Below are positions 1 through 42,996 of a stretch of 42,996 nt of DNA, piece by piece; positions within the stretch are counted from its first letter, which is position 1; every line of letters begins with the position of its first letter. The translations under genes were made by a program, and so were the position numbers. This stretch comes from a virus. The stretch is from IMG/VR virus record IMGVR_UViG_3300045257_000093, positions 1 to 42,996 of that record. One strand, given 5' to 3'. Below the pieces are notes generated by a model. That model made no database searches and was not told where the DNA came from. It was given only the letters and a program-made list of their open reading frames with translations.

Positions 1-56
1 CCCAAACTTTCACGTCCGCAAATGAGATTTTCGGTCGCCCAGGGCAAATTTGGCGC

Positions 57-80
57 AATAAAAAGCCGCCCGAAGGCGGC
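57..80 (-). terminator. Rho-independent terminator of the minus-strand zinc-finger gene
   Basis: On the minus strand a perfect 6-bp GC stem (75-80 with 65-70) closes a CGAA/TTCG tetraloop and is followed by TTTTTATT (64 to 57). It sits about 25 nt beyond the stop codon of the minus-strand gene that ends at 105, so it is that gene's terminator. Confidence 0.88.
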
Positions 81-104
81 CCGGCGCAATAATCGTGCGT
101 CTAG

Positions 105-737
105 CTACTCTTTTTTCTTCTTCGGCAGCTTCCCCGCCGCTACCTCGCGCGCTTCCCGCTCCTCGTCTTCCTCGCGGAGATTGTCCCGGATGAACTGCGC
201 TTCCCAAGCTCCCGGCATCCCAGCGGGCGGGCGCGACGCGGAGTAAACCCTTCGACCGCGCGCCGACGCGCAGGTGACGCAGGCCCCGCCCCGCACATAG
301 CGTTCCGGCGCCGCCGTCTTGCACTGCGGGCAGCCGCGCGGGCTCAGGTACTTCCGCTGCAGATCCTCCTCGGCACGCCAGCGGGCCCGACGGTCAGCCA
401 GGATCGCGGGATCGCGCCGTTTTGCGGCGGGGGGCTTGCGCTGCTTGTGGCGCCGCCGGCACTGGTAGCAGTTCCCCGTTCGCGTATCATGCAGAGTGGC
501 GTGCCCGTGCTTGCAGGGCGCCTCCGGGACGAACTTGCGCGTGCGCAGTGCCGCCGCCGCGTCTCGACCGACAGGATACTCAGAGGCCTCAAGGTAGCGT
601 AGTGGGCCGGTAATCAGCTTCTTGTTCTTCGCCGCTAATTTAGCGCAGGCTTGGCAATTACTGCTCGAAGCGTAGCGAACGTTCGATCCGCACTTTTTAC
701 AGTCCACTTTTGACACGTAAGTCGTAGCGGCACCCAT
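105..737 (-). CDS. Multi-zinc-finger phage protein of unknown function
   Basis: This 210-aa basic protein carries several Cys pairs spaced like zinc ribbons or treble clefs: CKKCG and CQAC near the N-terminus, a CKHGH...CYQC block in the middle, and CPQC...CVTC further on. The C-terminus is a charged Glu/Arg/Lys-rich tail. I chose the ATG at 737 because AAGGAG lies 7 nt upstream; the open frame runs 30 codons further but has no ribosome site there. The fingers suggest nucleic-acid or protein binding. The middle block resembles phage treble-clef (HNH/endonuclease VII-like) fingers, but no complete HNH catalytic motif is visible, so I do not call a nuclease. It is a single-gene unit with its own terminator, transcribed away from the lysis genes. 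Confidence 0.8.
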   Translation of the reverse strand: MGAATTYVSKVDCKKCGSNVRYASSSNCQACAKLAAKNKKLITGPLRYLEASEYPVGRDAAAALRTRKFVPEAPCKHGHATLHDTRTGNCYQCRRRHKQRKPPAAKRRDPAILADRRARWRAEEDLQRKYLSPRGCPQCKTAAPERYVRGGACVTCASARGRRVYSASRPPAGMPGAWEAQFIRDNLREEDEEREAREVAAGKLPKKKKE

Positions 738-874
738 TTCACTCTCCTTTCTTGATTTTTGGGTAAGTGGCTCAGCCCAAGCCCACCATAGCACCGCGCC
801 GGAAAGGAGTAAATACCCAATTTCCATTCAAACTCCACTGGATGTGGAGGGTGATATAGGAATAACGGAATGTG

Positions 875-890
875 CGTATATTACTATACG
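875..890. promoter_or_regulatory. 16-bp dyad, candidate operator
   Basis: CGTATA and TATACG are exact reverse complements separated by TTAC. Gapped 6+6 dyads of this size are typical of dimeric repressor sites. The dyad lies between the minus-strand gene (start 737) and the plus-strand lysis unit, where it could act on both. Function is inferred. Confidence 0.4.
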
Positions 891-903
891 ATGTGCGAAG
901 TAG

Positions 904-965
904 CCTTGATTACTTACTTTTCTAGTTAGTTAGTTAAAAGTAGTAGAGTAGTAGTAATATCAAGG
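904..965. repeat. Long imperfect inverted repeat in AT-rich gap
   Basis: Outer arms CCTTGAT (904-910) and ATCAAGG (959-965) and inner arms ACTTTT (916-921) and AAAAGT (936-941) could fold into one interrupted cruciform. The centre contains three TAGT/TTAG tandem steps and the right side several TAG repeats. No gene covers it. Confidence 0.5.
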
Positions 966-1055
966 ACTTACAGCAACCAAAAATTAACCCCAAGCGTACC
1001 CAAGCCACCCAAAGTTCCCCAATGACCTAAACTCGCCGGTACAGCAATTGTGGAG

Positions 1056-1084
1056 TTGACACCGCGCCCCGCCACGGCTACCTT
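1056..1084 (+). promoter_or_regulatory. Putative sigma70 promoter for the lysis cassette
   Basis: A perfect -35 TTGACA (1056-1061) is followed after 17 nt by TACCTT (1079-1084, a weak -10). Transcription would start near 1091, so the GTG at 1122 with its GAGGA site becomes the natural first start codon downstream. Three other promoter candidates in the window share the TTGAC[A/G]-N17 layout. Confidence 0.45.
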
Positions 1085-1121
1085 CGCCCTCATGACCATC
1101 TGGCCATTCCGAGGACGCACC

Positions 1122-1343
1122 GTGAACGAGTCGACCCCCAACGAGCCGATTGCCCCTACCGTTGAGCTGCCGTTGAGCCCGGTTGAGCCCTCCGCGTTCT
1201 TGCCTGAGGAGTCCTACGCCCGGCGCGAGGTCGACGCCATCGAGCGTAAGCTGCAGGCCATCGAAGCCGAAGCCGAGAAGTGGATGGGGGCGAAGGCAGT
1301 GTGGATCAAAAAGCACGTCGCTGACCTGCGAAACCTGCTGTGA
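1122..1343 (+). CDS. Small acidic/coiled-coil protein upstream of endolysin
   Basis: A 73-aa protein begins at GTG 1122, preceded by GAGGA at a 6-nt spacing. An in-frame ATG at 1092 would be nearly leaderless if the promoter at 1056-1084 is real. The N-terminal half is Pro/Glu-rich; the C-terminal half (Ala/Glu/Lys-rich, with Trp-Met-Gly and Trp-Ile-Lys-Lys) is predicted helical. Its stop overlaps the GTG of the endolysin (GTGA), so it belongs to the lysis operon. No transmembrane segment is visible, so it is not a holin. I do not recognise a family. Confidence 0.65.
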   Translation: MNESTPNEPIAPTVELPLSPVEPSAFLPEESYARREVDAIERKLQAIEAEAEKWMGAKAVWIKKHVADLRNLL

Positions 1344-1870
1344 CCCCCGAGTTGCTCAACGCCTGCACGGCCTGCGGCTCACGCTCGGCGGCTGTCTGGG
1401 CCGCGCCGATCACCGACGCGATGGCCGCCTACGAGATCACCACGCGCTACCGCCAAGCGGCCTTTCTGGCGCAGACAGCGCACGAGTCGCTGGGTTTCGC
1501 TTGGGTCCGCGAGCGTTGGAACCCCGAGCAAGTCCCCGCCCAAGCCCGGTACGAAGGCCGTGCGGATCTCGGCAACGTGGTCGCCGGGGACGGCTTCTTT
1601 TTCCGTGGTCGCGGTCTGATCCAGGTCACCGGCCGCGCCAATTACGCCGCGTGCGGCGAGGCGCTCAATCTGCCGCTGCTGGCGCACCCTGAGTTGCTGG
1701 AAGAGCCTGAGAACGCGGCTCGATCGGCCGGCTGGTTCTGGGCGACGCGCGGCCTCAACGAGCTGGCCGACCAGCAGCTCTTCAGCGCAATCACGCGCAA
1801 GATCAACGGAGGCACCAACGGCGCGCAGGATCGCATTGACCGCTACCACCGCGCCCTGGCCGCCCTCTGA
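1340..1870 (+). CDS. Endolysin, glycoside hydrolase family 19 (chitinase-like lysozyme)
   Basis: This 176-aa enzyme cleaves the glycan strands of peptidoglycan at the end of infection. GH19 hallmarks are present: the first catalytic Glu in AHESLGF (E49), the second acid in RYEGRADLGN (E72), and the family motif FFRGRGLIQVTGRANY near residues 90-105. There is no signal peptide or cell-wall-binding domain, so release to the periplasm must depend on the holin encoded next. It starts with GTG at 1340 overlapping the previous stop (GTGA) and ends in TGATG shared with the holin. Length is normal for a single-domain phage GH19 endolysin. Confidence 0.93.
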   Translation: MTPELLNACTACGSRSAAVWAAPITDAMAAYEITTRYRQAAFLAQTAHESLGFAWVRERWNPEQVPAQARYEGRADLGNVVAGDGFFFRGRGLIQVTGRANYAACGEALNLPLLAHPELLEEPENAARSAGWFWATRGLNELADQQLFSAITRKINGGTNGAQDRIDRYHRALAAL

Positions 1871-2232
1871 TGCAAGCGCTACCACCGCCCCCCGACCCGC
1901 ATGAGGCCCTCTGGTGGTGGCAGGCGGCTCGCGGCGCGGCCTTTGCGGCCTTTGCGGCTATCGCGGGCTTCCTCGGGTATCTCCTACGCACCCTGGATGC
2001 TGGCGCTCACGTTTCATGGGGCCGAGCTGTGCTAGAAGCTCTCTCGGCGGGCATGGTTGGCCTGTTTGTCATGTGGATCTGCCAGTCGATGCACTTGACG
2101 CAGGAATGGACAGCAGTATCGGTGGGCGTGTCGGGCTGGTTGGGCGCAAATGCCTCGATCCAGGTCCTGCAGCGCCTCGTGTGGAGCAAGCTCGGGTTGA
2201 ATCGGAGCCACGACAATGACGACCCTAAGTAG
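1870..2232 (+). CDS. Holin
   Basis: This 120-aa membrane protein has three hydrophobic helices (about residues 20-42, 56-76 and 84-104) and a short charged C-terminal tail (NRSHDNDDPK), a topology common to phage holins. It starts at ATG 1870 in a TGATG overlap with the endolysin and is followed by the spanin genes. That order (endolysin, holin, Rz, Rz1) leaves little doubt about its role: it would permeabilise the inner membrane at a set time so that the signal-less endolysin can escape. The specific holin family is not certain from sequence alone. Confidence 0.83.
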   Translation: MQALPPPPDPHEALWWWQAARGAAFAAFAAIAGFLGYLLRTLDAGAHVSWGRAVLEALSAGMVGLFVMWICQSMHLTQEWTAVSVGVSGWLGANASIQVLQRLVWSKLGLNRSHDNDDPK

Positions 2233-2719
2233 CATCGCCAAGGGCCTCGGGGGCGGCCTTTGGAGCGTAGTGGGCAAGGGCGGGGCTTGGGTTTTCAGCC
2301 ACGTCAGGCTCATCATCGAGTACGCCATGATCGCCGCGATGGTGGCGCTCGCAGGGCTCTACGTGGCGCAGCGAATCCACGGCTTGCAGCTCGACACGCA
2401 GGTTCAAAAGCTCACCGGCGACGCGCAACTTGCCGACGGCACGATCAAGGTGCTGGCGCAGGCCAACGTCGACCAAGACGCGGCCATCGCCGGCCTGAAG
2501 GAACTTCGCGCTCGCGACAGCCGGCAGATACAATCCCTGCAAAAGGACTTCAAGAAAACCGACGCTGCGAGCCTGCAGGTCAAAGCCAAACTCGCCGCCC
2601 TGGAGAAAACCAATGTTCAGGCCAAGTCTCTGCTGGATACCGTTGTGCCTGACGTTGCTCGCTGCGTGCTCGACAGTACCCCATGCCCCGCCCATAGCGG
2701 CAGTGTCAACGCGTATTGA
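2216..2719 (+). CDS. Rz: i-spanin (Rz-like)
   Basis: A 167-aa protein has one N-terminal transmembrane segment (about residues 33-54) and a long periplasmic helical, coiled-coil-prone region up to about residue 145. This is the design of inner-membrane spanin subunits, which pair with an outer-membrane lipoprotein to fuse the two membranes after peptidoglycan is cut. It overlaps the holin by 17 nt at its start, and the o-spanin gene begins inside it in another frame (2613). The N-terminal cytoplasmic part (~30 aa) is longer than in lambda Rz. Confidence 0.85.
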   Translation: MTTLSSIAKGLGGGLWSVVGKGGAWVFSHVRLIIEYAMIAAMVALAGLYVAQRIHGLQLDTQVQKLTGDAQLADGTIKVLAQANVDQDAAIAGLKELRARDSRQIQSLQKDFKKTDAASLQVKAKLAALEKTNVQAKSLLDTVVPDVARCVLDSTPCPAHSGSVNAY

Positions 2720-2939
2720 GCAGCCGACGCCCGGAGATGAGTTGCTCGTGCTCTGCGAAGCGCCCATCCACGTCAAGTCGACAACGGTAGGCGCCATCGT
2801 GGCCAACGCCCTCGAAGCCCAAGCGGCCTACGACCATTGCGCGGCGCGCCTGTGCCGCCTGGTCGAATGGTTCAAACCGGCCCAGTGCGATGCCGACACG
2901 CCCCCCTCAGTACCGCCCGCAGCCGCTCCGCGTCGCTGA
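2613..2939 (+). CDS. Rz1: o-spanin lipoprotein (Rz1-like)
   Basis: This 108-aa lipoprotein begins inside the i-spanin gene in a different frame (ATG 2613, GGAG upstream) and extends 220 nt beyond it. A signal peptide ending in the lipobox LLAAC predicts lipidation at Cys19 and sorting to the outer membrane. The mature part is Pro-rich (particularly PPSVPPAAAPRR at the end), as is usual for Rz1. Together with the preceding gene it forms a two-component spanin with overlapping architecture. The HNH gene starts within its last 50 nt. Confidence 0.88.
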   Translation: MFRPSLCWIPLCLTLLAACSTVPHAPPIAAVSTRIEQPTPGDELLVLCEAPIHVKSTTVGAIVANALEAQAAYDHCAARLCRLVEWFKPAQCDADTPPSVPPAAAPRR

Positions 2940-3234
2940 GGCGCCCAAGCCCCGCGTGCATGAGTCACGCGGCTCGGCGCACTCCCGGGGCTACGGTCGC
3001 AAGTGGCGCGAGGCCCGGGCCGGCTACCTTGCGCGCCATCCGCTTTGCGTGCATTGTTTGGCGAAGGGCTACGTGACGGCGGCTACTGAGGTCGATCACA
3101 TCCAGGCCCACCGGGGCGACGCCCGGCTGATGTGGGATTTCGAAAATAACGTCCAAAGTTTATGCAAGCCCTGCCACTCGAAGAAAACTGTAAAAGAAGA
3201 CGGCGGTCTCGGCCGCGAGAGGAAGCAACACTGA
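2890..3234 (+). CDS. HNH endonuclease adjacent to terminase
   Basis: A 114-aa HNH nuclease: two Cys pairs (HPLCVHC and LCKPCH) bind a structural zinc. The beta-beta-alpha metal site is TEVDHI (catalytic His), an Asn in FENNVQSL, and the His of CHSKKT. HNH proteins encoded directly before the terminase genes are common in phages with HK97-type heads; in characterised cases they assist terminase cleavage during packaging. Start ATG 2890 lies within the o-spanin gene. The MPTRPPQYRP N-terminus fits homologues of this kind. The end overlaps TerS by ATGA. Confidence 0.9.
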   Translation: MPTRPPQYRPQPLRVAEAPKPRVHESRGSAHSRGYGRKWREARAGYLARHPLCVHCLAKGYVTAATEVDHIQAHRGDARLMWDFENNVQSLCKPCHSKKTVKEDGGLGRERKQH

Positions 3235-3650
3235 TGCCAGCGCACAAAAAATCCGCAGAGGTCCTCCAGCTCACCGGCGCCGCGTCGCACGACCGGAACC
3301 GCTACGCCGACCGGATCGCCAACGCCGTGCAGGACGACAGCCCCTTGGGCGACGCGCCGAAGCAGACGCTCATTACGTTCGACGAGGCATGGGCAGAGAT
3401 CGTGGATATGTGCCCGCCCGGCGTGCTGCGCAAAAGTGACCGCCTGTTCGTCGAGCAGGCCGCGCGCCTCCACATGCTGCTGCGCAACTGCGCCGCGATC
3501 GACGAGATCGAGGGCCGCGCGCTGCCGCGCATGGAAGTGAAGTACGTCAAGCAATTCGAGAGCCTAATGGCTCGCCTCGGCGCCAGCCCGGCCGACCGCG
3601 GCAAGGTGACCGCGGTCAAGCCGAAGGAAGGCCCGGGTGATTTTGGTTGA
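3234..3650 (+). CDS. terS: Terminase small subunit (P27-like)
   Basis: A 138-aa protein lies between HNH and TerL genes. It has the general look of P27-family small terminases: a basic N-terminus, a helical middle containing LRKSDRLFVEQAARLHMLLR, and the C-terminal region with a short LGASPADRGKV motif that is frequent in this family. It would recognise phage DNA and load it onto the large subunit. I chose ATG 3234 (ATGA overlap with HNH, GAGAGGAAG upstream) rather than an in-frame start 24 codons earlier, which reads through the HNH gene. Confidence 0.85.
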   Translation: MPAHKKSAEVLQLTGAASHDRNRYADRIANAVQDDSPLGDAPKQTLITFDEAWAEIVDMCPPGVLRKSDRLFVEQAARLHMLLRNCAAIDEIEGRALPRMEVKYVKQFESLMARLGASPADRGKVTAVKPKEGPGDFG

Positions 3651-3802
3651 TGCCACGAACGCCCTTGGAGGGTGAGATGGAAGCCCAGATCCGCGAAGAA
3701 GTAGACGCCTTCGAGTTGTTGGAGAATGTAGTACGGGCATTGCCGCGGGGCTACTCATTTGCGGATGCCCTAGAAGCAGTTGAAGAGGCCCAAAGCGCGT
3801 GA
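3650..3802 (+). CDS. Small acidic protein between TerS and TerL
   Basis: A 50-aa frame starts at ATG 3650, sharing TGATG with the TerS stop. A second in-frame ATG at 3677 is preceded by an excellent GGAGGG site, so the translated product may be the 41-aa form. The protein is strongly acidic and helical, with REEVDAFELLENVVRALPRG and a Glu-rich end. It closes in a GTGA overlap with TerL, so it is translationally coupled on both sides. Function unknown; position suggests a packaging accessory. The tight fit between neighbours argues that it is a gene and not a chance frame. Confidence 0.65.
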   Translation: MPRTPLEGEMEAQIREEVDAFELLENVVRALPRGYSFADALEAVEEAQSA

Positions 3803-5499
3803 TTTTGATTGACGCCAAGATGCACCCGTTCTGCGCGTCGGCCCAAAGCTACGTGCAGGGCGTGCTGGACGGGTCGATCCTGGCGTGCGAGCTGATCCGG
3901 CAAGCTTGCGAGCGCCACCAGCGCGACATTTCCCGTATTGGGAGCCCCGACTGGCCGTATGCGTACAATCTGGACGCTGCCGAGCGCGCCACGCTGTTCT
4001 CGACGCGCTTCCCGCACGTCAAAGGCCGCTGGGCCGCCAAGCACGAGCTGTTCCACCCCGAGCCGTGGCAGTGCTTCTGGTACTGCTCGCTGTTCGGCTG
4101 GGTCAACGTCACGACGGGCTTCCGGCGCTTCCGCAAGGGGCGCATGTACGTCCCGCGCAAGAACGGCAAGTCCCTGGCCGCCGCGCCGATCGGGCTCTAC
4201 ATGCTCACGGCGGACAACGAGCCCGGCGCCGAGGTGTTCAGTGGCGCCACGAACGAAAAGCAGGCGTGGGAAGTCTTCGGCCCGGCGAAGCAGATGGCCA
4301 CAATGCGCCCCGACTTCCTCGCACGGTTCGGCGTCCAGATCAACGCCAAGGCGCTTGTCCGCACCGGCACGATGGCCAAGTTCGAGCCGGTCATCGGCAA
4401 GCCAGGCGACGGATCGAGCCCGCATTGCTCGATCACCGACGAGTACCACGAGCACATCACGGACGAACAGCTCGCGACGATGGAGACGGGCATGGGCGCC
4501 CGCGACCAGCCCTTGAGCATCGTGGTCAGCACCGCGGGGGACAATATCGCGGGCCCCTGCCGCGCCGATTGGTTGGAGTGCATGAACGTGCTGCGGCAGA
4601 CCGCCGAGGACGAGGCGCTCTTCGCGCTGATCTACACGATCGACGCCGACGTGGAGTGGGAGTCGGAGAAAGCATTACGCATGGCCAACCCCAACTTCGG
4701 GGTCAGCGTTTCCGCCGAGTTCCTGCTGGCGCAGCAGCGCGACGCGATCAACAACGCGCGCAAGCAGGGCCACTTCAAGATCAAGCACCTGAACGTCTGG
4801 GTCCAAGCGCGCGATGCGTTCATCGACTTGCTCAAGTGGCGCAGCTGCGGCGATCCGAGCCTCAAGATCGAGCAGTACCTCGGGCGCAAGTGCTACCTCG
4901 GGTTGGATCTGGCCTCGAAGGTCGACCTGTGCGCGCTGGAGCTGCTGTTCCCTGAGACCGACGGCACGTTTACGCGGTTCGGCCGGTACTACTTGCCGCG
5001 AGGCACCGTGGACCTGCCGCAGAACCAGCATTACCGCGAGTACGAGGTGCTTGGGCTGCTGCACGTCACCGAAGGCAATATCACCGATTACGAGGAGATC
5101 GAGGCGGACATTCTCGAAGCGGCCAAGCAGTTCGAGGTCGCTGGGCTGGGCTATGATCCGCACGAAGCGACCATGCTGGTGATCCGGCTGGTCGCCGAGG
5201 GGCTTCCGATGGTAGAGTTCGCCGCGAACGTGAGGAACTTCAACGAGCCGATGAAACAAGTTGAAGCCTTGATCTTGAACAAGCAGTTCCGTCATGATGG
5301 CGACAAGGTGATGGAGTGGGCCATGTCCAACGTCTTGGCCAAGGTCGACCGGGGCGGGCGTCTCTACCCGTACAAAGAGACCAACGAAAAGAAAATCGAC
5401 CCGTTTGTGGCGCTCTGCATGGCGGTGGGACTCTTTATGACGGACAACAACACGCCCGATGACTGGTCTGGTTTCCTCGCCTCCCCGGTGATCGGATGA
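3799..5499 (+). CDS. terL: Terminase large subunit
   Basis: The 566-aa packaging motor has an N-terminal ATPase and a C-terminal RNase H-like nuclease. The Walker A-like loop is PRKNGKS (119-125) and Walker B ends in ITDEYHE with D214/E215. The nuclease has a first acid in GLDLASK (D370), a middle acid in GLGYDPHE and a last one in KKIDPFVALCMA. Length is normal for this family (HK97/P27-type, Terminase_1). It starts at GTG 3799 (GTGA overlap with the small gene before); an internal ATG at 3820 is an alternative. Head-side neighbours fit a cos-type HK97 packaging machine, but I could not locate a cos site. Confidence 0.95.
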   Translation: MILIDAKMHPFCASAQSYVQGVLDGSILACELIRQACERHQRDISRIGSPDWPYAYNLDAAERATLFSTRFPHVKGRWAAKHELFHPEPWQCFWYCSLFGWVNVTTGFRRFRKGRMYVPRKNGKSLAAAPIGLYMLTADNEPGAEVFSGATNEKQAWEVFGPAKQMATMRPDFLARFGVQINAKALVRTGTMAKFEPVIGKPGDGSSPHCSITDEYHEHITDEQLATMETGMGARDQPLSIVVSTAGDNIAGPCRADWLECMNVLRQTAEDEALFALIYTIDADVEWESEKALRMANPNFGVSVSAEFLLAQQRDAINNARKQGHFKIKHLNVWVQARDAFIDLLKWRSCGDPSLKIEQYLGRKCYLGLDLASKVDLCALELLFPETDGTFTRFGRYYLPRGTVDLPQNQHYREYEVLGLLHVTEGNITDYEEIEADILEAAKQFEVAGLGYDPHEATMLVIRLVAEGLPMVEFAANVRNFNEPMKQVEALILNKQFRHDGDKVMEWAMSNVLAKVDRGGRLYPYKETNEKKIDPFVALCMAVGLFMTDNNTPDDWSGFLASPVIG

Positions 5500-5660
5500 A
5501 CTTCGCCGCGGTCGACGGGCTCCTGAAGCTGCTCGGCGGCGCGCTCATCGTCTCTGGCGTTGCGCTGCGCTTCGGCGCGCCTTGGGCACTTATTGCTGCC
5601 GGCGCGCTCTGCATCGGCCTTGTCGTTTCATTGCGCCGAGGCCCGACCGATGGCAGCTAA
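5496..5660 (+). CDS. Small two-helix membrane protein between TerL and portal
   Basis: A 54-aa protein starts at ATG 5496 (ATGA overlap with the TerL stop) and ends 11 nt inside the portal gene. It has two hydrophobic stretches, roughly residues 8-24 (LLKLLGGALIVSGVALR) and 29-46 (PWALIAAGALCIGLVVSL), then a basic RRGPTDGS tail: a hairpin membrane protein. Tiny membrane proteins at this spot occur in other HK97-like phages, without a settled function. Possible roles include membrane anchoring of head assembly or superinfection control (inference). Confidence 0.72.
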   Translation: MNFAAVDGLLKLLGGALIVSGVALRFGAPWALIAAGALCIGLVVSLRRGPTDGS

Positions 5661-6918
5661 AGATTCTGTGCTCCACTTCTTCGAGGGCATCCAGGGTGTC
5701 CTTGGTTACCTCGGTAGCGGCTGGTATCCCAGCGGCGCCCGGGACGGCATGGCGCCCTTTCAGTCGGTCGGCTCCGACGCGGGCGTAGTCGTCAGCCCCG
5801 GAGCCGCGCTGCAGCTGGCCACCGTGTGGGCCTGCGTGCGCCTGATCTCCGAGACGGTCGGTACGCTGCCTTTCGAGCTGAAGCAGCCCGACGACAAAGG
5901 CCGGCTCGTCAAGGCCACCAACAGCGCCACGTACCGGATGCTGCGCTACGCGCCCAACGCGCACATGACGGCCGCCGAGTTCTGGGAGATGATGGCCGCC
6001 TCGGTCTGTCTGTGGGGCAACGCCTATGCGGTGAAGGGCAAGATCGCCAACCGTGTGGTCAGCCTCGATCCGTTGCGCCCCGAGTTCGTCACGGTGTTTC
6101 GCAACATGGCCGGCGAGATCAAGTACGCCTACCTCCGCGGCACCGAGCGCACCGAGTATGACGCGTCCGAGATCATGCACATCAAGGGTTTCGGCGTCGA
6201 CGGGCTCGTTGGGCTGTCGCCGATCGCGATGGCCCGCCAGAGTATCGGCCGCTCGATCGCTACCGACCAGGCCAGCGGCAAGGTCTTCCAGTCGGGCTTG
6301 GCCGCCGGCGGTTTCATCAAGTACGCCAACAGCTTCAAGACCAAGGAAGAGCGCGAGGACATTCGCGCCTCCATCGCGGGGTTCACCGGCTCGTCCAACA
6401 TGGGCAAGACGATGGTGCTGGAGAACGGCATGGATTACATGCCGATCACCATGAACCCGATGGACGCGCAGATGCTCGAATCGCGCATGTTCAACATCGA
6501 AGAAAACTGCCGGTGGTACGGCATCCCGCCACCGCTGATCGGTCACATGTCCAAGGCGTCAAGCTGGGCCTCCTCGCTCGAAACGCTGATTCTGCTGTGG
6601 CTCAAGACCGGCCTGCGGAGCTACCTCGTCAAGTTCGAGCAGGGCGTGAGCCGGTCGCTGAGCCTGCCAACCGGCTCGGTCCTGAAGTTCGACCTGGACG
6701 AGCTGGAGCGCGGAGACAGCGCCGCACGCGCCGCACTCTGGAGCGCGTCGGCCCAGAACGGCATCAAGACCCGCAATGAGATCCGGATCGACGAAGGCGA
6801 CGCCGCCATCGACGGCGGCGACGAGCTCACCGTACAGTCCAACCTTGTCCCGCTCGCAAAGCTGGGCGGACTCGGCGGCAAGCCGTCGGCGCCAGCACCC
6901 GGAGACGCGTTGCCATGA
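5650..6918 (+). CDS. Portal protein (HK97-type)
   Basis: This 422-aa protein would form the dodecameric ring through which DNA enters and leaves the head. Family features are present: ATVWACVRLISETVGTLPFE near residues 55-75, the conserved GFGVDGLVGLSPI region, and a C-terminal part with EENCRWYGIPPPLIG. I chose ATG 5650 (MAAKDSVL), which overlaps the small membrane gene; the open frame extends 30 codons upstream but only through that gene. Downstream it shares ATGA with the protease. Order terL-portal-protease-MCP is the classical HK97 arrangement. Confidence 0.95.
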   Translation: MAAKDSVLHFFEGIQGVLGYLGSGWYPSGARDGMAPFQSVGSDAGVVVSPGAALQLATVWACVRLISETVGTLPFELKQPDDKGRLVKATNSATYRMLRYAPNAHMTAAEFWEMMAASVCLWGNAYAVKGKIANRVVSLDPLRPEFVTVFRNMAGEIKYAYLRGTERTEYDASEIMHIKGFGVDGLVGLSPIAMARQSIGRSIATDQASGKVFQSGLAAGGFIKYANSFKTKEEREDIRASIAGFTGSSNMGKTMVLENGMDYMPITMNPMDAQMLESRMFNIEENCRWYGIPPPLIGHMSKASSWASSLETLILLWLKTGLRSYLVKFEQGVSRSLSLPTGSVLKFDLDELERGDSAARAALWSASAQNGIKTRNEIRIDEGDAAIDGGDELTVQSNLVPLAKLGGLGGKPSAPAPGDALP

Positions 6919-7580
6919 AAATGAAATTCCTCAACCAAGCGCTTGACCTCAAGGATGCCGAGGTCCAGGCCGACGGCACGTTCTCCGGCTACGCCTCGAT
7001 CTGGGGCGAGGTCGACAGTTACAACGAGGTCGTCAAGAAAGGCGCCTTCGCCAAGTCGCTGAAGGACTACGCCGCGCGCGGCAAGATGCCGAACCTGCTC
7101 TGGCAGCACCGTTCGGACAAGCCCATCGGCGTGTGGCTGACGATGGTCGAGGACGCCAAGGGCCTCAAGGTCACCGGCAAGCTGGCGCTCGACACGGCGC
7201 AAGGCGCGGAGGCGTATGCGCTGCTGAAGCTGGGCGCCATCGACGGCCTCTCGATCGGCTACGTGGCGACCAAGTGGGAAGAGGACACGAAGACCAATAT
7301 CGTCACCCTCACGGAGATCAATCTCTGGGAGGTTTCGCTCGTCACGTTCCCCGCCGGCCCCGGCGCGCGCGTTGATGGGGTGAAAAACGCGTTGGAACAT
7401 GGCAAGCTATGCTCCATGAAGGAGTTCGAGATGCTCTTGCGCGATGCAGGACTCTCCGTCAAGGACGCCAAGACCGTCGCGGGTCACGGCTACTCCCATC
7501 TCCTACGTCAGCGTGATGTTGACGACCAGAACCGCGAATTGAAGCTGGCCGACGTTCTGGCCGTCATTGCATCTCACTGA
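6915..7580 (+). CDS. Prohead maturation protease (S78, HK97 gp4-like)
   Basis: A 221-aa serine protease processes the capsid precursor. The expected triad is visible: His65 in LLWQHRS, Ser113 in DGLSIGY, and Glu139 in LWEVSLVTFPA; the His position is the same number as in HK97 gp4. The substrate should be the N-terminal delta-like scaffold region of the MCP encoded immediately downstream. Beyond residue 150 the protein has a helical extension typical of these enzymes. It starts with ATG 6915 (ATGA overlap with the portal). Confidence 0.95.
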   Translation: MKMKFLNQALDLKDAEVQADGTFSGYASIWGEVDSYNEVVKKGAFAKSLKDYAARGKMPNLLWQHRSDKPIGVWLTMVEDAKGLKVTGKLALDTAQGAEAYALLKLGAIDGLSIGYVATKWEEDTKTNIVTLTEINLWEVSLVTFPAGPGARVDGVKNALEHGKLCSMKEFEMLLRDAGLSVKDAKTVAGHGYSHLLRQRDVDDQNRELKLADVLAVIASH

Positions 7581-7590
7581 GGACACCACT

Positions 7591-8886
7591 ATGCACATCA
7601 AAACCCGTATCGCGGCCCTGATCGGCCTCGCGCTGAACCCGCACGTCGTCAAGCACACCGGCCACCGTTTCGGCCAGAAGGACGGCGTTGACCCGGAGGC
7701 TCTTAAAGCCGCGCTGGCCACCGCGCTGGCCACTCGCGACGCCGAGATCCAGGGCCTCATCAAGAAGTCCAACGAAGAGATCGAGAAGGTCGGCAAGGCG
7801 TCCGCTGAGACCGTCGAAGCGCTCCAGAAGGCTGCGGCCGAGGGCGTCAAGCAGCAGGAGCGCCTGAACGAGATCGAGCAGGAGATCGTCGAGCTGAAGG
7901 CCAAGGGCCTGCGTAGCGAGCCCGCGTTCAAGTCGGCCGGCGAGCAGCTGTGCGACTCCGAGGACTTCAAGAGCTTCGCGTCGAAGGGCAAGGGCACGGC
8001 GATCCTGCAGCTCAAGGCCGTCACCAGCGTGACCAGCGCCACCACCGGCACCGGCGCCGCGGGCGGGATGATCCAGCCGCAGTGGCTCCCTGGCGTTGTC
8101 GGCCCGGCGCTGCGTCAGTTCACCATCCGCGACCTCATCATGCCGGGACGTACCAATTCCAACGTAGTGCGCTACGTTCGAGAGTCGGGCTATCAGAACA
8201 TGGCCGCGATGGTGGCCGAGGGTGCGCTGAAGCCGCAGTCCGACTTGGCGTTCGCGCAGGTCGACACCGCGGTGAAGACCCTGGCTCACTGGTTGAAGGC
8301 GTCCAAGCAGATCCTCGCTGACGTACCGATGCTGTCGAGCTACATCGACACCCGCCTGACCTACGGCCTCAAGTACGTCGAGGAAGCTGAGCTTCTGTCG
8401 GGCGACGGCACCGGGGAGCATCTGCTGGGCCTCATCCCGCAGGCGACTGCGTTCAATGACGCGCTGCGCAAGGCCGGCGACACGCAGATCGACACGCTGC
8501 GCAAGGCGATCCTGCAGGTTCGTATCGCCGAGTATCGCGCCAGCGGTATCGTGCTGAACCCGATCGACTGGGCGAACATCGAGCTGACCAAGACCACGAC
8601 CGGCGAGTATGTCTGGGTCAACGTCGGCACGGGCGCCAGCCCGCAGCTGTGGCGCTTGCCCATCGTGGACACGAACGCGATCCCGGCCGGTCACTTCCTG
8701 GTCGGCGCGTTCAACATGGCCGCGCAGGTGTTCGATCGTGAGGATGCCAACGTCCAGGTCTCGACCGAGGACGGCGACAACTTCGTGAAGAACATGGTGA
8801 CGATTCGTGCCGAGGAGCGCATTGCTCTGGTCGTGTACCGGCCGGAATCGTTCGTCTACGGCCCGTTCGCCGCTCCCACGACCTGA
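7591..8886 (+). CDS. Major capsid protein (HK97 fold) with scaffold-like N-terminus
   Basis: A 431-aa capsid protein. Residues about 30-110 form a long charged coiled coil (rich in EIEKV, ETVEALQK and EQEIVELK-type heptads) corresponding to the HK97 delta domain that acts as scaffold and is removed by the protease. The mature shell domain follows, with the E-loop/P-domain hallmarks (IRDLIMPGRTNSN, YRASGIVLNPIDWANI, and GAFNMAAQVFDRE near the C-terminus). I chose ATG 7591 with GAGGACAC upstream. The leader and the first ~30 residues resemble those of the tail tube gene at 12921 (see findings). No chaperonin-type or decoration gene is recognised next to it. Confidence 0.95.
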   Translation: MHIKTRIAALIGLALNPHVVKHTGHRFGQKDGVDPEALKAALATALATRDAEIQGLIKKSNEEIEKVGKASAETVEALQKAAAEGVKQQERLNEIEQEIVELKAKGLRSEPAFKSAGEQLCDSEDFKSFASKGKGTAILQLKAVTSVTSATTGTGAAGGMIQPQWLPGVVGPALRQFTIRDLIMPGRTNSNVVRYVRESGYQNMAAMVAEGALKPQSDLAFAQVDTAVKTLAHWLKASKQILADVPMLSSYIDTRLTYGLKYVEEAELLSGDGTGEHLLGLIPQATAFNDALRKAGDTQIDTLRKAILQVRIAEYRASGIVLNPIDWANIELTKTTTGEYVWVNVGTGASPQLWRLPIVDTNAIPAGHFLVGAFNMAAQVFDREDANVQVSTEDGDNFVKNMVTIRAEERIALVVYRPESFVYGPFAAPTT

Positions 8887-8915
8887 TCTTCGTCGGCAGG
8901 GACGATGATGTTGGA

Positions 8916-8945
8916 GGGCGGGGCGGCTTACTGAGCGCCCCGCTC
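8916..8945. other. GC-rich stem-loop after the capsid gene
   Basis: GGGCGGGGCG (8916-8925) can pair with 8936-8945 in a 10-bp stem containing one G-U pair and a 10-nt loop, 30 nt after the MCP stop. No U tract follows, so it is not a standard terminator. It could stabilise the abundant capsid mRNA 3' end or attenuate read-through into the glycosyltransferase genes (inference). Confidence 0.5.
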
Positions 8946-8968
8946 GCCTTCCAGCCGAGGAGTAACCC

Positions 8969-9169
8969 GTGAGCCATACGCATACAGTCGTCAAACCTTT
9001 CCGCGCCGAGGAAGCTGGCAGGATCGTCCAAGTGAAAGAACCGTTCACCCCTCGCGACGAAGTTCGCGCCGCGGACCTTGAACGCGCCGGGCTGATCGCG
9101 CCGAAGGGCAAAGCCCTTGACGCGGCCCCGCAAAACAAAGACGCCGCCAAGCTGCGTCGCAACAAATGA
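8969..9169 (+). CDS. Small protein downstream of the capsid gene
   Basis: A 66-aa protein starts at GTG 8969 with GAGGAG upstream. It has a conserved-looking central part (PFTPRDEVRAADLERAGLIA, residues 25-44) and a basic, Lys/Arg-rich end. The spacing Ala-Ala-Asp-Leu-Glu-Arg-Ala-Gly-Leu-Ile is often seen in short head-region proteins of siphoviruses, but no function is established here. It ends in ATGA shared with the first glycosyltransferase, so it heads that coupled run. Confidence 0.72.
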   Translation: MSHTHTVVKPFRAEEAGRIVQVKEPFTPRDEVRAADLERAGLIAPKGKALDAAPQNKDAAKLRRNK

Positions 9170-9807
9170 GCCACATCGGTATCGGTCGCATCACCTGCGG
9201 CCTACGCCTGATGCGCCCGCTGCTGGCGCCCGTCGAGGCCCGGATCGAGGCAATCTGCGACACCGACCGCCGCGGCCCCGCCTACGCGCGCAACGAAGTC
9301 CTGCACCGGCTCTACGTCGCCGGCTGCGACCACATCTTCCTTTTCGATGACGACTGCTACCCGGTGATGCCGGGCTGGGCCGAGTATTTCATTGAGCAGG
9401 CGCGCCAGCATGGCCTGCCATACCTCGGGCTCCCCGAGATCTTCAAGAGTGCGCTGGTTTCGTCGAAAGGCGAGATGGGCTTCTGGAACCCGACGATCGG
9501 GTGCTTCAATTACCAGACTCGTGCCGCCATCGAGCAGGTCGGTTACTACAACGAGGCGTGCACCACCTACGGCTACGAGGACTCCGGCCGGAACGACCGC
9601 ATGCGTCGGTTCATCGGCGCCCAGGGCGTGCCGTCGCCCATCCGCGCGAGCGCCTACATTCACAGCGAAGACGTGTTCGGCGAGAACCCGCCGGCCAACA
9701 TGACTCGCGACGAGAAGGAAGCGTCGATCGAGCGCAACAAGCCGATCTGGCACGCCGAGCTGCGTTCGCCCCAGTTGTTCTACCCCTACCCGCGAGAGAC
9801 GGCATGA
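9166..9807 (+). CDS. Glycosyltransferase, GT-A type (family 2-like)
   Basis: A 213-aa protein with a GT-A style nucleotide-sugar site: IFLFDDDCYP gives Asp61-Asp62-Asp63, the DXD-like motif that holds a metal-bound nucleotide sugar. The upstream stretch RRGPAYARNEVLHRLYVAGC matches the part of family 2 enzymes that precedes it. A second acidic patch, YGYEDSGRNDR, may supply the catalytic base. There is no membrane segment, so it acts in the cytoplasm. It is the first of three consecutive glycosyltransferases joined by ATGA overlaps inside the head operon, which suggests modification of a virion protein. Confidence 0.82.
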   Translation: MSHIGIGRITCGLRLMRPLLAPVEARIEAICDTDRRGPAYARNEVLHRLYVAGCDHIFLFDDDCYPVMPGWAEYFIEQARQHGLPYLGLPEIFKSALVSSKGEMGFWNPTIGCFNYQTRAAIEQVGYYNEACTTYGYEDSGRNDRMRRFIGAQGVPSPIRASAYIHSEDVFGENPPANMTRDEKEASIERNKPIWHAELRSPQLFYPYPRETA

Positions 9808-10718
9808 GCCTCTTGGAACTGTATGGCGGCGGCGCGACGTCCTGTGGCTACCACCGCATCGACTTGCCGTTCGGCTGGCTGAAGGTCGAACCCAAGGTGC
9901 CGGTGCTGGTGTTCAACCGGTACATGCAGCAGGGCGTCGGGGCGCTGATCGCCAGGCGCCGGCAGGGCTTCAAGATCGTGGCGGACCTCGACGATTACTG
10001 GGAGTTGCCCGACGGCCACTACCTCGCGGGCGCGTGGAACGCCGCGGGTACGCCGGCCAAGATCCGCGCATGCCTGGCCGAGAGCGACGTCGTGATGGTC
10101 ACCAACGAGATGTTGGCCAGCCATGTCCGCACGATCAACCCCAACGTGGTGATTGTCCCGAACGCCTTGCCGTTCGACGAGGGCCAGTTCACGCGCACGA
10201 CGCCGACCTCTGACACCTTCGTCTACGCGGGCGGGGCCAGCCACGTCCCCGATGTGTTGCCGCTTGCCGAGGTATTCGACGACCCGTGCGTCGTGTTTGC
10301 CGGCGACGACCCGAAGCACCGCGAGTGGGTCCGCATGCGCCAGATCGCGCCGCGCGCGCAGTACGTCGCGGCGAAGCCGGTCACCGACTATATGTCAGCC
10401 TACGACGGGCATCTCGCCGCGCTGGCGCCCCTGGTCGACAACGAGTTCAACCGGTGCAAGTCGAACCTGAAGATGCTGGAGGCCGGCGCGAAGGGCCTGC
10501 CGCTGATCGCGTCCGACGTGGCGCCGTACCCTTGGATGGCACCGGGTGTTCTAAGTGCGACCAGTCCGCGCGAGTGGGGGGTCTGCATGGAGCACCTGCG
10601 GAAGTGCCCAGAGGACGCGCGCCGGGCTGGCGAAGCGCTTGCGGCCCACGTCCGAGAACGCTACCAGCTGCGCGACGCGAACGAAATCCGCCGGCAAGTT
10701 CTGGAGAGCTTCGCATGA
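9804..10718 (+). CDS. Glycosyltransferase, GT-B type (family 4/1-like)
   Basis: A 304-aa protein with two Rossmann-like halves. The first half contains KIVADLDDYWELP, VMVTNEMLASHV and NVVIVPNALPFDE, all typical of phage and capsule GT4-like enzymes. The second half has FVYAGGASHVPDV and the sugar-nucleotide region CKSNLKMLEAGAKGLPLIAS with the conserved Lys and Glu. Start ATG 9804 overlaps the previous stop (ATGA); the longer frame upstream only shadows the first glycosyltransferase. It would extend or replace the sugar added by its neighbours. Acceptor unknown. Confidence 0.85.
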   Translation: MSLLELYGGGATSCGYHRIDLPFGWLKVEPKVPVLVFNRYMQQGVGALIARRRQGFKIVADLDDYWELPDGHYLAGAWNAAGTPAKIRACLAESDVVMVTNEMLASHVRTINPNVVIVPNALPFDEGQFTRTTPTSDTFVYAGGASHVPDVLPLAEVFDDPCVVFAGDDPKHREWVRMRQIAPRAQYVAAKPVTDYMSAYDGHLAALAPLVDNEFNRCKSNLKMLEAGAKGLPLIASDVAPYPWMAPGVLSATSPREWGVCMEHLRKCPEDARRAGEALAAHVRERYQLRDANEIRRQVLESFA

Positions 10719-11251
10719 TCCACTACGTCTCCCCCTGGACCGAGGGAAACATCGGCAGCGGCTTGAACGAGGCGATCGCCCGGCTGCCTGACGAGGATTG
10801 GGTCTGCGTGCGCGACGGGGACACGCTGTTCCTCGAACCGGACTGGGGCCGGCAGATCGAAACCATTGTGGAAGCCAACCGCGATCAGTTCGACCTCATC
10901 TCGTGCATGACCAATCGCCTCAAGGCGAGCTACCAGTTGCACGGCGGGCAGATCAGCGACGAGCCGGATCTGAACGTCCACGTCGCCATCTCGCGCGAGC
11001 GCCGCCAAGTGCACGGCACGCACGTCGAGCCGACGCCGCTCGGTCCGCTGGCCGCGATGTTCCTGCTGTTCCCCAAGTCACTCTGGGTGGCGCACCCGTT
11101 CGAGGAGCGCACGATCTACTTCGATCAGCTATTCTGCGCCGAGGCGCGTGCGCGCGGCGCCCGACTTGGGGTAGCATGGGGGCTGTACGTCCTGCACCTC
11201 TATCGGTGGGGCCACAAAAACCCAGCGGCATATACGGGGCACCTCGCATGA
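10715..11251 (+). CDS. Glycosyltransferase-like protein (GT-A type), third of the run
   Basis: A 178-aa protein carries WVCVRDGDTLFLEPDWG: Asp34-Gly-Asp36 is a DXD-type motif in the context usual for family 2-like sugar transferases. GPLAAMFLLFPKSLW and YFDQLFCAEARARGARLG fit the acceptor half of such enzymes, and the last part (GLYVLHLYRWG) has the HxYRWG type ending seen in phage-encoded relatives. It is smaller than a full GT2, so it may need a partner. It starts at ATG 10715 (ATGA) and ends in ATGA with the connector gene. Confidence 0.78.
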   Translation: MIHYVSPWTEGNIGSGLNEAIARLPDEDWVCVRDGDTLFLEPDWGRQIETIVEANRDQFDLISCMTNRLKASYQLHGGQISDEPDLNVHVAISRERRQVHGTHVEPTPLGPLAAMFLLFPKSLWVAHPFEERTIYFDQLFCAEARARGARLGVAWGLYVLHLYRWGHKNPAAYTGHLA

Positions 11252-11805
11252 GTCTGGTACTGCTCGAAACTCTCAAGGCGCAGCGCAAGGTGACCTACGC
11301 GGTCGAGGACGCGCTGCTGCAGGGCTACCTCGACGCTGCCGAGTTGCACGTCCAGAACTTCTTGAACCGAAACGTTTACGCCGATCAGACTGCGCTCGAC
11401 GCGGCGATTGCCGCGGCGCCGACGGACTTGGCCGCGGCGCGAGACGCCTATGTGGCGGCCTACGCCGCTTGGCAGCTGTTGCCCGACTCGTCTCCTGATC
11501 TGTTCGCTGCGCTCAATAACGCGTACAACCAGCCGGTTCTTGGAGCGCCACAAATGGCCGACCGCGACTTCGCGAGCGTGGCTTATGACAAGCTGATCGC
11601 CGACTGGCGGGAAGCGCAAGAGCAAGCGCGGCGTACCTACTTCGGCAAGGTCATCACCTCGAACATCTCGCAAGCCATTGTGCTGCTGGCGGCTGGCTGG
11701 GATGCGAATCGCGAGTACGTCATCACCGAGCTGAGTAACGCGATCGAGCTGCCGATGGGCGTCGTGGCGTTGCTCTCGCCCGACCGCGTGCGGCAGGGCG
11801 TCTGA
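11248..11805 (+). CDS. Head-tail connector (gp6-like)
   Basis: A 185-aa protein in the position of the HK97 gp6-type connector. The N-terminal part KVTYAVEDALLQGYLDAAELHVQN is the diagnostic helical start of that family: substrate-like acidic and aromatic positions followed by FLNRNVY. The middle contains an Ala-rich segment and the C-terminal half (VITELSNAIELPMGVVALL) is less typical, so it may be a fused or extended form. It would form a ring under the portal. ATG 11248 is chosen from the ATGA overlap; a longer reading frame upstream only shadows the glycosyltransferase. Confidence 0.75.
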   Translation: MSLVLLETLKAQRKVTYAVEDALLQGYLDAAELHVQNFLNRNVYADQTALDAAIAAAPTDLAAARDAYVAAYAAWQLLPDSSPDLFAALNNAYNQPVLGAPQMADRDFASVAYDKLIADWREAQEQARRTYFGKVITSNISQAIVLLAAGWDANREYVITELSNAIELPMGVVALLSPDRVRQGV

Positions 11806-12161
11806 TGGCGCGCTCGGGGGCCAAGCGCCATTCGATCACGCTGGAGCGTCAGGACGCCAGCGGCACCGACGAGTACGGCTCGCCGGTCATCGCGTGGGTC
11901 GCGCAGAGCCCCGACGTTTGGGCGAGTATCGAGGCGCCAAGCGCCAAGACCATGCGCAACGCGGGCGAGGTTGTGCTGGGCGGCGCGGTGACCGGCGTGG
12001 ACCTGCTGGAAGTCGTCATCTATCCGGTCGAGGACTTGGAGCCGGTCAAGTGGCGCTTCCGCTGGAACGGTCGCGTCTATGAAATCAAGACCGCGCGCCT
12101 GAGCAACGACATGAAAGACCTGACGCTGCTGGCGATGGTGGGGACTTCCGATGGACTTTAG
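11805..12161 (+). CDS. Head-tail adaptor (SPP1 gp16 / phage_H_T_join-like)
   Basis: A 118-aa beta-rich protein. HSITLERQDASGTDEYGSPV and VWASIEAP near the start, followed by FRWNGRVYEIK, are the pattern of the head-tail joining (stopper) family. It sits exactly between the connector and the gp10-like tail completion gene, as expected. Start ATG 11805 overlaps the connector stop (TGATG), and its end overlaps the next gene by 11 nt. It would close the portal channel after packaging and offer the docking surface for the tail. Confidence 0.85.
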   Translation: MARSGAKRHSITLERQDASGTDEYGSPVIAWVAQSPDVWASIEAPSAKTMRNAGEVVLGGAVTGVDLLEVVIYPVEDLEPVKWRFRWNGRVYEIKTARLSNDMKDLTLLAMVGTSDGL

Positions 12162-12570
12162 TTTCCAGACGCCGAACCTCGCGGCCTACGAGCAGCACTT
12201 GCTCTCGATGGGCACGAAGGCTGCGCGCGCCGCCGGTCGCAAAGCGCTGCGCCAGGGCACCAACGTCGTGCTGCGTGAGAGCCGTGCGCTGGTCAGCGCC
12301 GGCCACCCGAAGTTCCCCGAGAAGGTCACCGGGCTCATGGCACGCTCGCTCATCACGCACGACCGCGGCATCCTCGGCGACACGATCCTTTTCAGCGTCG
12401 ACTTGAAGGGCATGGCGTTCTATGGCCGGTTCGTCGAGTTCGGCACGTCGCGTTCGCGCGCCTATCCCTTCATGCGCCCCGCCGCCGAGAACACCGCGCA
12501 GGAAGCAGTCGGCGTCATGGCGGACACGCTGGCTGTCGAGATCAGCGGTTACTGGGGGTCTTTCGGATGA
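12151..12570 (+). CDS. Tail completion / neck protein (HK97 gp10-like)
   Basis: A 139-aa protein with the HK97 gp10 family layout: a helical N-terminus (KAARAAGRKALRQGTNVVLR), then LMARSLITH, and the signature FYGRFVEFGTSRSRAYPFMR near residues 90-110. Members form the ring on top of the tail tube. It starts at ATG 12151 within the adaptor gene and ends in ATGA with the next gene, so the four neck genes are translationally linked. Confidence 0.9.
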   Translation: MDFSFQTPNLAAYEQHLLSMGTKAARAAGRKALRQGTNVVLRESRALVSAGHPKFPEKVTGLMARSLITHDRGILGDTILFSVDLKGMAFYGRFVEFGTSRSRAYPFMRPAAENTAQEAVGVMADTLAVEISGYWGSFG

Positions 12571-12902
12571 ACCTTGAAACGCAGATTGTCGCCTCGCTGA
12601 CGGGTATTGCCGTCACGACGCCTTTCGCCGATGCGAACCCGGCGACGCGCCCGCGCATCACGTACCAGACGACCACCGGGCGGTACAATGAGAACCTGCG
12701 AGGCGGCGGCCCGTATCGCGGCACGCGGCAGATCGACGTGTGGGCGCTGACCTACGGCCAGGCGCATGGACTTGCCGATCAGTGCAAGGTAGCATTGCGC
12801 GCGGGGCTGAATGTCGGGTCCATTACGGACAACCCAGACGACTACGAGACGGACACGAAGCTTCATCGGGTCAGTTTCGACGTTGCAGCTTGGCTTAAAT
12901 AA
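12567..12902 (+). CDS. Tail terminator-like protein (DUF3168)
   Basis: A 111-aa protein of the DUF3168/SPP1 gp17 type, following the gp10-like gene as usual. Features include RPRITYQTTTGRYNE in the first third, GTRQIDVWALTY in the middle and KLHRVSFDVAAWLK at the end, which are the strand motifs of that fold. It would cap the tail tube and connect it to the neck. It starts at ATG 12567 (ATGA overlap) and is followed by the tail tube gene after an 18-nt gap that holds a strong ribosome site. Confidence 0.85.
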   Translation: MNLETQIVASLTGIAVTTPFADANPATRPRITYQTTTGRYNENLRGGGPYRGTRQIDVWALTYGQAHGLADQCKVALRAGLNVGSITDNPDDYETDTKLHRVSFDVAAWLK

Positions 12903-12920
12903 CTCACTGAGGACACCGGC

Positions 12921-13478
12921 ATGAAGAATATCCACGCGTTTCTCCTGATGGTCTGGGCCTTCGTGCTCTCCATCGTCACCCCCGCCCACGTCGTCCGCCA
13001 TACGAGCCTGCGTTACGGCACCAAGGCTTCCCCCGGCGTCAACGAAGCGGTCAGCACGCAGGGGTTCCTGCTGGAGGTTGACACCTCGGCGGCGCCCCAT
13101 ACCACGCCGGCTTGGGTCGAGATTGGACAGGTGACCGATATCCCCGATCCGTCGCAGGAAGCTTCCGATCTGGACGCGTCCAATCTGCGCAGCTTGGCGA
13201 AGGAATACATCGCGGGCCTGAAGGATTCGCAGTCGGTCACCGTTACCGGCCAGCGCATCGCTACCAACGCGGGCCAAAACTTCCTGCGAGACAACGCGGG
13301 CGCGGCGGGCGTGTTCGCGTTCCGCAACACGTACTCCGACGGTTCGGTCCTGACGTTCCACTCGACCATCAAGAAGTTCGGGGTCACCGGTAATACTGAC
13401 GCCGTGATGATGTTCACCGCGACCGTCCGCCCGAGCGGCGCGCAGGTCTGGAGCGGCACCGGCGGCCCGACCACCTGA
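12921..13478 (+). CDS. Major tail tube protein with unusual hydrophobic N-terminus
   Basis: A 185-aa tube protein. From about residue 50 it has the tail-tube beta fold: EIGQVTDIPDPSQEASDLDA, SLAKEYIAGLKDSQSVTVTG, and the C-terminal TFHSTIKKFGVTGNTDAVMMF. The first 25 residues are different: MKNIHAFLLMVWAFVLSIVTP is strongly hydrophobic and looks like a membrane anchor or signal, not expected for a tube subunit. It is followed by HVVRHTSLRYGTK, which matches HVVKHTGHRFGQK at the start of the MCP. ATG 12921 has CACTGAGGACACC upstream, the same leader as the MCP. An internal start may give a shorter mature form. Confidence 0.87.
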   Translation: MKNIHAFLLMVWAFVLSIVTPAHVVRHTSLRYGTKASPGVNEAVSTQGFLLEVDTSAAPHTTPAWVEIGQVTDIPDPSQEASDLDASNLRSLAKEYIAGLKDSQSVTVTGQRIATNAGQNFLRDNAGAAGVFAFRNTYSDGSVLTFHSTIKKFGVTGNTDAVMMFTATVRPSGAQVWSGTGGPTT

Positions 13479-13495
13479 CACCGCAGCGACCCGTT

Positions 13496-13520
13496 GCCGG
13501 CCCTTCGGGGCCGGTCTTTT
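13496..13520 (+). terminator. Rho-independent terminator after the tail tube gene
   Basis: CCGGCCC (13497-13503), a UUCG tetraloop, GGGCCGG (13508-13514) and then TCTTTT form a textbook terminator 18 nt past the tube stop. It probably caps or tapers transcription so that head/tube genes are expressed above the tail chaperones and tape measure. Confidence 0.9.
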
Positions 13521-13545
13521 ACCAGCCTGCCTACTGGAATCCGAC

Positions 13546-13953
13546 ATGCACCTCACGCGCGAACAGATCCTCGAAGCCTCTCGCAAGCTTCCCTTTACCG
13601 ACGTGCCCGTGCCCGAGCTGGGCGGCGACGTGCGCCTCACGGCCATGACCGCCAGCGCCCGCATGGCGTGGGAGAAAAGCTCGTTCCCCGACGGTGCTGC
13701 CGATCTGCGGGAGTACAGCCTCGGCTTGATCTCGCGCAGTCTGGTCGGCGATGACGGGAAGCCGATGTTCACGACGGACGAGATCGGCGAGTTCGCCCAG
13801 AGCAGCGTGGTTACTCTCGCGGATGCCGCGCGCAAGTTGAACGGCATCGGCGCCGAGGCGGTCGCTGAAGTCGAGGGAAAATCCGAAGGGAGCCCGGCCG
13901 CGTCTGGCGATTCCAACTCGCTTGGCGATTCGGGTTCCCCCACCCTGACCTGA
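13546..13953 (+). CDS. Tail assembly chaperone G (shorter product)
   Basis: A 135-aa protein occupying the lambda gpG position between tail tube and tape measure. It has an ordered N-terminal part (LTREQILEASRKLPFTDVPV, then WEKSSFPDG) and a Ser/Gly-rich C-terminal tail that is only read in the zero frame. A GGGAAAA slippery heptamer at 13875-13881 (codons GGA-AAA, Gly111-Lys112) allows a fraction of ribosomes to shift -1 and make the GT fusion. G and GT together bind the tape measure and recruit tube subunits during tail assembly. Confidence 0.88.
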   Translation: MHLTREQILEASRKLPFTDVPVPELGGDVRLTAMTASARMAWEKSSFPDGAADLREYSLGLISRSLVGDDGKPMFTTDEIGEFAQSSVVTLADAARKLNGIGAEAVAEVEGKSEGSPAASGDSNSLGDSGSPTLT

Positions 13954-14153
13954 TGGTCGAGGGGTTGAACTCGGTGCAGCTTGCCGAAATGGAAGCCTAC
14001 GCACGGATCGAGCAAGACCCCGAGGGCGGAGTGGCGCGGAGTGCGCGGCTGGCTACCGAGGCTCGGGTGAAGGCGGAAGAGTCCAAGAACCGATTTATCC
14101 GCGCGTCGAAAGCCGCCGAGGAAGCAGCCAATGGCAACCGTAGCGACGCTTGA
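13546..14153 (+). CDS. Tail assembly chaperone GT (-1 frameshift product)
   Basis: Predicted join of 13546-13881 and 13881-14153, 202 aa: 112 residues of G followed by a 90-residue T domain. The frame after the shift has no stop from 13869 on and reads WRFQLAWRFGFPHPDLM right through the apparent start codon at 13953, then AEMEAYARIEQDPEGG. This LAWR.G.PHPD...EAYARIEP-like pattern is what T domains of many siphoviruses look like, and half of it lies upstream of the ATG. So the separate 66-aa frame from 13953 is not the real protein. The G:GT ratio is usually critical for tail assembly. Confidence 0.86.
13875..13881 (+). promoter_or_regulatory. -1 programmed ribosomal frameshift site GGGAAAA
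   Basis: The heptamer is positioned in the reading frame of G as G-GGA-AAA, the X-XXY-YYZ arrangement required for tandem slippage; lambda uses GGGAAAG. After slipping, GGG and AAA codons pair with the same tRNAs. It lies 72 nt before the G stop codon. Confidence 0.85.
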
Positions 14154-17100
14154 AACCCGGATGGCCCTTAACTCCACTGCCTTCCGGCAGGGGATGATTC
14201 AAGCGGCCAGCCAGGCCAACGACTCGCTCGGTTCGATCAGCAAGAAAGCCGGCGAGACAGCCAGTGTGCTGCTCTCGCTGAAGCGCGCTGCAGATACCTT
14301 CGGTACGTTCTATCTCGTCAAAGAGGGCATCGGCTCGCTGCTCGAAGCACAGAAGCAGCTGCAGGCTATTCACTACACGCTCATTGCTGCGACTGGCTCC
14401 TCGACGCAAGCGTCGGACGCTTTCAAATTCGTGGCTGACGAGTCGCAACGCATGGGCCTGGTGCTGCCCGAGGCGGCCTCTGGTTTCGCCAACCTCTCCG
14501 CGTCGGCTACCGCTGCCGGCGTCACGCTGACCGATCAGAAAAAGCTGTTCGACGCCTACTCGAAGTCGGCCACGTCGCTACATCTGGATACCACTCAGTC
14601 GAATCGTGCGTTGCTCGCATTGGAGCAAATGTTCGCCAAGGGCAAGATCCAGGCGCAGGAGTTGCGCTTGCAGCTCGGCCAGGCCATCCCGGGTGCCGCG
14701 CAGCGATTCCAGAACGCCGTCATGGAGATGACGAAGGGGACGGATCTTGCCGGTAAGTCCTTCGATCAGCTCCTCTCAGCCGGTGAGCTTACGACCTCGA
14801 AGTTCCTGCCGGCTCTGGTCACTGCGCTGGAAATGTCGGGCCGAGGCTGGGAGGAGGCGAGCAAGGGTCTCAATTCTAATTTGAATCGCGTCCGAACCGC
14901 ATGGTTCAACCTCAAGACCGAAGTCAGCAGCGGGCTGTTCAACGAGGCGGCGACGGCCGGCGCGGGCTTGCTGGCCGATAACCTTGGCCGGGTCGCCAGT
15001 GCGGTCAGCCTGATCGGCGCGGGCGGCTTGGCGCGGGTGCTGGGCGGGCAGATTGACTCGGGGGCGAGCAAGGTTACCCGGCTCGCCCAAGAAGCCCAAG
15101 GTTCCCGCATGGCGGCAGCGGCGGAAGCCACCTATGCTGCGAAGGTTGCGGCTACTGCGGAAGCCGAAGCGGCGGCGGCGGCGGTCCAGAAAGGAAGGAT
15201 CGCCACGCGTCAAGCCGACGGCGCTGCGTTCATCGCAGAGAATCGTCAGATCCTCTACAATGCCGAGCTGCAAGTCGAGTCGGCGGCGGCGCTCAAGGCG
15301 CGCCAAGTTGCCCTCGGCGGAGCGGCGCAGTCGGCGATGGTCCTTGAGGTTGCCGAGGAACGGCTGGGCCTCGCGCTCGCCGAGCAGGCGGTTGCTCAAG
15401 CTAGGGTCAACGCCGAGATGGCTCTTGCCACCCCGCTGTCGGACAAGTACACCGCGGCGCAGGCCCGGCTCGTCGTTGCGGAGAATGCCGTCGTTGCGGC
15501 CCAGGCACGCGTGGTCGAGACCCGCGCCGCCGAAGCGGCTATTGGCGGGCTCACGGCAACGGCCGGCCGGGCCGCGAAGTCCATCGGTACCTTTGCGCTC
15601 TCGCTCGTTGGCGGCTGGACGGGCGCAGCCGTGCTGGCAATTGGCGCCGTTGGCTATGCGATTTACAAGGTCAACGCGGACTGGGACGACTACCTCAAGC
15701 ACGCTGACGAGGTAGCCAAGTCCAACGTCGAGGTCACCCAGACGCTCCGGGACTTGGCGCTCGCGTACCAAGACGTGAACACCCGGCCCGATGCAGCGGC
15801 GCTGAGCAGCGGCTTAGACGCGGCAGCAACGGCAGCAACCAAGGCACGCCAAGAACTCGACGACCTCATCGCGAAGCGCGCTGAGCTTGAGGACCAGCAG
15901 CAGCGTATGACAGCCCGCGGGGGCCCAAGCCTGCTGCTCGATCCGAAGATTGGCGAGCTGGACGCGAAGATTGCGCATGCACGCAGTACGCTCGACGACC
16001 TCACCAGCTCAGCCGGCAAGGCGCAGCAGGAGCTTGCAGCGGAGCTTGCACCAGCCGTGCTCAATAGCGTCAACCCGGCACTCGACTTGCTCGCCACACG
16101 CGTCTACGGAGCACGAGACGCCTTTGCGGCGCTGCAGGGTCTCGCGTCGATCCCGTCATCCCTCGGCGACCTCGTGGCTCAAGCGACCGACGCGAGCAAG
16201 GCGTTCAAGGCGTACACCGCGGAAGCCACGGCTGCTGGCGACGCTTCGCTGAAGTCGATCCAGAAGCACGGAAAGTCGAACGAGGGGCTGGCGCAAGTTC
16301 GGCTAGACCTGCTGAAAAACTCAACAGCGTGGAAGAGTATGACTGCTGACCAGCGGTCAGCAGCGGTAGCGCAAGAGCAAACGGAAGCGGCGCTCGGCCG
16401 AGGGGTCGATGCGCTCAGCAACAAGACCAAGACGCACAAGGATAAGGTCGACCAAGCGGCCGAGGCGTACAAGAACCTCAGCAACGCGCAGCAGGGGCAG
16501 ATCGCGACGCTCAAGGGCCAGCTCGCCGGCACCGACGGGTACGGCGAAGCCCAGAAGACGTTGAACACGATGCTGGCCGGCGGTAGCGCCGAGTTCCGCA
16601 AGATGACCGCGGCTCACCAAGCCGAAGTGATCGCCACGCAGCGCCAGATCGTCGCGGATACGCAGGCGGTCAGCCTGATGAACCTCAAGATCGACAGCGC
16701 GCGCAAGCTGGCGGACATGGACCGAGAGCTTGCGAGGGAGCAAGAGGACCGAGCGCGCGCAAGTGCTTCCCAAGTCGAGGGCGTAGGGCACGGCAGCCAG
16801 TGGAACGCCGAGCGCCAAGCGATCGACGCGGTAACGGCGGCGACGCGGCAGAAGATGGACGCCGAGGGCGCTGCGTACCGGCAGGCCATCGACCTCGCGG
16901 ACAAGCAGAACAAGACGGCCGCCGAGCGAGCAGTGATCGACCAGGATCACTTGGCGATGCAGGGCAAGATCACCGCGGCCGGGGCGTTGGGCGCCAAGCA
17001 AACCCAAGACGACTTCGACGCGATGCGCGCGGCGCAGGGTAGCTGGGAGAACGGGATCAAGGCGGGCATCGAGGACTTCCAAACGCAGCAGCAGAACAAC

Positions 17101-17673
17101 GCGGCGGCGGGCAAGAAGATGGTCGACGATCTGACCGGCGGCTTCACCAACGCCTTCACCGCGTTTGCCAGCGGCGCTGAGAATGCCAAGACCGCCTTCG
17201 GTAGCTGGATCGACGACATGTACAAGCAAGCCCTCGCATTCGTCGCGAACAAGGCGATCCAGGCGCTCTTCGACTCGTTCTCGCAGACGGGCGGGGGCTC
17301 GAAGTCGTCGACGCCGGGTAGCTCCGCGGGCGGCTGGGCAAGCCTCGCGGGTAACGTCATGAATGCGTTCGGCTTCTCCTCAGGCCCCGGCACGATCGGG
17401 GCGGGCCTGGCGGGCGGCGGCTCTGCGCATGCGTGGGGCGCGTACCCGGTCGCCGAGAACGGCCCTGAGATTCTCAAGGTGGGCCATCGGAGTATCTTGA
17501 TGATGGGCGACCAGTCCGGTACCGTTGTGCCGAACAATCAGATCGGCCGGGCCGCAGGGAACACCACCGTGACCAACATTTACGTCCAGCCGACCACGAC
17601 GCGCCGCACCGCGGATCAGATCGCGACGGCCAATGCGCGCACGCAGCGTATCGCCACGTCGAGGAATGGCTGA
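14131..17673 (+). CDS. Tape measure protein (lambda family)
   Basis: At 1180 aa this is the largest gene. It is the molecular ruler of the tail, filling the tube during assembly and ejected ahead of the DNA. The N-terminal ~260 residues match tape measure domains (ASGFANLSASATAAGVTL; LEQMFAKGKIQAQELRLQLG, a highly conserved stretch). Then come long Ala/Glu-rich helices, one hydrophobic segment (about residues 485-512, VGGWTGAAVLAIGAVGYAIYK) and a C-terminal lambda-type domain (WENGIKAGIEDFQ, AVAENGPEIL-like). By the usual rule of about 0.15 nm per residue the tail would be near 175 nm. Start ATG 14131 lies 23 nt inside the GT frame. Confidence 0.95.
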   Translation: MATVATLETRMALNSTAFRQGMIQAASQANDSLGSISKKAGETASVLLSLKRAADTFGTFYLVKEGIGSLLEAQKQLQAIHYTLIAATGSSTQASDAFKFVADESQRMGLVLPEAASGFANLSASATAAGVTLTDQKKLFDAYSKSATSLHLDTTQSNRALLALEQMFAKGKIQAQELRLQLGQAIPGAAQRFQNAVMEMTKGTDLAGKSFDQLLSAGELTTSKFLPALVTALEMSGRGWEEASKGLNSNLNRVRTAWFNLKTEVSSGLFNEAATAGAGLLADNLGRVASAVSLIGAGGLARVLGGQIDSGASKVTRLAQEAQGSRMAAAAEATYAAKVAATAEAEAAAAAVQKGRIATRQADGAAFIAENRQILYNAELQVESAAALKARQVALGGAAQSAMVLEVAEERLGLALAEQAVAQARVNAEMALATPLSDKYTAAQARLVVAENAVVAAQARVVETRAAEAAIGGLTATAGRAAKSIGTFALSLVGGWTGAAVLAIGAVGYAIYKVNADWDDYLKHADEVAKSNVEVTQTLRDLALAYQDVNTRPDAAALSSGLDAAATAATKARQELDDLIAKRAELEDQQQRMTARGGPSLLLDPKIGELDAKIAHARSTLDDLTSSAGKAQQELAAELAPAVLNSVNPALDLLATRVYGARDAFAALQGLASIPSSLGDLVAQATDASKAFKAYTAEATAAGDASLKSIQKHGKSNEGLAQVRLDLLKNSTAWKSMTADQRSAAVAQEQTEAALGRGVDALSNKTKTHKDKVDQAAEAYKNLSNAQQGQIATLKGQLAGTDGYGEAQKTLNTMLAGGSAEFRKMTAAHQAEVIATQRQIVADTQAVSLMNLKIDSARKLADMDRELAREQEDRARASASQVEGVGHGSQWNAERQAIDAVTAATRQKMDAEGAAYRQAIDLADKQNKTAAERAVIDQDHLAMQGKITAAGALGAKQTQDDFDAMRAAQGSWENGIKAGIEDFQTQQQNNAAAGKKMVDDLTGGFTNAFTAFASGAENAKTAFGSWIDDMYKQALAFVANKAIQALFDSFSQTGGGSKSSTPGSSAGGWASLAGNVMNAFGFSSGPGTIGAGLAGGGSAHAWGAYPVAENGPEILKVGHRSILMMGDQSGTVVPNNQIGRAAGNTTVTNIYVQPTTTRRTADQIATANARTQRIATSRNG

Positions 17674-18281
17674 TGTTCTACCCGATCCAGATTCCGCCGA
17701 CGCCCGGCTTCGGGTTCACGGGCGGCCCTGAGTTCCAGACGAACGTGCAGAACATCGCGTCGGGCCGGGAGAAGCGTAACGGCGAGTGGTCGGTCTGCCG
17801 CCATAAGTACACCGCGCCTTATGTCAACATCCCCGAGGCAGCCTACCGCTCGATCAAGGGGGTGTTTCTTATCGTGCGCGGCAAGCTGCACACTTTCCTA
17901 CATCGCGACTGGGGCGACTTCGAGGCAGTCGACGAGCCCTTCGGTCTGGGCGACGGCACGAAGACAGTCTTCCAGCTCTCGAAGCTGTCGAGCATGCCGG
18001 ACTACCCGACTGCCACGTATACGCGCGTTATCACAAAGCCCGACGCGGGCGTTACGATCAAAGTTGACGGCGTGCTGACGGGGGCCAGCGTGTCCGAGGT
18101 CGACGGCACGGTAGCCTTCGGCTCGGCGCCAGCCAACGGCGCGGTGCTGACGTGGACTGGCGAGTTCTTCGTGCAGGTACGATTCGACATGGATTACCTC
18201 CCCTACAGCCTGGACGACCGCAACGGCAGCGGCTACGTGACCAACGGCAGCGTGGACTTGATCGAGGCGCTCGACGAATGA
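17673..18281 (+). CDS. Distal tail-type protein, DUF2460
   Basis: A 202-aa protein of the DUF2460 family, equivalent by order to the distal-tail (Dit) component of gene-transfer-agent-like tails. FPGF-like start (PPTPGFGFTGGPEFQTNVQN), GREKRNGEWSVCRHKY, then FLHRDWGDFEAVDEPFGLGD. The C-terminal module (GDGTKTVFQL..., VLTWTGEFFVQVRFD) is the recurring beta module of this family and returns inside the next protein. The gene begins at ATG 17673, overlapping the tape measure stop (TGATG), and ends in ATGA with DUF2163. Confidence 0.88.
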   Translation: MFYPIQIPPTPGFGFTGGPEFQTNVQNIASGREKRNGEWSVCRHKYTAPYVNIPEAAYRSIKGVFLIVRGKLHTFLHRDWGDFEAVDEPFGLGDGTKTVFQLSKLSSMPDYPTATYTRVITKPDAGVTIKVDGVLTGASVSEVDGTVAFGSAPANGAVLTWTGEFFVQVRFDMDYLPYSLDDRNGSGYVTNGSVDLIEALDE

Positions 18282-19438
18282 GCCGTAACGTACCCACCGC
18301 TCTGGCCGCGCACCTCGCCGGACCCGCAACGACCGTCTGCTACCTGCTGAAGATCATGCCGGTGCGAGCGGGCGTCGACACCTTCGGGCTCATCACGTTG
18401 GACGCCGACCGCGACTATGACGACGGCACCGGGTTGCTGACGTACCGGGCGAAGCGCGGCTATACCGCGTTCGACCTCGACACGAAGGCCGATCTCAGCG
18501 TGGATAGTAGCGAGGCGGCGGGTCTGCTCGCCGAGTACCCGGCCGACGGCGTGACCGCCGAGGGCATTGCGCGCGGCGATTACGATGGCGCGCGGTTTAT
18601 CCAGTACCTCGTGAACTACGAGGATCTGACGATGGGTCACGTCATCTTGAACGCCGGCCAGGTCGGGCAGGTCAAGATGCTTGACGACCTGACGTGCAAG
18701 ATCGAACTGCGAAGCCTCACGCAGATCCTGAAGCAGAACTCGATTATCGAGCTGACTTCGATCACCTGTCGCGCGCAGTTCGGCGACACCCGCTGCAAGA
18801 TGCCGCTGCGCTGGTACGGCACCGCCGTGGCGACGGTCGGTGCTGAGACGGATCGTGTCTTCACGATCGTCAACGCCCCCGGCATCGGCGCACCGCCGGG
18901 CAGCACGACCGGCCCGGTGTCCGGCGTCCAGTTCTTCACCGGCAACGGCACCACAACAACCGCGCAGTTGCTCGATACGGCTGGCGACGCGGTGCGCTCA
19001 GGGTTCGTCGTCTCGACGGTGAAGGCCAACGGCACCGCCTTTACGTATTACTCGATCGACGGCACTGGACTGGTCACGTTCAAGGATAGCTCGGGCGTCG
19101 TGACGGCCCCGGCGTCGGGCGTCGTCTTTACGTGGGACGGCACGCTCACGCTGCAACCCGACGGCTTCTTCGCCCCCGGCGTGGTGCACTGGGAGACGGG
19201 CGCCAACGCCGGACGCGAGAATGAGGTGGAATCCTACGTTGCGGCCACCGGCGCTGTCACGCTGGTCATCCCGACGTACCAGACGATCGCGCCAGGCGAC
19301 ACGTTCCAGATCCGCCGGGACTGCGACAAGTCGAAGGCAATGTGCCGCGACGTCTACAGCAACCTGCTCAATATGCGCGCCGAGCCGGAGCTACCCCGCG
19401 CCAACGGCACCGACCTCCAATCGCCGAGCGCCCACTGA
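18278..19438 (+). CDS. Tail hub protein, DUF2163/BR0599 family, with four-Cys cluster
   Basis: A 386-aa tip protein. The N-terminal ~140 residues are DUF2163-like and the conserved C-terminal core contains two Cys pairs: SITCRAQFGDTRCKM (C164, C173) and RRDCDKSKAMC (C349, C356). In lambda gpL and relatives four equivalent cysteines hold a 4Fe-4S cluster. Here the pairs are pushed apart by about 175 residues, largely a DUF2460-like beta module (GNGTTTTAQL..., VVFTWDGTLTL). It is part of the tip module that joins the Dit, the peptidase and the large hub. Start ATG 18278 (ATGA overlap). Confidence 0.86.
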   Translation: MSRNVPTALAAHLAGPATTVCYLLKIMPVRAGVDTFGLITLDADRDYDDGTGLLTYRAKRGYTAFDLDTKADLSVDSSEAAGLLAEYPADGVTAEGIARGDYDGARFIQYLVNYEDLTMGHVILNAGQVGQVKMLDDLTCKIELRSLTQILKQNSIIELTSITCRAQFGDTRCKMPLRWYGTAVATVGAETDRVFTIVNAPGIGAPPGSTTGPVSGVQFFTGNGTTTTAQLLDTAGDAVRSGFVVSTVKANGTAFTYYSIDGTGLVTFKDSSGVVTAPASGVVFTWDGTLTLQPDGFFAPGVVHWETGANAGRENEVESYVAATGAVTLVIPTYQTIAPGDTFQIRRDCDKSKAMCRDVYSNLLNMRAEPELPRANGTDLQSPSAH

Positions 19439-19878
19439 TGCGCGCCATCGGTCCGTCACTGAACGACGCCGAGCGCCTTGCGCTGATCGCGGCTGCTCGG
19501 AGCTACCTCGGCGTGCGCTTCAGGCACCAGGGGCGCTCCGAGCGCGGCGTTGACTGCGCGGGGCTGATCGTCGTCTGTCTGCTGGCTACCGGCCGCGTTC
19601 CGGCAGACGTGGAAGCCTACGGCCGCGAGCCATTGAACCAAGGGCTGCGCGGCATGTGCGTCGAGAACTTCGGAGAGCCGATCCCGAAGGGTGGCATGCA
19701 ACCCGGCGACGTGGCGTTGATGCGCTTCCGCGGCGAGCCGTCGCATGTCGGACTGGTTACCGACTATCCCTACGACGGCCTCGCGCTGATCCATGCGTTC
19801 GCCCAGGTGAAAAAGGTCGTCGAGCATCGGCTAGACTCCGAGTGGCTCGGCAATATCGTCGAGGTCTTCCGGCCGTGA
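19438..19878 (+). CDS. NlpC/P60 tail-tip peptidoglycan hydrolase
   Basis: A 146-aa cysteine peptidase that would cleave peptide stems of peptidoglycan during DNA entry. The catalytic Cys is Cys40 (RGVDCAGLIV), the base His103 (PSHVGLVTDY) and the third polar residue probably His119 (LIHAFA). It has no signal peptide, consistent with a virion-borne enzyme. Order DUF2460-DUF2163-NlpC-large hub matches gene-transfer-agent-like tails. Start ATG 19438 shares TGATG with the hub gene; its own stop shares TGATG with the inserted HNH gene. Confidence 0.92.
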   Translation: MRAIGPSLNDAERLALIAAARSYLGVRFRHQGRSERGVDCAGLIVVCLLATGRVPADVEAYGREPLNQGLRGMCVENFGEPIPKGGMQPGDVALMRFRGEPSHVGLVTDYPYDGLALIHAFAQVKKVVEHRLDSEWLGNIVEVFRP

Positions 19879-20438
19879 TGGCGCCCGAGGAAAAGAAGGC
19901 GAGGCGCAAAGAGGTTCGGGCACGATGCTGCGCCAAACATCGGGACGCAAACCTGACGTACGCTGCCGCGTACCGCGCGGCCAACGCCGAAAGTATCAAG
20001 GAAAAAGCGACGGGGAAGCACGCGGCCTACTCAGCTCGTTACCGGGAGAAAAACTACACGAAGTGCCTTGAGATGACGCAAGCGTGGAAGGAGGCCAATC
20101 CGGGCAGGCGTAAGACCATGCAAGCGGAGTATCTTCAGCGGAACTTGGACAAGCACCGGATCAATCAGCACAATAGGAACGCAAGGAAGCGAAAAGCCGG
20201 GGGCCGCCTGTCTTCGGGATTGGCCGGTAGGCTGCTGATCGCACAGAGAGGGCTTTGCGCTTGTTGTGGCGCATCGCTCGCAGCAGGGTACGACCTCGAC
20301 CATATCATGCCGGTACGCCTTGGGGGGGAGAACGTCGACTCGAACATCCAGCTCTTGACGCCGCGTTGCAATCGACGCAAAGGCGGCAAGCACCCCAACG
20401 ACTACCTGGGAGAAGGAAAATTTCCGGCCAGCAGATAG
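19878..20438 (+). CDS. Free-standing HNH (homing-type) endonuclease between tail genes
   Basis: A 186-aa basic protein: the N-terminal half is full of Lys/Arg and short aromatic repeats (KHAAYSARYREKNYTKC, KHRINQHNRNARKRK), typical DNA-binding regions of homing enzymes. The C-terminal part is an HNH domain: GLCACCG (zinc pair), YDLDHIMPV (catalytic His), VDSNIQLLTPRCNRRKG (Asn plus second Cys half-site). It begins at ATG 19878 (TGATG with NlpC) and ends 19 nt inside the hub frame. Base use is less GC-rich than neighbours. Tail-module genes are normally adjacent, so it is most likely a mobile insertion. Confidence 0.88.
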   Translation: MAPEEKKARRKEVRARCCAKHRDANLTYAAAYRAANAESIKEKATGKHAAYSARYREKNYTKCLEMTQAWKEANPGRRKTMQAEYLQRNLDKHRINQHNRNARKRKAGGRLSSGLAGRLLIAQRGLCACCGASLAAGYDLDHIMPVRLGGENVDSNIQLLTPRCNRRKGGKHPNDYLGEGKFPASR

Positions 20439-22900
20439 GCACAGTCGTCGGCGGCGCGATCGGCGCGTATTTCGGCGGTCCCGCGGGCGCGCAGCTCGGC
20501 ATGGCGATCGGCGGCGCGATCGGCGGCGCGGTTGCTCCAACGCACGTCAACGGCCCGAAGATCGGCGACGGTCAGCAGCAGACAGCAACGGACGGCGCGC
20601 CGATCGCGTGGGTGCAGGGCACGGCGATGATTGCCGGGACGATCGTCCAGGTCAGCAGCCGCCGGCAGATCCGCCACAAAGACAACGGCAAGGGCGGCTC
20701 GGTCGCTGTCACGTTTACCGCAGTGCAGGATTTCGCCATCCTCATCTGCGAATCCAGCGAGCTGCGCGACAGCACGGTCAACTCGATTCTGATGGTGCTG
20801 CAGGATGGTAAGCTGGTCTATGATGTGCGCGTCGGTTCGACGATGCTGGCGGACTCCTACAAATGGAGGGCCAATGTCGACTTCCTTTTTGGAGATGAGG
20901 AACAGCTTCCGCACCCCACGCTCGAAGCAATTACCGGCGTCGGCAATACGCCAGCGTATCGCGGGAGCTGCGTTGCGGTATTTAAGAGCTTCGATGTGAG
21001 CCAAGCGGGCGATCGTATCCCTAATTTCCAATTTGTCGTGTCTAATGCGCCGGGGATAGCTTCGCAGGCCGCATGGAAATATTACGCGACAACGCTTTCC
21101 GATTCGACCGATTACTCGGCCAGTAGCTTTGACGATACCGCGTGGCCTGTCGGGGGGGCGCCTTTCGGGAATTTGGACCGTAGTACGCCTCCAGGGAAAG
21201 CCCAATACATCGCTGATTTTAATTCGTCTCTGTCCGCGACCATAAGAACGCCAATGGCGCTAGATACCCGGATGTGGATACGGAGAAAAATATATCTGCC
21301 GCAGATACCGCCTTCAGGGTTTCAACTTATTGGATGGCTCGATAACGGATACGCGATGTACGTGAATGGCGTAGAAATCGATAGCGGGTATTCGGCTATC
21401 GGCGCGGGTATCTCGAAAACATTAACTTCTGATGGATTTGTTGAAGGGGATAACATTCTGGCCGTGCGGTGCGATGACGATGCGACTACGAATGCCTCTG
21501 ACGTTTGTTATTTTGATTTTCTACTCCAGCCGCTCGGATTGCCAAGCAATACCGCGATGCCCGTTCCACTTTCGGGCATTGTCGAGCGAATTTGCGAGCG
21601 CGGCGGCCTTGACGCTGCGGATGTTGAAAAAAGTGCGCTTGATGGTATTACCGTCATGGGATACCCGATTGCGCGACAAGCCAATGCGGCCGATTGCCTA
21701 CTGCCGTTGCTCCAAACGTATTTTGGGTTCGCATCCGAGTATGACGCCCAATTGCATTTCAAGCTTTATGGCGAAGATGCGGTGGTAGCCGTTGACCGCG
21801 CCGACTTAATCGAGGGTAACGATTCCAACAACGGCGCGATCGTCAGCAATCTACGCAATCAAAGTACCGAATTTCCGCGGCGCGTAGTGGGCAGTTATAT
21901 GGACCCCGCGCAGAACTATACCGTCGTTGATACGGCCGCTGAACGTCGGGCCGTTGACGTTATAGCTATCGGCGATCAGTCGTTCCAGATCCCGGTCGTC
22001 ATGGCTGCTGACGACGCGGCGCGGGCTGTCGATAAGGCGCTAAAAGTGGCCTACGCCACCTTGGAGGGGACGCTCGAATACTCCACGCCGCTTGCAGGTT
22101 CGGACGTCTATCTGAGCTTGGCAGCCGGCGAGCCCCTGTCGTTCCAAGGCAAGCGCTACGTGGCCGATGAGCTGATCCTCGGAAGCAATAACATGAAGTT
22201 GACGACTCGGTACGACCGCCAGAGCGCGTACACCTCAAACGTGCAAGCAGTCCTCGGCCAAGCGCCAACGCCGCCAGCCTCGCCGTACTCGGGGCCGACC
22301 ACGCTCATCCCGATGAATTTGCCCTCCTTGCGCCCGCAGGATACCTACGGCGTTTATCTTGCTGCGTCGAGCAGTGACGGGCGCTCAAGCTGGGTGGGCT
22401 GCACGGTGCAGGCCTCCTACGACAATCAAGCCAGCTGGCAGAATGCCTTGCAAATCACGGAGCCCTCCGTATTCGGCGAGCTAGCCGTGAATGAGCCGGT
22501 TGGCGGCGAACCACTGACTGTGCAAGTAAATGGCGACCTGGAGTCAGTGACCGACGATCAGCTCGCCGCCAGTGCGAACGCCTTTGCGTTGATGCATGCG
22601 GCCGGCGCCGAAATCGGTCAGTTCAAGATGGCTACCGAAACGACGACCGCTCACGAATATGAGCTGACGAATGTCACCCGCGGGGGCCTCGGCACGACTG
22701 AAGTGCCGAGCGCGGCGGGCGAGCAATTCGTCATGCTCGATGCGGTCTATTTCTTGCCGATCGACATTTCATTTAAGGGTAAGACGATCTATTTCCGAGC
22801 GGTTGGATTCGGCGAAGTTGCCGAGGACGCCGATGTTGTTTCGGCCGTCTACAACCCGGATACAACCGTGATTCACGACGGCGGAGTGGTTACACCATGA
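20420..22900 (+). CDS. Large tail hub/fibre protein (megatron-like) with inserted carbohydrate-binding-type domain
   Basis: About 826 aa if translation begins at ATT 20420 (GGGAG 7 nt upstream); no ATG is available before residue 31 of this frame. The N-terminus is glycine-rich (GTVVGGAIGAYFGG), as in other hub proteins of this class. Residues about 213-374 form a jelly-roll-like insertion (SFDDTAWPVGGAPFG, LIGWLDNGYAMYVNGVEI), coded in clearly less GC-rich DNA. After it the usual hub continues (IVERICERGGLDAADVEKSA) with fibronectin-like strands and NVTRGGLGT near the C-terminus. It anchors the fibre and probably contacts the host receptor. The frame upstream of 20420 only shadows the HNH gene. 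Confidence 0.85.
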   Translation: MSGQQIGTVVGGAIGAYFGGPAGAQLGMAIGGAIGGAVAPTHVNGPKIGDGQQQTATDGAPIAWVQGTAMIAGTIVQVSSRRQIRHKDNGKGGSVAVTFTAVQDFAILICESSELRDSTVNSILMVLQDGKLVYDVRVGSTMLADSYKWRANVDFLFGDEEQLPHPTLEAITGVGNTPAYRGSCVAVFKSFDVSQAGDRIPNFQFVVSNAPGIASQAAWKYYATTLSDSTDYSASSFDDTAWPVGGAPFGNLDRSTPPGKAQYIADFNSSLSATIRTPMALDTRMWIRRKIYLPQIPPSGFQLIGWLDNGYAMYVNGVEIDSGYSAIGAGISKTLTSDGFVEGDNILAVRCDDDATTNASDVCYFDFLLQPLGLPSNTAMPVPLSGIVERICERGGLDAADVEKSALDGITVMGYPIARQANAADCLLPLLQTYFGFASEYDAQLHFKLYGEDAVVAVDRADLIEGNDSNNGAIVSNLRNQSTEFPRRVVGSYMDPAQNYTVVDTAAERRAVDVIAIGDQSFQIPVVMAADDAARAVDKALKVAYATLEGTLEYSTPLAGSDVYLSLAAGEPLSFQGKRYVADELILGSNNMKLTTRYDRQSAYTSNVQAVLGQAPTPPASPYSGPTTLIPMNLPSLRPQDTYGVYLAASSSDGRSSWVGCTVQASYDNQASWQNALQITEPSVFGELAVNEPVGGEPLTVQVNGDLESVTDDQLAASANAFALMHAAGAEIGQFKMATETTTAHEYELTNVTRGGLGTTEVPSAAGEQFVMLDAVYFLPIDISFKGKTIYFRAVGFGEVAEDADVVSAVYNPDTTVIHDGGVVTP

Positions 22901-24531
22901 CGGTGACTATCGAAGACCGATTCAAATTGCGTCGAGGTACGGCGGCGAACCTGACGGCCGTCAATGAAACGCCTTTGGACGGAGAAATCTGCTATGAGAA
23001 AGATACCGGCAAGTTCAAGGTCGGCGATGGGCTGACGCCCTATCTTTCGCTCCCTTACTTCTCGGTACTCGACACGGTGCTTCGCGTCCGGCTGGCAACC
23101 GCTGCGGCGCTGCCTGCGAGCACGTACGCCAACGGAACCGCTGGCGTCGGGGCAACGATTACCATCACCGCGACGGGAACTCTGAGCGTCGACGGCGTAG
23201 TTGCCGCGCTCGGCGACTTCCTTTTGGTCACCGATGAGGCGACGTCTGCACGCAATGGCGTTTACAAAGTGACGACGGCCGGCGCGGTTGGCGTCGCCGC
23301 CGTGCTCATGCGGGCAATTCGCGCGGACGCCTCTGACGAGGTAGCCGGTCGCCTAGTAACGGTGGGGCCCGAGGGGACGGCGAATGCTAATACGGTTTGG
23401 CAATGCACGAGCGCTGCGTCGCCCACTATCGGTACGACGGCGATTACTTTCTCTAGGGTGGGGTCGGGCGGTATAGGGGGCTCGCAGTTCGCTGTCGCGG
23501 GGGGAACTTCCGACGCCATTACGGCAGCTTTCGTCTCCGCGCCGATACTAGCTGACGGCCTGGAGCTACGCATCCGCGCTACGGCAGCTAACGCTACGAC
23601 AACTCCAACTTTCAATCCGAACGGGCTTGGGGCCCTCATCATCTATAAGCTCGGCGGCGGCACCTTGCTCGTCGAGGACATCTCGGGCCCGGGCCATGAA
23701 CTTATTTTACGTTACCGCGCAAGTCCGGCTCGATACGAGTTGCTAAACCCTCGCAATCGCGTCACTCTCACCCCGGGCGCGAACGTCACGGTGGACAACT
23801 CTAACCCATACGCCCCCGTGGTAGCCTCAATTGCGGCGGGTATTGGGCTGAAGGGGCGGCTCGCGGCCTATGCAAATCTTCCGAGTTCAGGCAACTCGTC
23901 TGGAGACGCCTACGTTCTCGACTCGGATAGCATGATCTATGTCTGGAATGGGAGCACGTGGCCAAGCTCGGGCGCCGGTATAAATTCAGGCGGGGGCCTC
24001 GTCCGATTAAGTAAACAGGTAGTTGCGACCGCAACGGCTACCATTAGCTTCAGTTCTATCCCCGCAGGCTATTCCTCGTTGAAAATCGTCCTTACGGGTC
24101 GAGACACGAACTCGGCATCCGGAGAGCTTGCTACTTTCCTCCAGATCAATGGCGACGGTACCGCGGCTAACTACACGCTTACTCAGGGTATTCAAGGCAT
24201 CTCATCAACTACGGGAGCTGGGGCGGGTGCAGCTTTGGTTATAGGCTCTACAACGAGTGGTGGGTGCGTCGGCTCCATTCCTGGCACGAGTGGCTTAGCG
24301 ACAGCGGTAGGATCCTCCGAGATATTGATTCCCAATTACGCCGGAACGGCATTTCATAAAATCGTCAGAACGTCTTACAGCGATTTCTACGGCAGTAGCA
24401 CGCCCTCGCGAGATACGGCGGAGGTCTCATTTTTATGGAAGTCAACTGCGGCTATCGATAGCTTGGTCTTGGTCGCCGGGGGGACTTCCTTTGCGGTAGG
24501 CACTACGGCCGTGCTATACGCGATGTTGTAG
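22897..24531 (+). CDS. Tail fibre / receptor-binding protein
   Basis: A 544-aa fibre. The N-terminal ~45 residues (FKLRRGTAANLTAVNETPL, DGEICYEKDTGKFKVGDG) are the trimerising N-domain known from the major tropism determinant and hyaluronate-lyase-like fibres. The middle has repeated Gly/Thr-rich beta strands and a VTPGANVTVDNS-like linker, and the last ~180 residues (ISFSSIPAGYSSLKIVLTGR to the end) form a compact beta domain often found at fibre tips. It starts with ATG 22897 in an ATGA overlap with the hub. Its stop TAG (24529-24531) abuts the convergent polymerase stop. Confidence 0.87.
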   Translation: MTVTIEDRFKLRRGTAANLTAVNETPLDGEICYEKDTGKFKVGDGLTPYLSLPYFSVLDTVLRVRLATAAALPASTYANGTAGVGATITITATGTLSVDGVVAALGDFLLVTDEATSARNGVYKVTTAGAVGVAAVLMRAIRADASDEVAGRLVTVGPEGTANANTVWQCTSAASPTIGTTAITFSRVGSGGIGGSQFAVAGGTSDAITAAFVSAPILADGLELRIRATAANATTTPTFNPNGLGALIIYKLGGGTLLVEDISGPGHELILRYRASPARYELLNPRNRVTLTPGANVTVDNSNPYAPVVASIAAGIGLKGRLAAYANLPSSGNSSGDAYVLDSDSMIYVWNGSTWPSSGAGINSGGGLVRLSKQVVATATATISFSSIPAGYSSLKIVLTGRDTNSASGELATFLQINGDGTAANYTLTQGIQGISSTTGAGAGAALVIGSTTSGGCVGSIPGTSGLATAVGSSEILIPNYAGTAFHKIVRTSYSDFYGSSTPSRDTAEVSFLWKSTAAIDSLVLVAGGTSFAVGTTAVLYAML

Positions 24532-26034
24532 TCACTTCCGATACCGTCGCCCCCGCCAGCCGCCCTTGGCTTTGATTGGCCAATCGGCGGCCCAGGGCGG
24601 CATGGCGTTCATCTCGGCCTCGAACGCCTCGATCGACCCGAAACCCTTGGGCACCTCGGCGGCGTTCTCGTCGTAGACGTGCAGCACAACGGGATAGCCG
24701 GCGGCTGCGAGCCGGTGCTGGCCGTGGCGCAGGATGCGGTTGGCCGTCGCTTGGCAGGCATTCTCCAGCAGCTTGCCGCTGTACGTGGTCATCACGCACC
24801 AGCCATAGGCGCCCATCTTGGGGTTCGTGTTGTACCCCTCGTAACTGATCTGCAAGCCGCGCCAGTCGTCTTTGCCGGGCTGCAAGCGCGGCCGATGGTA
24901 GGGAATATAGCTGCCGTCTGGCAGGAACATGTAGAGCACGTCGTCATGCACGTACATCGTGAGCCCGGAGAACGTGCCGTCCAACCGCGTCACCGGGAAC
25001 TGCGTCTCGGGGTTCTGGACCGCCAGCACCGTCATCCCTTCGAGCCCATGCATGTGTGGCACGCCTTTCCACGGTGGCACGCCGTCGGCGCGCGCACGGC
25101 ACCACTCCCATTCCTCGCCCGCGTTGACCCGGCCGCCGACGGCTACCGCTGCTTGGTGCCACGCCGCCGTTGACTGCGGGCAACTCTGGCCGCCGCCGAG
25201 GAACACGATGTTTGGGCTCGCCGCGCGCCAGCGCAGGATCAGGTCGCGCGCCTCGGCTTCGTCGCCCTCGAAGCCCATTGCCTTGAGCGCCCCGATCCAG
25301 CCGAGGAAACCCAGCGCCAGCTCCGTTACCTTGCCTTTCTTGCGCAGCGGATGCTTCTGGCCCGTAGGCTCGGCCGGCTTCCAGGTCCACCATTCGGGCT
25401 GCGCCAACTCGGTGTCGGTGTAGCCCTCGTAGCGATGGAAGTCGTTGACGTCCAGTTTGAAAGTGGCGGCGGCCGACGCCTCGTAAATCTTGCCGTGCGC
25501 ACGGAACACGTCGATGCGCCACTGCTCGCCGGCCAGCATCGCGTTCACAACGGCCTCGATCGCCGAGTAGTCGCTGCAGATGAACTCGTGGTCCTCGTCG
25601 GTGCAGAGCAGCGAGCGCAGGCTACCGCCCATCACCGCCAGCGCATCGCCCCAGATGCTCTCGACGAAATCCAAGTCACGCGTGGCTATCGCCGCGAGCC
25701 CGTCCTCGGCCGCCGCGGCGTTCCATTCCTCGGCCTTGCTGAGCGGCCCGCGTAGCTGGAAGCACCACGGGCAGGCCACGCGCTCGGCGGGGTGCCAGCG
25801 GTGACACTCGGCGCACTGGCGCACCTCGGGGCCTGAGTTCGGGAAGTTCGTCGGCTGCGGCCCGCTACCCGTCGGCCGGCCGGTCCTCGCGCCGTCCACG
25901 GTAAATAGGTCGTGCACCCGGTTGGCGGCGGTCATCTGGCCGCGCAACGCGTAGACTTTCTTGACGCTGGCGCTCCCGACGGCTTGACGGATCTCCAAGG
26001 CGCGGAGGCAGGCGAGCATGTTGTCGCGGGTCAT
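24532..26034 (-). CDS. DNA polymerase family A, polymerase (C-terminal) subunit of a split gene
   Basis: A 500-aa catalytic part starts near the thumb/palm boundary (LEIRQAVGSASVKKVYAL). It has motif A ICSDYSAIE (D155, E160), a fingers helix KGKVTELALGFLGW (from K235), and motif C HVYDE (D455, E456). Motif C differs from the canonical VHDE: the His is Tyr. A four-Cys zinc ribbon (CAEC C74/C77, CPWC C88/C91) is set just after the TNFPNSGP region. The exonuclease is missing and is encoded separately upstream (26279-27229). Start ATG 26034 shares ATGA with the 83-aa gene between the two halves. Two subunits presumably reassemble into one replicative enzyme. Confidence 0.92.
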   Translation of the reverse strand: MTRDNMLACLRALEIRQAVGSASVKKVYALRGQMTAANRVHDLFTVDGARTGRPTGSGPQPTNFPNSGPEVRQCAECHRWHPAERVACPWCFQLRGPLSKAEEWNAAAAEDGLAAIATRDLDFVESIWGDALAVMGGSLRSLLCTDEDHEFICSDYSAIEAVVNAMLAGEQWRIDVFRAHGKIYEASAAATFKLDVNDFHRYEGYTDTELAQPEWWTWKPAEPTGQKHPLRKKGKVTELALGFLGWIGALKAMGFEGDEAEARDLILRWRAASPNIVFLGGGQSCPQSTAAWHQAAVAVGGRVNAGEEWEWCRARADGVPPWKGVPHMHGLEGMTVLAVQNPETQFPVTRLDGTFSGLTMYVHDDVLYMFLPDGSYIPYHRPRLQPGKDDWRGLQISYEGYNTNPKMGAYGWCVMTTYSGKLLENACQATANRILRHGQHRLAAAGYPVVLHVYDENAAEVPKGFGSIEAFEAEMNAMPPWAADWPIKAKGGWRGRRYRK

Positions 26035-26282
26035 TTCAGGAACCGCGGCAGGGGGCAGTAGTACTCGGGCGCACCATCGGCCTGCCAGCTGCCCTCGTTG
26101 AACCACACGCACTGGCCTTTCTTGTAGCTCCAACGAACTTTATCCGGCCCCAAGAACTTGTTGTTTCCCGAGGCGCGAAACGACCATACTTTCTCGCCGG
26201 GCCGAGCAAATCGTGAGTGGTACACAACGTACTCGCCGGGAGGCGGCGGGTTCTTCTCGTCCCACTTCTGCCAGTCATTCAT
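26031..26282 (-). CDS. 83-aa protein encoded between the two DNA polymerase halves
   Basis: The protein has many aromatic and charged residues (KWDEKNPPPPGEYVVYHSRF, KVWSFRASGNNKF, GQCVWFNEGSWQ). PPPPGEYVVYH.. and a late CVWFNEG pattern suggest a small beta barrel, of the kind found in short phage DUF proteins. It is coupled by ATGA overlaps on both sides: its ATG 26282 overlaps the stop of the exonuclease part and its stop overlaps the ATG of the polymerase part. I recognise no nuclease, intein or splicing motif. It could be a bridging subunit or a passenger (inference). Confidence 0.8.
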   Translation of the reverse strand: MNDWQKWDEKNPPPPGEYVVYHSRFARPGEKVWSFRASGNNKFLGPDKVRWSYKKGQCVWFNEGSWQADGAPEYYCPLPRFLK

Positions 26283-27229
26283 CCTAGTTTCTCCTTGAGT
26301 TCTTTGATGACGCCTTCGACGCTCTCCTGATCCAGCGAGTCAACGTAGCACCCTTTGCCGGCGAGCCACCCGACGAGCTTCTGCACCTCGCTGGCTTTCT
26401 TCACGCAGCCACCGGTGAGGATGGCCAGCTCGGCGTTGTAGCGTTCGAGCGCCTGCTCCAGCACCACGATGCAATTCTCGACGCCCGCGCGGTCCACCGG
26501 AATGCCGCGCTTGTTGATCGCCAGGTCGAGCAGCCAGTAGGCGCGGCGGTCGGCGGGCATGTCGGGCGTCGCGGCGCTCACTTCGTCTTCGGCCAGTACG
26601 TCGCGGGCGTTGTAGGCGTAGAGCCGCGGGCCGTCGGTCGGATCTTCCTCGGGCCGGATGCGCTTGCGCGGGTCTTTCTTCGTCGGCTTGCGCGGCACGC
26701 TGAAGCGATCGAGCAGGCGCTTACCCTCGGCGTCCTTCTGGTGCTCGATGCCCAACACCTCACCGACGTCGGCCAAGCTCGGCGGCAGCGACCACGCGCG
26801 CGCTTTGCCCATCGAGCAGTAGAGTTGCGTCGGGCGGATCGGCGGGAAGCCGTAGCGCGGCACCGCGACGTACTCCCAGACCCATAGCTCGAACTTGGCG
26901 CCGTGCGCCTCTATCTCGCCGCCGGCAGCAATGTGGGCACAGAAGTCCGCGGGCAACGGTTGGCCGGGCAGCCAGAGCCGATCGCCGAGCCCATCCTTCA
27001 GGTCGTAGACCATCGACAGGATCTCGGTCGTCGGGTGCTGCGCGTAGACGGCCGCCCCCACCGCCGGCAACCCGCCGCGGCCCTTCGCGTCCGTCGCGGT
27101 CTTGAGCCATTTGCCGTCGGCTTCCGACCACTCGAACCCCGCCTCGCTGTATGACTCCAGGTCGAACGATGCACGCACCGTTGAATGGCCGAGCCCGACG
27201 CGGAGCTTTGTGCCGGCGAGGTGGGTCAT
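26279..27229 (-). CDS. DNA polymerase family A, 3'-5' exonuclease (N-terminal) subunit of a split gene
   Basis: A 316-aa protein has the DEDD exonuclease fold: Exo I SFDLES (D23, E25), Exo II-like EAHGAKFEL (an unusual Gly and Glu in place of the common Asn/Asp), and Exo III YNARD. After about residue 210 it continues into the first part of the polymerase domain (YWLLDLAINKRGIPVDR, CVKKASEVQKLVGWL, and LDQESVEGVIKEL), where single-chain relatives go on into the polymerase. It ends at KEKLG and the chain resumes in the gene at 26034. Start ATG 27229 overlaps the previous stop. Confidence 0.9.
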   Translation of the reverse strand: MTHLAGTKLRVGLGHSTVRASFDLESYSEAGFEWSEADGKWLKTATDAKGRGGLPAVGAAVYAQHPTTEILSMVYDLKDGLGDRLWLPGQPLPADFCAHIAAGGEIEAHGAKFELWVWEYVAVPRYGFPPIRPTQLYCSMGKARAWSLPPSLADVGEVLGIEHQKDAEGKRLLDRFSVPRKPTKKDPRKRIRPEEDPTDGPRLYAYNARDVLAEDEVSAATPDMPADRRAYWLLDLAINKRGIPVDRAGVENCIVVLEQALERYNAELAILTGGCVKKASEVQKLVGWLAGKGCYVDSLDQESVEGVIKELKEKLG

Positions 27230-27378
27230 CGGTCAGCCCAGTCGCGTTTTAGCACTTCGGCTTCGATAGCCTCCGCCCATTCGGCAATCTTGTCTTGGCT
27301 CGGCGCGGGGGCGTTCGGGCTGCAATCCTCTGCGTAGAAGCGCATGTCTTCGATGACTTCGGTCAACTTGTCATTCAT
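27226..27378 (-). CDS. Small acidic helical protein upstream of the polymerase
   Basis: A 50-aa protein from ATG 27378 (GGAG 8 nt upstream). It is mostly helical and acidic (KLTEVIEDMRFYAEDC, KIAEWAEAIEAEVLKRDW). The longer frame upstream only overlaps the neighbouring micro-gene in another frame. It ends in ATGA shared with the exonuclease gene. Function unknown. Confidence 0.7.
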   Translation of the reverse strand: MNDKLTEVIEDMRFYAEDCSPNAPAPSQDKIAEWAEAIEAEVLKRDWADR

Positions 27379-27517
27379 CGGTAAGGCTCCAATCCTTCGT
27401 AAAGGGCTCGCGGCGCGCCTCGGCGTGCGTGTAGACACTCTCGTCCATCCACAGTTGCCAGTCGGCATGCACGGGCCTCGAGGCCTTGGGTTCTCGCGGG
27501 GCGATGAGGTCAATCAC
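27371..27517 (-). CDS. 48-aa protein coupled to neighbours on both sides
   Basis: Frame starts at GTG 27517, overlapping the stop of the gene before it (GTGA), and ends TGA 27373-27371, overlapping the ATG of the next gene. The product is Trp/His-containing (RPVHADWQLWMDESVYTHAE and FTKDWSLTDE). Both junctions are tight overlaps of the type used throughout this operon, which is the main support. No family recognised. Confidence 0.6.
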   Translation of the reverse strand: MIDLIAPREPKASRPVHADWQLWMDESVYTHAEARREPFTKDWSLTDE

Positions 27518-27687
27518 GGGTTTGGCGCCTCGGAGAGCTCATAGCGTCCCTTATCGGCCGCAGAGTAGGCCCAGTCTTCGGCCCATTCCCTTGCGGTGAT
27601 CTTCGGGCCGAACGACTCCTCGAAGTCCTTATACTCGACACGGGGCTCGCCCGTCTCAGGATCGTTGAACTCGATCTTGAATCGCAT
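27514..27687 (-). CDS. Small protein of unknown function in the replication operon
   Basis: A 57-aa protein from ATG 27687, with GGAG 7 nt upstream. It begins with a short beta-hairpin-like stretch (RFKIEFNDPETGEPRVEY) and continues acidic (KDFEESFGPK, WAEDWAYSAADKGRYEL). In size and style it resembles short phage DUF proteins related to gp-type recombination accessory factors, but I assign no function. It is 1 nt from the previous gene's stop. Confidence 0.7.
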   Translation of the reverse strand: MRFKIEFNDPETGEPRVEYKDFEESFGPKITAREWAEDWAYSAADKGRYELSEAPNP

Positions 27688-27688
27688 C

Positions 27689-28042
27689 TCAATTCTCCAA
27701 GTCAGTGCGGTACACAAAGACCTTCAGGCCCATGCGTTCCGCGGTGGCGATCATATGGCGGGTGCCTGGGCTCTTTCCGTCCCAGATCGCGATGAGCGCA
27801 TCGGCGTAGACGGCCATCTCCATGTTGCGCTGGCGTCCCGCCGCGCGCCCGTAGCGCTTCCAGTCGGCGGGGAACTGACGGACGGGGAGCCCCGCCATCC
27901 GCGCCCACTGCTCGCCGAGTTGGTCGACGCCATCGGCGCACCCGCTGATAATCTCGGTCATCTCGAACTTCGTCGCGGTAACCGCGACGGCCAGAAGGCA
28001 GATGCGGGTAATCGCGCGGCTACCGGCGATGATCGTTTTCAT
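27689..28042 (-). CDS. SLOG-domain protein (YspA/DUF2493-like)
   Basis: A 117-aa Rossmann-like protein of the SLOG superfamily (YspA group). The nucleotide-binding features are AGSR near the N-terminus, ISGCADGVDQLGEQWA, the FPADWKRYGRAAGRQRN stretch, and IAIWDGKSPGTRHMI with the GT turn. SLOG proteins bind nucleotide-derived ligands and occur in stress and defence contexts. In phages the group is frequent but uncharacterised; sensing or removing an NAD-derived signal is a possibility (inference). ATG 28042 overlaps the stop of the broken upstream gene (ATGA). Confidence 0.85.
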   Translation of the reverse strand: MKTIIAGSRAITRICLLAVAVTATKFEMTEIISGCADGVDQLGEQWARMAGLPVRQFPADWKRYGRAAGRQRNMEMAVYADALIAIWDGKSPGTRHMIATAERMGLKVFVYRTDLEN

Positions 28043-28529
28043 ACGATAGGCTCGATGAAGCCGTACTCGCGCATCGCTTCCAAGGTCCAGCCTTGGTCGA
28101 GCCAGTCACCGATGCGGCTCGTCGCGTACTGTGACTCCGCTTTGGCCGTGAAGCGCCAAGGGAGCGGGCAGTTGGGGCGATGAACCGAGAAGTCGATCGG
28201 ACAACGCAAGCCCACCCGCGCGCTGGGCTTCTCGCGAACTTGATAGGGGAGGTGCAGCACGATCGTCGTCTCGGAAAGCGAGTCAGGCGTGTTGGCGTTG
28301 GCCACGCTCGCCACGTTGCGCAGCTCGAACCCGTCGACGAAAACCCGTCGACGAAAACCCGCCGCGAGTGGCCGAGGCCGTCGACTACAATGCCGGGGCC
28401 CTTGGGCTGCGTTCGTTCGCTTACCTCGCGACGCAGTCTGTTGTTCTCATGGCGCAGCTCGTGGACCTTCTTGGCGAGGTCGTCGCGCTGGCAGCGCACA
28501 TGTTTCAGCAATTCTTCGTCAGCTTGCAT
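28039..28529 (-). pseudogene. Frameshifted gene (coiled-coil N-terminus, beta-rich C-terminus)
   Basis: Two frames belong to one gene. From ATG 28529 (GGAG site) the product starts with a coiled coil (LLKHVRCQRDDLAKKVHEL, ENNRLRREV), then GHSRRVFVDGF. There a 14-bp tandem duplication (28330-28357) throws it out of frame. The continuation, in the frame that begins near 28314, reads ELRNVASVANANTPDSL, PIDFSVH and IGDWLDQGWTLEAMREYGF to a stop at 28039. Without one copy the frame is continuous for 158 aa and ends coupled to the SLOG gene. It may be a recent mutation, an assembly error or a phase-variable repeat. Function unknown. Confidence 0.75.
28330..28357. repeat. 14-bp tandem duplication causing a frameshift
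   Basis: CCCGTCGACGAAAA occurs twice in direct tandem (28330-28343 and 28344-28357), followed by another CCC. Removing one copy restores a single open frame in the surrounding minus-strand gene. Confidence 0.9.
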
Positions 28530-28546
28530 CCCGTTTCTCCAAGTAA

Positions 28547-28573
28547 GCGCCGGGCTCGTCGCGAGCCCGGCGC
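28547..28573. terminator. Strong 12-bp stem-loop between SSB-like gene and downstream genes
   Basis: A perfect 12-bp GC-rich stem (28547-28558 with 28562-28573) closes a 3-nt loop between the minus-strand gene ending at 28582 and the next, starting at 28529. On the minus strand it is followed by TTACTTGG, not a real U run. It may act as a partial terminator or an mRNA stabiliser that raises SSB over downstream genes. Confidence 0.55.
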
Positions 28574-28581
28574 ACGGTGGG

Positions 28582-29430
28582 TTACGCCTGCAGCATCCCG
28601 GCGGCGATGAGCTGCTCGTCGCTCCAGCCCTTCGCCACGTAGGACTCGTAGCTGAAGCCCTGCGCGGCGGGGAGCATCACACGACCAGCCGGCGCGGGCG
28701 GACCCGGAGGTGCTGCCGGTGCACCGGGCGGCCCCGCGAGGATCGCCGTGTGCGGCTGGGTGACGACGGGCGTGCTCGGCGCGGGGGGCGTCGCGGTTGC
28801 CATCGCGGTTGCCATCGCGGCGACCGGAGTGGCGCTGGCGCCGACCGGCAGCGCGGCCTGACCGAAGCCAACCTGCGAGGCGTCGACGGTCACGACGATC
28901 TCGGGACCGAAGCCACTGTGGGCAACCATCGAGTGATTGATGTAGACGCCAGGTTTCGAGGAGCTGCCGTTGCCGTCTACGTTGCCGAGCACCTCGACGT
29001 AGTGGCCCGCCTTGATCGCCTCGACGGGCGTTGCGGCAGAGCCGTCGGCGAGCAGGGTCTTCGGTGCGAAGCCCGAGCTGAAGCGGACGACCCAGTTGCC
29101 GGGGAAACCTTCGCGCTTCGAGGGGACGTTGCCGTCCTCGTTGGGCGTCGCGGAGTCGCCGTCGATGACCTTCCACGAGAACTTCGGGTTGTTCCACGTC
29201 TGCGGGAAGGCCGCCTGACCGACCGCGAGGATCTTCTTGCCCCACTCGGTATCCCACCAAGCGGCCGAGCCGTTCTTCGGGATCGCGACGGCAAAGAAGT
29301 AGCTGACGCGCGCGGTGCCGTCCTGGTTCAGCAGCGGCTTGCCTTCCTTGTTCTTTGTCTGCGGCTCGACCAGCGAGCCCATAACGAGCCGGCCGACGGG
29401 GAACAGAATGTCTGTCTTGTGATTGCTCAT
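28582..29430 (-). CDS. Single-stranded DNA-binding-like protein (DUF2815 type)
   Basis: A 282-aa protein. The N-terminal ~190 residues look like the OB-fold phage SSB family DUF2815 (ILFPVGRLVMGSLVEP, YFFAVAIPKNG, NWVVRFSSGFAPKT, IKAGHYVEVLGNVDGN, then PGVYINHSMVAHSG). A long Ala/Pro/Met-rich disordered linker follows (residues about 205-255), ending in a small C-terminal segment with WSDEQLIAAGM. The family is larger than E. coli SSB and lacks its acidic tip. It would coat single strands for the polymerase, helicase and nuclease encoded around it. Confidence 0.82.
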   Translation of the reverse strand: MSNHKTDILFPVGRLVMGSLVEPQTKNKEGKPLLNQDGTARVSYFFAVAIPKNGSAAWWDTEWGKKILAVGQAAFPQTWNNPKFSWKVIDGDSATPNEDGNVPSKREGFPGNWVVRFSSGFAPKTLLADGSAATPVEAIKAGHYVEVLGNVDGNGSSSKPGVYINHSMVAHSGFGPEIVVTVDASQVGFGQAALPVGASATPVAAMATAMATATPPAPSTPVVTQPHTAILAGPPGAPAAPPGPPAPAGRVMLPAAQGFSYESYVAKGWSDEQLIAAGMLQA

Positions 29431-29462
29431 ACTCTTGGTGCCTTTGGTGAGTGAGGGGAGGA

Positions 29463-29726
29463 TCAGTCCAGCCCGGTTGCGGGAGGGGCGTTGCGGGAGA
29501 TGCCTGCGAGTCGTTCAAACGCTTCCGCCATTTCCAAGCGACGGCTCTCAGACTTGGGCAACCAAAAGGTCACCGCGCTGCGGTCGTCATCGGCGGACGG
29601 GTGGTGCAAGCGCTCGCTGGAGTGCAAGATGAGTTGCGCCGCGTGGTAGGTGATGCCGGTGTTGCTTTTCTTTTCGATAAGCAACACTTCGTCGGTCAGT
29701 TCTTGGCTGTACACATTGATTCGCAT
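29463..29726 (-). CDS. Conserved hypothetical phage protein
   Basis: An 87-aa protein from ATG 29726 (GGAG 8 nt upstream). MRINVYSQELTDEVLLIEKK, then GITYHAAQLILHSSERLHH and a SAVTFWLP stretch: the N-terminal MR.NVY.EELT.EV signature recurs in phages of this type next to SSB and RecB-like genes, always without known function. The frame continues upstream through the nuclease gene, which is a shadow. It lies 4 nt after that gene. Confidence 0.75.
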   Translation of the reverse strand: MRINVYSQELTDEVLLIEKKSNTGITYHAAQLILHSSERLHHPSADDDRSAVTFWLPKSESRRLEMAEAFERLAGISRNAPPATGLD

Positions 29727-29730
29727 GGGG

Positions 29731-30858
29731 TCACTCCGGTTGCGGGGTACTGCGGCCAAATACCTTTCGAGTGGTGGTGAAGTCCATCGGAGCCACTCTG
29801 AGTTGGCCCTTCGGACGGGTAGAGTATTCGCTAATGACGGACTCGTCAATACCCAATTTGCGTGCCGCTGCCGGCGTTACGGGAACGGCAGGCGCGCGGA
29901 GTTGCTTGCCGACCATATCGCCCAACGCGAAGACCTCCTCGGGTTTGGCCGTCCACACTTCGCGCGGCTTGGACGACTCCAAGATCCAGCCGGGGACGAC
30001 GCCGCCCTTTAGCAGCGTCTTGAGCAGCTGCTCCTCCAGGCCGCTCTCCATCGCGTCGAGTTGCTTCTTGGCGCGCTGCACAAGCGCGAGGTAACGCCCC
30101 GCTTCGGCGGGACTTAGGTCGAAGGGGACACTTGTGCCTGCCACCGACGCCGCGTCAAGCCCGGCAGCCTGAGCAGCGTCGCATCGGGTCCGCGCGCGGC
30201 AATCGCGGCAGGCAGCTGGAGTTGCCAAGGTTGGAGCGTTTGGTTTGCGCGCTTCGCAAGCAGCTGCGCGAAGTCGGTTAACGAGAGGTCGCAATTCGCT
30301 TGCTTTGCAGGCCCACGATCGGATCGGTCCGTCACGATGGAAACTCCTCGGTTGCACAATGTGGAAGCGTACTGGCGTCAGCTGGTCCTGCAGTCCGTTG
30401 AGGTGCGTCAGCAAATCCGCCGCATAGCACGTCAACTGCGGGTTCTCGAAGACCTCGACGAACCGATGGCCATACTTGTAGTCGAACAGGTCGAGACCCG
30501 CCGCGCTCCAGTCGTCGGCGTCGGGCGTCCCCCAGCAAAACTCGTGGATCGCGCCAGGCGACGTGGCGTTCTCGACGTGCTGCGGCAAGCGGTCGCCGAG
30601 CACCGAGCGCACGTACTCGACGTACATTTGCGCCCCCTCACGCATCGGCTCGTCCACGACGTAACCGTTGGGCGCCCCCTCGCCCGCGTCGGGCAACCAG
30701 CCGGTCATGAGGAGCATCTGCGCGACCCAGTGCGCCGCGGTGCCCTCCCGGCTTTCCTCGGAGTCCTCCTCGGGCACGGCGGCCTCCATCGCGACGCTAC
30801 CGGCGCAGACGAGCCACCGGTGCGCCGAGCTGGGCGCGAGGAGCGCATGGTCAGTCAC
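29731..30858 (-). CDS. PD-(D/E)XK nuclease, DUF2800 (Cas4/RecB-like)
   Basis: A 375-aa protein. The N-terminal part carries PSSAHRWLVCAGS and EGTAAHWVA, typical of this family. The nuclease core includes GLDLFDYKYGHRFVEV (D126, K128) followed by NPQLTCYAADLL, the QxxxY-type motif IV. The cysteine layout, one at C18 plus C217, C220 and C226 (CRDCRARTRC), is that of Cas4/AddB proteins where four Cys hold a 4Fe-4S cluster. It would be a 5'-3' exonuclease or end-processing enzyme for recombination. It overlaps the previous gene by 8 nt. Confidence 0.88.
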   Translation of the reverse strand: MTDHALLAPSSAHRWLVCAGSVAMEAAVPEEDSEESREGTAAHWVAQMLLMTGWLPDAGEGAPNGYVVDEPMREGAQMYVEYVRSVLGDRLPQHVENATSPGAIHEFCWGTPDADDWSAAGLDLFDYKYGHRFVEVFENPQLTCYAADLLTHLNGLQDQLTPVRFHIVQPRSFHRDGPIRSWACKASELRPLVNRLRAAACEARKPNAPTLATPAACRDCRARTRCDAAQAAGLDAASVAGTSVPFDLSPAEAGRYLALVQRAKKQLDAMESGLEEQLLKTLLKGGVVPGWILESSKPREVWTAKPEEVFALGDMVGKQLRAPAVPVTPAAARKLGIDESVISEYSTRPKGQLRVAPMDFTTTRKVFGRSTPQPE

Positions 30859-31555
30859 GGGGTGCCTCCAACAGGTGCCACCCCTGAACGCGGAGGCCAG
30901 AGGGCTCCAATTCGTACTCAGCTTCGTCGAGGTCTTCGGTATGCCGCTTGACTACGGTCTGGGTGCCCTCAACGCCTGGAAGGGTCACCCGAGAACCAAC
31001 CCCGAACACCTCGGACTTTCGGACGTAGGGCGCTTGGAGAATGCCGTCGACGACGCATTGATCGGGGCCTCTGGCGAGGTCGATGCCTACGGTTACCGGC
31101 CCGCGGCGCTCCGCACGGATCACCCGATCCAGCTCACAGAGGGCCAGCGCGATGCCCTTGGTCAGCTCTTTCTTGCGGTCGTTGGGGCTGGGCTTGAAGG
31201 GGTACGCCCAAGGCCAGGAATCGGGGACACCGTCCGTCTTGTCGATACACCCGCTGGCGTCGATGTAGCTGATCGCCGCGTCTGCGAGATCGTGATTGTC
31301 ATACCGGTCATCATCAACTTCGCTGAAGCCCTTGACGTTGCGGATGCGGCCGACCTCAGCGGTGGCCAGGTCGATCGCGGTCAGCTCGGGCATCGGCTCG
31401 CCCGGCTCGACGATCTTGGCGCCCATCGCGGCGTCAAGGGCGATACGACCCTTCAAGTTGAGCATGAACGCCCCTTGGATGCGCTCGGCCGCCGCTTCGT
31501 CCTGCTGCTCCATAACTTGCAGCAAGAAGTCCAGCCTTTGGGTATCGGTACGCAT
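30851..31555 (-). CDS. Hypothetical phage protein (replication operon)
   Basis: A 234-aa protein, helical and acidic. An internal motif WPWAYPFKPSPNDRKKELTK followed by GIALALCELDRVIRAE is found in many phage proteins of replication operons and matches a recurring domain of unknown function. The C-terminal ~80 residues (GPVTVGIDLARGPDQCVVDG and onward) are beta-rich and could be a separate domain. It lies between the first gene of the operon and the Cas4-like nuclease. I cannot assign a role. Confidence 0.8.
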   Translation of the reverse strand: MRTDTQRLDFLLQVMEQQDEAAAERIQGAFMLNLKGRIALDAAMGAKIVEPGEPMPELTAIDLATAEVGRIRNVKGFSEVDDDRYDNHDLADAAISYIDASGCIDKTDGVPDSWPWAYPFKPSPNDRKKELTKGIALALCELDRVIRAERRGPVTVGIDLARGPDQCVVDGILQAPYVRKSEVFGVGSRVTLPGVEGTQTVVKRHTEDLDEAEYELEPSGLRVQGWHLLEAPRD

Positions 31556-31556
31556 G

Positions 31557-32330
31557 TCAGGCTCCCAGCGTTTCGAGGATGGTCGCCCACATGTCGGGGC
31601 GACTGTTGGCTTCGTGCAGGCCGCCAGGGAAGCCCAGCGCCGCCATCTGCGTGCCGAGGTCTTGCGCGGTCAGCTCACCCAGGGTGATCCTCGCCCCGAC
31701 GCGCTTCGCCAGCTGGCCGAACGTCAGGCCGGCGCCCGCAACGGGTGCGGCCGGTGGCGCTGGCGGGCCGGGAGGAGCGGGCGGTGCGTCGGGTTCCCCG
31801 CCGGTGACCGGGATCGTGCGGATCGTCATCGGGCCTGAGCCTACGCGCAGTTGCGCCTCGACCTCGGTGACCTTGAACGGATCGACGCCGCGCTTCATGC
31901 GCCACGAGCCATCGGCGATCTTCGCGCGGCTGGAGGCGTGGATGCGCTCGTCCCACGGGAAGCCGTTTTTGTCGACCTCAGCGGAAGAACCCGGCGCGGC
32001 CGCGGGGGCACTCATAGACGGTGCGGCAACCGCAGGCGAAGGGGCACTCGGCGGCGACGGAGGGGCCAAAGGGCGGGCGCCCTCGGCACTGGTCGCGCCC
32101 TCGGGCAACGGCTGCTTGCCGAACTGCGGGTTCTCAGCTTCGAGCTTGGCGAGCAGGGCTTCGCTAGGGGGCGCGGCGTTGGGCTCGTCGTCGGGGGGGT
32201 TGCGCAACCGACGGCCGGCCGCCGCGAGGGCTACGGGGTTACTGAGGCCCCAGACTTGGCTCAGCGCGTCTACAAGGTCTTGGACTTGCTGCCGGGTGTC
32301 ATTGTCGCCGAGGGTGATTTGGATTTGCAT
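31557..32330 (-). CDS. First gene of the minus-strand replication operon, unknown function
   Basis: A 257-aa protein from ATG 32330 (AGGAGAG site); the longer frame upstream runs into the helicase gene on the other strand. The N-terminus (QIQITLGDNDTRQQVQDLVD) is followed by an Ala/Pro-rich disordered linker. Then comes FPWDERIHASSRAKIADGSW, with RMKRGVDPF, a motif widespread in phage proteins of unknown role. Another Pro/Ala linker leads to a small helical C-terminal domain (LTFGQLAKRVGARITLGEL). As the first gene after the promoter it should be the most abundant product of the operon. Confidence 0.82.
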   Translation of the reverse strand: MQIQITLGDNDTRQQVQDLVDALSQVWGLSNPVALAAAGRRLRNPPDDEPNAAPPSEALLAKLEAENPQFGKQPLPEGATSAEGARPLAPPSPPSAPSPAVAAPSMSAPAAAPGSSAEVDKNGFPWDERIHASSRAKIADGSWRMKRGVDPFKVTEVEAQLRVGSGPMTIRTIPVTGGEPDAPPAPPGPPAPPAAPVAGAGLTFGQLAKRVGARITLGELTAQDLGTQMAALGFPGGLHEANSRPDMWATILETLGA

Positions 32331-32356
32331 GGCCTCTCCTTGCGTGGGTTTGGGTG

Positions 32357-32385
32357 TTGACGGAGGCTGACGGTACTCGCATACT
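32357..32385 (+). promoter_or_regulatory. Sigma70 promoter for the helicase operon
   Basis: TTGACG (32357-32362), 17-nt spacer, CATACT (32380-32385), placed 28 nt before the helicase ATG (32413). Same TTGACG-N17 layout as the candidates at 34133 and 36372. Confidence 0.6.
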
Positions 32386-32399
32386 ATCGGCACTGTCAA
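32370..32399 (-). promoter_or_regulatory. Divergent promoter for the minus-strand replication operon
   Basis: On the minus strand a perfect -35 TTGACA (32399-32394) is followed after 18 nt by TACCGT (32375-32370), a poor -10. It overlaps the plus-strand promoter, so the two would compete. An alternative -10 cannot be excluded. Confidence 0.4.
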
Positions 32400-32412
32400 T
32401 AGGGACTTTTCA

Positions 32413-34158
32413 ATGCCAACGCTCCGACCGTACCAGCAGCAACTTGAGGACGAAATCGACGCGGCGTGGGCTGGCGGCGCGCGGACGGTCATGGTGATCA
32501 GCCCTACGGGTAGCGGCAAGACCGTCCTCTTCACCAACGTTCTCGCCCGCGAGCGTGGCGCATCGGCGGCCATCGCGCATCGGCGCGAGCTGGTCACGCA
32601 GATGAGCCTGGCGTTGGCGCGCAATGGCGTGCGGCACCGCGTGATCGGACCGAAGTCGGTAGGACGTGACGCCGCAAGCATTCACCTCGACGAGTTGGGC
32701 CGCAGCTACATCGACCCGAACGCGCGCTGCGGCGTGGTCGGCATTGACTCACTTCCAAGTCTCAATGAGCGAGACCCGTGGCTCGCCCAAGTGCAGACGT
32801 GGGTCGGCGACGAGGGCCATCACTTTCTGCGCGAGAACAAGTGGGGCCGCGGCATCGCCATGTTCCCCAACGCGCGGGGGTTGCTGGTCACGGCGACAGG
32901 CTTCCGCAGCGATGGCAATGGGCTGGGCCGCGGCGTCGTGTTGGACTCGGGCAAGTGGAGTAACGATGGGCTCGCGGATGCGCTGGTCGAAGGGCCGACG
33001 ATGCGCCAGCTGATCGAGATGGGTTACCTCACCGACTACCGCGTGGTCGCCCCGCCGCTACCGGATGACTTGGACTTCAGCGACGTACCGGTGACCGCTT
33101 CCGGGGACTTGTCGCCGGTGCGCAACCGCGCGGCGATGCACCGCTCGACGCAGATCGTCGGCGACGTCGTGAAGCACTACCTCAAGTTCGCGGCGGGCAA
33201 ACTCGGCGTGACCTTCGCGGTCGACGTCGAGGCAGCGACGGAGTTGGCCGCTGCGTACCGCGCCGCCGGGGTGCCCGCCGAAGTCGTCAGCGCCAAGACC
33301 CCCGACATGCTGCGTCAGCGCATCCTGCGCCAGTTCCGCGAGCGCAAACTGCTGCAGCTGGTCAACGTCGATTTGTTCGGCGAGGGCTTCGATCTGCCGG
33401 CAATCGAGGTTGTCAGCATGGTGCGCAAGACGGAAAGCAAAGGACTCTTCGACCAGCAGTTCGGCCGGGCGCTGCGCTTGATGATCCCCGCGCATTTCAT
33501 GGGTAAGTGGGACTACTTCAGCAACGAGCAGCGGCTCCAGTATATCGCCGAGAGCCCGAAGCCCAAAGCGCTCATCATCGACCACGTCGGCAACGTCCAG
33601 CGGCACCGGCCGCCCGATGCGGTGCGCTTCCATACGCTTGACCGCCGCGAGCGCCGCAGCAAACCCAAGGCCGGCGACGAGATCCCGCTGACGCAGTGCC
33701 TCAACCCGGAGTGCTTGGCGCCCTATGAGCGCTGCTACCCGGCGTGCCCGTATTGCGGCGCGAAGCCGATGCCCGGCAACCGCACGGCGCCCGAGTACGT
33801 CGACGGCGACCTGACCGAGCTGGACCCCGAGGCCCTGGCCGCGCTACGCGGCGAGGTCGCGAGGATCGACGGGGCGCCACGTATCCCTGCGGGGCTGGAA
33901 GGGCCGGCGGCGCAAGCGGTGAAGAATCGCCACTTCGAGCGGCAGCACGCGCAATCAGTACTGCGCGGCCACATCGCCCTCTGGTCGGGACGGCGGCGGC
34001 TGGAGGGCGACGAGGATGCGGTAATTTACCGCCGGTTCTACCATACGTTCGGCTGCGACGTGATGAGTGCGCAAGGTTTGGGCCGCAACGACGCGGAGTT
34101 GCTGGCCGCGCGCATCGAGTTGCAAAATACTCTTGACGGCACCGTCAGTAGCCTGTAG
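32413..34158 (+). CDS. DEAD/DEAH-like superfamily 2 helicase (SSL2-type)
   Basis: A 581-aa helicase. Walker A is ISPTGSGKT (S30-T37), motif Ia AHRRELV, motif II DEGHH (D133, E134), and motif III LLVTATG. The second RecA domain includes VTFAVDVEAATELAAAYRAAG and VNVDLFGEGFDLPAIEVV (motif V), then QQFGRALRL (motif VI). A four-Cys zinc ribbon (CLNPEC...CPYCG) lies near residue 440. Length and layout fit phage SF2 helicases used in replication or recombination, for example fork opening or D-loop processing. It starts the plus-strand operon 28 nt after the promoter. Confidence 0.93.
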   Translation: MPTLRPYQQQLEDEIDAAWAGGARTVMVISPTGSGKTVLFTNVLARERGASAAIAHRRELVTQMSLALARNGVRHRVIGPKSVGRDAASIHLDELGRSYIDPNARCGVVGIDSLPSLNERDPWLAQVQTWVGDEGHHFLRENKWGRGIAMFPNARGLLVTATGFRSDGNGLGRGVVLDSGKWSNDGLADALVEGPTMRQLIEMGYLTDYRVVAPPLPDDLDFSDVPVTASGDLSPVRNRAAMHRSTQIVGDVVKHYLKFAAGKLGVTFAVDVEAATELAAAYRAAGVPAEVVSAKTPDMLRQRILRQFRERKLLQLVNVDLFGEGFDLPAIEVVSMVRKTESKGLFDQQFGRALRLMIPAHFMGKWDYFSNEQRLQYIAESPKPKALIIDHVGNVQRHRPPDAVRFHTLDRRERRSKPKAGDEIPLTQCLNPECLAPYERCYPACPYCGAKPMPGNRTAPEYVDGDLTELDPEALAALRGEVARIDGAPRIPAGLEGPAAQAVKNRHFERQHAQSVLRGHIALWSGRRRLEGDEDAVIYRRFYHTFGCDVMSAQGLGRNDAELLAARIELQNTLDGTVSSL

Positions 34159-34161
34159 AGT
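34133..34161 (+). promoter_or_regulatory. Sigma70 promoter overlapping the helicase stop
   Basis: TTGACG (34133-34138), 17-nt spacer, TAGAGT (34156-34161) with a TG extension right before the -10. It drives the small gene at 34190. A GACGG-CA-CCGTC dyad (34135-34146) sits between the two elements and could be an operator. Confidence 0.6.
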
Positions 34162-34189
34162 CGGCGGCAATTACAGAGAGGAGAGCGAG

Positions 34190-34462
34190 ATGAAGAACCA
34201 GTGGACCTCACGAGATCAAGCGGAGCTGGACGCGCTGCAGAAGCGCAAGGCCGCTTTTGACGCAGAGGCGCGCAAGCCGCTGTACGACGTGGCGGCGGCG
34301 ATGGGACTGACCACGAGTGACGCTCCTAGCTGGGCACCCCCGTCGCCGAATCCGCAGATCCCGCACCAAGTTGTCGTGGAGCGCCTGATCTCGTTCGCCG
34401 GTACCCTGCGTGACGCGCTCGAACCCTTTGACTCAGGCGTCCGTTGCGGGAGCGCGGCATGA
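34190..34462 (+). CDS. Small protein of unknown function
   Basis: A 90-aa protein from ATG 34190 with a strong AGAGGAGAG site. The frame upstream lies in the helicase gene and is a shadow. KNQWTSRDQAELDALQKRKA and AEARKPLYDVAAAMG suggest an N-terminal coiled helix; a Pro-rich linker (PSWAPPSPNPQIPH) leads to a short C-terminal helix. No family recognised. First gene after its own promoter; ends in ATGA with the next. Confidence 0.72.
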   Translation: MKNQWTSRDQAELDALQKRKAAFDAEARKPLYDVAAAMGLTTSDAPSWAPPSPNPQIPHQVVVERLISFAGTLRDALEPFDSGVRCGSAA

Positions 34463-34683
34463 AAACCGTCCCCGTTACGATCGGTTTCGACCGCACGCAG
34501 GTCATCGGCGAGATGACGATTGACGAGACCAAGTTGCCGCCCGGCGCTGGCTACCGCTTTGCGTTGGGGTATCGAGTCCTCGCGTTCGACGAGCCCGCTC
34601 TGGTTGCGACTGAAATTGACCTCCTCCAAGTTGGGCTTGTCCCCGACGCTAAGTTCACCTACGTTGGGAGTCCGCGTCCATGA
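34459..34683 (+). CDS. Small beta-rich protein of unknown function
   Basis: A 74-aa protein from ATG 34459, overlapping the stop before it (ATGA). It alternates strands (KTVPVTIGFDRTQVIGEMTI, FALGYRVLAF, EIDLLQVGLVP) and resembles short phage beta proteins without characterised function. It ends in ATGA with the membrane protein gene. Confidence 0.72.
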   Translation: MKTVPVTIGFDRTQVIGEMTIDETKLPPGAGYRFALGYRVLAFDEPALVATEIDLLQVGLVPDAKFTYVGSPRP

Positions 34684-35063
34684 CCCACTACCTGAAGCAG
34701 GCATGGCAACGCGGCGAGATCGTCGAGTACCGCGAGCGCGGGGCCGAGGGCGACTTCTGGTTCCTCGATCCGCCCGAGTGGGACGTCGAACGCTATGAGT
34801 ACCGCGAGTACCAGCCGCTCCCGATGCCTGAGCTGACGCTCTCCGCGGCGCAGCTTACCGCGGTGGACTTGGCGCGGACGCTGGTCGAGAAGCGCCGCGC
34901 GCGGGACCAGGCGGCTATCGCGGCTGAGCGGTTCAGCGCGGCGTACAAGCCGTTGCCTTGGTGGCGTCGAGTGCAAGGTTGGCTACTGCTCGCCGCGGTC
35001 ATCGGGTGGTTTGCATTCGGAGCCTGGATGTACTTCCTGCTGTTTCGGAGCCTCTTCGCGTGA
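34680..35063 (+). CDS. Small membrane protein with C-terminal anchor
   Basis: A 127-aa protein from ATG 34680 (ATGA overlap). The first ~95 residues are soluble and charged (YRERGAEGDFWFLDPPEWD, then LVEKRRARDQAAIAAERF). The end is hydrophobic: WLLLAAVIGWFAFGAWMYFLLF near residues 100-122, a single or hairpin transmembrane segment. The Pro-Trp-Trp-Arg-Arg just before it could position the anchor at the membrane. It could be a superinfection or membrane-stress factor (inference). Confidence 0.72.
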   Translation: MTHYLKQAWQRGEIVEYRERGAEGDFWFLDPPEWDVERYEYREYQPLPMPELTLSAAQLTAVDLARTLVEKRRARDQAAIAAERFSAAYKPLPWWRRVQGWLLLAAVIGWFAFGAWMYFLLFRSLFA

Positions 35064-35354
35064 GCTGGCCCTGCCGCTGCCGGCGGGCGGTTTGCCAGGC
35101 GCGGCAGGGCCAGCAAGTACAAGCCCGAGACGTACAAGCGGGTTAAGCGTTGCAAGGCGTGCGGCAGGGGCGAGTTGCGCGTGGACTACTGGCGCAAGCG
35201 CAACGAGTTGAACCGCCCCGACAAGACCTGCCGCCCGGATCGTACCGGATGCTGCGGGTATCACTTCCCTCACCGCCGCGGCAGCAAGTGGTGCGATGAG
35301 AACCCTAAGTTAACGATGGAAATGCGAGAGGAGAGATCGACATGGACCAGATAG
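35060..35354 (+). pseudogene. Zinc-finger protein gene with a +1 frameshift (extra C)
   Basis: Starts at GTG 35060, coupled to the membrane gene (GTGA), and reads MSWPCRC before going out of frame near 35080. The following frame, open to 35354, has no ATG, GTG or TTG at its beginning but clearly codes a zinc-binding protein: GGRFARRGRASKYKPETYKR, CKACG, then a TGCCGYHFPHRRGSKWC motif common in small phage zinc proteins. Deleting one C around 35080-35081 fuses both into CRCGGR and gives a 97-aa gene. Either a frameshift mutation, a sequencing error or a natural +1 shift. Probable nucleic-acid-binding protein. Confidence 0.7.
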
Positions 35355-35896
35355 AAGCACTGAAGGCCCTCACTGTTTTGTTGAGGGCGTGGTTCGGGAG
35401 CAGCGAGGTCATCATTGCGAGCGGAGCCCCGCGCGACATTCTGAGCGGCGTGCCGGTCAAGGACATTGACATCTTCGTCCCGGTGGACCTGGAGGAGGGC
35501 GACGACACACAGTTTACCCGCGGTTGCCAGCGCTTGGCTGCGGCCTACGACGGGGAGGCGGTGTTCCAACCGGTCAGCGAGGACTACCCGGATTGCTACG
35601 GCATATGCGACGTCCAGACCGATCGAGGGCTATTTCAAGTTATCGGTCTGGATCGGCCGCCGCTTGATGACTTGCACGACTACGACTTTGGGCTTTCTCA
35701 AGTGGCCATCACGCCAAAAGGCTTGCTGTTCACCGAGGCTGCCATCCGCGACCGACAGAACCGGACAATTACCTACACCCCGAGTACGCATGACGCCCTT
35801 TCGGTCGAACGCTCGCGCAAGCGGTTGGCTCGGCTGCGCGCTAAGTACGTCGGGTGGACCTTCGTCAACTGCGAAGTGTTGGACACCGCCCCGTGA
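35342..35896 (+). CDS. Nucleotidyltransferase resembling the head of CCA-adding enzymes
   Basis: A 184-aa protein in the polymerase-beta superfamily. The signature GAPRDILSGVPVKDIDIF has Gly28/Arg31-Asp32 and the metal-binding Asp41 and Asp43. It is followed by DLHDYDFGLSQVAI and LLFTEAAIRDRQNRTIT, the pattern that follows the catalytic site of tRNA CCA-adding enzymes. The C-terminal tRNA-binding body is absent, so it is a stand-alone catalytic head. Possible actions are nucleotide addition to RNA, tRNA repair or modification of a host or anti-phage factor. Good ribosome site (AGAGGAGAG) before ATG 35342, which overlaps the zinc gene. Confidence 0.8.
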   Translation: MDQIEALKALTVLLRAWFGSSEVIIASGAPRDILSGVPVKDIDIFVPVDLEEGDDTQFTRGCQRLAAAYDGEAVFQPVSEDYPDCYGICDVQTDRGLFQVIGLDRPPLDDLHDYDFGLSQVAITPKGLLFTEAAIRDRQNRTITYTPSTHDALSVERSRKRLARLRAKYVGWTFVNCEVLDTAP

Positions 35897-36366
35897 CCAT
35901 AATCCACGAATGGGCCGCGCGGTGGGGCGTGCCGGTCGCGGCGCTCAACGAGCTGCGCGAGCGATTGGGGGCGGGCAACGAGGCGCCCCTGATCGGCGGC
36001 AAGAGCGAGGCGGCGGTGTCGAGCCTGCTGCGTGCCGAGGCGCCACGAGTCGGTGCGCGGCTCTGGCGGAACAACGTCGGCGGCATGTACGACGAGACCG
36101 GGCGGTTCATTCGCTACGGCCTGGCCAACGAGACCGCGGCGATGAACAAGGTCATCAAGAGCGCTGACTTCATCGGGATACGGCCGGTGCTCATCACGAC
36201 GGCGCATGTGGGCGCCACGATCGGCCAGTTCCTCTCGCGCGAGGTGAAGGCCGGCGACTGGCGCTACACGGGTACGGAACGGGAAGTCGCGCAGCTCGCC
36301 TGGGCGACACTCATCACATCGCTCGGCGGGGACGCTGGGTTCGCTACGGGGAGCGGGACGCTATGA
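35893..36366 (+). CDS. VRR-NUC domain nuclease
   Basis: A 157-aa nuclease. The VRR-NUC core includes RLWRNNVGGMYDETGRFIRY, KSADFIGIRP (D92) and FLSREVKAGDW with E117/K119 (E-x-K), then the C-terminal GGDAGFATG typical of the phage version. VRR-NUC enzymes cut flaps, branches or junctions, so it probably resolves replication intermediates. Start is GTG 35893, overlapping the stop of the nucleotidyltransferase (GTGA); the frame extends 13 codons further upstream without a site. Followed by a promoter. Confidence 0.9.
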   Translation: MTIIHEWAARWGVPVAALNELRERLGAGNEAPLIGGKSEAAVSSLLRAEAPRVGARLWRNNVGGMYDETGRFIRYGLANETAAMNKVIKSADFIGIRPVLITTAHVGATIGQFLSREVKAGDWRYTGTEREVAQLAWATLITSLGGDAGFATGSGTL

Positions 36367-36371
36367 CTCTA

Positions 36372-36400
36372 TTGACGCCCCCGACAGCAAGCGCTAGGCT
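36372..36400 (+). promoter_or_regulatory. Sigma70 promoter upstream of the TetR-like gene
   Basis: TTGACG (36372-36377), 17-nt spacer, TAGGCT (36395-36400), 28 nt before the ATG at 36428. Same layout as promoters at 32357 and 34133. Confidence 0.55.
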
Positions 36401-36427
36401 GCGCGCAGTCACTCAAGGATCGCAACG

Positions 36428-36739
36428 ATGAAAGAACGTACCCGCCGACTGCCCCGCGACCGCAAGGATGAGCTGCTTTCGGCCGCCCTGGCGCTCGCCG
36501 AGAAGCAGGGCTACACGAATGTCTCGCGGGCCGCCATCGCCGCCAAGTGCGACGTGAGCGAAGCGCTCCTCTCGCATCACTTCGGGACGATGGCCGAGTT
36601 CCGCCGCACCTTGATGCGTTACGCCATCCAGCACGAGTCGCTGCCCGTGGTGCTGCAGGGCATCGTCGACAAGAATCGCTATGCGCTCAAGGCACCCGAC
36701 GCCCTCAAAGCACGGGCTCGCGCGGAGATCGCGGCGTGA
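36428..36739 (+). CDS. TetR-type DNA-binding protein lacking the ligand domain
   Basis: A 103-aa protein with a TetR N-terminal domain: KDELLSAALALAEKQGYTNV, then SRAAIAAKCDVSEALLSHHF (HTH recognition helix with the usual S.xLLYxHF-like pattern) and GTMAEFRRTLMRYAI. The C-terminal ligand/dimer part is nearly absent (only ~35 residues), so it is a minimal regulator. It has a dedicated promoter, an AAGGA site, and stands before the primase-helicase. It could control early/middle transcription of this region or a host gene. Confidence 0.83.
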   Translation: MKERTRRLPRDRKDELLSAALALAEKQGYTNVSRAAIAAKCDVSEALLSHHFGTMAEFRRTLMRYAIQHESLPVVLQGIVDKNRYALKAPDALKARARAEIAA

Positions 36740-36882
36740 GCCGAAGGCTCCGCAAGCTATGGCTATGGGCGACTTGGAGGCTGCGCGGACGTCCGCTCAA
36801 ATGTTGCGGTTGCGGCGTCTACTCCGGGTACTGCAATCCGCCTGAGTGCTGCGGCAACGGCGTTCGAGATTATCAGGGGTAA
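36736..36882 (+). CDS. 48-aa cysteine-rich (zinc) protein
   Basis: Starts at GTG 36736 (GTGA with the TetR gene). It has a basic Trp-containing N-terminus (RRLRKLWLWATWRLRGRP) and a compact six-Cys core (KCCGCGVYSGYCNPPECC) expected to bind zinc. It ends 2 nt before the primase gene. Function unknown; nucleic-acid binding is plausible. Confidence 0.7.
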   Translation: MSRRLRKLWLWATWRLRGRPLKCCGCGVYSGYCNPPECCGNGVRDYQG

Positions 36883-36884
36883 CC

Positions 36885-39257
36885 ATGCAAGTCCTGCCGC
36901 CCGCGCTGGCGCCTCTCGCCGCGTACAACCAGTTCATCCTCTACCGTTTGGTGCCCGACGGCGTCAAGACGCTCAAGCAGCCCATCGATCCACGCACCCT
37001 TCGCGTTGCGGGCGCTCACGATTCGGCGGCATGGGTGCCCTTCGAGGAGGCCGCCGCATTGCTCCCGGCCCTCGGCACGAATCACGGCATCGGCTTCGTA
37101 TTCACCGAGAACGATCCGTTCTGGTTCCTGGACCTGGACGAAGCGTGGGACGGCACGGCGTGGAGCCCCGCGGCGCAGCAAGCGTGCGATGAGCTGCAAG
37201 GCTGCGCGGTGGAGATCTCGCAGTCGGGCCGCGGCCTCCACATCTTCGGGACGGGCTTCGTGCCGCCGCATGGCTGCGACAATAAGGTCATCCATGCGCA
37301 GTTCTTTACCGAGCGCCGCTTCGTTGCGCTGACCGGCACGAGTGTCGTCGGCGACGCCGCACACTGCGCGCCCAACATCGGCGCCTACGTGCAGCGTCAC
37401 TTCCCGGTGCCGACCGGCGGCCAGGGCGGTATCGACGCGGGCTGGTGGAGCGACGAGCCCGTTCCGCAGTGGCGCGGGCCAACGGATGACGACCAGCTCA
37501 TCCAGCGCGCGCTCAAGTCCCGCTCGGGCGCGTCGGTGTTCGGCAGCAAAGCGAGCTTCGAGGACCTTTGGGATGCCAACGCGGACAAGCTGGCCGTGTC
37601 GCACCCGCCGGATCGCGAGGCCCGAGGCGCCTACAACGCCTCGACGGCGGACGCGGCGCTCGCGCAGCACTTGTGCTTCTGGACGGGCAACGACGCGGCA
37701 CGTATCGAGCGCCTGATGCGCCAGAGCGCGTTGCTGCGCGACAAGTGGGACGACCGCGACGACTACCTCCCGCGCACGATCCGCAAGGCGTGCTCGATGC
37801 AAGATGAGTTCCTGGCCGATGCGCCGCCGAGCGCCAGCCCGTTCGCCGCCGAGGTCAAGGCCGCGCCGGTCATCACCGGGGCCGTCAAGATCACCGATAG
37901 CACGTTCCTGGCCTGCGAGAATCAAGTGGATTTCTTCGCCGGCTGCGTCTACGTGATCGACGCGGACAAGTTCAAGCTGCCGACGGGCATGCTGGTGGAC
38001 TCCACGCGTTTCAACCGGGTCTTCGGCGGGCGTACCTTCGTCATGGATCACGCCAACGAGCGCACGTCACGCAAGGCCAGCGAGGCGTTCACCGAGTCGC
38101 AGGCGTATCGCTTCCCCCGCGTCGACACGACATGCTTCCGGCCGCTGCTGGAGCCCGGCGCGATCATCGTGGAGCACGGCAAGTCGCTGGTCAATACGTG
38201 GGTGCCGATCGACGTATCGCGGCATGCCGGCGACGCCTCGCGCTTCTGGACGCACTTGGCGAAGATGCTGCCCGACGAGGAGGATCAGCGCATCCTTGCG
38301 TACTACCTCGCGGCGTGCGTGCAGCGGCAGGGGCTCAAGTTCCAATGGGCGCCGCTGGTGCAAGGCACGACGGGAAACGGAAAAAGCATGCTTTCCCAAT
38401 TCGTGCGCAAGGCGATCGGTCGCGAGTATTGCCACACGGCGCGGGCGAAGAATATCGACAACGACTTCAACGCCTGGATGGCCGGCAACACGTTCGTCTC
38501 AGTCGATGAGATTTACATTCCCGACAAGCGGCTCAACATCCTTGAGACGCTGAAAGAGATGATCACCAGCGACGAGCAAGAGGTCACGCTGAAAGGCGTG
38601 GACTCGGGCACGAAAGAGATCTGCTGCAACTTCTGGTTCGGCACGAATCACCGCGACGGCATCCGCAAGAATCGCCACGAGCGCCGCATCGCACCGTTCT
38701 ACTGCGCGCAGCAGCAGCCGTCTGACCTGATCCGCGACGGGCTGACCGAGGATTACTTCCGCGACTTCGTGGACTGGCTCAAAGGACAACACGCCTATGC
38801 GGGCCAGCCGCAGGGCTACGCCGTCATTGCGGACATGCTATGGACCGTCGAGATCCCGCCGGCCTACGACCCCAGCCTCTCCCCTCGCGCGCCGCGCACG
38901 ACCAGCACGGAAGCCTCCGTGGTCGCCAGCCGCGGGCCGATCGAGCAGGAGATCGTCGAGGCCATCGACCAAGATGAACTCGGCTTCAAGGGCGGCTGGG
39001 TATCAAGCGTGATGCTCAAGCGGCTTTTGGCCAATGGCTCGCACAAGATCGGCTTGAGTATGCAAGGCGAGTTGGTCGCGGGCCTGGGCTACGTGCTGCA
39101 CCCGGCGCTCGGCGCGTCAGGCCGCGTGAACAATGCGGTGATGCCCGACGCCAGCAAACCGAAACTCTACGTGCGGGAGGATGACGCCGCGTTGCTGGCG
39201 CTGGCCACCGCGGCTGAAGTCGCCCGGGCTTACTCGGCGGCACAACTGGGACATTGA
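36885..39257 (+). CDS. Primase-helicase (Prim-Pol plus D5/P4-type helicase)
   Basis: A 790-aa bifunctional replication protein. The N-terminal domain has FLDLDEAWD (D83, D85) and SGRGLHIFG (H119), the archaeo-eukaryotic primase catalytic pattern. A helical linker follows, then an SF3/D5-like ATPase with Walker A GTTGNGKS (494-501) and Walker B FVSVDEIY (D541/E542), plus the family motif WFGTNHRDGIRKNRHERRI. A C-terminal winged-helix-like region follows. P4-type enzymes bind iterated origin repeats and start unwinding; an array of such repeats lies 190 nt downstream. ATG 36885 has AGGGG upstream. Confidence 0.92.
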   Translation: MQVLPPALAPLAAYNQFILYRLVPDGVKTLKQPIDPRTLRVAGAHDSAAWVPFEEAAALLPALGTNHGIGFVFTENDPFWFLDLDEAWDGTAWSPAAQQACDELQGCAVEISQSGRGLHIFGTGFVPPHGCDNKVIHAQFFTERRFVALTGTSVVGDAAHCAPNIGAYVQRHFPVPTGGQGGIDAGWWSDEPVPQWRGPTDDDQLIQRALKSRSGASVFGSKASFEDLWDANADKLAVSHPPDREARGAYNASTADAALAQHLCFWTGNDAARIERLMRQSALLRDKWDDRDDYLPRTIRKACSMQDEFLADAPPSASPFAAEVKAAPVITGAVKITDSTFLACENQVDFFAGCVYVIDADKFKLPTGMLVDSTRFNRVFGGRTFVMDHANERTSRKASEAFTESQAYRFPRVDTTCFRPLLEPGAIIVEHGKSLVNTWVPIDVSRHAGDASRFWTHLAKMLPDEEDQRILAYYLAACVQRQGLKFQWAPLVQGTTGNGKSMLSQFVRKAIGREYCHTARAKNIDNDFNAWMAGNTFVSVDEIYIPDKRLNILETLKEMITSDEQEVTLKGVDSGTKEICCNFWFGTNHRDGIRKNRHERRIAPFYCAQQQPSDLIRDGLTEDYFRDFVDWLKGQHAYAGQPQGYAVIADMLWTVEIPPAYDPSLSPRAPRTTSTEASVVASRGPIEQEIVEAIDQDELGFKGGWVSSVMLKRLLANGSHKIGLSMQGELVAGLGYVLHPALGASGRVNNAVMPDASKPKLYVREDDAALLALATAAEVARAYSAAQLGH

Positions 39258-39258
39258 G

Positions 39259-39456
39259 ATGAGCATCAAGGCTCGCATACTCGGCGTGCTCGAAGAGGGC
39301 GCGTCGCCAGCGCGCGGCGTGGCCGACGAGCTGGGCTTGGACTACCGCCGGGTCAATGCGTACCTGCGCGACCTATGGGTGCGGGGATACGTCACGCGGC
39401 TGTTGTTCCATCGCGCGCACGCTCGGCCCGTCTGGATGTACTCAGTGCTCGACTGA
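39259..39456 (+). CDS. Small winged-helix DNA-binding protein
   Basis: A 65-aa protein from ATG 39259 (1 nt after the primase stop). KARILGVLEEGASPARGVA followed by DELGLDYRRVNAYLRDLWVRGYV is a compact MarR/ArsR-like wing-helix (helix-turn-helix plus the GYV hairpin). It is coded right at the repeat array: the first repeat contains its stop codon. It may be a regulator or an origin-binding accessory protein. Confidence 0.78.
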   Translation: MSIKARILGVLEEGASPARGVADELGLDYRRVNAYLRDLWVRGYVTRLLFHRAHARPVWMYSVLD

Positions 39457-39724
39457 GTTTTGGTCGATGGGGATTTGGTCAAGCACCGATTGCCGAGGCT
39501 CGACTGAGTTTTGGTCGATCACATATTGATCGCGATGCGGTAGAGCGCCCAGATCCAGCACGCGCACGCCACGATGACGCTAAGTAACTCGGGGACCTTG
39601 CGGTTCATAGTCGATCGCCTTTTGGTCGATGGGGATTTGGTCTCGCTGAGTTTTGGTCGATCGGGGTTTGGTCGGCGCTCAGATGGCGGTGCTCGACTGA
39701 GATTTGGTCGATCGGGGTTTGGTC
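39447..39724. repeat. Array of five ~34-bp direct repeats (candidate iterons / replication origin)
   Basis: Five copies of roughly GCTCGACTGAGTTTTGGTCGA plus T-S-GGG-R-TTTGGTC: A 39447-39480, B 39498-39520 (second half degenerate), C 39609-39642, D 39642-39673, E 39691-39724. Each full unit holds two TTTGGTC steps 15 nt apart, nine in all. The array lies between the converging primase unit and the right-end minus operon. No uniform spacers, so not CRISPR. Confidence 0.88.
39519..39608 (-). CDS. 29-aa hydrophobic peptide between repeat units
   Basis: A short frame from ATG 39608 (AAGG upstream) has a charged start (MNRKVPEL) and a hydrophobic body (LSVIVACACWIWALYRIAI), a single transmembrane helix. 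It fills the gap between repeats B and C. Support is limited to the ribosome site and the membrane profile, so it may be chance. Confidence 0.35.
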   Translation of the reverse strand: MNRKVPELLSVIVACACWIWALYRIAINM

Positions 39725-40125
39725 AAGCCCTTGGCGGCGATGGCGGCGCGCGACTTCGCCTGGCTGGCCGTGGCGCACTGCCGGCAGTGGTCACGCTTGC
39801 CGCTGGCGCTGCGCAACGCCTCCGCGCGGATGGTGCCGCACGCACGGCAGAAAAAGTGCCCGGCCGGTAGCGGCGGGAATGGCCGGCGCTTGCCGTCAAA
39901 GTCACGCTTGCGGAATTGCATCGGGTTACCTCGCGTTCCTGGGTAGCGTTGCGCGAGCCGCGACAATGGAGCGCGTGCGCCTGTTATCACGACGTCGCAC
40001 GGGTCAAGTCTCCAGCCGTCCACACCGACAAAGCCACTTCCGTAGAGCATGGCGTCTAAGCGCACGCGCTCCATTGTCGCGGCTCGCGCAACGAACCATA
40101 GCAGGCGCCACTCGGCGAGCGTCAT
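39679..40125 (-). CDS. Zinc-finger protein ending in the repeat array
   Basis: A 148-aa frame from ATG 40125 (ATGA with the previous gene). The start of the C-terminal domain, at Met107 of a longer frame (39921, GAGG upstream), is an alternative start giving 80 aa. The C-terminal part is a zinc ribbon (FFCRACGTIRAEALR, CRQCATA) and the last residues are encoded by repeat E. The N-terminal half carries both arms of the perfect 34-bp inverted repeat 39947-40093, which suggests that the upstream half has been rearranged. Function unknown. Confidence 0.6.
   Translation of the reverse strand: MTLAEWRLLWFVARAATMERVRLDAMLYGSGFVGVDGWRLDPCDVVITGARAPLSRLAQRYPGTRGNPMQFRKRDFDGKRRPFPPLPAGHFFCRACGTIRAEALRSASGKRDHCRQCATASQAKSRAAIAAKGLTKPRSTKSQSSTAI
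39947..40093. repeat. Perfect 34-bp inverted repeat with 79-bp spacer
   Basis: Left arm 39947-39980 (starts CGTTGCGCGAGCCGCGACAA) is the exact reverse complement of the right arm 40060-40093. The 79-bp centre (39981-40059) is not symmetric. Both arms lie in the coding frame of the minus-strand gene 39679-40125. Perfect identity of this length implies recent origin or a functional constraint. Confidence 0.93.
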
Positions 40126-40472
40126 GCCGCCGCCGCGCGAAACGCCTTGCCCGCTGCGATGCAACCGCAGATGGCGGCCAGTTCCGTGTAGAACGTCGGC
40201 CAGTCTGCGCAACAGGTCGTCGCCTTGCGGCCGTGACACTCATTCACCGACACGAAAACTCCGCGGCTCAACCAAGCTTGCGCGGAGTGCCAGCTGGCGA
40301 AAGGTTGCGTTTTGTCGTCAACGTCCATGCCTAACTTCACGACGCCCGCGAAGTCGGCGGCAATATGAGTTTCGCGGTACTCCGGCCGGTCATCGGTCTC
40401 GATGGTTGCGCCGTGCGCGCGGAGAATGTCGACGATGCGCGCCGTCACGGCCGCGCGTTGTTGTTTGTTCAT
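40122..40472 (-). CDS. Small protein of unknown function (right-end operon)
   Basis: A 116-aa protein from ATG 40472 (AAGG upstream). The longer frame above is non-coding. It starts with a helical region (KQQRAAVTARIVDILRAHGA) and ends Cys-rich (VNECHGRKATTCCADW and ICGCIAAGK). Its stop overlaps the ATG of the next gene (ATGA). No family recognised. Confidence 0.65.
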   Translation of the reverse strand: MNKQQRAAVTARIVDILRAHGATIETDDRPEYRETHIAADFAGVVKLGMDVDDKTQPFASWHSAQAWLSRGVFVSVNECHGRKATTCCADWPTFYTELAAICGCIAAGKAFRAAAA

Positions 40473-40510
40473 GGGGTGGCCTTGCGTTATAGCGGGACGG
40501 ATCGCCCGTA

Positions 40511-40536
40511 GTTGCGCCATGGGTGCAAGGCGCAAC
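40511..40536. other. Stem-loop in an intergenic gap of the right-end operon
   Basis: GTTGCGCC (40511-40518) pairs exactly with GGCGCAAC (40529-40536) across a 10-nt loop. No U tract follows on the minus strand, so it is not a standard terminator. Similar structures occupy the gaps at 40921-40946 and 42437-42456. Confidence 0.55.
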
Positions 40537-40550
40537 GGCTGGCGGTCAAT

Positions 40551-40883
40551 CTAGCAACGCCGAATGCCCGCGCGCGGTACTTGGTCATAGTCATAGTAAA
40601 TCGTTCGGCCGTCGTCGGATTCCGTGCGCTGGCGGAGCTTTATGCGCAGGCCCGGCCAGTCTTCGCGGAGTACGGCCAGCCGTTGCGCTTCCGTCGAATC
40701 CGGCAGCCCGCGCCGATCTTCGCGGATGTAGACATTACCGCCAGCGAGCCCGCAGACAAGGCGATTGTGGGCGCCATAGCTTGTGCGGTAGCTATCCACG
40801 TCGGGGACGAGGACGTTCAATTGGTGCGGTATCCCGTGGTGCTGGCCCGCTTCAATCATTCTCGTTTCGCTTTGCCGGTACAT
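40551..40883 (-). CDS. Small protein of unknown function (right-end operon)
   Basis: A 110-aa protein from ATG 40883, with AGGAAA upstream (a second ATG 8 codons on is possible). Features: HQLNVLVPDVDSYRTSYGAH, then GLAGGNVYIREDRRGLPDST and WPGLRIKLRQRTE; mixed alpha/beta. No recognised domain. It is followed by a 78-nt gap with a stem-loop. Confidence 0.65.
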   Translation of the reverse strand: MYRQSETRMIEAGQHHGIPHQLNVLVPDVDSYRTSYGAHNRLVCGLAGGNVYIREDRRGLPDSTEAQRLAVLREDWPGLRIKLRQRTESDDGRTIYYDYDQVPRAGIRRC

Positions 40884-40920
40884 AGCGTTTCCTATCGTGT
40901 TGCGGGCAAGTCGCCCGGCG

Positions 40921-40946
40921 TAGCCGTCCGCGCGATGGGACGGCTA
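40921..40946. other. Stem-loop between right-end genes
   Basis: TAGCCGTCC (40921-40929) pairs exactly with GGACGGCTA (40938-40946), 8-nt loop. It lies after the stop of the gene at 40958-41227 on the minus strand. Without a U run, so perhaps mRNA processing or attenuation. Confidence 0.55.
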
Positions 40947-40957
40947 GACCTGGATAC

Positions 40958-41227
40958 TTAGCGCCACGACATGCGCGGCTTCAATTCCAGTTTCGGGTAT
41001 TCATCGGGGCTGATGGCGTCATAATGATCGCAAAGCAAGCGGACGGCTTCCGCTTCGCTGGCGTAGGGCGCGCGGGTACTGTTGGCGTACCAGCGTTCGC
41101 AGCATGCGGAGTGCCCTTCTGCTCGCGTGTAGCATTCCGCAAGGCAGAGGCGGTCGGTGCCGTGAAACACCAAAACAGGGCGACGGGTGCGCAGTTCGAT
41201 ACGCGCGACGGCTTTGATCGTGGTCAT
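40958..41227 (-). CDS. Small protein of unknown function (right-end operon)
   Basis: An 89-aa protein from ATG 41227 (GGAG 8 nt upstream; the upstream frame is non-coding). It contains AECYTRAEGHSACCERWYAN and SEAEAVRLLCDHYDAISPDE and several Cys. No recognised domain. It is separated by 5 nt from the micro-gene before it. Confidence 0.65.
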   Translation of the reverse strand: MTTIKAVARIELRTRRPVLVFHGTDRLCLAECYTRAEGHSACCERWYANSTRAPYASEAEAVRLLCDHYDAISPDEYPKLELKPRMSWR

Positions 41228-41232
41228 GTTGC

Positions 41233-41385
41233 TTACTCCGGTGAATGTGCGATGGCGCGAAGTACCGCGAGCGCGGCAAAGGCGTCGGATGCGGACGGCA
41301 GATCGCGCGTCCATGAAAGGCCGGTGTTGTCCACAACGTGCCACCAATGGCCGACGGGCTGGCGTTCAACATGAAAGGCGATCAT
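41233..41385 (-). CDS. 50-aa protein (right-end operon)
   Basis: From ATG 41385 (AGGA upstream), coupled to the gene before it by a TGATG-like overlap. It reads MIAFHVERQPVGHWWHVVDN then LSWTRDLPSASDAFAALAVL: a beta hairpin plus helix of the kind seen in tiny phage proteins. No family recognised. Confidence 0.6.
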   Translation of the reverse strand: MIAFHVERQPVGHWWHVVDNTGLSWTRDLPSASDAFAALAVLRAIAHSPE

Positions 41386-41510
41386 CGGATGGTTCCTGTA
41401 GTGCGGCGCGTCACGACGGCCCAGCCGGCGGGCACGCGGGAAAGGGGGCCGATGTAGTGCATCGACTGGATAAAGCCGCCAGCTAGGCGGACTAGGCGGG
41501 CGCGGATCAT
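41382..41510 (-). CDS. 42-aa basic protein (right-end operon)
   Basis: From ATG 41510 (ATGA overlap with the gene before it), ending at 41382 where it overlaps the next ATG. It is Arg-rich with a Gly-Phe-Ile-Gln core (RARLVRLAGGFIQSMHYIGP). Support comes from the overlaps on both sides. Confidence 0.5.
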   Translation of the reverse strand: MIRARLVRLAGGFIQSMHYIGPLSRVPAGWAVVTRRTTGTIR

Positions 41511-41839
41511 ACGGCTTGAAACACGGTGAAACCGGCGCGCTCTAATTCGCGGTTCCAATCGGAGCCGCCGTCGATTGCCAGTGCCGCCCAAAAGGCTTTC
41601 GCATCCGCGTCGCCCTTGTGCTCCGCTTTGCGTGCGGCCTTTGCGCACGCGCTGGAATGGCGATCGTATCCGCCGCCGCCGGCCGTAGCGCGGATCATTG
41701 TCGATCCTACCCAGTGCGCGAAAACTTGGCAGCCGGTGCCGTTTTTGAAAGCGATGGTGGCGACGCGTTGCGCGCCTTTCATGACCACGTAAGCGGATAC
41801 GTTGCGAAACGTGGCGTTGTGTTGGGCATAGACGGTCAT
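41507..41839 (-). CDS. Small protein of unknown function (right-end operon)
   Basis: A 110-aa protein from ATG 41839 (GGAAA upstream). KGAQRVATIAFKNGTGCQVF, and then a Gly-rich GGGGYDRHSSACAKAARKAE helix with repeated Ala/Lys, ending FWAALAIDGGSDWNRELERA. It resembles short phage proteins that combine a beta hairpin with a basic helix. No assigned function. Confidence 0.68.
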   Translation of the reverse strand: MTVYAQHNATFRNVSAYVVMKGAQRVATIAFKNGTGCQVFAHWVGSTMIRATAGGGGYDRHSSACAKAARKAEHKGDADAKAFWAALAIDGGSDWNRELERAGFTVFQAV

Positions 41840-41849
41840 GGCCGGTTTC

Positions 41850-41951
41850 CTATCGAATGAGGGAGTGCAACACGTAAAGAGCGGCGGCCGTGCCCGCTTG
41901 AATCGCGAGCATGGTCAGGATGTAGCGTTGCCAGAATTGGCGCGGGGTCAT
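41850..41951 (-). CDS. 33-aa single-pass membrane peptide
   Basis: From ATG 41951, overlapping the stop before it (ATGA). Short charged N-terminus (MTPRQFWQR) and one transmembrane helix (YILTMLAIQAGTAAALYVLH). The overlap and clean membrane profile support it. Possibly a membrane-targeting or toxin-like peptide (inference). Confidence 0.58.
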   Translation of the reverse strand: MTPRQFWQRYILTMLAIQAGTAAALYVLHSLIR

Positions 41952-42112
41952 GCGCCGAACAACGTGTAACGGATGAACTCGCGCATGCTTTGCAGCGTTT
42001 CCGCGCGGATGAACCGGCCGCAACAGTAGGACTCCCAACGCATGCCAGCGCTATTGAGCGAGCATCGCGTGATATTGCAGCCGCGATAGGTACGGATCAC
42101 TTCAGCGGCCAT
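41948..42112 (-). CDS. 54-aa cysteine-containing protein (right-end operon)
   Basis: From ATG 42112 (GGAG 8 nt upstream), overlapping the last codons of the gene before it. Compact with four Cys (GCNITRC and ESYCCGRF) and an aromatic RFIRAETLQSMREFIRYTLF end. No family recognised. Confidence 0.6.
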   Translation of the reverse strand: MAAEVIRTYRGCNITRCSLNSAGMRWESYCCGRFIRAETLQSMREFIRYTLFGA

Positions 42113-42407
42113 GGTTGCGGCTCCAGTGGTCCGCGTTGCGGGCGTCAAGGGTGACGTGCGAGCCGTCCGAGTGCGGCGCATCCGTGAGGGGTTCGAGCGT
42201 GGCGTTGGCCAGCGAGCCGATATGCAAGGCGATGGTGTCAGTGCGCTTGCATGACTTCACACCCGACGTAGTGAAACCCAGTGCGCGGGCTTTCTCGACA
42301 GCCGCAAAGCTCGCGGCGACGTCGTCGGTCCCGGGCGTGTCATTGACGACAAGCGGGCCGCGTGAAGTGTTGACGAGGACGCGATAGGTGGACTGGCGAA
42401 TGGTCAT
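42102..42407 (-). CDS. Small protein of unknown function (right-end operon)
   Basis: A 101-aa protein from ATG 42407 (GAGGAA upstream). It has strands STYRVLVNTSRGPLVVND and a helix ASFAAVEKARALGFTT, then KRTDTIALHIGSLAN: an alpha/beta fold of unknown type. Followed by a 69-nt gap with a stem-loop on its upstream side. Confidence 0.66.
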   Translation of the reverse strand: MTIRQSTYRVLVNTSRGPLVVNDTPGTDDVAASFAAVEKARALGFTTSGVKSCKRTDTIALHIGSLANATLEPLTDAPHSDGSHVTLDARNADHWSRNHGR

Positions 42408-42436
42408 AGCGGCGGTTCCTCATGGCGTTGTGGGGA

Positions 42437-42456
42437 TACTAACGGTTGCGTTAGTA
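42437..42456. other. Stem-loop between right-end genes
   Basis: TACTAACG (42437-42444) pairs exactly with CGTTAGTA (42449-42456) around GTTG, between the genes ending at 42477 and starting at 42407 on the minus strand. It could be a regulatory RNA hairpin or an operator. Confidence 0.55.
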
Positions 42457-42476
42457 GCATGCAAGTAGCTATGCAA

Positions 42477-42737
42477 TCAGCGTGCCAAGCGGCGGCCGAT
42501 GCGTGACGCGGCGAAGATATGGCGCGGGCAGTACAGCACAACGCGTTCGCGGTGATTCGCGCCATAGCGCACGGCGCTAGTGCGTACCTGGAGATAGTCG
42601 CGTTCGGCGGCCAACTGTTCCATCGCGTGCAGGGCAAGCGTGTCGGTAACGTCTGATTCGCGCAACACGCGATAGGCATAGGCAAAGCCATTGCCGCGGA
42701 TCAGGGCGCGTGCGGTGCGGTAGTCGGTGCGGTTCAT
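42477..42737 (-). CDS. First gene of the right-end minus operon, unknown function
   Basis: An 86-aa protein from ATG 42737, 23 nt after a promoter-like element. DYRTARALIRGNGFAYAYRV suggests a helical start; it ends basic (CPRHIFAASRIGRRLAR), consistent with nucleic-acid binding. First in line for expression from the right-end promoter, so probably an early protein. Confidence 0.68.
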   Translation of the reverse strand: MNRTDYRTARALIRGNGFAYAYRVLRESDVTDTLALHAMEQLAAERDYLQVRTSAVRYGANHRERVVLYCPRHIFAASRIGRRLAR

Positions 42738-42759
42738 GGCGTCGCCTGGTGGGGTGGAT

Positions 42760-42787
42760 GTAATACCTAAAGCAAAGCGCGTGCCAA
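42760..42787 (-). promoter_or_regulatory. Sigma70 promoter of the right-end operon
   Basis: On the minus strand TTGGCA (42787-42782), 16-nt spacer, TATTAC (42765-42760), then 22 nt to the first ATG (42737). The dyad at 42841-42855 lies upstream of it. Confidence 0.55.
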
Positions 42788-42840
42788 GTGGCGCGGCGCT
42801 ATCTGGTGCGGTTCGCTGCAGTGGATCGGGTGACCGTGTG

Positions 42841-42855
42841 CGTCACATTGTGACG
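42841..42855. promoter_or_regulatory. CGTCACA-T-TGTGACG dyad, candidate operator
   Basis: A perfect 7+7 palindrome around one T, 54 nt upstream of the right-end -35 element. TGTGA halves are typical of transcription factor sites (e.g. CRP-type half-site), so host regulation is conceivable. Confidence 0.45.
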
Positions 42856-42898
42856 TTGTGGGGCGAAGGGTGACGCGTGGCGGCCACTGCTTGCCCCG

Positions 42899-42996
42899 GT
42901 GCTGAGCGTGCCCTGGTGCTGAGCGTGCCCTGGTGCTGAGCGTGCCCTGGTGCTGAGCGTGCCCTGGTGCTGAGCGTGCCCTGGTGCTGAGCGTGC
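42899..42996. repeat. 17-bp tandem repeat at the window end
   Basis: GTGCTGAGCGTGCCCTG occurs five times without error plus a 13-nt partial copy that stops at the end of the window. No gene covers it. It could mark a genome end or a collapsed repeat where assembly stopped. Confidence 0.93.

Follow-up and report, generated by a model that had tools for sequence, protein, structure and literature searches.

We analyzed the IMG/VR virus record IMGVR_UViG_3300045257_000093 over its full 42,996 bases (hereafter the window), in which a family A DNA polymerase is encoded by two genes, A and B, with an 83-codon gene between them (Table 1). Profile searches place both genes in phrog_17 (DNA polymerase), gene A over profile positions 674-910 (E 4.8e-23) and gene B over positions 949-1232 (E 4.8e-45); gene B additionally matches PF00476 with an E value of 1.1e-5, under the curated cut-off. 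Gene A holds the three DEDD-type exonuclease motifs: Exo I (D23/E25), Exo II (the FE of HGAKFE, where G takes the place of the usual N in this clade) and Exo III (Y206..D210). Gene B contributes the palm residues D155/E160 and D455/E456, and the palm/finger motifs A, B and C of a family A polymerase are all present. The layout of the locus, its ATGA overlaps and the intact motifs of both halves (D23/E25; D155, D455/E456) are as described in the original prediction.

Table 1. Features of the split polymerase locus in the window.
Feature	Position	Strand	Basis
Polymerase gene A: 3'-5' exonuclease domain and N-terminal part of thumb, 316 aa	26279..27229	-	ORF; phrog_17; single-chain alignment
Thumb segment within gene A, residues ~241-308	26306..26509	-	L021 model; corresponds to the thumb helices that precede the cut
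83-codon gene in the split (83 aa), interpreted as cargo	26031..26282	-	ORF; GC
Polymerase gene B: C-terminal part of thumb, zinc-ribbon-like insert, palm, fingers, 500 aa	24532..26034	-	ORF; PF00476; phrog_17
CxxC...CxxC zinc-ribbon-like insert, gene B residues 74-91	25762..25815	-	alignment with single-chain relatives
ATGA overlap, gene A stop / 83-codon gene start	26279..26282	-	sequence
ATGA overlap, 83-codon gene stop / gene B start	26031..26034	-	sequence

Because stop and start codons overlap at both junctions, the three genes are presumably expressed by translational coupling; no ribosome-binding sequence is evident upstream of gene B in the window. When the products of A and B were concatenated and aligned with single-chain phage family A polymerases, the match ran from end to end, with all core residues kept. 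Gene B begins, as had been claimed, with the segment that follows in single-chain relatives: its start, MTRDNMLACLRALEIRQ, aligns with LKRDDLTPPARRALEIRQ of the single-chain polymerase of phage AeroV_348.

Several further features of these polymerases were observed. In motif B of gene B (window 25306-25344; K235..L239, aligned by eye), Leu occupies the position of Klenow Phe762, a Leu762 type that has been discussed for viral PolA. The zinc-ribbon-like insert follows the NSGP motif and is common to relatives of this polymerase, with its four Cys invariant in the alignment with single-chain relatives; in one other split contig it is doubled (L005:7533-7667, a double zinc ribbon with a weak PF12773 match). 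HMO-2011-type polymerases carry a partial DnaJ domain between the exonuclease and polymerase domains (PMC6918029). Vibrio phage 97.13 encodes a YspA-like SLOG protein in a single open frame with the polymerase (L013:1771-5244); in the window, two ORFs separate the SLOG gene (27689-28042) from gene A.

To establish whether the split is real, we looked for it in other viral contigs. Both halves are encoded by separate genes in five other IMG/VR contigs, which represent three further genotypes (L001, L002 and L003 count as one, being 100% identical over 4 kb). The four split genotypes, the window included, come from different metagenome assemblies, are all uncultured, and share 77-97% protein identity, with dS values up to 0.7. 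Across them, dN/dS is 0.07-0.18 for gene A and 0.15-0.29 for gene B, indicating purifying selection on both halves. That the two genes might be a product of decay or of faulty assembly could be suspected as long as the window phage is known from a single contig, but the recurrence of the split in other assemblies, the selection on both halves and the intact catalytic motifs leave this explanation a negligible probability. Because four genotypes from different assemblies share the split, chance or assembly error can be ruled out, and the view that the arrangement is not decay holds. One polymerase is thus encoded by two separate, complementary genes, and is conserved in that form.

The distribution of the split is narrow. 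Among the best 80 IMG/VR relatives ranked by the polymerase half, it occurs only in contigs of this clade; another IMG/VR scan, made with more distant queries, gave no further split, with a full-length ranking that is biased against split loci. Since ranking by full-length match disfavours such loci, the census by polymerase half is the fairer of the two. A maximum-likelihood tree built from 89 polymerase halves groups the four split genotypes as a single clade (support 100/100) that lies nested among the single-chain lineages L021-L024. This placement makes a single origin of the split the simplest reading of the sequences.

The position of the cut was analyzed on L021, a single-chain relative, modelled with AlphaFold2 (pLDDT 89.8); the best PDB match of this model is the Klenow fragment (1d8y). 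The cut maps between two thumb helices, residues 342-361 and 385-398 of the model. Measured between the flanking landmarks in 86 single-chain relatives, the loop has a median length of 20 residues (quartiles 20-21), while in the four rows nearest to the split clade it measures 50 (L021), 33 (L022) and 57 residues (L023 and L024); the last two are near-copies, so that the enlarged loop counts for three lineages. Because the nearest single-chain lineages have enlarged loops, it is likely that the loop was enlarged before the chain was broken, with the reservation that shared ancestry makes these data points not fully independent.

The gap between the halves differs in length (0.2-0.9 kb) and content in every genotype. 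Where the window has the 83-codon gene, the other genotypes have a 159-aa Dam-like methyltransferase (L008; phrog_111, E 5.7e-37), a DNA methyltransferase of ~300 aa (L005; N6_N4_Mtase, E 7.5e-52) and a 69-aa phage protein of phrog_27185 (L009; E 1e-23), a family whose relatives adjoin the terminase gene in Xanthomonas phages. The four gap genes, compared across the genotypes, show no similarity to one another; they are complete, and their starts and stops overlap or abut. The flanking operon is common to the genotypes and comprises a DUF2800 nuclease, a gp2.5-like SSB, the SLOG protein and both polymerase halves, and other intergenic slots in it also vary in content.

The 83-aa protein of the window has no confident match in Pfam, PHROG, NCBIfam or PADLOC and no relatives in viral contigs; against phages the best hit is a Xanthomonas phage hypothetical protein at E 0.02, which is not confident. 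An assignment to DUF551 (PF04448) was rejected, with no match anywhere in the window at E 10. A single-sequence AlphaFold model of the protein reached a pLDDT of 46, too low to be informative. The gene has a GC content of 58.7%, against 67% in the polymerase halves, where every 252-bp window lies above the value of the gene (minimum 61.1%).

These results bear directly on the proposal that the 83-aa protein is a third subunit linking the two parts of the replicase. Its position between the halves and its ATGA overlaps with both would suit such a role, as would the presence of a gene in the gap of all four genotypes. It is nevertheless very unlikely: each genotype has a different, unrelated gene in the gap, in two of the four a recognisable DNA methyltransferase, the 83-aa protein is absent from every relative searched, and its gene is foreign in composition. 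The original prediction had named beforehand, as the finding that would speak against it, the same split with unrelated genes between the halves, and this is the arrangement in the three other genotypes, where a Dam-like methyltransferase, an N6/N4 methyltransferase and a 69-aa protein take the place of the supposed linker. The split itself recurs in five other contigs, and the 83-aa gene is not conserved there. Because unrelated genes occupy the same slot, the 83-aa protein is best explained as cargo rather than as a polymerase subunit, although a role specific to the window phage is conceivable. No genotype of the four has an empty gap, and because all four have a gene there, the presence of some gene may be needed.

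Two neighbouring observations concern the same region. The slot directly upstream of the exonuclease half in L009 (L009:5375-6004) holds another DNA methyltransferase (phrog_757), so methyltransferases recur around the locus. In L008 the exonuclease half has an extra Ala/Pro-rich tail (L008:6949-7020), which the other three genotypes lack; it ends in LPDFDYDNEIPF, which resembles the tip at the C terminus of bacterial SSB proteins. The tail may be what is left of a former gap gene, or a binding tip that was recruited. A more speculative and rather doubtful extension is that the split locus is maintained as a landing slot for interchangeable counter-defence genes, whose translation together with the replicase would link cargo expression to replication, and whose products might sometimes touch the replicase.

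As an indication of whether the two chains act as one enzyme, we compared selection along the split polymerase within the split clade. Omega is 0.097 for the part of the thumb that gene A carries (residues 241-305) and 0.022 for the part carried by gene B (concatenated residues 327-355), both rough values from short segments; it is higher in the exonuclease domain (0.124) and in the palm and fingers (0.21). The new ends created by the cut are loosely constrained, with values of 0.40 and 1.2, also rough and from short segments. Because selection preserves, on separate chains, two pieces of the same thumb that complement each other, a complex of A and B is the best explanation of this pattern, and their reassembly into one enzyme is likely. 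Alternatively, the product of gene A could act on its own as an exonuclease and that of gene B as a polymerase that lacks proofreading, the two staying apart; stand-alone exonuclease subunits are indeed annotated in other phages (phrog_403). We regard this as unlikely, given the strong constraint on the thumb segment of gene A, the complementary helix retained by gene B, and the lack of any evident use of half a thumb to a free exonuclease.

The halves might also be rejoined after transcription or translation, by an intron, an intein or ribosomal bypass, to give one mature chain. Precedents are at hand: related single-chain polymerases of MR14 (L014), SFCi1 (L016) and 97.13 (L013) carry long intein-like inserts in the polymerase part, elsewhere than at the cut and at differing sites, and an intron has been suggested for MEP401 (PMC10580990). 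But no Rfam intron family was found in the window, L005, L008 or L009, the cut is without intein-like ends, and the gap, different in length and content in every genotype, is occupied by whole genes whose starts and stops overlap or abut, making rejoining extremely improbable. Taken together, the alignment, dN/dS values, census, tree and thumb omega agree with the predicted two-gene, non-decayed polymerase, which probably works as two subunits.

We propose the following history, which we consider probable as a whole. The ancestor would have been a single-chain family A replicase in which the loop joining two thumb helices had already grown and tolerated differences in length. A cut in this loop would have produced gene A, with the exonuclease domain and the first thumb helices, and gene B, with the last thumb helices, the palm and the fingers. 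Co-translated from one operon, A and B most likely associate through their thumb helices to form an ordinary proofreading polymerase. The gap would then have turned into a normal space between genes, open to unrelated cargo such as methyltransferases and small orphan proteins, usually with stop/start overlaps. The stages are plausible: a loop that is short in most relatives, enlarged in the nearest ones, then a cut chain, then a gap with changing genes. The locus would illustrate how an essential single-chain enzyme becomes two subunits and how the break then serves as a cargo site, and it points to a site where a proofreading family A polymerase has been split in nature.

It is instructive to compare this locus with known systems. 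The single-chain polymerases of Shewanella phage SppYZU01, Stenotrophomonas phage B2 and Acinetobacter phage Scuro, and those of L021-L024, have the same domains, motifs and zinc-ribbon insert; unlike the split clade, they consist of one chain, with no gene at the thumb loop. The concatenated A and B are 42-49% identical to such polymerases of cultured phages (SppYZU01, B2, Scuro and others), and L021, the nearest IMG/VR relative, is 60% identical over the polymerase half.

Core phage enzymes in two pieces have been described before. In the T4-related phages 25 and 44RR, the family B polymerase gene 43 is split into gp43A and gp43B, and in phage 25 the two products, 43A and 43B, purify together and show polymerase activity (Petrov et al. 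2010, cited in PMC2988022). These replicases resemble that of the window in being encoded by two genes with intervening sequence; they differ in that they belong to family B and have a homing endonuclease or an untranslated spacer between the parts, whereas the window has a family A polymerase and no such endonuclease. Similarly, nrdA of Aeh1 is split by an inserted gene and is functional as two chains (PMC2988022), but it encodes a ribonucleotide reductase and the inserted gene is the homing endonuclease MobE. We rejected the assignment of the window locus to the genes split by homing endonucleases, as the gap genes include no endonuclease family; a homing endonuclease may conceivably have occupied the gap in the past. 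In a separate observation, the annotation of Vibrio phage VP16T (AY328852, L195) gives the polymerase C-terminus a small ORF of its own, orf37T; this could reflect a further split or a frameshift introduced by sequencing.

The sole direct precedent that we found in the literature on split family A phage polymerases is that of the Methylophilales phages MEP401 and MEP402, whose PolA is encoded by two ORFs with a small 77-aa gene of unknown function between them (PMC10580990). The likeness to the window is in this layout; the polymerases are only distantly related. In MEP401, gp13 ends at PF00476 position 132 and gp15 starts at position 154, placing the cut in the palm, whereas the cut in the window lies N-terminal of that, in the thumb. 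We therefore rejected a split of the MEP401 type for the window, and because of the palm position the MEP401 split is most likely an independent event. Split phage polymerases are thus already known; what sets this locus apart is the cut in the thumb loop, the history of that loop, and the turnover of genes in the gap.

Follow-up and report, generated by a model that had tools for sequence, protein, structure and literature searches.

A direct-repeat array of TTTGGTC sites behind an NrS-1-type primase–helicase gene as a candidate phage replication origin

The window analysed is the whole 42996-nucleotide (43-kb) stretch of the viral record IMGVR_UViG_3300045257_000093, in which a gene for a primase–polymerase–helicase is followed by a small gene for a winged-helix protein and then by an array of direct repeats (Table 1). 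On its left the array overlaps the final codons of the winged-helix gene, and on its right it extends into the C-terminal end of the minus-strand ORF that ends at 39679; it therefore lies between converging genes. These coordinates agree with the first-pass annotation, made from the sequence alone, which had placed the repeats behind the two genes and in a convergent gap. The true start of the primase gene is likely to be a later codon, at 36873.

Table 1. Features of the window discussed in the text
Feature	Position	Strand	Remarks
NrS-1-type primase–polymerase–helicase gene, ~803 aa	36846..39257	+	PF22763, PF19263, phrog_1829 and NrS-1 structure matches
Helix-bundle domain (HBD)	37641..37811	+	Pfam match, residues 266–322; R249, K251 and Y261 of NrSPol conserved
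DUF5906/VapE-like helicase domain (SF3-like ATPase)	38361..38687	+	Pfam match, residues 506–614
65-aa winged-helix protein (TrmB/HTH_24-like, below curated cut-offs)	39259..39456	+	Homologues in L005, L006, L007 and L103 only
TTTGGTC direct-repeat array, candidate replication origin	39449..39728	+	Five units; place conserved in relatives
Unit A	39449..39480	+	TTTGGTC at 39459 and 39474
Unit B	39500..39531	+	TTTGGTC at 39510; second step decayed
Unit C	39611..39642	+	TTTGGTC at 39621 and 39636
Unit D, abutting unit C	39643..39673	+	TTTGGTC at 39652 and 39667
Unit E	39693..39724	+	TTTGGTC at 39703 and 39718
17-bp perfect tandem array, TGCCCTGGTGCTGAGCG ×6.2, unrelated to the TTTGGTC array	42892..42996		At the end of the contig; a rival origin or another kind of cis-site

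The array contains nine exact copies of TTTGGTC, all on the plus strand, and only one further exact copy is found in the rest of the window. When the 23-mer TTTTGGTCGATSGGGRTTTGGTC was used as a probe with up to three mismatches, four matches were obtained in the window, all within the array, and none in 100 dinucleotide shuffles. The array is real, the chance expectation for such copies being none. Its five units are in register, with start-to-start distances of 51, 111, 31 and 51. The count of nine steps and the direct adjacency of units C and D are as first described, and the initial picture of five two-step repeats of ~34 bp needs amending in two respects: unit B retains one intact step, its second reading ATTGATC instead of TTTGGTC, and the full unit, derived from comparison with relatives, is GGCTCGAC-N5-TTTGGTC plus a spacer, i.e. 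longer than 34 bp. Units B and C are separated by a gap of ~80 bp, in which we noted a tiny minus-strand ORF (39519–39608, ~29 codons) with one hydrophobic stretch; 16-mers of this insert were found in none of the other loci compared.

A search beside homologous primase genes, the check proposed with the original description, revealed TTTGG arrays in the corresponding position in eight relatives, namely L005, L006, L007 and L103 (86, 81, 76 and 76% primase identity to the window respectively), L008 (60%) and L028, L029 and L053 (about 51–53%), of which L103 is a contig from a Sideroxydans MAG. The sites in these relatives lie on the same strand as the primase gene and spacings of 7, 15, 22 and 36–37 recur across the arrays. 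The unit period is 37 in L006, L007 and L103, 44 in L008, and 51 in both L005 and the window; since neither 37 nor 44 nt is divisible by three, the repeat is not coding, and a protein repeat in the window was rejected on this ground. The fullest unit across the relatives is GGCTCGAY-N5-TTTGGTC and the most constant portion across lineages is TTTGG, some sites in L028 and L029 having different flanks with TTTGG and the 37-nt step retained. With zero mismatches allowed, GGCTCGAYNNNNNTTTGG was found within these arrays alone in the seven records scanned. In addition, the GGGCTCGAC of the last unit in L028 and L029 has an inverted partner, GTCGAGCCC, ~55 bp downstream (approximately 7683–7770 and 8104–8190 respectively), forming a possible hairpin or inverted site.

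Beyond this group the array was not detected. L030, which has ~51% primase identity and stands beside the array group in the tree, has no TTTGGT cluster, and neither does any of seven more distant sequenced phages with related primases, JD001, MSW-3, B2, SppYZU01, Scuro, LAPP1 and Psp6; TTTGG clusters were likewise absent from more distant family members, whose primases are about 51% identical or less. The array-bearing members group together in a tree of 36 primases, in which the exact node has negligible support. A DNA similarity search of phages and plasmids with the array gave no matches, and a scan of viral contigs with the array consensus found multiple copies in the known relatives only, single matches in other contigs being set down to chance. 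Two other sets of repeats were rejected: the GTTGGCA array of MSW-3, ~750 bp downstream, falls within an annotated gene and has spacings in multiples of 15 nt, and was judged to be coding, and the repeats that follow the primase gene in L033, L039, L010 and L011 also appear to be coding.

The neighbouring enzyme had at first been taken for a P4-type primase–helicase. The alpha protein of phage P4 is a primase–helicase working at iterated origin repeats, and the window resembles it in having such an enzyme at iterated repeats; unlike alpha, the window protein gives no match to any P4-alpha-specific family and, judged by its sequence, is an NrS-1-type PrimPol with an HBD and an SF3-like domain. 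It matches PF22763 (NrS-1 HBD) at 6e-20, PF19263 (DUF5906) at 2e-15 and phrog_1829 (DNA primase) at 3e-113, and the HBD and DUF5906 are both present in 36/36 family members scanned. The NrS-1 PrimPol structures 7rr4/6a9w match it with E about 1e-22 and are, with one weaker DNA primase, its only solved relatives found by sequence. The NrS-1 enzyme (NrSPol) and the window primase share 22% identity overall; residues Asp78, Asp80 and His115 of NrSPol, which we take to be the catalytic AEP motif residues (DxD and H), align with D, D and H of the window protein, whose Walker A motif is GTTGNGKS. Also conserved in the alignment are S108, S110, R249, K251 and Y261 of NrSPol, the last three being identical and invariant across 16 aligned sequences. 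In the SPS serine loop, which replaces the zinc finger in the NrS-1 type, both serines are kept and P109 is replaced by Q; Y146 is replaced by F. Mutants of NrSPol show the importance of S108, S110, R249, K251 and Y261 for primase activity, and the HBD is the template-recognising domain of that polymerase (PMC8718748).

The window phage also encodes a family A DNA polymerase, and its PrimPol may therefore serve mainly as a primase–helicase. This polymerase gene (24535–27229, minus strand) looks split into ORFs 26282–27229 and 24535–26133, the latter matching with a long internal insertion.

NrSPol recognizes the template sequence 5'-TTTGGTTA-3' through its HBD and begins synthesis at the first base 5' of the site, and the authors of that work suggest that an origin-specific start is directed by this site (PMC8718748); the NrS-1 structural paper states that the recognition sites may be the origin (PMC7102993). 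The array core, TTTGGT plus C, matches the NrS-1 site at 6/8 bases. Given this partial match, and as NrSPol also primes at GTG(A/G), with higher efficiency than at TTTGGTTA (PMC8718748), specificity may differ in the window phage. As the NrS-1 word was brought into the comparison once the array was known, the fit of TTTGGT to it is post hoc. As a check, every k-mer of the 1-kb stretch following the primase stop codon was ranked over the nine records, blind to the NrS-1 word, and the top k-mers were TTTGG (55 seen compared with 3.6 expected), TTTGGT among 6-mers (45 compared with 1.0) and TTTGGTC among 7-mers (38 compared with 0.5); as the nine records share descent, these counts gauge the constancy of the core and not nine independent events. 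The chance of a random strand-collapsed hexamer lying within the NrS-1 word is P about 0.0014.

In the genome of Nitratiruptor phage NrS-1 itself (L023), the sole exact TTTGGTTA is found 147 bp behind the primase gene, at 17198, and lies on the opposite (minus) strand; two copies of the recognition word have been described (PMC7102993), whereas our exact-word search gives one. The ~400-bp stretch behind the primase gene is dense in GGTTACACTTT repeats in both orientations, and TTTGGTTA forms where these repeats meet. The interval 17052–17456, annotated as a hypothetical gene, holds 11 copies of GTTACACT, with none elsewhere in the 37-kb genome, and is possibly the replication origin of NrS-1. 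No description of this stretch was found in the open literature covered, to which the original polymerase paper (Zhu et al. 2017) did not belong. The window and NrS-1 thus have in common a protein family combining AEP, NrS-1-type HBD and C-terminal AAA+/SF3 helicase (PMC8718748, PMC7102993), a site within a repeat-packed stretch right behind the primase gene and the core TTTGGT. They differ in that NrS-1 has one exact copy amid repeats in both orientations and no family A polymerase is listed there, whereas the window has nine TTTGGTC sites on one strand and encodes such a polymerase. Elsewhere in the family, TTTGGTTA occurs at 27106 in JD001, where it overlaps a start codon and was judged to be due to chance. 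In Psp6 (L022), a few GTTACC-type repeats around the primase stop and within the gap that follows (22988–23203) recall the GGTTAC of NrS-1; the word is common elsewhere in the Psp6 genome and these repeats were rejected as a counterpart of the array.

On the evidence of sequence comparison, we favour, with moderate confidence, the interpretation that the array is the origin region of the adjacent PrimPol–helicase and that TTTGGT is its template recognition or start word. The initial suggestion of an origin-like array recognized by a primase–helicase is thereby retained in its essentials, as place, core and strand are conserved in nine records and the core matches the NrSPol site; the assignment to the P4 type is not. 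In the proposed mechanism, the hexameric helicase part would assemble on the array and expose single-stranded DNA, after which the HBD, by analogy with NrSPol and TTTGGTTA, would read TTTGGT(C) of the plus strand as template. The AEP domain would then lay a DNA primer from just 5' of the site, leftward over the replication genes, with consecutive sites providing repeated start chances on one strand, and the phage family A DNA polymerase, the gene for which is present, would extend it.

An origin located behind a replication gene is known for SaPI and pRN1 and has been proposed for SCCmec and phage BIP-1 (PMC7581432, PMC4234260). In SaPI, the iterons are located behind rep, and in SCCmec the priming consensus partly matches direct repeats of the putative origin (PMC7581432). 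Direct repeats directly downstream of a replication gene or operon, as in the rep origins of SaPI and the putative CCPol-MP/Cch2 origin of SCCmec, are seen in all nine of our records; unlike the window, the SCCmec and SaPI systems have separate helicase and primase proteins, an unrelated repeat and another primase family. The pRN1 origin is located behind orf904, and both there and in BIP-1 the origin region lies right behind a PrimPol–helicase gene (PMC4234260), as in the window; in those systems, however, the signal is a long stem–loop and iterons are not seen as the origin, whereas the window has direct repeats without unusual folding.

The array might instead be an origin whose repeats are bound as duplex iterons, either by the helicase or by a DNA-binding C-terminal portion of the same protein; the resemblance to the NrS-1 word would then be coincidental. 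In SaPI and SCCmec, Rep and Cch2 respectively use their C-terminal domains to bind duplex direct repeats (PMC7581432), and the conserved unit flanks, with GGCTCGAC five bases ahead of TTTGG, are longer than a priming word requires. Nevertheless, it is TTTGG that is most constant across lineages, with flanks that vary in L028 and L029, and a profile search of the C-terminal region of the primase gave no credible match to a DNA-binding domain; we regard this alternative as rather unlikely.

Several hallmarks of an origin were sought at the array. The skew change anticipated in the first-pass annotation was not borne out, as GC skew has no turning point at 39.5 kb and the detrended skew reaches its extremes near 28.6 kb and at the two contig ends. 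The GC content of the array is 57%, its most AT-rich 60-mer being 52% AT, and neither an AT-rich unwinding element nor a DnaA box was found there. For a repeat-type origin, an AT-rich stretch or a skew turn would lend support but is not obligatory. The position of the skew extremes would suit an origin elsewhere, e.g. at the 17-bp array of perfect repeats at the contig end, leaving the TTTGGTC array for packaging, recombination or gene regulation. A homologous 17-bp array is found at both ends of contig G002, the record of L006 (1–130 and about 42420–42516), indicating a circular map broken within it. However, in the stretches searched the 17-bp array occurs in the window and one relative only, compared with nine records for the TTTGG array, and it is not adjacent to a replication gene, and we consider an origin elsewhere improbable.

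It is very unlikely that the array is a non-functional minisatellite or a transcription-termination or RNA feature between converging operons. Slippage does generate tandem repeats, and the copies within a phage are homogenized, but core and spacings are kept, while flanks diverge, at about 51–86% primase identity. The convergent gap is a suitable location for a termination or RNA element; against this, terminator matches around the array are at chance level, an RNA family search gave no match and the single-stranded DNA fold is ordinary (z −1.15, with 28/200 shuffles folding equally well), which equally gives no support to a large stem–loop origin of the pRN1/BIP-1 type. Least probable of all is the alternative first offered, that the repeats are an operator cluster for the winged-helix protein: its gene is adjacent, with TrmB/HTH_24-like similarity, and operators can be direct repeats, but the array follows the gene and does not stand ahead of a promoter, a single promoter-like match having been detected in this region, upstream of the array and overlapping the winged-helix gene start, and a profile search found homologues in the L005, L006, L007 and L103 records and none in those of the array-bearing L008, L028, L029 and L053, some of which are possibly fragments.

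As origins behind replication genes were already known, what is new here is that the core of the repeat would be the word recognized by the PrimPol family whose gene lies alongside. Tentatively, and at less than even confidence, we suggest that in one branch of the NrS-1 type copies of the primase start word have multiplied on one strand to give a tandem array behind the gene, which would form a platform for primer-independent leading-strand synthesis, and that the NrS-1 stretch is an origin of the same kind. With a natural, place-conserved array of the recognition core and a counterpart in NrS-1, origin choice becomes directly testable with oligonucleotides and cloned fragments, and the array may provide a sequence handle for locating origins in hundreds of related phages.
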